Notes under the pieces: generated by a model
Database searches by the model: none
What the model saw: the letters and a program-made list of their open reading frames with translations, nothing else
Told to the model about the DNA's origin: nothing
Shown here: piece after piece, positions 1-33,825 of the stretch
Numbering within the stretch: the stretch's first letter is position 1
Layout: each line of letters begins with the position of its first letter
Made by a program: the position numbers and the translations under genes
NCBI GenBank assembly: GCA_015493585.1
Contig: WGCW01000155.1
Location: forward strand, 1 to 33,825
Length of the DNA: 33,825 bases
Origin: Acidobacteriota bacterium
GTDB taxonomy: Bacteria; Acidobacteriota; Thermoanaerobaculia; Thermoanaerobaculales; Sulfomarinibacteraceae
Reading direction: 5' to 3'

Positions 1-3
1 GGT

Positions 4-157
4 GGCAGGTGCCGTGGCTGGCGGTGTGCTCGCAAGGTGTGTGAGCGCAGGCGTGCTTGCGGCACGTCGAGCGAGCACATCGAGAACGCGTCGCCAGACA
101 TGGTGCATCCCACCCTGCAGCAGATGGAGGGTGAATCATACGGGCCAGGCCGTGGTG
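4..157 (+). repeat. 154-bp direct repeat, copy A (candidate structured RNA)
   Basis: This block recurs at 372-525, offset 368 bp, with a single difference (A112 versus G480). The folding signal is strong. Bases 9-23 pair with 92-106 (one G/A mismatch, some wobbles), 25-33 pair perfectly with 71-79, 50-56 pair with 62-68 around a TTGCG loop, and 111-116 pair with 128-133. The only difference between copies changes an A-U pair to a G-U pair in the last stem, so the fold is kept. The short open frames across it are not conserved as proteins. I do not recognise it as a known RNA family; tmRNA, RNase P and the common riboswitch cores were considered and not matched. Confidence 0.85.
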
Positions 158-206
158 CAAGCCACGGCCTGGGGGGAGTGGGCCCATGGCGGCTTGGCCG
201 CCATGG
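145..206 (+). other. Two consecutive perfect hairpins
   Basis: CCAGGCCGTGG (145-155) pairs with CCACGGCCTGG (162-172). The left arm belongs to the repeat and the right arm is unique to copy A. CCATGGCGGC (184-193) pairs with GCCGCCATGG (197-206). Neither is followed by a T run, so they are not intrinsic terminators. They may be RNA stems or protein-binding palindromes. Confidence 0.7.
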
Positions 207-289
207 CGAGGGGGGCGGATGACCCCCTCGCCGCGGGGTGTGGAGGGAGGGGGCCGCGGGCGATGTCGCCGCCGGGAAGTTGTTTCGGG

Positions 290-318
290 ACGCCCCGCGC
301 AAGCGGGGCGTTTTTCTT
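290..318 (+). terminator. Intrinsic terminator after repeat A
   Basis: The stem is ACGCCCCGC (290-298) with GCGGGGCGT (303-311), a GCAA tetraloop and a T-rich tail (TTTTTCTTT from 311). It separates copy A from copy B and nifJ. Confidence 0.85.
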
Positions 319-371
319 TGTATGGGCGGCGAGCTAGCCCGTATGAGTCATCAGTCATCGTCGCGAAGGGA

Positions 372-525
372 GGCAGGTGCCGTGGCTGGCGGTGTGCTCG
401 CAAGGTGTGTGAGCGCAGGCGTGCTTGCGGCACGTCGAGCGAGCACATCGAGAACGCGTCGCCAGACATGGTGCATCCCGCCCTGCAGCAGATGGAGGGT
501 GAATCATACGGGCCAGGCCGTGGTG
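372..525 (+). repeat. 154-bp direct repeat, copy B (candidate structured RNA)
   Basis: This is the second copy of the block at 4-157, starting 54 bp after the terminator of copy A. Homology stops sharply after CGTGGTG in both copies. Copy A continues into a perfect hairpin, while copy B runs into the leader of the pyruvate:ferredoxin oxidoreductase gene. The strand is inferred from the terminator that follows copy A. A tandem pair could be two independent small RNAs or a paired cis-acting element; the sequence alone does not decide. Confidence 0.85.
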
Positions 526-742
526 GAACCAAGCGATGTGTCCACATTGGGCGGGGCTGCATGAGGCTCGGGAAACGCTGTGGCAACGGGACTTGGAACG
601 TTTGTCGGATCTGCCCTTGCCATTGCCGTCTCTGGAACCTATGCTACGGGGGAGAAGCTACCCATCGCAGATGTGGCGGCTTCGGTGTTTTTCTGTTCCA
701 ACAACACAGGGTCCAGAGCGGGGCCATGATCAGGAGGTACTG
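526..742 (+). promoter_or_regulatory. Long structured leader of nifJ (possible cis-regulator)
   Basis: There are 217 bases between repeat B and the nifJ start with no convincing gene. GGCAACGGG near 582 can pair with CCCTTGCC near 614 (one bulge), and GAAGC (654-658) pairs with GCTTC (679-683) a few bases before a T5 run (688-692), which resembles a weak attenuator. An in-frame open frame reaches upstream of 743 but lacks family similarity. No known riboswitch core was recognised. Confidence 0.3.
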
Positions 743-3700
743 ATGGCAGCAAAGAGAAGACAAGTCATGATCGATGGGAACGAGGCCGCCGCGTCGGTTG
801 CGCACCGCCTCAACGAGGTCTGCGCGATATACCCGATCACGCCCTCCTCCCCGATGGGAGAGTGGGCAGATCTGTGGTCGTCTGAAGGAAAGACCAATAT
901 CTGGGGCGCTGTGCCCGAGGTGATCGAGATGCAATCTGAAGGGGGCGCATCCGGCGCCGTGCACGGCTCGCTGCAGGCCGGCGCGCTGACGTCGACCTTC
1001 ACGGCGTCCCAAGGGTTGCTCCTGATGATCCCGAACATGCACAAGATCGCCGGTGAGCTGACCTCGACGGTTTTTCATGTGGCGGCACGGACCGTTGCCA
1101 CCCACGCGCTGTCGATCTTTGGGGATCATTCCGATGTGTACGACTGCCGGGCGACCGGTTTTGCGATGATGCCCTCCGGCTCGGTTCAGGAGGCGCACGA
1201 TTTCGCGTGCATCGCGCAGGCGGCTTCGCTGAAGAGCCGGATTCCGTTTCTCCACTTCTTCGACGGATTCCGGACCTCACACGAGGTTTCGAAGATCGAG
1301 GAGCTGAGCGACGATGATCTGCGCTTCATGGTCGACGAAGAGATGGTTCAGGCCCACAAGAAGCGCGCGTTGCTTCCCGACCGGCCGTTCATCCGTGGAA
1401 CCGCCCAGAACCCGGATGTCTTCTTCCAGTCGCGTGAGGCGATCAACACCTACTACGACGCGTGTCCCGGCATCGTTCAGGATGTCATGGATCAGTTCGC
1501 GTCGTTGACCGGACGGTCGTACCACCTTTTCGACTACGTGGGCCATCCCGAGGCCGAACGCGTGCTGGTGATCATGGGATCGGGCGCCGAAGCGGCCCAC
1601 GAGTACGTGGAGTGGGCCGTCGAGCACGGCGACAAGGTTGGCCTGATCAAGGTGCGGCTCTTCCGGCCATTCTCGAAGAGGCACCTCATCGAAGCTCTGC
1701 CAAAGACCGTGCGCAAGATCGCCGTGCTTGACCGCTCGAAGGAGCCCGGATCGGCCGGTGAGCCGTTGTACCTCGACATCCTGACGGGCCTTGTTGAAGC
1801 TCAGGCGGAAGGCCTGACGAACTTTGAAACGCAACCGCAGGTGTTCGGTGGGCGGTACGGCCTCTCGTCGAAGGAGTTCAACGCCGCTATGGTCAAGGCG
1901 GTCTACGACAATCTGGCGGCGGAGCAGCCCAAGAACCACTTCACCGTTGGCATCGTCGACGATGTGACGTTCACCTCGCTTCCGGTCGATGATGACTTCG
2001 ACATCGAGCCGGACGACGTGTTCCGCGGGATCTTCTTCGGCCTTGGCTCCGATGGGACCGTCGGTGCGAACAAGAACTCGATCAAGATCATCGGCTCGGA
2101 AACCGACAACTACGCGCAGGGCTACTTCGTCTACGACTCGCGCAAGGCCGGCTCCGTCACGGTCTCTCACCTGCGTTTTGGCCCCAAGCCGATCCATTCG
2201 ACCTACCTGATTCGCAAGGCGAAGTTTGCCGGCTGCCACCAGTGGGTGTTCCTCGACAAGTACGAAATCGCCGAGCACCTCGTTCCCGGCGGAACGTTGC
2301 TCGTCAATTCGCCATTCGGACCGGACGAGGTCTGGGACCAGCTCCCGGTCGAGGTCCAGCAGCAGATCGTTGAGAAACAGCTGAAGCTCTACGTCATCGA
2401 CGCGTACTCCGTCGCCAAGAAGGCGAAGATGGGCGCCCGCATCAATACGATCATGCAGACCTGCTTCTTCGCCATCTCCGGGATCCTGCCCCGTGACGAG
2501 GCGATCGCCAAGATCAAGGACGCGATCAAGAAGACGTACGGGAAGAAGGGCGACGAGGTTGTGCAGCTCAACTTCAATGCCGTGGATCAGACGCTGGCCA
2601 ACCTTCACGAGGTCAAGGTGCCGGGCACGATCACGGCGACCCGGCACCGTCCCCCGATCGTTCCGGAAGAGGCACCGGACTTTGTCAAGAAGGTGACCGC
2701 GATGATGATCGCCGGCAAGGGGGACCTCCTTCCGGTCAGCGCCTTCCCGCCCGATGGGACGTGGCCCTCCGGCACAACGCAGTGGGAGAAGCGGAACATT
2801 GCCCTCGAGATTCCGGTCTGGGACGAGGAGCTCTGCATCCAGTGCAACAAGTGCGCGATGGTCTGCCCGCACGCGGCGATTCGTGCGAAGGTCTACCCCG
2901 CCGATGAGCTCAAAGACGCTCCGGCCACCTTCAAGTCGGTCGACTACAAGGGTGCCGATTTCAAGGGCTACAAGTACACGATCCAGGTAGCCCCCGAAGA
3001 CTGTACCGGCTGTACGCTGTGCATGCGCGTCTGCCCGGCGAAGGACAAGACCAACCCGTCGCACAAGGCCCTCGACATGCACCCGCAGATGCCTTTGCGG
3101 GAAACCGAGCGTGAGAATTTCGCGTTCTTCCTCGACATCCCCGATCCGGACCGGACGAAGATCAAGCTCGACGTCAAAGGTTCCCAGTTCCTCCGCCCGC
3201 TCTTCGAATTTTCCGGTGCCTGCGCGGGGTGCGGTGAAACGCCATACATCAAGTTGGTCACCCAGCTCTTTGGTGACCGGGCACTGATTGCCAACGCAAC
3301 CGGCTGCTCGTCGATCTACGGAGCGAACTTGCCGACAGCTCCGTATACGTTCAACGCCGAGGGCCGTGGTCCCGCGTGGTCGAACTCGCTCTTCGAGGAC
3401 AACGCCGAGTTCGGCCTCGGCTTCCGGCTCGCCGTCGATCAGAACACCGAATATGCGCGGATGCTCCTCAAACGGCTGGCCTCGAAAGTCGGTGAGAACC
3501 TCGTGACGGACATCCTCGAGGCGCCGCAGAACACGGAAGAGGAGCTTCGGGCTCAGCGCGAGCGGGTGGCTGCCCTCGCCGCAAAACTCAAGGCGATCGA
3601 TGATCCGGATGCGCGGCGCTTGGAGATTGTCAAGGACTACCTCGTGCGGAAGAGTGTGTGGATCGTCGGCGGCGACGGCTGGGCCTACGACATCGGCTAT

Positions 3701-4315
3701 GGCGGCCTCGATCACGTTCTGGCCATGAACAGGGATGTCAACGTGCTCGTGCTCGATACCGCCGTCTACTCCAACACCGGCGGCCAGGCGTCGAAGGCAA
3801 CGCCGCTTTCGGCAACGGCCAAGTTCGCGATGTCGGGCAAGGAGATCGAAGGCAAGGATCTTGGCATGATGGCCATGGCCTACGGTCATGTCTACGTTGC
3901 GCAGGTGGCGTTCGGCGCCAAGGATGCGCAAACCGTCCGGGCCTTCACTGAAGCCGAGTCGTACCACGGTGCATCGCTCATTGTTGCCTACTCTCACTGC
4001 ATCGCACACGGGTATGGCCTTGAGGACGGCCTTGATCATCAGAAACTGGCCGTTGATTCCGGGTACTGGCCGCTGTACCGCTTCGACCCGAGGCGTGCAG
4101 CCGCCGGCGAGCCGCCGCTCAAGTTGGATTCCAGGGCGCCCAAGGTGCCGTTCGAGCAGTACGCCATGACGGAGACCCGGTTCCGGATGCTGACAAAGAG
4201 CCACCCGGAACGCGCCAAGGAGCTGGCGAAAAAGGCCCAGAGGATGGTCAACGCCCGCTTCGATGTGTACCAGCAGCTGTCGAAGCTCGTCCTCCACGAG
4301 AAGCCGGAGGAATGA
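743..4315 (+). CDS. nifJ: Pyruvate:ferredoxin (flavodoxin) oxidoreductase, one-chain type
   Basis: The enzyme oxidatively decarboxylates pyruvate with CoA to acetyl-CoA and CO2 and passes electrons to ferredoxin or flavodoxin in the cytoplasm; it is a TPP and three-[4Fe-4S] enzyme. The protein is 1190 residues, normal for the fused form. YPITPSSPMGE (residues 30-40) marks the N-terminal pyrimidine-binding domain. Two ferredoxin-type clusters lie near residues 698 (CIQCNKCAMVCP) and 754 (CTGCTLCMRVCP). CAGCGE near 826 and GDGWAYDIGYGG, VYSNTGGQAS near 975-1020 form the TPP domain and proximal cluster. The ATG at 743 is chosen because AGGAGG (732-737) sits 5 bases before it and the protein then starts in the family's usual place; the longer open frame upstream is not family-like. 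It stands alone between the repeat region and a strong terminator. Confidence 0.97.
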   Translation: MAAKRRQVMIDGNEAAASVAHRLNEVCAIYPITPSSPMGEWADLWSSEGKTNIWGAVPEVIEMQSEGGASGAVHGSLQAGALTSTFTASQGLLLMIPNMHKIAGELTSTVFHVAARTVATHALSIFGDHSDVYDCRATGFAMMPSGSVQEAHDFACIAQAASLKSRIPFLHFFDGFRTSHEVSKIEELSDDDLRFMVDEEMVQAHKKRALLPDRPFIRGTAQNPDVFFQSREAINTYYDACPGIVQDVMDQFASLTGRSYHLFDYVGHPEAERVLVIMGSGAEAAHEYVEWAVEHGDKVGLIKVRLFRPFSKRHLIEALPKTVRKIAVLDRSKEPGSAGEPLYLDILTGLVEAQAEGLTNFETQPQVFGGRYGLSSKEFNAAMVKAVYDNLAAEQPKNHFTVGIVDDVTFTSLPVDDDFDIEPDDVFRGIFFGLGSDGTVGANKNSIKIIGSETDNYAQGYFVYDSRKAGSVTVSHLRFGPKPIHSTYLIRKAKFAGCHQWVFLDKYEIAEHLVPGGTLLVNSPFGPDEVWDQLPVEVQQQIVEKQLKLYVIDAYSVAKKAKMGARINTIMQTCFFAISGILPRDEAIAKIKDAIKKTYGKKGDEVVQLNFNAVDQTLANLHEVKVPGTITATRHRPPIVPEEAPDFVKKVTAMMIAGKGDLLPVSAFPPDGTWPSGTTQWEKRNIALEIPVWDEELCIQCNKCAMVCPHAAIRAKVYPADELKDAPATFKSVDYKGADFKGYKYTIQVAPEDCTGCTLCMRVCPAKDKTNPSHKALDMHPQMPLRETERENFAFFLDIPDPDRTKIKLDVKGSQFLRPLFEFSGACAGCGETPYIKLVTQLFGDRALIANATGCSSIYGANLPTAPYTFNAEGRGPAWSNSLFEDNAEFGLGFRLAVDQNTEYARMLLKRLASKVGENLVTDILEAPQNTEEELRAQRERVAALAAKLKAIDDPDARRLEIVKDYLVRKSVWIVGGDGWAYDIGYGGLDHVLAMNRDVNVLVLDTAVYSNTGGQASKATPLSATAKFAMSGKEIEGKDLGMMAMAYGHVYVAQVAFGAKDAQTVRAFTEAESYHGASLIVAYSHCIAHGYGLEDGLDHQKLAVDSGYWPLYRFDPRRAAAGEPPLKLDSRAPKVPFEQYAMTETRFRMLTKSHPERAKELAKKAQRMVNARFDVYQQLSKLVLHEKPEE

Positions 4316-4335
4316 GCCGATCGTTGACCAGGAAG

Positions 4336-4363
4336 ACGGGGCGGCCTCGGCCGCCCCGTTTTT
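4336..4363 (+). terminator. Intrinsic terminator after nifJ
   Basis: ACGGGGCGGC (4336-4345) pairs with GCCGCCCCGT (4350-4359) around a short CTCG loop, followed by TTTT. It lies 20 bases after the stop codon. Confidence 0.92.
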
Positions 4364-4397
4364 GTCAAAGCTCTCTGCTCCCGGTCACTGGTCCCGC

Positions 4398-4433
4398 ATC
4401 TGCCGGAAGGCAGATCTGCCGTTCGAGTAGAAT
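4398..4433 (+). promoter_or_regulatory. Promoter with overlapping palindromes upstream of ABC exporter operon
   Basis: ATCTGCC-GGAA-GGCAGAT (4398-4415) overlaps the perfect 12-bp palindrome GGCAGATCTGCC (4409-4420). Eight bases later is a -10-like TAGAAT (4428-4433), 29 bases before the ATPase start at 4463. The palindrome occupies the place of a -35 element, as expected for a repressor or activator site. No regulator gene is adjacent. Confidence 0.45.
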
Positions 4434-4462
4434 GTGCGTATGTCCACGGGAAGGGGGCTGTG

Positions 4463-5389
4463 ATGGGAACGCTGCTGAAGGTCGACCGGCTTGTGAAAAC
4501 GTACGGTTCCCGGGCCGCCGTGGACGGGCTCTCCTTCGAGGTCGGAGCGGGCGAAATCTACGGCCTGCTTGGACCCAACGGAGCCGGCAAAACGACGACG
4601 GTGAAAACCATCGCGGGATTGCTGCGCCCTTCATCAGGAACGGTCACGGTCGCGGGTCTTGATCCATACCTGCGGCCGCTTGAGGCCAAGGCGCACCTGG
4701 GTTGGGTTGGTCAGGAGACCTCGCTGTACGACGATCTCAGCGCCGAGGAGAACCTGCGCCTCGCCTGCGCCCTGGCCCGGGTGCCACGCCGGGCAACTCG
4801 CAGCCGGGTCGAGGCGCTCCTTGAGATGACGGGCCTTTCCGGCCGGTCGGATGAGCGGGTCGCGAAGTTCTCCGGAGGCATGAAGCGCCGTCTCCACCTC
4901 GCGGTGGCGCTGGTGCACAAGCCGGATGTGTTGTTGCTCGACGAGCCGCTGGTTGGCATCGATCCGCAGGCTCGTGCCTATCTGACCGGCGTGATCGAAC
5001 GTCTCGCAGCGGAAGGTCATGCCGTGCTCCTGACCACCCACGACATGGACGACGCCGAGCGGCTCTCGAACCGCGTCGGCATTCTCGACGAGGGACACCT
5101 CCTCGCCGAGGGAACGGTCGACGAGCTTCGGGCACGGTTGGGCGAGCGGGATATTGTGCGCGTGACGGGAGCATTCGGTGGTGGGGTCCCTGAGCTCGAT
5201 GGCCCTGTAGAGATCCTGTCCCGTTCTGCCTCGGAGCTCGCGGTCGCGGTGTCGCGCGGTCCCGAGGCTCTGCCTCGTGTGCTGGCCGCGATCGAGAGAG
5301 GTGGGGGACACGTCGATCGCGTCGTCCTCGAACGGCCGAGTCTGGAGACCCTTTTTCTCAAGCTAACCGGCCGGGAGCTCCGGGACTGA
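4463..5389 (+). CDS. ABC exporter ATP-binding subunit (DrrA/NatA/YbhF type)
   Basis: A cytoplasmic ATPase that powers the two membrane proteins encoded directly downstream. It is 308 residues long. It has Walker A GPNGAGKTTT, the signature KFSGGMKRRL, Walker B VLLLDEP and an H-loop in TTHDMDD, followed by a C-terminal extension of about 80 residues typical of the DrrA-like group. ATG 4463 follows AAGGGGG (4451-4457); a GTG directly before it is possible. The stop overlaps the next start by one base (TGATG), which implies translational coupling. The substrate is unknown; drug or polymer export are the usual jobs of the family. Confidence 0.93.
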   Translation: MGTLLKVDRLVKTYGSRAAVDGLSFEVGAGEIYGLLGPNGAGKTTTVKTIAGLLRPSSGTVTVAGLDPYLRPLEAKAHLGWVGQETSLYDDLSAEENLRLACALARVPRRATRSRVEALLEMTGLSGRSDERVAKFSGGMKRRLHLAVALVHKPDVLLLDEPLVGIDPQARAYLTGVIERLAAEGHAVLLTTHDMDDAERLSNRVGILDEGHLLAEGTVDELRARLGERDIVRVTGAFGGGVPELDGPVEILSRSASELAVAVSRGPEALPRVLAAIERGGGHVDRVVLERPSLETLFLKLTGRELRD

Positions 5390-6636
5390 TGGGGCGGTTT
5401 CCGGCGCTGGTTGGGCTCGAGCTGAGACGCAGGTTGCGGGATCCCGTGTCGATGATCGTCTGGCTCGCCATTCCGTTCCTCATGGTTGCGCTGATGGCGG
5501 CCGTCTTCGGCCGGAAGGGAGATCACACGATGCCCCGGGTGACGATGGTTGTGGTCGATCACGATCAGGGGATCGTCGCCAAGCTCCTCTCGTCAGCGTT
5601 CGAAAGCGGCAAGCTGGCTACGTTGCTCGATGTCAAGAGCACCAACGAGCCGGAGGCGCAGAGGATCATGGATCAAGGGAAGGCCTCGGTGATGGTCGTG
5701 ATCCCTAAGGGTTTCAGCCGGGGTTTTCTGGATAACCAGCCGGTGACGATCCGGGTGTACCGGAACCCGCAAGAGAGCATTTTGCCCGTCATCGGCGAGG
5801 ACGTGATCCGCTTTCTCGCAACTGCGGGGGCCGAGTTCCGTGCAGCATTCGTGCCCCTCACAGAGGGACTGATCGATCTCCGCGGTCAGGAAAAGCCAAC
5901 GCTTGACCAGGTGACGGCGTTTTCGACGCGGATCTACAGAGTCTTTCACGACCCGAGGGCTTCCAACGTTCTCGACATGGATCGTATGCAGGTGACCGAT
6001 CGTCATCCTGGGACGAAAAAGGCTTCTCATTCGGAGGTCATCGGATGGTTTGCACCAGGGATCGTGGCCATGGCGCTGCTCTTCCTGTGCACCGGTCAGA
6101 GCCAGGAGATTCAGGAAGATCTGACGTCTGGCCGCCTGGCACGTGCCTGGACGTTCGCGAGCCACCCCGGGCTCGCGCTCGCTGCCAAAGGGACCGCGTT
6201 GTTCCTGACCGCCTCGGCGACGGGAGCGCTCCTCGTGCTCGCGCTGGATGGAGCTCTCGGTTGGCATGCGGGGCCTGCCGCGTTGCTCCTGCTACATCTG
6301 GTGGCCGTGGCGGCAGCCTTCTCCGGCCTCGCCCTCCTCCTCCGCTCCCTGACGAAGAACCCGGAAGCGGGCGGGGCGGCCGCGACGGGTGTGATGGTTG
6401 GGCTCGGCTTCCTTGGCGGCTGCTTCATGCCGGCGATTTTCCTGCCGCCGGCGCTGCGGAGCGTTGCGAATGTCATTCCGACCGGGTGGGCCGTTCAGGG
6501 GTTCTTGATCCTGGAACGTGCTTCGTGGGCCGGAAAGCTCGGGTCCATCTGGCCACGCATCGGCGGGCTCCTCGTCACGGCCGTCGTCTGCTTCAGCCTG
6601 GCGGGATGGCGGATGCGCCGAAAGGTGGGCCGCTGA
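5389..6636 (+). CDS. ABC-2 type permease, first of a pair
   Basis: A membrane subunit of 415 residues. One transmembrane helix (about 22-42) is followed by a large extracytoplasmic domain (about 45-220) and then a cluster of about five hydrophobic segments (about 225-410), the ABC2_membrane_3 (YhgE/YbhS-like) layout. It overlaps the ATPase stop and the next permease start by one base each, so three proteins are likely made in fixed ratio. It probably forms a heterodimer with the next product. The substrate is not evident. Confidence 0.9.
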   Translation: MGRFPALVGLELRRRLRDPVSMIVWLAIPFLMVALMAAVFGRKGDHTMPRVTMVVVDHDQGIVAKLLSSAFESGKLATLLDVKSTNEPEAQRIMDQGKASVMVVIPKGFSRGFLDNQPVTIRVYRNPQESILPVIGEDVIRFLATAGAEFRAAFVPLTEGLIDLRGQEKPTLDQVTAFSTRIYRVFHDPRASNVLDMDRMQVTDRHPGTKKASHSEVIGWFAPGIVAMALLFLCTGQSQEIQEDLTSGRLARAWTFASHPGLALAAKGTALFLTASATGALLVLALDGALGWHAGPAALLLLHLVAVAAAFSGLALLLRSLTKNPEAGGAAATGVMVGLGFLGGCFMPAIFLPPALRSVANVIPTGWAVQGFLILERASWAGKLGSIWPRIGGLLVTAVVCFSLAGWRMRRKVGR

Positions 6637-7790
6637 TGAGCTGGCGCCAGTTGATCGCCATCGCCTGGACCGATTTCAAGCGGATGATGCGGCGGAAGGA
6701 TACCCTGTTGTGGCTGCTGATCATGCCGCTGCCCTACACCTATTTCTTTGGCATCGCCTTCCACGGGTCCCAAAGCGAGGAAAATCGGGTGATCGTGGTG
6801 GCCCCAGCACCGGATGCTGGCTCCCAGCGGATCATCGCTTCGTTGGAGGAAGCGGGGTACACGGTACGGGAAGTTTCAAAATGGACCGGCTCGAAACTGC
6901 TCCCAAAGACCGGTTTCCGGGTCGATCTGCCACCCCAGGTTGGTCATGTTCTGCTCGGCGCCGGGAGCGGGAAGATCACCGTTTGGAGCCGGGCCGGCGA
7001 TCCCGATGCGGCCCGGCTCGACGTCGCGGTGCGCCAGGCCGTCTTTGCGTTGCGTGCCAATGTCATGGCACGCCTGGTCCGCGGCGAGCCTGTCACCGTC
7101 GCATCACTCGCCCATCCGTCCACGGTCGTGCCGGTGACCGTCGAGGTGTCAGATTGGGGCCCACGGCGGGAGATCCCCAGCGGCTTCAAACAGGCGATTC
7201 CTGGCAACATGGTGATGTTCGTCCTGATGTCCGTGCTGATCGTCGGGGCGGTCCGGTTGCTCTCCGACCGCGAGGCGGGCCATCTTCAGCGCATGATGGC
7301 TGCACCGGTGGCCCCGTGGGTCATCGTTGCATCTCAGTTCGCGTCCCTTGGGTTGCTCGGTTTTGCCGAGGCCGCCTATTTCCTGCTGACCGGCTGGCTG
7401 CTCTTCGGCCAATCTCCCGGTCCTCACCCGTTGGCCGTGCTCGGAGTGTTGGCACTGCTCGTCTCGGCTGCGTCCGGTGCTGGTGTCGTCCTCGGCGCGA
7501 CGCTACGCTCGGCCAAGCAGGCGGCCGCCGTTGGGTTGTTCGTTACGCTGGGCCTGGCAGCGTTGGGGGGGTGCTGGTGGCCGCTGGAGATCCTTCCCCG
7601 TGGGATGAAGCTGCTCGCCATGAGCCTGCCGACCGGGCAGGCGATGCACGCCCTCGTCCGTCTGATGGTGTGGGGTGATGCTCCGGCGGCGTTGGGCGGG
7701 TACGTGCTCTACATGGCGGCATTCACCGGTGTCAGCGCGGCGGTTGCCATCCACATTCTCCGCCGGAAGCTGACGGCTGGGGCTGCATGA
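6636..7790 (+). CDS. ABC-2 type permease, second of a pair
   Basis: A 384-residue membrane subunit with the same architecture as its neighbour: an early transmembrane helix (about 28-45), an extracytoplasmic domain (about 50-190) and then about five helices to the C-terminus. The start ATG 6636 overlaps the upstream TGA. A longer in-frame open frame reaches back to 6045 but lies inside the upstream permease gene and is not used. It completes the three-gene exporter operon. The only gene between it and the CAP-protein gene is on the opposite strand. Confidence 0.9.
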   Translation: MSWRQLIAIAWTDFKRMMRRKDTLLWLLIMPLPYTYFFGIAFHGSQSEENRVIVVAPAPDAGSQRIIASLEEAGYTVREVSKWTGSKLLPKTGFRVDLPPQVGHVLLGAGSGKITVWSRAGDPDAARLDVAVRQAVFALRANVMARLVRGEPVTVASLAHPSTVVPVTVEVSDWGPRREIPSGFKQAIPGNMVMFVLMSVLIVGAVRLLSDREAGHLQRMMAAPVAPWVIVASQFASLGLLGFAEAAYFLLTGWLLFGQSPGPHPLAVLGVLALLVSAASGAGVVLGATLRSAKQAAAVGLFVTLGLAALGGCWWPLEILPRGMKLLAMSLPTGQAMHALVRLMVWGDAPAALGGYVLYMAAFTGVSAAVAIHILRRKLTAGAA

Positions 7791-7806
7791 AGCCGGATGG
7801 ACCGGA

Positions 7807-8331
7807 TCAGGCCGCTTCTTCCTCGTCCGGCGTTTGGTCCCTTTTCCCGCTGGAGATTGCAGCTGTGAGAAATTGCTGATCGGCCTCTTCGACCTGCCGC
7901 ATCGCGTCCCCAACTTCGCCGCTGAACATTATGGCCATCATGCCGATGTTCATCCGGGAGATCCACACAGTGCCATCGTCGAGCTCGTAGACTGACCAGC
8001 TGCACGGCATGATGCCCGCCATGGCTGGGGTGTCGCTGACGACACGGCTGGCGAGCGCCGAGTTACACAGGAAGTAAATCTTCAGCTTCGTGAAGTTGCT
8101 GGGGACAACATGTTTTTTCTGGAAACGGGCGAAGAGATCCCACGAGCCGATGGGAAGAGCCCAGCCCTTCTCGGTGCCGACAGCCTCCTCGAGAGCAGCG
8201 CACGTTTCCTCGAATGTCTTTTGGCTTTGGGTTGCGACGACCATCTTGTGACGCATCATCCAGACAAAGGCTGCGCTGGCGATGACACCTCCGGTGAGTA
8301 AACCGAGGACGATCCACATGATGATCTCCAT
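7807..8331 (-). CDS. Membrane-anchored DUF302 protein
   Basis: A protein of 174 residues. An N-terminal hydrophobic segment (about 4-24) anchors a DUF302-like domain (about 35-160), recognised by a CN(S)ALA-like stretch, the MPCSW motif and the segment around DDGTVWIS. The biochemical role of DUF302 is not established; members are often found with membrane or redox genes. The start is set at the ATG at 8331 because AGGAGG on the minus strand (plus 8337-8342) lies 5 bases upstream. A perfect hairpin, GGCACC-TTCC-GGTGCC (8345-8360), sits just before the ribosome binding site and could influence translation. It is transcribed divergently from the CAP-domain gene and converges on the ABC operon. 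Confidence 0.75.
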   Translation of the reverse strand: MEIIMWIVLGLLTGGVIASAAFVWMMRHKMVVATQSQKTFEETCAALEEAVGTEKGWALPIGSWDLFARFQKKHVVPSNFTKLKIYFLCNSALASRVVSDTPAMAGIMPCSWSVYELDDGTVWISRMNIGMMAIMFSGEVGDAMRQVEEADQQFLTAAISSGKRDQTPDEEEAA

Positions 8332-8402
8332 CTTCGCCTCCTGTGGCACCTTCCGGTGCCGGTGCGCATGCTCACACAGGAGATGGGTGATACGCTTTTT
8401 GG

Positions 8403-10049
8403 GTGAAGCGTGTGTGCATCGCTGTTCTCGCCGTGTGTGTCATGGTGTTGCTGGGGAGCTCTGCGGGGGCACATGTGGAGCATCGTACCCCGGCACAGCC
8501 GGTCCATGGACCGCTCGTGCAGTTCGAGATGCGCACCCCCTTCGCTCCGGTCTATTCCACGGACGAGCAACCCCTTCGAGGCCCAGCTGCGCGCGCAGTG
8601 ATGCGGGCCTTCCCACACCTTCGGCTCAGCCGGGCGTTGAGCCGGGCAGCAGCCGTGTATGCCCGTATCCTGACGCATGAAACACATCACGAACCGCCGA
8701 TCGCCTTTCTCGAATTCCTCGTTCACTGGGCGGGATGTCCTGATCCCTCGGCCGCGGCGACGGTGTCGTATACGACCTTCGACGGACCGCAGGAGGCCGT
8801 TCGGGCGGTCCGGAACCTGGTGTCCCAGCGGGACATGCGGGATATCACCGGGATCGGGATCGCGAAGGTTCCGGGCGATGGCCGGCCGTACCGGTGGCGT
8901 TGGGGGGTCCTGGCAGTTGACCGCCTCGTGCAGATGAGAGCGTTCCCGTCGTCCGGCTCCCCCGGGGCGTCGTTGCCGCTCCAGTTCCGGCTTCAGGGAG
9001 GGCTGACGAGCCCCGAGGTGTGGGTGTTGCTTCCGGGGGGGCGGGTGAAACGGCTGCCCGCCGGCCGGCCGCAGCACTCCGGCGGCTTCGCCGTAGCTAC
9101 GGTCCCGCTCGGACCCACGAGGGGTATCCTGCGCGTCGAAATTGTCGGCCATGGCCCCGAAGGACCGGAAGTTGCAGCGAATTTTCCAGTCTTTGTTGGG
9201 GAGGCGGCACCTCGGAAATGGTCCGGCTTTGCGCCGCCGGACGAGGGCTGGGTTCGTACCGCCCATCAGGCTGAGACGTTGATGATCCGGCTCGTCAATC
9301 AGGACCGGACGAGGTGGGGGCTCCCGCCGCTGATGGTGGATCCGCGGCTGGTCCGGATCGCACGGGCTCACAGCCGGGATATGGCTGTCAACGGCTACTT
9401 TGGTCACACCTCGCCGCGGCAGGGTACGCTCGCCACGCGTTTGCAGGCGGCGGACTATCCTGCGGTCTGGTGTGGGGAAAACATTGCGGAGGCAGATTCC
9501 ATCGCGGGCGCCGAGGCCGACCTGATGCGCAGCCCGGGTCACCGGGCCAATATCCTGGCAGTCGAGGCGACACATCTCGGCATCGGCATCATCGCCCGCC
9601 CGGCGGGCACCGGGACGCACTGGCTGATCACCCAGGAGTTTGCGCGTCCGGCCAGTGCGTTGTCAGCCGCCGGGTTTCGCGCGGCGGTTCGGCGGGTGAT
9701 TCGGGCGAAGCGTGCCGGGATGGGGTTACCAGCAATCCCTGCTTCGGATACGCTCGACCGGATCGCTGCGGAGATGGCGGCTCGTGTTGCGGCCGGGGCG
9801 TTGAGCGAGACCGGCGTCACCCTCGATGTGGCGGGACGGTTGCGGCGAGCCGGGATCAGCTTCGAGCGGCTCAACGTTGTCACGTACCGGCTGCCCGTTC
9901 CGGGAGCGCTCAAGCCAGCACGATGTCTGCTGAGCCCCGATCTGACGGGTCTCGGCATTGGGGCTCATGCGATCCCGCAATCGCCGCTGAGAGTCGTCGT
10001 GCTGATCGTGACGATGCACACGGATGACAGTGGAGGTGCCCATGGGTGA
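8403..10049 (+). CDS. Secreted CAP (SCP/PR-1-like) domain protein
   Basis: The protein has 548 residues. The N-terminus has Lys-Arg, a hydrophobic core and an AGA cleavage-like site near 23, a signal peptide. The central CAP domain (about 285-420) has the two family histidines (ARAHSRDM and FGHTSP), GENIAEA and SPGHRANIL. The flanks (about 70-180 and 420-540) keep weak CAP-like traits such as a late LLSPDLTGLGIG, so they may be degenerate CAP copies. CAP proteins act outside the cytoplasm; bacterial roles are poorly defined. GTG 8403 is chosen for the signal peptide; there is no good ribosome binding site. It overlaps the next gene by 8 bases. Confidence 0.82.
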   Translation: MKRVCIAVLAVCVMVLLGSSAGAHVEHRTPAQPVHGPLVQFEMRTPFAPVYSTDEQPLRGPAARAVMRAFPHLRLSRALSRAAAVYARILTHETHHEPPIAFLEFLVHWAGCPDPSAAATVSYTTFDGPQEAVRAVRNLVSQRDMRDITGIGIAKVPGDGRPYRWRWGVLAVDRLVQMRAFPSSGSPGASLPLQFRLQGGLTSPEVWVLLPGGRVKRLPAGRPQHSGGFAVATVPLGPTRGILRVEIVGHGPEGPEVAANFPVFVGEAAPRKWSGFAPPDEGWVRTAHQAETLMIRLVNQDRTRWGLPPLMVDPRLVRIARAHSRDMAVNGYFGHTSPRQGTLATRLQAADYPAVWCGENIAEADSIAGAEADLMRSPGHRANILAVEATHLGIGIIARPAGTGTHWLITQEFARPASALSAAGFRAAVRRVIRAKRAGMGLPAIPASDTLDRIAAEMAARVAAGALSETGVTLDVAGRLRRAGISFERLNVVTYRLPVPGALKPARCLLSPDLTGLGIGAHAIPQSPLRVVVLIVTMHTDDSGGAHG

Positions 10050-11175
10050 GCATGACACGTTTGCGACTGGGAAGCCGCTCGACGGCCTCGTGGTCCTCGA
10101 CCTTTCACGGATGCTGCCGGGGGCCGTCGCGGTCCGGCAGCTCATCGACCTCGGGGCGCGAGTCATCAAGGTCGAGGAGCCGGGCACTGGCGATCCGATG
10201 CGGCTCGTTCCCCCGCTTGTGGGCGGTATCGGAACCGGTTTTGCCGTATTTTTCCGCGGGGTGGAATCGGTCTGCCTCGATCTCAGGCGTGAACCCGATC
10301 AGATCCGCGTCGCCCGGATCGCCGAGCGGGCCGATGTCCTCATTGAAAGCTTCCGGCCGGGGACGCTCGAACGTTGGGGGTTGTCCCGCGAACAGCTGGT
10401 GGCGATCAACCCCCGATTGATCGGGTGCTCGTTGCCCTCGTTTCCACGGAGGGGGAGCCACGAGGGCCGGGTCGGACACGACCTCAACTTCGTGGCCGAG
10501 AGCGGGGCGCTGTCTCTGATGCCCGGGCACGGCGTTCCCCGCCTGCAGCTCGCAGATTTTACGGCCGGCCTGCTCGCTGTTTCCAGCATCGTCGCGGCGC
10601 TCTTCAAGCGCCACACAACGGGGAAGGGGAGCTGGATCGAACAGCCGCTGGCGATGGCGCCGCTGGTGTGGCTTGGATGGCCGTGGGCGGATGCAGCTGC
10701 CGGTGGCCCAAGCGGCATGGAGCTCCTGCTCGGCGGGCGGCTGCCGTGCTACCGGCTCTACCGCTGCGGGGACGAGGGAGAGATCGCCGTTGGCGCGCTC
10801 GAACCGAAGTTCTGGACCGGTTTTGTCGGGATGCTCGGTCGTGACGATCTCGCACCCTTCGGGATGGATCCCGGCAAAGACGGCCGCCGCACCATCGCCG
10901 AGATCGAGCGGATCCTCGCCACACGGCCTCGAAAGGAGTGGATTGCCGAGGCACAGGAAAAGGGCCTACCCATCTCCGCCGTCAATACGCTCGACGAGGC
11001 GCGGCGGGAGCCGCTCTATCACGAGCCGGGAGTCCTCGAAGAGATTGGGACGCCGGGCGGTGACACCGTTGAAGCTCCAGGGCCGGCTCTGGGCTGCGGC
11101 GAAGCGCCGGGGCGAAGTGCCCCAGCACTCGGGGCGCACACCGACGCGGTCCTGCGGGAGTTTGGTGGTGCGTAG
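10042..11175 (+). CDS. CaiB/BaiF family enzyme, alpha-methylacyl-CoA racemase-like
   Basis: A family III CoA-transferase fold protein of 377 residues. Members either move CoA between carboxylic acids or epimerise 2-methylacyl-CoAs. The N-terminal PLDGLVVLDLSRMLPG and GARVIKVEEPGTGDPMR are typical. VGHDLNF and LADFTAG match the His/Asp pair of the racemase branch (His126 and Asp156 in the mycobacterial enzyme), which favours a racemase over a transferase. ATG 10042 has GGAGG (10032-10036) 5 bases upstream; ATG 10024 is an alternative. It overlaps the CAP gene and lies near a dienoyl-CoA-reductase-like gene, which hints at branched or unsaturated acyl-CoA metabolism. Confidence 0.85.
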   Translation: MGEHDTFATGKPLDGLVVLDLSRMLPGAVAVRQLIDLGARVIKVEEPGTGDPMRLVPPLVGGIGTGFAVFFRGVESVCLDLRREPDQIRVARIAERADVLIESFRPGTLERWGLSREQLVAINPRLIGCSLPSFPRRGSHEGRVGHDLNFVAESGALSLMPGHGVPRLQLADFTAGLLAVSSIVAALFKRHTTGKGSWIEQPLAMAPLVWLGWPWADAAAGGPSGMELLLGGRLPCYRLYRCGDEGEIAVGALEPKFWTGFVGMLGRDDLAPFGMDPGKDGRRTIAEIERILATRPRKEWIAEAQEKGLPISAVNTLDEARREPLYHEPGVLEEIGTPGGDTVEAPGPALGCGEAPGRSAPALGAHTDAVLREFGGA

Positions 11176-11277
11176 CAAGCTCCAGCGCTGCTCTCCAGGC
11201 GAGTCAACCTTTCGCGCGTGGGTGCGTCGTATTGCCGAACGCCGGCGAAGGCGTCACACGACACAGGAGGTCAAATC

Positions 11278-11757
11278 ATGTTGAGGAAAATGATCGGAGT
11301 TGTTGCAGTGCTCGCGTTGGTGCTTCCTGCCGCTGCACAGGAGACGCCCATTGCCGATCACGCCCACGAGACGGTCGTCAACGTGCTTCAGTTGACGCCG
11401 GATCAGGTCACCCAGTGGGATGCCCTGCTCGCCACGCGCAAGGCGACGGTTGAGCCGCTCAAGGAGAATCTGCAGGACATCGCGAGTCAGCTCAAGACGC
11501 TGCTTGCCGATGAGAATCCGGATCCGACGGCCGTTGGCGAGCTTGTCATTCAAGCTCGCGATCTCCGGCAACAGATCGCTCAAGCCAATCAGGAGTACAT
11601 CGATGGGTTCGAGGCCCTGCTCAATGAGCAACAGACGAAGAAGCTGAAGTTCCTGCGTGCTGCGAACAAGGCCGTCCGGGTGTTGCCCGCGTTCAAGCTG
11701 TTTGGGCTGGTGCCCCGGGATCTCGGGGCGGGTCCGGGCGCTTCGTCTCAGGGATAG
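11278..11757 (+). CDS. Spy/CpxP-like periplasmic protein (LTXXQ motif)
   Basis: A protein of 159 residues. A signal peptide (about 1-20, ending AAAQ) precedes an all-helical region with LTPDQ (near 40) and a second similar LLNEQQ (near 115), the hallmark of Spy/CpxP-type periplasmic stress chaperones. The C-terminus (about 130-159) is extended and glycine-rich. AGGAGG (11265-11270) precedes ATG 11278 by 7 bases, an excellent site. A terminator follows within 35 bases, so it may be a single-gene unit or the end of the CaiB transcript. Function is inferred from fold class only. Confidence 0.7.
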   Translation: MLRKMIGVVAVLALVLPAAAQETPIADHAHETVVNVLQLTPDQVTQWDALLATRKATVEPLKENLQDIASQLKTLLADENPDPTAVGELVIQARDLRQQIAQANQEYIDGFEALLNEQQTKKLKFLRAANKAVRVLPAFKLFGLVPRDLGAGPGASSQG

Positions 11758-11791
11758 CGCACCGGCGAAACGGCACGGCTGCCACACGATG

Positions 11792-11814
11792 GGAGGGCTT
11801 CGGCCCTCCTTTCG
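11792..11814 (+). terminator. Intrinsic terminator after the LTXXQ protein gene
   Basis: GGAGGGC (11792-11798) pairs with GCCCTCC (11803-11809) around a TTCG tetraloop, followed by TTTCGTGTTT. Confidence 0.85.
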
Positions 11815-11875
11815 TGTTTCTGGAGGATTGACGGCTCGCTGGTGAGGTTGCTCAACTATCGATGATTCAGACATT

Positions 11876-11884
11876 TGGTACAAT
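11876..11884 (+). promoter_or_regulatory. Extended -10 promoter before the flavin oxidoreductase gene
   Basis: TGGTACAAT is an extended -10 (TGn plus TACAAT) in a locally AT-richer stretch, 67 bases before the gene start at 11952. No good -35 element is seen, which extended -10 promoters tolerate. Confidence 0.45.
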
Positions 11885-11951
11885 TCAAACGGGTGGATGG
11901 GGGTGGGCAGAGATCGTTTGTCAATGCCAGGAGCCTCGAAGGGGGTGTGCC

Positions 11952-13865
11952 ATGCACGTTGCTGATCAGTTGGTCCTTGGGAGCTTGCGGTTCAAGAACC
12001 GGATGGTGATGGCGCCGTTCAAGACGGCGATGGCTTCCCCCGGCGGGTCGGTCACGCCGCAGACGCTGGAGTTTTACGCCCGCGTCGCCGAGGGTGGGGT
12101 CGCGATGATCATCACCGAACCGATGGCGGTACACCCGGCGGGCCGGGAGCACCCCAAGCAGCTTGCGATTCACGATGATGCGTTCCTCGATGGCCTCAAG
12201 CAGGTTGCCGGTCAGATTCACGAGCAATCGGTGCTGGCGTGCTGCCACCTCAACCATGCTGGCCGCGCTGCCAATCCAAAAGCTACTGGAGAGCAACCCG
12301 TTGCCCCTTCGCCGGTCAGTTGTCCGGCAAGCGGAAATGAAGCCCGGGAGCTTTCGACCGGCGAGATCGCGGAGATCGTCCGCGATTTCCAGGACGCCGC
12401 TGACCGGGCGTGGTGGGCCGGTTACGATGCGATCGAGGTGCAGCTTGGCCATGGCTACCTCGTCTCACAATTCCTTTCAGAGAAGGTCAACCATCGAACC
12501 GACGCGTACGGTGGGAGCCTTGAAAACCGGCTCCGGTTCGCCCGGGAGGTGCTCCGGGCGGTCAAACAGGGAATGAACGATGAGCTGCCGGTCATCATCA
12601 GAATCTCGGGAAGCGAGATGACGCAAGATGGGCTTGGACCGGAACAACTCGCTCCGCTGCTTGCCCTCGCCGAGGAGATGGGCGTTGCCGCCGTCCATGT
12701 CGGCATGGGGTCGGCGTGCGAGACACCGCCGTGGTACTACGCACACATGGCGCTTCCGTTTGAGCCGCAGGAAACGGCCGTCGCCCGCATCCATGACCTG
12801 ACGCGCCTACCGGTGATCGTTGCAGGACGGATGGGAGAGCCGGAACGGATGGAACGCCTGCTGTCGCGGGGAGCCGAGCTCGTGGCTCTGGGCCGTCCAC
12901 TCGTCGCCGATCCAGACCTGCCACGCAAGATCATCGAGGGGCGGACCGGCGAGATCACCTTCTGCGGCTCTTGCCTTCAGGGGTGCCTGCTCCGGGTCAA
13001 GCAGGGCAAACCGATCTCCTGCATCGTCAACCCGGTCGTTGGCCGGCATGAGGAGCTTCCGCCCGCCGACCCACCGCGGTCGATCATGGTCGTCGGCGGA
13101 GGACCTGCCGGGATCGAGGCGGCAGTCACACTGGCCCGGCGTGGGCATTCGGTTCACCTCCTCGAGCGGCATCGGAAGCTGGGCGGGCAGTTCAGACTCG
13201 CGCCAAAGGCGCCGGGCAAATCCCGGATGCACCTGCCGCTTGAATCGCTGCTGAGAAGGCTCGATCACGCCGGTGTCGACGTTTCGACCGGAATCGATGT
13301 GACCCCCGAGCTCGTGGAGCAGGAGCATCCGGACGCCGTCATCGTTGCGACCGGTGCCGAGCCGGTTCGTCTGAAGATCCCGGGGCTGGACACCGTTCGC
13401 ACGCTGACCGGAACCGAGTTTTTCGAAACCGGGGCCGAGCTGGGCGCTCGCGTGCTCGTCGTTGGCGGCGGGATGATCGGTATGGAGGCTACGGAAGTGT
13501 TGGCATCGCGCGGGGCCACGGTCACCGTCGTTGAAATGCTCTCGGACATTGCGCGCGACATGGAGCCGGTCACGCGCAAGCTCTTGATGCAACGCCTGAC
13601 GGCCCTCCCGGTCACGATCATGACCGGCACCACATTGCTTGGCATCGATTCCGGCGGCGTTCGAGTGGAGGCGCCTGATGGCAGCGAGCAGCGTTTGGAT
13701 CCGGTCGATGCCGTCATCCTCTCCGTCGGGACCAAGCCGGTCAACGTCCTGGCGCAGCAGCTCGGCGAGCGAGGCTTCGAGGTTCACGTCGTGGGGGATG
13801 CCGACCACCCCAACCAGGTCATCGGAGCCGTCGAGGGCGCGTATCAGCTGGCCTTAACGCTCTGA
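11952..13865 (+). CDS. NADH:flavin oxidoreductase / 2,4-dienoyl-CoA reductase-like enzyme
   Basis: A flavin and Fe-S enzyme of 637 residues, the usual length of the FadH/trimethylamine dehydrogenase group. The FMN-binding TIM barrel spans about 1-330 (LNHAGRAA; GHGYLVSQF with the conserved catalytic-type Tyr). The [4Fe-4S] ligands are CGSCLQGC plus a further Cys in ISCIVNP (about 337-358). Two dinucleotide-binding motifs follow, VVGGGPAGIEAA (about 380) and VVGGGMIGMEAT (about 502). NAD(P)H electrons pass through FAD and the cluster to FMN and reduce an enoyl-type substrate. Start ATG 11952 is preceded by GAAGGGGGTG. The exact substrate is not shown; other members reduce bile acids or enoates. 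It converges with the ABC permease gene with no gap. Confidence 0.9.
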   Translation: MHVADQLVLGSLRFKNRMVMAPFKTAMASPGGSVTPQTLEFYARVAEGGVAMIITEPMAVHPAGREHPKQLAIHDDAFLDGLKQVAGQIHEQSVLACCHLNHAGRAANPKATGEQPVAPSPVSCPASGNEARELSTGEIAEIVRDFQDAADRAWWAGYDAIEVQLGHGYLVSQFLSEKVNHRTDAYGGSLENRLRFAREVLRAVKQGMNDELPVIIRISGSEMTQDGLGPEQLAPLLALAEEMGVAAVHVGMGSACETPPWYYAHMALPFEPQETAVARIHDLTRLPVIVAGRMGEPERMERLLSRGAELVALGRPLVADPDLPRKIIEGRTGEITFCGSCLQGCLLRVKQGKPISCIVNPVVGRHEELPPADPPRSIMVVGGGPAGIEAAVTLARRGHSVHLLERHRKLGGQFRLAPKAPGKSRMHLPLESLLRRLDHAGVDVSTGIDVTPELVEQEHPDAVIVATGAEPVRLKIPGLDTVRTLTGTEFFETGAELGARVLVVGGGMIGMEATEVLASRGATVTVVEMLSDIARDMEPVTRKLLMQRLTALPVTIMTGTTLLGIDSGGVRVEAPDGSEQRLDPVDAVILSVGTKPVNVLAQQLGERGFEVHVVGDADHPNQVIGAVEGAYQLALTL

Positions 13866-15509
13866 TCATCCGGGTGTGCCGGCTAGCGCCTCAAGCAGGC
13901 GTTCCTTGCGAGTTTCGAGGAGACGCCCCACGCGTGGGAGCAGGAGCCAGTACGCTCCGGCTTCGAGGAAGAGGACACCGCCGAGAAGAACCGGAATGAG
14001 CGGACGGCCCGGCGTTTTCCAGAGCAGGAGCGGCGCGCCGGACAGCACGAGCTCGACGGTCATCACGCCCATCGAGACGAAGGCGGAAACGCCGGATGCT
14101 CTGACGGCCGGCGAACCGATATCGCGTGGTACCGGTGCCAGGATCGACGTCACATTCCCGCTCATCAAGAGGAGAACGAGATGGTTGGCGCAGATCAGGA
14201 CCCCACTGCTCAGCACAAAGAGCCCGGGGATGCCACGCACCAGAAACCATGTGACGAACGTTTCAGCGACGAGACAGCCAGCGACGGCTGCAAGCCCTGT
14301 ATTGAGGCCGAGGAGGATCCGTCCCGGTGAGGGCGGCGTTGTGAAATACAGGGCGGCGCCGCCACGATCCCAGATGAAGATGTTGAAGATCATCTTGTTC
14401 AGCAGCCCCGCTGCAAAGAGACTCAGGCCAAGGAAAACGAGGTCGTTGGCTGGGATGCCCAGGATGCCGTGGGTCATCTGCCCCGCGAACACACTGGCGA
14501 GAAGAGCGATGAACGGGGCGCTGATCAGGGAAATCTTGCCTGCGGTGCTGCGGAACAGATACCGGACCTGCTTGGCCGCAAGTGCGCCGGTATCGGGCGG
14601 CAGCCACGAGAGCAGAGCGGCGAGTCGGTGACGCTGCGTGCCGGGGCGAACGCTCCGCCCGGACGTGTGTGCGCCCGGCCGTTCGAGCTCCCACGAAAAG
14701 ATGCGCCATCCCAGCCAGATTGCGGCGAGGGTCCAGATGGCGAGTGCGAGCAGCGCCGTAGCCGCTCCCACATCCGCTCCACGCGCTGCCCGCGCCGCGA
14801 GCCGGTTGGGCAGCACCCCAAGGAGCGGGTGCAACCAGGTGGCATGGAGCACGGTGTGGTGCGTCCCGCCTGGAACCTGACGCCTGGACTGCATGAGGCT
14901 CGGCAGGAAAGCGATCATCATGAGGACGATCATGCTGATGGCCGCGAGAAGCTCGCGCAGCCGCCTGTTTTTCAGCAACGCGCGGAACACGCTGAGGATG
15001 AGCTGCTGCCACCCGGCCACGCAGGCGGCGGTCAGCAGCGCTGCGGCCAGACCTGTCAGCGGGTTGATCCAACCCTCGATGACACCCGTCAACCAGACAG
15101 CGGCGAGAGCCGGGTACCAGACGAGGTTGGCCCCGGACAGCGCACCCGCGCCCAGCGTGACGCCGTACAGCTCGCGTTTTGTCACGGGAAAGAGCAGCAG
15201 GCGCGCGGGGTCCAGCTCGGCCTTGGCCTCGCCGAACGCGAACGGTGCCACGAACGCAAAGGCCGCCAGCAAGCCGAAGGTCAGCGCATACACGTGTTCG
15301 ACCTGGCCGGGCGAAGCGGGTGGCAGCAGGACGTTGACGAGGACGATCACGGCCGTGCCGGCAAGCAGGATTGCGAGAACCGTCCCGAGCAGGATCATCA
15401 GTGCCGTTACGACAGCTTCGGTGATTCCCGCCACGTTGCGCAGGCTATGGGCGGCCAGACGGAGCTTGAGCCACAGGAAGGTCTTGAGGCGCGACCTCAG
15501 CCCAGCCAT
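13866..15509 (-). CDS. ABC transporter permease, multi-spanning
   Basis: A protein of 547 residues with about 12 hydrophobic segments spread along its length (first cluster about 35-65 and 90-150, last cluster about 400-530) and no soluble domain. It overlaps the upstream ATPase gene by 13 bases, which assigns it as that ATPase's membrane partner. It resembles the large ABC-2-like exporter permeases but has no motif that names a substrate. Its stop abuts the convergent flavoenzyme stop (13865/13866) with no room for a separate terminator. Confidence 0.82.
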   Translation of the reverse strand: MAGLRSRLKTFLWLKLRLAAHSLRNVAGITEAVVTALMILLGTVLAILLAGTAVIVLVNVLLPPASPGQVEHVYALTFGLLAAFAFVAPFAFGEAKAELDPARLLLFPVTKRELYGVTLGAGALSGANLVWYPALAAVWLTGVIEGWINPLTGLAAALLTAACVAGWQQLILSVFRALLKNRRLRELLAAISMIVLMMIAFLPSLMQSRRQVPGGTHHTVLHATWLHPLLGVLPNRLAARAARGADVGAATALLALAIWTLAAIWLGWRIFSWELERPGAHTSGRSVRPGTQRHRLAALLSWLPPDTGALAAKQVRYLFRSTAGKISLISAPFIALLASVFAGQMTHGILGIPANDLVFLGLSLFAAGLLNKMIFNIFIWDRGGAALYFTTPPSPGRILLGLNTGLAAVAGCLVAETFVTWFLVRGIPGLFVLSSGVLICANHLVLLLMSGNVTSILAPVPRDIGSPAVRASGVSAFVSMGVMTVELVLSGAPLLLWKTPGRPLIPVLLGGVLFLEAGAYWLLLPRVGRLLETRKERLLEALAGTPG

Positions 15510-16306
15510 GAGAGCGCCCCGGCCGATTCGTCCGGATGACCGACGAGGGAGACGAAGAGATCCTCCAGCGTCATGTGCGAGCCGGCGCCGTCCGGAACGC
15601 CCCGGCGCAGCTCATCGATCGTGCCCGACGCGATCAGCGTGCCTTCGTGGATGATCGCCACGTGGGAGCAGAGCCGCTCGACGATCTCGAGGATGTGCGA
15701 GGTCAAAAAGATCGTCACGCCCCGCTCGAGGAGCCGGGCCAAGATGGTCTTGATCAATCTCGCAGCGATAGCGTCGATCCCCTCGAACGGCTCATCGAGA
15801 AAGAGGACCTCCGGATCGTGGATCAGCGCAGCGGCCAAGGCGACCTTCTTCTGCATCCCGTGCGAGTCATCGACGAGTAGCTTGGATGCCTCTTTCCCGA
15901 GACCGAGCAGGTCGAGCAGCTCGCCGCTGCGCTGGCGGACGGTGTCGAGCGGCATGCCGTACATCCGGCCGACGAACTCCAGGTACTCGGCCGCGGTCAG
16001 CCGGTCGAAGAGGGCCAGCTCTTCGGGCACCACGCCGATGCGGGATTTGACAGCGACCGGCTCGCGAACGATGTCGTACCCGAGGATCTTCGCCGTCCCG
16101 GCCGTCGGTGTCAGAAGGCCGGTCAGCATCTTGAGCGTCGTCGACTTGCCGGCGCCATTCGGGCCGAGAAAACCGAAGAACGTTCCCCGTGGCACGACAA
16201 GGTCCAACCCGTCGACAGCCCGAAATGCACCAAATGTCCTGACAAGACCCGAGGTCTCCACGGCGTTCGAGTATGGAGCCGCATGTGTGTCCATGCCAGC
16301 TATCAT
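15497..16306 (-). CDS. ABC transporter ATP-binding protein
   Basis: A protein of 269 residues. It has Walker A GPNGAGKST (about 56), Q-loop region GVVPEELALF, Walker B VLFLDEPFEGID and H-loop TSH. The signature motif is unusual: SHGMQKKV stands where LSGGQ is expected. This variant recurs in some ABC-2 ATPases but weakens the canonical signature. The start at 16306 is supported by GGGAGGG on the minus strand about 6 bases upstream; a second Met four residues in is an alternative. It is the first gene of a two-gene exporter operon reading away from the defence island. Confidence 0.9.
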   Translation of the reverse strand: MIAGMDTHAAPYSNAVETSGLVRTFGAFRAVDGLDLVVPRGTFFGFLGPNGAGKSTTLKMLTGLLTPTAGTAKILGYDIVREPVAVKSRIGVVPEELALFDRLTAAEYLEFVGRMYGMPLDTVRQRSGELLDLLGLGKEASKLLVDDSHGMQKKVALAAALIHDPEVLFLDEPFEGIDAIAARLIKTILARLLERGVTIFLTSHILEIVERLCSHVAIIHEGTLIASGTIDELRRGVPDGAGSHMTLEDLFVSLVGHPDESAGALSWLG

Positions 16307-16846
16307 ACGTTGCCCTCCCAGCTTGGCAAGATCCGTGAACGAGGTTATTGCGCTGTGCGCCGCTTCTTAGCGGGACAGGTGGGAAGGGGAATGAAACGCA
16401 GAGCCCCAGCCATCCCTTCCCTGTCATTCCGAGGCGGAGCCGACGAAGAATCTGGGTGGGGGAGCGACCGCAGGGAGAGCGAACCTGCCTTCGCCCTCGT
16501 ACGCCGCATTCTGCGCGTGGGTCGGCTATTCAACACTGTCCCCATCTCGTGAAGATCCATCTGGAGCATCTAACCGGGGAGATCGCGGCAGCGCAGAGCG
16601 AAGAGGAGGACAGGGGCACAAGGGGGTAGAGGCGATTTGCCTGGTCGTGCGCGTCGCTGCGCGTGGGGTGAAATCTTGCCATCTCGCCCGCCTTCTGGGG
16701 GGAAACGTGCAATTTCGGCCATTTCTTGGGGTGAAGCCGAAGCCGCCGCCTTCGGATCTCTCGATCCTCGTTGGCCTTCCCGGCAGCGCAACAACCTCCT
16801 GGAGAGGCTTTCTTGCGGTGTCGCGACAATCCTCCTACGATGAGGT
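16307..16846. other. Non-coding junction between ABC operon and defence island
   Basis: These 540 bases hold no convincing gene. Short open frames on both strands (for example around 16345-16569) have no start signals and no family-like sequence. The stretch contains a dispersed-repeat-like element (16421-16485) and should contain the outward promoters for the flanking units, but I could not identify them with confidence. Confidence 0.5.
16421..16485. repeat. Dispersed intergenic repeat-like element
   Basis: The segment starts CTGTCATTCCGAGGCGGAG and continues through CGACGAAGAATCTG. From memory, the phrase CATTCCGAG...GAAGAATCT is typical of short intergenic repeats scattered in many bacterial genomes. 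No second copy is present in this window, so the call rests on recognition only. Confidence 0.4.
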
Positions 16847-17194
16847 GTGGTGCAAAAGAACGCGGTTTTGGTTTCCTGGATCGGCTCCACGGATCTTCGT
16901 GCGCCAAGGCATGAAGAGGAGGTTGGTCTAGGTCCATTGGCGCAGGCTCTCCAATCCTTTGAGTTCGGTGAGGTTGTCCTGCTATCGGACTTTCCCGCGG
17001 CAAAGATCGATCCCTACCCCGGCTGGTTGTCGGAGCGGACCGGAGTCCCCGTACGTGTGGAGCGGCGGATGCTTTCGGGCGCCCCGAAGTTTTACGAAAC
17101 CCACGGCAGCAAGACCCGGGCGGCCGAGCTCGTCGGCCTGCCGAGCTACCAAACCTTCACCAACTGGATGAAACGCTACGGAGTGGATCGATGA
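16847..17194 (+). CDS. Truncated RtcR-like regulator: CARF start fused to Fis-type HTH, AAA+ domain missing
   Basis: A protein of 115 residues. Residues about 5-75 resemble the N-terminus of RtcR-type CARF domains ([13 protein letters not shown], then LGPLAQAL and VVLLSDFP). Residues about 87-113 ([18 protein letters not shown] then NWMKRYG) match the C-terminal Fis-like helix-turn-helix of sigma-54 activators. The rest of the CARF domain and the whole AAA+ sigma-54-contact domain, some 400 residues in intact relatives, are absent. The frame is open, so this is either an in-frame deletion remnant or a minimal binding protein. GTG 16847 or 16850 are possible starts, with only a weak GAGG nearby. 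It ends one base before a perfect sigma-54 promoter for hsdR, so the intact ancestor probably activated that operon. Confidence 0.6.
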
Positions 17195-17210
17195 TGGCAC
17201 GCACCTTGCT
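17195..17210 (+). promoter_or_regulatory. Sigma-54 (RpoN) promoter of the hsdRMS operon
   Basis: TGGCACG-CACC-TTGCT matches the consensus TGGCACG-N4-TTGCW at every specified base, with GG (17196-17197) and GC (17208-17209) separated by exactly 10 bases. Initiation about 12 bases after the GC would fall near 17221, leaving a leader of about 17 bases with GGGAG before the ATG at 17238. The position, strand and neighbouring activator-like gene all agree. Confidence 0.82.
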
Positions 17211-17237
17211 CCTACTCGTCATGCCATGGGAGTCGAG

Positions 17238-19523
17238 ATGACCCGCTACGAGAGCGAAGCCGACGCGCGCATCGTCATCGATGACCTGCTCCGGCAGGCC
17301 GGCTGGGACCCCACCGACAAGTCGATGGTCCGCACCGAGGTCATGGTCGCATCGGAAAGTGATCCAGCGGCCCAGCCGGGTGTCTATCCAATGCCGCCGC
17401 GCGACCCCTCGGCGGTGGATCCAGCCGCGCCCCACCCCGGCCCCCGTGGCCGCGCCGACTATGTCCTCTACGACCAGCGCGGCCGGCCGCTCGCCGTCAT
17501 CGAGGCCAAGAAGAACGCCATCAACCCCTACGTGGCCAAGCAGCAGGCCCTCCCCTACGCGCAGTCGCTCGACGCTCCCTTCATATTCCTGACCAATGGT
17601 GAGCTGACCTACTTCTGGGACTGGAAGAACGACGACGCGCGCCCGGTGACGGGGTTCTTCTCCCGCCGTGACCTCGAGCGGATGGTCGAGCGGGAGCAAG
17701 CTAAGGAACCCCTGGCCACGGTGCCCATACCGGAGCACTATTTCCGTCAAGGCGAAACGCGCACCCTCCGCCCGTACCAGGCCGAGGCCATGCGCGCCAT
17801 GGATCACGCCTTCGAGCTGGGCAAGCGGCGCTTCCTGATCGAGCTGCCTACGGGCACGGGCAAGACCGACCTCATCTGCCTCTACCTCAAGCGCCTCTTC
17901 GAGGCCGGCTGGGCCGAGCGGGTCCTCTTCCTGGTGGACCGCGAGCAGCTGGCGAAACAGGCCAAGGAGGCGGTTCAGGATCTCCTGCCGGCGCACTCGA
18001 GCTACTGGCTCCGGCCGGGCATGGCGCGGCAGGAGCAGCAAATCACCGTGGCGTTGCTCCAGACGATGATCGGGCGGGTGGACGAGTACACCGCGGGTTA
18101 CTTCGACGTGGTCATCATGGACGAGTGCCACCGGTCCATCTACGGCGCGTGGCAGACGGCGCTGACGAAGTTCGACGCCATCCACATCGGCCTGACGGCC
18201 ACGCCCGCCGGCTACATCGAGCGCAACACCTACGAGTTTTACCAGTGCAAGCCCGGCCAGCCCGACTTCTCCTACGCCATCCAGGACGCGTTTCGTGATG
18301 GCTACCTGGTGCCTTACCGCTTCGCCACGGGTGTTACCGAGCTTCTGGCCGAGGGTGCCGACGTGGAGGACGAGCACTACGACCCCGTGGCCTTCGAGCG
18401 CCAGTGGACCAACGAGGAAACCAACCGCCTGATGGTGGAGGAGTTCGACCGTCTGGCCTGGGAGCATTACGGGGAGCTCGCCCCCGGCCAGGACCCCGGG
18501 CCCGGCAAAGCCATCGTCTTCGCCATCACCAAGCACCATGCGGCGCGCCTGACCCAGTACCTCAACGAGCTCCACCCCGAGCTCAACGGCCGCTACGCCG
18601 AGGTCATCACCTCCGACGTGGCCGACGCCGACGCCCTGATCCGCAAGTTCAAGCGCGAGACCTACCCCATGGTGGCCGTCAGCGTCGGCATGCTCGACAC
18701 CGGCTTCGACTGCCGCGAGGTGTTGCACCTGGTCATGTGCCGCCGCGTGCGCAGCCCGATCCTCTACCAGCAGATGCGCGGCCGCGGAACGCGCACCGCG
18801 CCGCACATCGGCAAGCGGGGCTTCGTCATCTACGATTTCTTTGGGAACCACCACTACTTCAACGACAGCGACATCGACATCTTCACCGGCGGTACGGGAG
18901 GCACCGGCTCCGCTGGGGAACCTGCACGGGCCAAACTGCCCGGCGATCTCGTGGAGCTGGGCCTCGAGGACGAGTGGCTCCAGGCCGTCACCTACGTGGA
19001 GGTGGGCCCCGAGGGAGAGCGTGTGGACAAGCGGGAGTACGTCTCCCGGTGGGAGGAGACGATCCGCGCCAGCGCCACGGAGGACACCATCCTCCAGAAG
19101 ATCCGCGATGCCGTACCCCTCGAGGAGCACGAGGAGGAGGAGCTGGCGCGCCGGCTCAACCGGCCCGAGTACTTCTTCAACGAGGACAACCTCCGCCGCG
19201 CCTACCGGAACCCCGCCGGCAACCTGATCGACTTCATCCGCGCCGCCCTCGGCCGCCTGGAGATCAAGAGCCGCGAGGAGCAACTGGAAGAGGCGTTCCG
19301 AGCCTGGCTGATCTCCCACGCCTTCGATCCCCGCCAGGCCGAGTACCTCAGCCTCCTCAAGAACCGGGGCATCGCGACCGGGCACGTACGGATCGAGGAC
19401 CTGTTCAAGCCCCCGCTCTCCATCCTCGACGCCGCCGGCCTCGGCGTCGAGCTGTTCGGCGAGGAAGGGTTGAAACGTGTGGTGGAGGACCTCGACGAGA
19501 GCGTCTTCCAAACGGCGAGTTAG
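17238..19523 (+). CDS. hsdR: Type I restriction enzyme, R subunit (EcoEI-like)
   Basis: The motor and nuclease subunit of a type I restriction-modification complex, which translocates and cuts DNA unmethylated at the HsdS-specified site. It has 761 residues, the length of the EcoEI group. The nuclease motif is ADYVLYD then AVIEAKKN (about 73 and 88). Helicase motifs are LPTGTGKT (about 205), MDECH (about 294), GLTATP (about 318) and QMRGRGTR (about 513). A C-terminal helical domain follows. ATG 17238 is preferred over 17226 because GGGAG (17228-17232) precedes it and the sigma-54 start site predicted near 17221 leaves a proper leader. Third positions are strongly C/G. It is the first gene of the operon. 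Confidence 0.95.
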   Translation: MTRYESEADARIVIDDLLRQAGWDPTDKSMVRTEVMVASESDPAAQPGVYPMPPRDPSAVDPAAPHPGPRGRADYVLYDQRGRPLAVIEAKKNAINPYVAKQQALPYAQSLDAPFIFLTNGELTYFWDWKNDDARPVTGFFSRRDLERMVEREQAKEPLATVPIPEHYFRQGETRTLRPYQAEAMRAMDHAFELGKRRFLIELPTGTGKTDLICLYLKRLFEAGWAERVLFLVDREQLAKQAKEAVQDLLPAHSSYWLRPGMARQEQQITVALLQTMIGRVDEYTAGYFDVVIMDECHRSIYGAWQTALTKFDAIHIGLTATPAGYIERNTYEFYQCKPGQPDFSYAIQDAFRDGYLVPYRFATGVTELLAEGADVEDEHYDPVAFERQWTNEETNRLMVEEFDRLAWEHYGELAPGQDPGPGKAIVFAITKHHAARLTQYLNELHPELNGRYAEVITSDVADADALIRKFKRETYPMVAVSVGMLDTGFDCREVLHLVMCRRVRSPILYQQMRGRGTRTAPHIGKRGFVIYDFFGNHHYFNDSDIDIFTGGTGGTGSAGEPARAKLPGDLVELGLEDEWLQAVTYVEVGPEGERVDKREYVSRWEETIRASATEDTILQKIRDAVPLEEHEEEELARRLNRPEYFFNEDNLRRAYRNPAGNLIDFIRAALGRLEIKSREEQLEEAFRAWLISHAFDPRQAEYLSLLKNRGIATGHVRIEDLFKPPLSILDAAGLGVELFGEEGLKRVVEDLDESVFQTAS

Positions 19524-19541
19524 GACAACGAAGGGAAACGC

Positions 19542-21191
19542 ATGAACAACGATCTCCGACGGAAGCTCGACCGCATCACCGACATCCTGTGGGCGGGCGG
19601 GGTCACCAACCCCGTCACCTACATCGAGCAGATCTCCTACCTGATCTACCTCAAGCTCCTCGACGAAGAGGAGGCGCGCCGCGAGCTCCAGACCCGGCTC
19701 GGCGCGGGCAACGGCACGAGCCTCTTCCCCGGCCAGGCGGAGCGCTACCGCTGGTCCAAGTGGCGTTTCAAGAGCGGCACCGCGCTGCGGGACTACGTGC
19801 GCGACGAGGTCTTCCCCTACATGGCCTCCCTGGTCAAGGACGAGCCCCAGGTGGCCGAGTACTTCCGCGACGCCGTTCTCGAGATCGTCGATCCCAACGT
19901 GCTCAAGCAGGTGATCGACGAGCTGGACGCCATCGAGTTCGCCAAGCTCGGCCCCGACGTCAAGGGGGACATCTTCGAGTACCTCCTGACCCACCTCGGC
20001 CAGTCGGCGCTCAACGGCCAGTTCCGCACCCCCCGCCAGATCCGCGCCTTCATGGTGGAGATGGTCGACCCCGACCTCGGCGACACCGTCTACGATCCCG
20101 CCTGCGGCACGGCGGGATTCCTGATCGACGCCGTCGACCACATCCTCGCCCGCTACAGCGAGACGCCCCAGGAGGTCCCGATCTACGGCGAGGACTGGCT
20201 GGAAAAGCGCGGCCAAACCCTGGAGGAGGCCAAGAAAGAGATCCCCAACCTCCAGACCTACCGCAAGGGCCCGGGCGAGAAGATCCCCGACTGGGGCCGC
20301 CTGGAGGCCTCCATCCACGGCACCGACGTCTCCCGCCAGATGATGCGGATCTCCATGATGAACCTCGTGCTCCACGGTATCCGCCACGCCCGCCTCAAGC
20401 GAGCCAACGTCCTCTCCGAGATGGGCGGCCTGACCGAGGACGACCTCAACCGCCGCTACGCCGTCATCCTCTCCAACCCGCCCTTCGCCGGCCAGATCCC
20501 CAAGGAATCGATCCGCCAGGACCTCCCCACCCGCTCCAAGAAGAGCGAGCTGCTCTTCCTCGCCCTCATGCTCCGCGCCCTGGCGCCCGGCGGCCGCTGC
20601 GCCGTGGTCGTCCCCGAGGGCGCCCTCTTCGGCTCCACCCGCGCCCACAAGGAGCTGCGCGAGAAGCTCCTGCGCGAAAACGAGCTGCTCGCCGTCGTCT
20701 CCCTGCCGGCCGGCGTCTTCAAGCCCTACGCCGGCGTTAAGACCTCCGTCCTCGTCTTCCGCCGCCCCAGGACCGAGCCCGCCGAAGGCGAGGCGGCCAC
20801 CAGGCACGTCTGGTTCTACGAGATCCGAAACGACGGCTACGACCCCGACAAGATTCAGGGTGGCGGCCGCCCCGAGACCCCGGAGAAGAACGACATCCCC
20901 GGCCTGCTCGCCGCCTGGGCCGAGTACAAGGCGAGCCGGTTCCAGGAGCCCCCCGGCGTCGAGGCCGGAGCCCTCCTCGAACCCGGCACCGAAGAGCCCC
21001 GCAGCTGGTGGGCCCCCTTCGATGCCGTCACCGAAAACGACTGGAACCTGGCCGCCTCCCGCTACAAACCCCGCGTCGCCGAGCCAGTCCCCGACGAAGA
21101 CCCCGCCGAGCTGATCCAGGAGGTGCTGGCGATCGAGAACGAGATCACCGGCGGCCTGAAGGAGCTGCTCAAGGAAGTGGAGGAGGGGTGA
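19542..21191 (+). CDS. hsdM: Type I DNA methyltransferase, M subunit
   Basis: An N6-adenine methyltransferase that partners with HsdS for modification and with HsdR for restriction. It has 549 residues. An N-terminal helical HsdM domain (about 5-150) is followed by the SAM-binding motif DPACGTAGF (about 184) and catalytic NPPF (about 312). The start ATG 19542 follows AAGGGAAA, 18 bases after the hsdR stop. The stop overlaps the hsdS start by one base. Codon use matches hsdR and is markedly C-ending. Confidence 0.96.
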   Translation: MNNDLRRKLDRITDILWAGGVTNPVTYIEQISYLIYLKLLDEEEARRELQTRLGAGNGTSLFPGQAERYRWSKWRFKSGTALRDYVRDEVFPYMASLVKDEPQVAEYFRDAVLEIVDPNVLKQVIDELDAIEFAKLGPDVKGDIFEYLLTHLGQSALNGQFRTPRQIRAFMVEMVDPDLGDTVYDPACGTAGFLIDAVDHILARYSETPQEVPIYGEDWLEKRGQTLEEAKKEIPNLQTYRKGPGEKIPDWGRLEASIHGTDVSRQMMRISMMNLVLHGIRHARLKRANVLSEMGGLTEDDLNRRYAVILSNPPFAGQIPKESIRQDLPTRSKKSELLFLALMLRALAPGGRCAVVVPEGALFGSTRAHKELREKLLRENELLAVVSLPAGVFKPYAGVKTSVLVFRRPRTEPAEGEAATRHVWFYEIRNDGYDPDKIQGGGRPETPEKNDIPGLLAAWAEYKASRFQEPPGVEAGALLEPGTEEPRSWWAPFDAVTENDWNLAASRYKPRVAEPVPDEDPAELIQEVLAIENEITGGLKELLKEVEEG

Positions 21192-22486
21192 TGGAGTGGC
21201 CGACAGTTCCGCTCAACGCGCTACTCCATTCGCTCGAGTCTGGCTCTCGTCCCAGAGGTGGTGCACGGCGCGCAAACGAGGGCGTCCCGAGTCTCGGCGG
21301 CGAACATCTCGATCGGGATGGGGGCTTTCGTCTCGAAAACCTGAAGTACGTATCGGAATCCTACTTTCGTCAAATGCCGCAAGGCGTCATTGCGCCGTGG
21401 GACATTCTCCTTGTAAAGGATGGAGCCACCACAGGGAAAGTATCTCTGGTTCGGCCCGAGTTTCCCTACACCCACGCCGCTGTGAACGAACACGTGTTCA
21501 TCCTGCGTATCGATCAGTCTATGGCTCTCCCCGCTTACGTCTTCTACTTTCTACTCAGCCCCCGTGGGCAGGCTGAGATCCTCCGCGATCACCGCGGAGC
21601 AACGATAGGGGGTATTTCTAGGAATTTTGTCTCAATTGTCCAAGTCCCTCTCCCCCCGCTCTCCGAGCAGCGGCGCATCGTCGAGATCCTCGACGAGGCC
21701 GACCGCATCCGCCGCCTCCGCGCCGAAGCCGACGCCAAGGCCGACCGCATCCTCCCCGCCCTCTTCATCAAGATGTTTGGGGATCCCGCGAAGTCATGGA
21801 ACAGCCACCGGTTGGAAGATCTTCTTCGCAAGAAGAAGGGTGCCCTTCAAAGCGGGCCCTTCGGAACGGATCTTCACAACTCCGATTTTGTCACGTCCGG
21901 CAGTGTTCTGGCGGTCGGGATCGATAACGTCCTGGACGGGGAGTTCGTCGTCGGTCGAAATCGGCGGATCACCGCGGGAAAGTACAAAGAACTCACCAAG
22001 TACACTCTTGAGCGGGGTGATGTCCTTATCACCATCATGGGCACGGTTGGGCGGGTCTGCGTATTTCCCGGAACGCCCACTCCCGCGATCTGCACAAAAC
22101 ACGTCTACCGCATCCAAGTTGATGAACGACTTCACCCGGAATACCTCTGTGCGGTGCTCCGATTCTCCCAACATGCCCGTGCGCAACTCGGCTCCTCCGT
22201 TTCCGGTCAGATCGTGGCAGGGATCACCTCGGCTGACCTGCGGCGTCTCCAACTTCCCGTCCCGCCACGTGTCCTTCAAGAGAAGTTCGCCGAGACGAAA
22301 GCACGGCTGGACAAACACAAGCACGAGGTCAGGGCGGCAGGGAAGACCCTACAATCTGTTTTCTCACAAATTCTCCACCGTGCCTTCTCCGCCTCCCTCA
22401 CTGCCTCCTGGCGGGAGGCGCACATGAAGGAGCTGCTCCAAGAGATGGAAGAGCAGGCGAGGCACCTTGGGAGCGCTGTATCGTGA
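21191..22486 (+). CDS. hsdS: Type I restriction-modification specificity subunit
   Basis: The subunit chooses the bipartite DNA target of the complex. It has 431 residues with two target-recognition domains (about 1-155 and 205-365), a conserved helical spacer with LPPLSEQRRIVEIL (about 155-200) and a second copy of the motif, VPPRVLQEKF (about 357), plus a helical C-terminus. ATG 21191 follows GAGGAGGGG and overlaps the hsdM stop. The two recognition domains look less C-ending than the conserved spacer, consistent with domain exchange. The recognition sequence cannot be read from the protein by eye. Confidence 0.94.
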   Translation: MEWPTVPLNALLHSLESGSRPRGGARRANEGVPSLGGEHLDRDGGFRLENLKYVSESYFRQMPQGVIAPWDILLVKDGATTGKVSLVRPEFPYTHAAVNEHVFILRIDQSMALPAYVFYFLLSPRGQAEILRDHRGATIGGISRNFVSIVQVPLPPLSEQRRIVEILDEADRIRRLRAEADAKADRILPALFIKMFGDPAKSWNSHRLEDLLRKKKGALQSGPFGTDLHNSDFVTSGSVLAVGIDNVLDGEFVVGRNRRITAGKYKELTKYTLERGDVLITIMGTVGRVCVFPGTPTPAICTKHVYRIQVDERLHPEYLCAVLRFSQHARAQLGSSVSGQIVAGITSADLRRLQLPVPPRVLQEKFAETKARLDKHKHEVRAAGKTLQSVFSQILHRAFSASLTASWREAHMKELLQEMEEQARHLGSAVS

Positions 22487-23352
22487 CCCGGCCGCACCGA
22501 TCCTCGCCCAAGCCTTCCAGCGCTGCCAAGGCCGCCAAGCGCATCACGAAGGCCCGCCGCGCGCAGATCGAGCGGCTCGCCGCAGCCCTCGGTGAGATCG
22601 CACCATCCACCGCTCGCGGCGAGGGTTTCTCTGTTCAGCGGGTCGCCGAACAGATGCACCTCAAGAAATACTGGAAAAAGCAGAAGAACAAGAAGGCGGA
22701 CATTGCGCATCTGCTGGAGGATGTCATTCGCCGGTACCCCCGCAAGCCCAAGACCCTCGTGCTCGAGATCGTCCGCGGCGGCGTCGAGTGGAAGGCCCGG
22801 AAGGGTCAGCGAGTGACTAAGGAACACCTCGACGCCATCGCCGAGCCGATGGGGGCTCTGGGCTTCCGGATCCGCAAGGAGATCGAAGCCATCGAGATCC
22901 CCGAACCGGCCTTCGTCCGGCCCCCATCCGGGGATCTCGTCGCGGTCTTCGACAGGCTCGAGCTCCACCCCTTGATCGGTGACGATGTTGCACAGATGTT
23001 CCGGCATGGCCACCTCAACGAAGCCGTGCGCAAGTCCTTGGAACGCTTCGAGGCCCACGTCCGATCGTTGACCGGGCGAACGGACCTGCATGGCAAAGGC
23101 CTCATGGCGAGAGCATTCAAGTTGGATGGTCCAGCCATTCGTCTCAATGAAGGGATTTCAGAGAACGACCGGAGCGAACAGGAGGGATTTATGCACCTCA
23201 CCATGGGCGCCATGGCCGGCCTCCGCAACCCTCTGAGCCATGGAGACACCGCCCAGATGACTCCCATGGACGCCATCGAGCGTCTGGCCTTCGTCAGCAT
23301 GCTGTTCAAACGCGTTGATCGAGCTATGGAAAAATCGGCACATGACGAATAA
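22483..23352 (+). CDS. Ymh/TIGR02391-type protein with HEPN-like R-x4-H motif
   Basis: A protein of 289 residues. The N-terminal part (about 1-80) is basic and may bind nucleic acid. The C-terminal part (about 165-285) resembles the Hypoth_Ymh/TIGR02391 family (LHPLIGDDVAQMF, then HLNEAVRKSLERFEAHVR). It ends in GLRNPLSHGD, where R-N-P-L-S-H fits the R-x4-6-H active-site pattern of HEPN ribonucleases. The family is uncharacterised and often accompanies restriction or phage genes. Its GTG start overlaps the hsdS stop by four bases (GTGA), so it is cotranslated with the restriction operon. RNase activity is an inference. Confidence 0.7.
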   Translation: MTRPHRSSPKPSSAAKAAKRITKARRAQIERLAAALGEIAPSTARGEGFSVQRVAEQMHLKKYWKKQKNKKADIAHLLEDVIRRYPRKPKTLVLEIVRGGVEWKARKGQRVTKEHLDAIAEPMGALGFRIRKEIEAIEIPEPAFVRPPSGDLVAVFDRLELHPLIGDDVAQMFRHGHLNEAVRKSLERFEAHVRSLTGRTDLHGKGLMARAFKLDGPAIRLNEGISENDRSEQEGFMHLTMGAMAGLRNPLSHGDTAQMTPMDAIERLAFVSMLFKRVDRAMEKSAHDE

Positions 23353-24601
23353 CCTCAACAAGGCTGCACAAAACCTCCTCAAGCTGACGGAGACCCGCGA
23401 AGCAATGGACCGGCTGAGAAGGTCTGCGTTCGAGCGCTTTTTCAAACAAATGGAAGATTTTCTGGAACCACTTCGGCGTCAACAGGAGGAGATCCAGAGA
23501 CTGTATGAGCCCCTTCGGCGTCAACAGGAGGAGATCCAGAAGTTGTTTGAGCCACTTCGGCGCCAACAAGAGAAAATCCAGAAGTCGCTCGAGCCGTTGC
23601 GCGCGCAACAGGATACAATCACAAACTGGTTGAGTTCGATGACTCCGGTGCTAACTCGGGGCGCTCTGGGTCTTCCCGCCCTCGACCACCTGCAAGAAAT
23701 CCTGGAGGGAAGTACCAGGGCTCGGCAGCCGATGGTCGAACTGGCCGAAGCTCATTCCACATGGCTCAAATCCGGTTCGTTGTCGCAGATGGATTTGGGA
23801 AGAGTCCAGATCATGGCGAATGAGGCTCTGGCCAGGACGTTGTTCCGAACCACCGTGACCGAGAGTCTCGTCGCCCGCATCAGCCAGAACGCCCTCCGGT
23901 CTTCGGTCACCATGTCGGCCCCGGGTTTCAAGAATGCCCGCGAGGCGCTCCTGGAAGCAAGGAAATCGTACGAGGGCCTCGTTTCGTCGATTGACAGCGT
24001 TCCGGGCGTGTTGCGTTTGCCGAGTGAAACGTTCCCCAGCGCAGCCCGTGAGGACTTTCTCTCGGTTCATACAGTTGTAGCCACCGTGGGGTCCGAGAAG
24101 CTCTACCCCGAGGAGAGACTTCTCGTCGCTGAAGTGAAGCAAGAGAGCTCAGAGTGTGTTGAGCTGCTAGCCTTGGTCGATCGTCGGCTCGTCAAGCTTT
24201 ACATGGGTGCTCGTGACGCGCTTACCGGCCGGAGTGTCGACAGAGCACGGCATGTGCTGATTTCCTTGCGAGAGCTCACGAACCATCTTCTCCGCCTCCT
24301 CGCTCCAAACGAGCGGGTGCTCGAATGGATACGAATCCAGCCTCGTGACAACCTGCTTCACGACGGCCAACCCACGCGAAGGGCTCGCTTGCTGTATCTG
24401 CTGCGCGGGGTGAGCTCCGACCCATTGGAGAACTTCGTTGATCGGGATACGGGAGCCATGATCGAACTCTTGAAACAGCTAAACCGGGTCCATAAGTTGG
24501 ATCCAGGACTCAACCGGAGCCAACTGGAATCGCTGGTGTTGAGGGTCGAATCTTGGATAGTGTTCATCGTGAAGGTCGCAACGCAACCAGGACAGGAATG
24601 A
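23342..24601 (+). CDS. Coiled-coil protein, possibly of the pPIWI-associated nuclease type
   Basis: A protein of 419 residues. Residues about 43-93 are a coiled coil built from 14-residue repeats of the form EPLRRQQEEIQKLF, encoded by 42-bp DNA repeats. The C-terminal third (about 265-410) includes RARHVLISLRELTNHLL, then TRRARLLYLL and DPLENFVDRD and ends near LNRVHKL. From memory this resembles the C-terminal region of proteins labelled predicted pPIWI-associating nuclease; I cannot verify it, and no classical nuclease motif is obvious. ATG 23342 overlaps the upstream gene by 11 bases; a TTG at 23315 is less likely. It is probably the last gene of the sigma-54 operon. Confidence 0.65.
   Translation: MTNNLNKAAQNLLKLTETREAMDRLRRSAFERFFKQMEDFLEPLRRQQEEIQRLYEPLRRQQEEIQKLFEPLRRQQEKIQKSLEPLRAQQDTITNWLSSMTPVLTRGALGLPALDHLQEILEGSTRARQPMVELAEAHSTWLKSGSLSQMDLGRVQIMANEALARTLFRTTVTESLVARISQNALRSSVTMSAPGFKNAREALLEARKSYEGLVSSIDSVPGVLRLPSETFPSAAREDFLSVHTVVATVGSEKLYPEERLLVAEVKQESSECVELLALVDRRLVKLYMGARDALTGRSVDRARHVLISLRELTNHLLRLLAPNERVLEWIRIQPRDNLLHDGQPTRRARLLYLLRGVSSDPLENFVDRDTGAMIELLKQLNRVHKLDPGLNRSQLESLVLRVESWIVFIVKVATQPGQE
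23468..23617 (+). repeat. 42-bp tandem repeats in the coiled-coil gene
   Basis: Units begin at 23468, 23510, 23552 and 23594 (the last partial and diverged). Each starts like CCACTTCGGCGTCAACAGGA and encodes 14 residues. Units one and two are almost identical, which indicates recent duplication and possible length variation between strains. Confidence 0.9.
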
Positions 24602-24677
24602 AGGGTGGACTTGACGACACCGGTTGTGACGAGTTGGTGAAAACGCGGCGTGATTTCATACTGATGGGATGTGCCTT

Positions 24678-25252
24678 ATGAAAAACCTCGACCCAATCGA
24701 CGTCCAGCAGCTCTCTGAAGGCCAGGACCTCGAGGTCAAGAAAGCCGCTGGGAAGGACGGGTGTGGAAAGCTCCGGCAGAGTTTCTTCGAGACCTACGCC
24801 GCCATGGGCAACACCACGGGTGGCGTTATCCTCGTGGGCAGCGAGGAAAAGCCCCGCGGCCATTTTCGGGCTCGCGGCATCGAGGATGTGGACGACGTGC
24901 TCACCGGGTCAGTGATCCGGATGGCGTCAGCGTCGACCTACTGGACCCCGCCTCGACCCGTGCTACGACGTACTTTCTCCCCGGCGAGGGCGCATTGCGA
25001 CGGGAGGGAACTCTTTTCGAGATGATCGAAAATCACTCGGCAGCACCACGGCTGAGCTCCGAACACTTAGGAACAAGCTCCGTACATTCCGGTGAAAGCT
25101 CTGAACATTTGGGTGAAAGCTCCGTACAAACGGGGCCGAGCTCCGTACCTTCCGGCTTCGACGGCGACCCGATTCTGTCGACCCTCGCAGAGCCGGTCCG
25201 GCGGAAAAAGCGGGCGCCCTGGAGCTTCGCCGGGGAAGAGAAGGCAATCTGA
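24678..25252 (+). pseudogene. Decayed AlbA_2/Schlafen-type ATP-binding protein gene
   Basis: The start (ATG 24678) encodes an AlbA_2-like N-terminus: GQDLEVKKAAG, then FFETYAAMGNTTGGVILVGS (about residues 10-55). After about 24905 this frame loses sense, while the next frame reads DPDGVSVDLLDPAS, FLPGEGALRREGTLFEMIE and a tail of SSEHLG-type repeats, features seen at the far end of full-length relatives. So the gene appears to carry an internal deletion of a few hundred residues plus a frame change, and it ends early at 25252. Intact members have an AlbA_2 domain and a RecG-like C-terminal region, and some relatives act in defence or regulation. A working truncated product is unlikely. Confidence 0.65.
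25055..25159 (+). repeat. Five 21-bp tandem repeats (SSxHxGx tail)
   Basis: Units start at 25055, 25076, 25097, 25118 and 25139, each beginning AGCTC and encoding a seven-residue unit such as SSEHLGE or SSVHSGE. Period and frame are kept exactly even though the host gene is broken upstream. Confidence 0.9.
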
Positions 25253-25363
25253 TGGCCTTGGCTCTTCGTTGCCCCCGTTGCGCCGGCAATCCCGCAAAGG
25301 AGATGAGACTGAGCGCAACAAACGGAGATGGGCCGGGCGCAACAGCCGCTGGCATCCAATCAG

Positions 25364-25393
25364 TTGACCCGAATGGTGATGGCGGGTTATGTT
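25364..25393 (+). promoter_or_regulatory. Sigma-70-like promoter for the ATPase/PIN pair
   Basis: TTGACC (25364-25369), an 18-base spacer and TATGTT (25388-25393) lie just upstream of AGGAAA (25401-25406) and ATG 25411. The leader would be very short. This suggests the pair is expressed separately from the sigma-54 operon. Confidence 0.45.
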
Positions 25394-25410
25394 GCATGTG
25401 AGGAAATTGC

Positions 25411-26763
25411 ATGGCAGACCAAGCATCACCAGACAGCGGACACCTTCGGCGAATCGAAGTCTCAGGTTATAAGTCGATCCGGGACGCGGTTCAGCTGGAC
25501 ATCGCGCCCCTGACGATCGTAGCCGGTGCCAACAGCTCTGGAAAGTCTTCGCTGATCCAGCCCGTTCTCCTGTTGAAACAGACGCTCGAAGCGCAATTCG
25601 ATCCAGGGCCCTTGAGGATCGACGGTGACAACGTGCGCTTTGCCCATGCCCACGAGATGACATGGGACGATGGCGAGGAGTTCACCATCGGGTTCTCCTT
25701 GGCGCATCGCGGCATCAGCCTGAAGTACCGCGTACGAAACGGATCTTCCAAGAACGACGAAGAGGACCGGCGCGGAGCGACCGCTTTGGTCGATATGACG
25801 CTCCACTGGCACCGGCGAAACCGGTCCGGCCGGGCGACGTTCACAGAGGGACCACTGGACGCGAAAGAACGGGAGAGCTTCGCCCAGGCGATCCTCGGCA
25901 AGCGGGGCAGCTTGGAGGAGCTCGAGGCGAAAGGCTTCGTGCGCGATCGTTGTTACCTGGTTCCAACCGTGCGGCCCAAAGAGCTCGGCTCGGCGATGCC
26001 CTTTCCATTCCTCTTGCAGCACGCGTACCGCCTTGACCTGCCCCTCGACGTTCTGCACGTCCCCGGAATCCGGGGCAATCCGGAACGCGACTACCGGTTG
26101 ACTCAGGTCGGGAAACGGTTTCCCGGCACCTTCGAAACCTACACCGCTAGCGTCATCCAGAGTTGGAAGGACAGTTCTGACCAAAGGCCGCTACTCCAAC
26201 GGCTCGGCTCCTGGCTCCGCACGCTCGGCCTGACCTGGAAGGTTGACGTCAAACCCGTCGATGACACGAGGGTCAGGTTGCGCGTTGGTCGTCTTCCACG
26301 GGCACGACGTGGAGGTGCACGCGACCTCGTCAACATCGCCGATGTCGGTTTCGGTGTCTCCCAGGTGCTTCCTGTCCTCGTTGCCTTGCTCGCCGCACAA
26401 CCCGGCCAGATCGTCTACGTGGAGCAGCCCGAAATCCACCTTCATCCCCGCGCCCAGGTGGCTCTCGCCGAGATCCTATTGGAACGGGCTGCTGAGGGCG
26501 TCACCGTGATCGCCGAGACCCACAGCGGGCTGTTGCTCCGCGGGGTTCAACGAGCGATCGCTCAACGTAAGGCGCCGCCAGAAACCGTCAAGCTCCACTG
26601 GTGCACCCGCGATGAAGACGGTGCGACGGTGGTTTCCACAGCAACTCTCGACGAGGCTGGGCGTTTCGGCGACTGGCCAGAGGATTTCGCTGACGTCGAG
26701 CTGGACGTGGAGGCTGGATACCTCGATGCGGCGGCGTCGGCTCTTCAGGAAACCACCAGGTGA
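25411..26763 (+). CDS. AAA (ABC/SMC-like) ATPase of a putative defence pair
   Basis: A protein of 450 residues. The N-terminus reads IEVSGYKSIRDAVQLDIAPL with Walker A GANSSGKSS (about 39-47), the usual opening of OLD/AAA_15/AAA_21-type ATPases. An ABC-like signature region (ADVGFGVSQVLPVL, about 310), Walker B VYVEQPEIHLHP (about 334) and AETHS (about 367) follow. The end (AGRFGDWPEDF) resembles DUF3696-type tails. There is no TOPRIM domain, so it is not a standard OLD nuclease. AGGAAA precedes ATG 25411. Its stop overlaps the PIN-like gene by four bases. The likely role is an ATP-driven sensor or regulator of that nuclease; this is inferred. Confidence 0.8.
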   Translation: MADQASPDSGHLRRIEVSGYKSIRDAVQLDIAPLTIVAGANSSGKSSLIQPVLLLKQTLEAQFDPGPLRIDGDNVRFAHAHEMTWDDGEEFTIGFSLAHRGISLKYRVRNGSSKNDEEDRRGATALVDMTLHWHRRNRSGRATFTEGPLDAKERESFAQAILGKRGSLEELEAKGFVRDRCYLVPTVRPKELGSAMPFPFLLQHAYRLDLPLDVLHVPGIRGNPERDYRLTQVGKRFPGTFETYTASVIQSWKDSSDQRPLLQRLGSWLRTLGLTWKVDVKPVDDTRVRLRVGRLPRARRGGARDLVNIADVGFGVSQVLPVLVALLAAQPGQIVYVEQPEIHLHPRAQVALAEILLERAAEGVTVIAETHSGLLLRGVQRAIAQRKAPPETVKLHWCTRDEDGATVVSTATLDEAGRFGDWPEDFADVELDVEAGYLDAAASALQETTR

Positions 26764-27314
26764 GCCCTCACAAGAGGAGGATCTCGCTCGTTGTCGATGC
26801 CTCCGTTGGCCGTGCCGCGAGCGAGGAGGCCGTTGACTCAGGGGCCCACTGTGGCCACCCGTGCCGGGAGGCCCTGAAGGCAATTCGCAACCATGAACAG
26901 TTGGAAATGGCGTTTTCTCCGCGATTGTGGGAGGAATGGAAACGGAATCAGAGTCGTTTCAGTCACAAGTGGCTGACGCAGATGTACGCCAGGAAGAAAG
27001 TCCACCGGCTTCCGGAAGAGACCAACCGTCATGACGGTGTCGAGAAGGCCGCGGCCTCCACGTTGACGCCGCGCCAAGCAAACGCCGTGACAAAGGACTC
27101 CCATCTGATTGCGGCCGCGTTGGAAGCGGACCTGCGAGTGATTTCCCTTGACGAGACGGTAAGGGGGCTGCTCGTCGCCCTGTGCGATGTGTGTGCGGAT
27201 CTCGGCCGGCTGTACTGGACGAACCCGTGCAACGCTCCGCAAACTGGGCCATCGTGCGCGGTCTGGCTCGAAAACGGCGCGCCGCGTGAAGAGCCCCTCA
27301 AGCTATGTCCTTGA
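26760..27314 (+). CDS. PIN-like nuclease partner of the upstream ATPase
   Basis: A protein of 184 residues. LVVDASVGRA puts an Asp at 13 at the end of the first strand. The pair E58/E59 in LWEEWK, D113 in TKDSHLI and D131 in ISLDE complete a four-acid set in the order and spacing of PIN domains. PIN proteins usually cut RNA. The extension after about 150 is Cys/Pro-rich. The GTG start overlaps the ATPase stop by four bases (GTGA). Unlike VapC toxins it has no small antitoxin neighbour; the ATPase may take that role. Homology to a named system could not be tested here. Confidence 0.68.
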   Translation: MSPHKRRISLVVDASVGRAASEEAVDSGAHCGHPCREALKAIRNHEQLEMAFSPRLWEEWKRNQSRFSHKWLTQMYARKKVHRLPEETNRHDGVEKAAASTLTPRQANAVTKDSHLIAAALEADLRVISLDETVRGLLVALCDVCADLGRLYWTNPCNAPQTGPSCAVWLENGAPREEPLKLCP

Positions 27315-27472
27315 TGGGACCCACCGGCCGGCCGCGACCACAACCCTTGGTATTATCCACGCAACGCGTTCAGGGTAAGAAGATGCGAACTGCCCGCACT
27401 CCTGGGCAAGCACTGTTCGACGAGGCACAGCGCGACGCCCTCTTGGAACCATCCGCGACGGCAGCGTGAGGG

Positions 27473-29296
27473 TCAGGGCTTGGTCTTGGCTGGCTCGCCG
27501 TGAAAATGACGCCAGACCGCCTGGCCCAGACGGGGTCCGAGGGCTGCCTTGAGCTCTTCGAGGGAAGCTGCGCGGACGCCACGAAGGGAGCCAAACCGTG
27601 TCAGCAGCGTCCGCGTGCGGCCCGGCCCGATGCCGGGAATATCTGCAAGCTCGCTTGAGAGCGTGCGCTTCTGACGGCGGCGCCGGTGACACGACACCGC
27701 GAACCTGTGGGCCTCGTCCCGGGCGTGGCGCAACACGAGGTGCGCGGGGTCCGAGCGGTCGAGCCGCAGCGGTTCGGCAGCCTCAGGCAGGAAAATCAAC
27801 TCCTCCTTCTTCGCAAGGGCGGCCACCGGCAGGGCGATCCCCAGCGCGTCGAGAGCCGCCGTCGCAGCGTTGAGCTGTCCAGGTCCGCCGTCGATCAATA
27901 CGAGATCGGGCATCGTACGGCCCTCATCGCGCAACCGGCGGTAGCGGCGGCCGACCGCTTCCGCAATGGCGGCAAAATCATCGACGCCTTCGACCGACCG
28001 GATCCGGAACGAACGGTATGCCTTCCGGTTCATCCGGCCCGACTCCCACACGACGCACGAGGCGGTCGTGTCCTTGCCGCTGGCGTGGGAGATGTCGAAG
28101 CATTCGAGCCGGCGCACGGGTCCACCCAGTCCCAGCGCTTCGCCGAGGCGCCGTTCAAGAAGCCGGGCCTGGGCCAGCGGGGCGCGGAAACGAAGCTCGA
28201 AGGCGGTCCGGGCGTTGGCGAGCGCGAGCTCGACGCGCCGGGCGCGGGGTCCGCGTTTGGGCGCGGTGATCCTCACCTTCCGGCCTTTACGCTCCCTCAG
28301 GAACGCTTCCAACATCTCCCGGTCGTCGGGATCGAGCTCCTGGGCCGTATCGATGGCGGCCGGGACCGCGGGATTTGCCTCGTAAAACTGGGCAATGAAC
28401 GAGGCGAGCAGCTCGCCGGCGCCGATGTCGCCGATCCCCTCGAAGTGCAGCTCACGCTTATCCACCAACGTGCCACCCCGGTACGGCAGCACGCACACCG
28501 TTGCGTTCTCTCCATCGGTCATAGCTGCCAGGACGTCCGCGTCGCCCCGTCCTGGCAGCTCGACGTTCTGCGGCTCCCCCAGCCGCCGGACGACAGTGAT
28601 CAGGTCCCGGATCGCGGCGGCGTGCTCAAAATCGTTCCGCTCGGACGCCGCCCACATGCTGGCTTCAAGGCGGGTGATCAGCTCTTTGGTTCGTCCCGAC
28701 AGGAAGAGCAACACGTCCTCGACGGCCGAACGGTATTCCGCCGGCGTTGTCATGCCCTCGACGCAGGGTGCGAGGCACGCGTGCATGTTGAAGTAGAGGC
28801 AGGGTCGCGGCAACGTCCCATCGATCTCGATGCGGCATGTCCGGACGGCGAAACGGGTCCGGATGACCTCCATCAGGCGCCGGGCCATGTACTGGCCCAT
28901 GAACGGGCCGAAGTAGGTGTGGCCGTCATCGAGGACCCGGCGGGTCAACGTCACCCGAGGCCACGCCTCCCCGGTCGTCACCTTGATGTAGGGGTAGGTC
29001 TTGTCATCCTTCAACAGGACGTTGAACCGGGGCCGGTGCCGCTTGATCAGCGTGTTCTCCAAGACGAGGGCTTCGACCTCGGTGGCTGTGACCGTGAAGT
29101 CGAGGTCTTCGGCCAGGGCGAGCATCCTCGCGGTCCGCGCGGGAAGGTCGCGATGGCTGAAGTAGGATAGGACCCGCCGGCGGAGATTCCGGGCTTTGCC
29201 GACGTACAGGACTTCTCCCCGTTGATCCCGGAACCGGTACACTCCGGGCGTCTGGGGCGCCTGGCGGGCACGTTCGAGGAGCCGGTGAGGAGCCAT
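27473..29296 (-). CDS. uvrC: Excinuclease ABC subunit C
   Basis: The dual-incision nuclease of nucleotide excision repair, which cuts on both sides of a lesion marked by UvrAB. It has 607 residues. The N-terminal GIY-YIG domain has TPGVYRFRD and VLYVGKARNLRRR (about 14-40). A UVR motif lies near 205-240, the RNase H-like nuclease with CFDISHASG and VLIDGGPGQLNAA (about 395-490), and C-terminal helix-hairpin-helix motifs with IPGIGPGRTRTLL (about 555-600). The ATG at 29296 overlaps the stop of the MATE gene by one base; the longer open frame upstream is a shadow of that gene. It is the last gene of a five-gene operon. Confidence 0.96.
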   Translation of the reverse strand: MAPHRLLERARQAPQTPGVYRFRDQRGEVLYVGKARNLRRRVLSYFSHRDLPARTARMLALAEDLDFTVTATEVEALVLENTLIKRHRPRFNVLLKDDKTYPYIKVTTGEAWPRVTLTRRVLDDGHTYFGPFMGQYMARRLMEVIRTRFAVRTCRIEIDGTLPRPCLYFNMHACLAPCVEGMTTPAEYRSAVEDVLLFLSGRTKELITRLEASMWAASERNDFEHAAAIRDLITVVRRLGEPQNVELPGRGDADVLAAMTDGENATVCVLPYRGGTLVDKRELHFEGIGDIGAGELLASFIAQFYEANPAVPAAIDTAQELDPDDREMLEAFLRERKGRKVRITAPKRGPRARRVELALANARTAFELRFRAPLAQARLLERRLGEALGLGGPVRRLECFDISHASGKDTTASCVVWESGRMNRKAYRSFRIRSVEGVDDFAAIAEAVGRRYRRLRDEGRTMPDLVLIDGGPGQLNAATAALDALGIALPVAALAKKEELIFLPEAAEPLRLDRSDPAHLVLRHARDEAHRFAVSCHRRRRQKRTLSSELADIPGIGPGRTRTLLTRFGSLRGVRAASLEELKAALGPRLGQAVWRHFHGEPAKTKP

Positions 29297-30684
29297 CACG
29301 GTTGTTCCCCGGCCGCAGCGGAGACGGTGATCCGTCTCTTGCCGGCGATGTAGCTGCGCACCATGAGGAAGGCCAGTGCGCCTCCAAGGGCGTTTCCAGC
29401 AGCAATCGCACCAAAGATCCCGCCGACGCCCCACCACGCACGTCCGATCAGGGCCAGCGGGATGGTCAGCACCAGGAGCCGTACGCCGACGAGAAAGGCG
29501 GCGCGGAGGGGGCGGCCGACGGCGTTGAACCCCGATCCGGACACGATGGCGACTCCGAAAGCCGCATAGCTTACAGGAACGATCTTGAGGTAGAGCGCTC
29601 CACGGGCGATGACCACCGGATCGCTCGAGAAGAGGCCGACGATCAGGTGAGCCGTCGGGATGAAGAGCGCAGCGAGCAGCAGTCCCCAGCCCACACAGAA
29701 GCGATACGAAAATCGCATCGCATGCTGAATCCGTGGCCATGCGCCCGCCCCGTAGTTCTGACCAACGAACGGAGTCACTGAAGCTGCCATCGCCATTACG
29801 CCAACGGCAACGAGCGCTTCGACCCGCGTAGCCACGCCGAACCCGGCGACAGACGCCGCGCCAAAACCGGCCACCATCCGCGTCAAGATGCCGCTGGACA
29901 GTGGTGCCAGCAGGTTCGTTCCCGCCGCCGGGATGCCGATGTGCAACACGCGGCGCCACGAGTCGAGAACGTCCCGGATCGTCCAGCCGCTCCACTGCAC
30001 CATCCCAAACCGCCGGCTGATCAGCCACAGAACCGCGATCATCGCCAAGATCCAGGAGAAGACCGTTGCCAGCGCGGCACCCTCGAGTTCGAGCCGCGGA
30101 AACGGTCCCCAGCCGAAGATCAGGAACGGATCGAGACCCGCGTTGATCAGACCGGCCATGATCATCACCATGGCGGGGGTCTTCGTGTCACCGGTCGCGC
30201 GGATCGCTGAATTGCCCATGATTGGGATGCCGAGGCAGGTGATCCCGAGGAACCACGGCCGCATGTACGAGGCGATGAGTCCCACCATATCGGGCGGCGC
30301 GCCGAGCAGCTCGAAGAGCGGACGCATCACGATCAGACCCGCCACCGCAAGCGTTCCAACCGCCACGATCGCCAACAGCACGCTATGCGTGGTGAGCTTC
30401 CGGACCAGCTCCCCCTCATCGGAGCCGATCGCCCGGGCGATGACCGCCGTTGCGCCGACCGAAAGCCCCATCATGACGGCCTTGATGACGAACGTCACCG
30501 GGAATGTGAAGCCCATCGCTGCCAGTGGGATCTTGCCGAGGTGGCCGACCCAGAACGTGTCGACGATGTTGAAAAAAACGATGGCAACGATCCCGATCGC
30601 CATCGGCATGGCCATCCGGATCAGTGAGAGCCCGACAGGCCCGTCGAGCAACTCGCGCCTCGATCCCGGTCTCATGCTCCTCAC
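29296..30684 (-). CDS. MATE family efflux transporter
   Basis: A cation-coupled multidrug/toxin exporter of 462 residues with 12 predicted membrane helices in two similar halves, typical for MATE (NorM/DinF-like) proteins. VDTFWVGHLG (about 41-50), AIRATGDTKTP (about 165) and PFVGQNYGAG (about 310) are family landmarks. GTG 30684 gives the classic GTGA overlap with the rnc stop; ATG 30675 is an alternative but sits too close to its GAGGAG. Its stop overlaps the uvrC start. Substrates are unknown. Confidence 0.93.
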   Translation of the reverse strand: MRSMRPGSRRELLDGPVGLSLIRMAMPMAIGIVAIVFFNIVDTFWVGHLGKIPLAAMGFTFPVTFVIKAVMMGLSVGATAVIARAIGSDEGELVRKLTTHSVLLAIVAVGTLAVAGLIVMRPLFELLGAPPDMVGLIASYMRPWFLGITCLGIPIMGNSAIRATGDTKTPAMVMIMAGLINAGLDPFLIFGWGPFPRLELEGAALATVFSWILAMIAVLWLISRRFGMVQWSGWTIRDVLDSWRRVLHIGIPAAGTNLLAPLSSGILTRMVAGFGAASVAGFGVATRVEALVAVGVMAMAASVTPFVGQNYGAGAWPRIQHAMRFSYRFCVGWGLLLAALFIPTAHLIVGLFSSDPVVIARGALYLKIVPVSYAAFGVAIVSGSGFNAVGRPLRAAFLVGVRLLVLTIPLALIGRAWWGVGGIFGAIAAGNALGGALAFLMVRSYIAGKRRITVSAAAGEQP

Positions 30685-31397
30685 TTGGGCTCACGGGCGG
30701 GTGGCACGAGCCCGAGGATGTCCAAACCTCTCTGTGCCGCCGCCTCCTGCGCCTCCCGTTTGCTCGAACCCTCGCCGCGTGCCAGCGGCGTCCCATTCCA
30801 GAGGACCTCGAACACCCAACTCCTCCGGTGATCCGGTCCCCGATGCTCGATCTCGCGATACTCGGGTAGGGGCAGATGCCGTGCTTGCGCAGCTTCCTGC
30901 AGTGCGGTCTTGGGGTCAGCCAGCATGAGAAGCCGGTCGTCCAGCCGCGGGAGATCGCCCGAAAACACACGGCCGACGAAGGCGCGGGCGGCTTCCCAGC
31001 CGCCATCGAGCGCGATCGCGCCGAGGACCGCCTCAAAAACGTCCTCCATCAGCGTCCGCCGGCGCCGGCCTCCCGCCTTTTCTTCGCTTGGACCGACTTC
31101 AACGAGCGTGTCGAGACCGAGCTCGAGAGCCTTCGCGGCAAGGGTTCTGGATCGGGTAAGCTGCGCCTTCATCCTGGTCAACCTGCCCTCGGGGTGATCC
31201 GGGAACGACGTGTACAGCATCTCGGCGACAGCGTGACCAAGCACCGCATCACCGAGGAATTCGAGACGCTGGTACGACCCCGCATCGCTGGCCGTCGACG
31301 CCGATCCATGCCGTAACGCACGGGCTAACAGCTCGCGGCTCGAGAACCGGTACCCGAGCCGGGCCTGCAGCTCTTGGAGAGGATCGGGCGACATCAT
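30681..31397 (-). CDS. rnc: Ribonuclease III
   Basis: A double-strand-specific endoribonuclease for rRNA processing and RNA decay. It has 238 residues from ATG 31397. The catalytic signature is RLEFLGDAVL, with a second acidic site in LMEDVFEAVLGAI, followed by a C-terminal dsRNA-binding domain (about 165-230: DPKTALQEAAQ, GEGSSKREAQEAAAQRGL). A GTG at 31424 would add nine residues but has no ribosome binding site. It lies 45 bases after the sensor-like gene and overlaps the MATE gene by four bases. Confidence 0.94.
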   Translation of the reverse strand: MMSPDPLQELQARLGYRFSSRELLARALRHGSASTASDAGSYQRLEFLGDAVLGHAVAEMLYTSFPDHPEGRLTRMKAQLTRSRTLAAKALELGLDTLVEVGPSEEKAGGRRRRTLMEDVFEAVLGAIALDGGWEAARAFVGRVFSGDLPRLDDRLLMLADPKTALQEAAQARHLPLPEYREIEHRGPDHRRSWVFEVLWNGTPLARGEGSSKREAQEAAAQRGLDILGLVPPAREPK

Positions 31398-31442
31398 CAC
31401 ACCGGCATCATACCCGATGAGCACCGCCGAGGCGTTGGGGGG

Positions 31443-32984
31443 TCATCCCTCCGGAGTGCCTGAGGTGACGGTTCCGTCAGGCTCACGCTGGTAGGCGGGG
31501 AGCGAAATGCTGATGGTGGCCACCGGGCCATCTTGATCGAACGTGACGCGGCCACCGAACCGGCCGGCAAACCGCCGGGCGACGACGAGCCCCAGCTCGA
31601 GGCGTTCTCGTGCCCGTGTCTCCATATCCAGGCTTTCCGGGCTGGTCGAGCCGGCGGTCGCCGTGATCGTCACGAGTGCAGTCCTCGTATCGCCGCTGCT
31701 GGACCGGTCCTCCCGAATCGAGACACGAATCTTTCCAGCCTCGCCCACCATCGTGACACACGCTGCGAGAAGGCTGGCCAGCAACCGGATGAAGGTCAGA
31801 CGCTCAACCCACAAGCTGAGATCAGTCCCATCTGAACTGAGGACGATATCGGCCGCACCATGGATCCTCCCGACGAGCTCCACCGCACTTCGGACGATCT
31901 GGTCAAGATTGACGTTCTGCCACTCTCCTAAGTCTTCGTGTGCGAGGATGCCGAGCCCTCCGACGAGCCTGGCGCCCCGGCTGGCTTCGGCAGCGACGCG
32001 CTCGAGATGTGTGGCCGCCGTACTTCCGGCGGGAAGCTCCGCTGCGGCGAGATCGATGTGGAGCATCTGTGAGGCGAAGAGGTTGTTGAGGGTATGCATC
32101 ACCCCGTCAAAGAGCATTACGCTCACCAGACCGCCGAGCACGTCGTCCGGGACATTTTCCGCGCTCGTGAGCCCAGGTTCGTCGTTGTGGCTGCTGCCGG
32201 TTCTAGCCCCGAGCTCGGATGCCAGCCGCGTCGCCAGGAGGTCCAGCAGCTCTTCTTCGGCAGGTGAGACCGCGAGCGGCACCGGCGTGCAGCAGGTCAA
32301 CACGGCTCGCGTCTCGGCCGTGACCGGATCCAGAATCGGGATGACGATCGCCGAATCTGCCTGGACGAGCCGGACGAGAGGCCACGCGGGGTACTCCGTT
32401 CGCACACCGTCATGCAGAATCCTCATCGTTCGCAGGCTCGCTGCCTCTTCCATCGGTGTTCCATGAATCGGAATCGTCGTTCCAGGGTCGGGCATCCCCT
32501 CACCGTAACTGGCACGCACGATGGCAACCGGAGGGTAGAGCTCCGTGAGGCATCCATGGGTGGCTCCGGCAATCTCGGCGGCCAGCTCAGGCGCACGGTC
32601 GACGAGAGCCCGTCCGACGTACCGGGCCAGCACCGAGTTCAACCGTTGCTGCAACGTTTCCTGACGGACCTGTGGCGTCACGTCGAGGAAGAGGATCCGG
32701 CCCTGCTTCGTTCCAGGAGCGGTCTCCGCAGCTACGAACTGAAACCAACGCGGCGGATCGTCCGCTGCAGCCCGCCGGAAGGCTGGGGATGCGCCCAATC
32801 CCTCGCGAAGCCATTCGCCGACGGTGGCGCGATCGACGGGGTGGACAAAATCAAGGAGCCCCCTTCCAGCGGGATCGTCAATGAGGGGAGGGATGAGATC
32901 CCGTGCTTTTCCCTCGACACCGGTGACCGTCTCGTGATCGATGATCAAAACCAGATGTGGCGGGAGCGGTTCATGTCCGGTCAC
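31443..32984 (-). CDS. Degenerate sensor histidine kinase-like protein
   Basis: A soluble protein of 513 residues. The N-terminal part (about 1-110) looks PAS-like (a DFVHPVDRATV segment and ILFLDVTPQV), and the middle (about 115-250) GAF-like. An H-box-like VMHTLNNLFASQM puts a candidate phospho-acceptor at His297. The C-terminal part resembles an HATPase domain but the N-box is changed (LLASLLAACVTM lacks the Asn) and no clear DxGxG box is present; only a late LELGLVVARRFAGRFGG remains. It is probably an ATPase-inactive relative acting as a sensor or scaffold. AAGGAG precedes the GTG start, which overlaps the upstream gene's stop by four bases. No response regulator is adjacent. Confidence 0.7.
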   Translation of the reverse strand: MTGHEPLPPHLVLIIDHETVTGVEGKARDLIPPLIDDPAGRGLLDFVHPVDRATVGEWLREGLGASPAFRRAAADDPPRWFQFVAAETAPGTKQGRILFLDVTPQVRQETLQQRLNSVLARYVGRALVDRAPELAAEIAGATHGCLTELYPPVAIVRASYGEGMPDPGTTIPIHGTPMEEAASLRTMRILHDGVRTEYPAWPLVRLVQADSAIVIPILDPVTAETRAVLTCCTPVPLAVSPAEEELLDLLATRLASELGARTGSSHNDEPGLTSAENVPDDVLGGLVSVMLFDGVMHTLNNLFASQMLHIDLAAAELPAGSTAATHLERVAAEASRGARLVGGLGILAHEDLGEWQNVNLDQIVRSAVELVGRIHGAADIVLSSDGTDLSLWVERLTFIRLLASLLAACVTMVGEAGKIRVSIREDRSSSGDTRTALVTITATAGSTSPESLDMETRARERLELGLVVARRFAGRFGGRVTFDQDGPVATISISLPAYQREPDGTVTSGTPEG

Positions 32985-33460
32985 GCGGGGGCTCCTTTAC
33001 CAGCATCAAGGGTGGCGCAGATGCGCTGCATCCGTTCCACAATCCGTTTCGTATGTGTGCCACGCCAGTAGATCCTCCCACAGGTCTGACACTGCCGGAA
33101 GTGGTTCGCCGTCCGGGCCACGTGAGGCGGGACATGGCCAATGGCCTTCGAGGCCGGGAGATTCTCGAGCTCGCCGTTGCAGGCGCTACACCTGGCGTTG
33201 TCCAGGTCTGGCGCTGGATGGAGATCGAGCCTCGTCAGCAGCTCCTTGAGCTGGCCGTCCAGTGTTTCGGACATCAGGCAGATTGAGCGAGGCCCACGTG
33301 CGGCCAAGGCTCCGTTGCGTGTCACGAGCCACCTCCCATCGCGCCGGGCAAGATCGAGGAGCTCCCGGCCTGCTCCCTCAAAGAAAATCGTATCGAACCC
33401 GAAAAACCGTAACCAGCGGGCCAACGAACCGAGCATGGCATCGCAGACAAACTGGGGCAT
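32981..33460 (-). CDS. Mut7-C RNase domain protein with zinc ribbon
   Basis: A protein of 159 residues. FVCDAMLGSLARWLRFFGFD at the N-terminus and DGRWLVTRNGALA match the PIN-like Mut7-C RNase fold. Two Cys pairs, CSACNGEL and CQTCGRIYW (about 95-130), form the zinc ribbon usual in this family. A nucleic-acid cleaving role is likely but untested for most bacterial members. The ATG at 33460 is preferred because homologous proteins begin just before the (F)xxDAMLG motif; the alternative is 33472. It is the first gene of the operon ending in uvrC and overlaps the next gene by four bases. Confidence 0.88.
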   Translation of the reverse strand: MPQFVCDAMLGSLARWLRFFGFDTIFFEGAGRELLDLARRDGRWLVTRNGALAARGPRSICLMSETLDGQLKELLTRLDLHPAPDLDNARCSACNGELENLPASKAIGHVPPHVARTANHFRQCQTCGRIYWRGTHTKRIVERMQRICATLDAGKGAPA

Positions 33461-33472
33461 CAACCCCACCAT

Positions 33473-33825
33473 ACTACGTTATTGCTGTTCCGGTATGACG
33501 CCTGGGAACGCTGCAGCAGTGGAGCCTGAACACCGGCTGTGGACACGCCGCCCTTGGGCGTACTGGTTGTGAAAAAGAGGAGAGGACGGGTCATCCAGGG
33601 TCGCACACACGCGCCGTGTCCGTGCTGACTTTGGGGCGTAGAATCTCAACATGCCGGGGAGTTGACATTTTCATCACTTACAAATACCGTTATCCCAATA
33701 TGTTATGGAGAGTCACAGCAGCGCCCTACCAGATCCGCTGTAGGAGGTTTCATCACTCCTCTGGGGGCGTTTCTGCAAACATATTGAAAAGAAAGAGGAT
33801 GTGGTTCTTGTGAAATCTGGTACAA
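33473..33825. other. Apparently non-coding, AT-richer window end
   Basis: From about 33650 the base composition drops to roughly half AT, unlike the rest of the window. It contains a TTGACA box, a hairpin AGGAG (33742-33746) with CTCCT (33756-33760) and a purine-rich stretch AAAGAGGA (33792-33799). A GTG at 33810 could begin a gene that leaves the window, but only five codons are visible. The 65-residue open frame across it has no family features. Confidence 0.4.
33662..33690 (+). promoter_or_regulatory. Possible promoter with consensus -35 TTGACA
   Basis: TTGACA (33662-33667) is followed after 17 bases by TACCGT (33685-33690), a poor -10. The AT-rich setting supports a promoter for a gene beyond the window end, but the -10 is weak. 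Confidence 0.3.

Follow-up and report, generated by a model that had tools for sequence, protein, structure and literature searches.

A dispersed family of ERIC-like miniature mobile elements with strand-specific structure in Acidobacteriota

Introduction

The window analyzed here (33,825 nt; positions 1 to 33,825 of the forward strand of contig WGCW01000155.1, assembly GCA_015493585.1, from an acidobacterium of the family Sulfomarinibacteraceae) opens with two nearly identical, apparently structured sequences, the second of which precedes a metabolic gene, nifJ. Does this arrangement denote an RNA that belongs to the gene or a repeat that has come to lie beside it? A sequence-only reading had described a tandem 154-nt structured RNA of unknown family, with an implied tie to the nifJ region. 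The choice bears on more than this locus: covariation and a position upstream of a gene can both come from a mobile repeat, so dispersal should be checked before a regulatory RNA is called.

Limits and parts of the repeat

The direct repeat comprises positions 1-160 and 369-528 (98% identical, spacing 368). Within the 154-nt units first noted (4-157 and 372-525) the sole difference is A112/G480, and the differences T3/A371 and C158/G526 lie at their edges. The near identity and spacing of the copies thus stand as described, but the limits had to be moved. When 63 copies were aligned with their flanks, conservation extended from about 334 to 516 and was absent past either limit, and the last 9 bp of the noted repeat (149-157 and 517-525) are flanking DNA common to both copies. 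Because these 9 bp are shared as well, the two copies, denoted A and B, look like the product of one local duplication that included the flank, not of two insertions. The contig start cuts off the first 35 nt of copy A, and since the "tandem" rests on this contig end, the arrangement could be partly an effect of assembly. That the pair is altogether an artefact of repeats collapsed or mis-joined at the contig end nevertheless appears unlikely: the contig does start within copy A, and relatives, too, have several copies at contig ends, but the sequence that separates A from B occurs only once in the genome, three positions distinguish the copies, and copy B by itself is intact. The parts of the element, defined with the help of a model (R1) built from 42 full-length copies and of two alignments, A1 and A2, the latter consisting of 30 mostly distant copies, are as follows.

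1..148, + strand: copy A, the 183-bp element without its first 35 nt, the contig starting inside it (R1 positions 36-183, 132.7 bits)
334..516, + strand: copy B, a complete 183-bp palindromic mobile element (limits from the 63 aligned copies; R1 match end to end, 177 bits)
334..337, + strand: left target-site tetranucleotide CTAG (from the sequence; YTAR at empty sites of other copies)
338..359, + strand: left terminal inverted repeat CCCGTATGAGTCATCAGTCATC (inverted repeat I3; outer helix in A1 and A2)
358..366, + strand: conserved left-arm box TCGTCGCGA, incompletely complementary to the facing right-arm box (A1 and A2 consensus)
422..432, + strand: apical hairpin, GUGC..GCAC in copy B and GUAC in many copies (A1 pairs 89-99, 90-98 and 91-97)
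485..491, + strand: conserved right-arm box GCAGCAG (A1 and A2 consensus)
491..512, + strand: right terminal inverted repeat (inverted repeat I3; outer helix in A1 and A2)
513..516, + strand: right target-site tetranucleotide CCAG, probably a diverged CTAG (from the sequence, by comparison with other copies)

The ends of the element accordingly read CTAG-CCCG(G/C)ATTATTCA and its inverse.

Dispersal in Acidobacteriota

A blastn search with copy B detected further copies in the same genome and up to 15 per relative. With R1, 15 matches were obtained in the genome of the window and between 3 and at least 44 per genome in its relatives of family f1, among which G015 is the only genome searched without a match. 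In G008, a pattern consisting of the ends only yielded 134 matches compared with 1 for a control pattern, which would imply about 70 elements in this genome. Matches at an E-value of 1e-4 or better were found in 16 of 149 Acidobacteriota genomes, most of them end to end and typically 180-185 nt long; the repeat occurs in scattered families across the phylum. The distant copies share the ends, the left-arm box TCGTNGCGA, the right-arm box GCAGNAG and the apical GUAC hairpin, and have diverged in the remainder. Nothing was found when plasmids, phages and viral contigs were searched for the element.

Copies adjoin unrelated genes in both orientations and about three quarters of them lie between predicted genes, as judged from rough home-made gene calls. 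By the same rough calls, left neighbors are in sense orientation in 43 of 65 cases and right neighbors in antisense orientation in 35 of 62, so that, roughly, 3' ends of genes are favored and no single orientation of the element is. About 18 of 70 copies abut a gene predicted by these calls whose stop codon is contained in the end CTAG, TTAG or TTAA (e.g. L012, L013, L019, L032, L055, L068 and L118), as if stop codons were frequent insertion targets.

Several length variants of 230-300 bp in G008 (L229-L234) carry nested inserts that begin with TAGGGACATCGCGC and have hairpins of their own. The right flank of L130 (G008:C108) and the left flank of L132 (G008:C347) belong to two other dispersed repeat families of genus g8, with dozens of matches each.

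Relation to nifJ

743..4315, + strand: nifJ, the gene for pyruvate:ferredoxin oxidoreductase, beginning 226 nt past the element at a start placed by homology (Pfam POR families; homology with G001)

The assignment of the downstream gene as pyruvate:ferredoxin oxidoreductase (PFOR/NifJ), made in the sequence-only reading, is borne out by the Pfam POR families. Its implication that the element belongs to this region did not hold. Copy B shares the strand of nifJ and precedes it by 226 nt, as a riboswitch or leader of this gene would, but among 18 nifJ start regions scanned (that of the window and those of 17 relatives) the element is present only in the window's own, being absent in the sister species G001, where homology begins at 613, past the element, and in 16 other relatives. 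Furthermore, the element shows no conserved position upstream of a class of genes, its copies have the unrelated neighbors described above, and Rfam offers no match. The element is therefore not a nifJ element, there is no conserved link between the two, and a cis-regulatory RNA of nifJ, refuted as a conserved function, appears extremely improbable. The failure of the initial reading to recognize a known RNA class agrees with the Rfam search, which gave no match above the gathering threshold in the window, the distant copies or G005:C70; low-scoring matches to miRNA and sRNA families were attributed to chance.

Empty sites and target duplication

The four g8 genomes were searched with the joined flanks of 13 elements of this genus, and several of the matches run straight across the junction with about 4 extra bases. 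In the clean case, the filled site ttttggc[TTAG..TTAG]gaaag corresponds to the empty site ttttggaTTAGgaag with one TTAG; at other empty sites, the element is missing and a single YTAR-like tetranucleotide is present, CTAA, CTAT, CTAG, TTAA or TCAG. Since the left tetranucleotides are often mutated, it is mainly the one clean case that bears on whether 2 or 4 bp are duplicated. Given these precise empty sites in sister species, with a single YTAR tetranucleotide, the element is mobile. The site in the window itself may have an empty counterpart in another genus: a segment of G005:C70 has ..GGTGACCTACGCCGCGG.. where the window has ..GGCGAG-CTAG-element-CCAG-GCCGTGG.., and reads as an empty version of it. 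Copies also decay, as seen at a locus where the full copy of G001 (L045) corresponds to a truncated one in G000 (L042). The RNA of unknown family originally proposed thus gives way to a mobile element, with dispersed copies, empty sites and, as shown below, the ends of an IS1380-family element.

Two further observations concern individual loci. Next to the full copy L045 (G001) and the truncated copy L042 (G000:C57), the right end of the element (ATGCGGGCG..) contains an ATG at which the downstream ORF appears to start. Neighboring copies at L054 (G005:C207) and L073 (G002:C360) seem to have a single CTAG-like tetranucleotide in common, as though the end of one had been the insertion site of the other.

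A candidate mobilizer

A remnant of an IS1380-family transposase (NF033539, 5e-38) was identified in a 1.23-kb element of G024:C211, from the same order. The ends of this element are CTAGCCCGGATTATTCGCCATAG and CTAGCCCGTTCTATTCACCATAG, or, with the flanking CTAG, CTAG-CCCGGATTATTCGCCATAG and CTAG-CCCGTTCTATTCACCATAG, and the 16 letters with which it starts (CTAGCCCGGATTATTC) recur as the consensus end in the 183-bp family. G022:C4 contains a second IS1380 fragment, which begins with CTAGCCCGGATATCTCACC. On account of these matching ends, IS1380 elements are the best candidate mobilizers, and it is likely that an enzyme of this type moves the 183-bp family. Family f1 contains few matches to PF13701 (IS1380), and those in family f2, which belongs to this order too, are stronger; the search of the window's genome revealed no IS1380 transposase, and the IS copies with matching ends are broken and come from another family of the order only.

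Other partners were considered and rejected. The PF13701 copies in G002 and G005 have ends that do not match, and no IS-sized pairs of ends occur among the matches listed for G005 and G008. For IS630 (DDE_3), to which the RUP elements have been linked (PMC2229807), no gene was found in 13 of 15 f1 genomes, including G000 and G008, and the family differs from RUP in this respect. Y1 transposases of the RAYT type are present in 16 of 20 f1 genomes, do not track copy number and were not found in G000, G008, G018 and G019. One copy of the element (L167, G001:C100) lies near a Y1-type transposase gene, which may be a coincidence.

Taken together, the short length, the lack of a transposase gene of its own, the dispersed copies, the terminal inverted repeats, the target duplication with empty sites and the IS1380 partner within the order make it probable, in our judgment, that the element is a non-autonomous 183-bp MITE with IS1380-like ends that is likely mobilized by an IS1380-type transposase. 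The transposase would most likely act in trans, cutting at CCCG..., and insertion would occur at YTAR targets (CTAG, TTAG, CTAA) with duplication of about 4 bp. In the window, a single insertion beside a structured segment would have been followed by duplication of the element together with its flank.

Conserved structure and its strand

The element is indeed structured, and covariation across homologs supports this far beyond what a single sequence could show. The predicted fold is more stable than those of shuffled sequences (z of -3.2 for the repeat alone and -6.0 for 1-318). The particular fold initially proposed was partly in error, its coordinates not having included the left arm (334-371). 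The right-hand hairpin of that fold, as best reconstructed from the minimum-energy structure (479-487/493-501), is not conserved, with 57.1% of its cells paired compared with 56.7% after shuffling. Likewise, A112/G480, interpreted at the time as an A-U to G-U change that preserves a stem, provides no evidence of this kind because, in the conserved fold, base 480 faces 371, forming U-A in copy A, whereas copy B has an A.G mismatch there.

For A1, RNAalifold predicts one interrupted hairpin of 53 pairs, 42 of which are changed on both sides, with an outer helix formed by columns 4-20 and 168-184; at the apical pair 90-98, 21 copies have GC and 20 have AU. In this alignment 91.8% of the cells are paired (79.0% after shuffling), and the covariation score is 0.445, compared with 0.220 for shuffled alignments and 0.08-0.11 for slid registers. 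In A2, 47 of the 55 pairs have changed on both sides, 94.0% of the cells are paired, and the covariation is 0.662 against 0.241 after shuffling. The constraint is specific to one strand, the RNAalifold value being -65.3 compared with -4.9 for the reverse complement. Non-canonical pairs are strongly biased, with G-U to A-C ratios of 218:57 in A1, a figure partly inflated by the use of an RNA folding model in the choice of pairs, and 180:19 in A2, the strand of which was picked by the RNA model, with the sequence boxes giving the same orientation; under a strand-neutral choice of pairs the ratio is 77:39. Because G-U on one strand is A-C on the other, neither duplex DNA nor symmetric mutation can produce such an excess, so a single-stranded form of one strand is constrained. 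This is strong evidence for strand-specific constraint on a folded single strand, of which RNA would be the simplest reading, single-stranded DNA being possible. In A2 the bias is far stronger in the interior (162:12) than in the outer arms, where it is weak (18:7); this would suit ends that serve the transposase as a duplex and an interior that serves as a folded strand. Mobility as a MITE does not explain the covariation of the interior because a transposase needs only the ends.

Three further accounts of the structure have to be weighed against these data. Template-switch correction of quasi-palindromes in replication is known in bacteria and gives matched changes on both arms, as expected for a long palindrome with many copies, and would make the element an ordinary, self-repairing MITE with arm pairing kept by a DNA process. 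Such correction is strand-symmetric and should not favor G-U over A-C as is observed; moreover, the facing mismatched boxes TCGTNGCGA and GCAGCAG are conserved, not corrected to complementarity, and the excess is weaker in the outer arms, whose duplex form is what a transposase reads. We therefore regard this account as improbable. The strand-specific structure over the whole length, the tetranucleotide at the foot of the hairpin and the frequency of Y1 transposases in f1 would also suit spread through a folded single-stranded intermediate, either DNA with a Y1 (RAYT-like) transposase or RNA with a reverse transcriptase, the hairpin being the substrate of mobility. This scenario appears even less probable given that the four genomes in which Y1 was not found are rich in copies, that the cleanly duplicated TTAG fits cut-and-paste better than Y1, and that the ends match IS1380 directly. 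A broader possibility, which we consider doubtful though less so than the preceding two, is a phylum-wide selfish element, possibly a distant relative of ERIC, in which the single-stranded hairpin, most likely RNA, is itself selected through an RNA or single-stranded DNA intermediate or through binding to a protein of the host or to the transposase, mobility and RNA structure having coevolved. Under the preferred interpretation, a MITE moved by an IS1380-type transposase, the hairpin would matter as RNA after read-through transcription, as has been proposed for ERIC and Correia/NEMIS, for instance by rendering insertions harmless or through recruitment of RNases.

Comparison with known repeat families

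ERIC/IRU/RU-1 are small palindromic units with TA at their ends, target duplication and a stable stem-loop (PMC2229807, PMC2759123). The family described here resembles them in its size of about 100-200 bp, the imperfect palindrome that spans the whole unit and forms one long stem-loop, the TA-containing ends, the target duplication, the intergenic location and the tens to hundreds of copies. By analogy, the 183-bp element would work like an ERIC-type MITE; membership in ERIC itself is a separate claim. It differs from ERIC in length (183 vs 127 bp), in its CTAG-CCCG ends and in having an IS1380-like partner, and its sequence is unrelated at the blastn level, as far as tested; we know of no established mover of ERIC. 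On 844 bp of E. coli sequence, the best match of R1, a weak one (9.2 bits, E 0.014), falls exactly on an ERIC and is suggestive only as a hint of kinship.

With the IS1380 family the element has in common the CTAG-flanked 16-mer of G024:C211, and it differs in having no transposase gene and in its folding interior, which is not seen in the IS. IS1247, a member of that family, generates a 5-bp duplication (PMC3281130), compared with the apparent 4 bp here. As in Correia/NEMIS and RUP, a MITE with inverted ends forms a hairpin in the (here predicted) transcript; transcripts of the known families form hairpins, and RNase III cleaves those of NEMIS (see the review PMC10969869). The palindromic organization, the foot tetranucleotide and the structure on one strand recall the REP/GTAG repeats associated with RAYT transposases (PMC3733652), although REPs are 20-40 bp long compared with 183 bp and copy number is not tracked by Y1 in the present case. 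Intergenic multicopy palindromic families have also been reported as a feature of Geobacter genomes (PMC2700814, PMC2996986) and are similar in these respects. In the literature searched we found no earlier description of the 183-bp family, a weak negative given that the Geobacter families were compared by description only.

The 183-bp repeat defines a family of miniature mobile elements that is new but of a known, ERIC-like kind, and its strand-specific structure is unusually deep. For 35 years, palindromic repeats of the ERIC type have lacked a settled mover and a settled reason for their structure. The combination of tens of copies per genome, a matching partner of the IS1380 type, insertions that differ between sister species and strong evidence of selection on the fold of one strand makes it testable why such repeats keep their hairpin.

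The segment between the copies

149..319, + strand: separate structured segment between the copies, outside the element, which is inserted beside it (similar DNA at the contig end of G005:C70)
287..314, + strand: intrinsic-terminator-like hairpin of this segment

The strong terminator once assigned to the end of copy A does exist as a terminator-like hairpin, but it begins 139 nt past that end and belongs to this separate conserved segment. The segment, for which Rfam gave no match, is possibly an undescribed RNA. It is similar to G005:C70 (L240), from another genus, with 83% identity over 90 nt and 94% over 47 nt, the blocks being in permuted (tandem-like) order; in the first 84 nt, none of the 29 predicted pairs is broken in this comparison and 2 are doubly changed.
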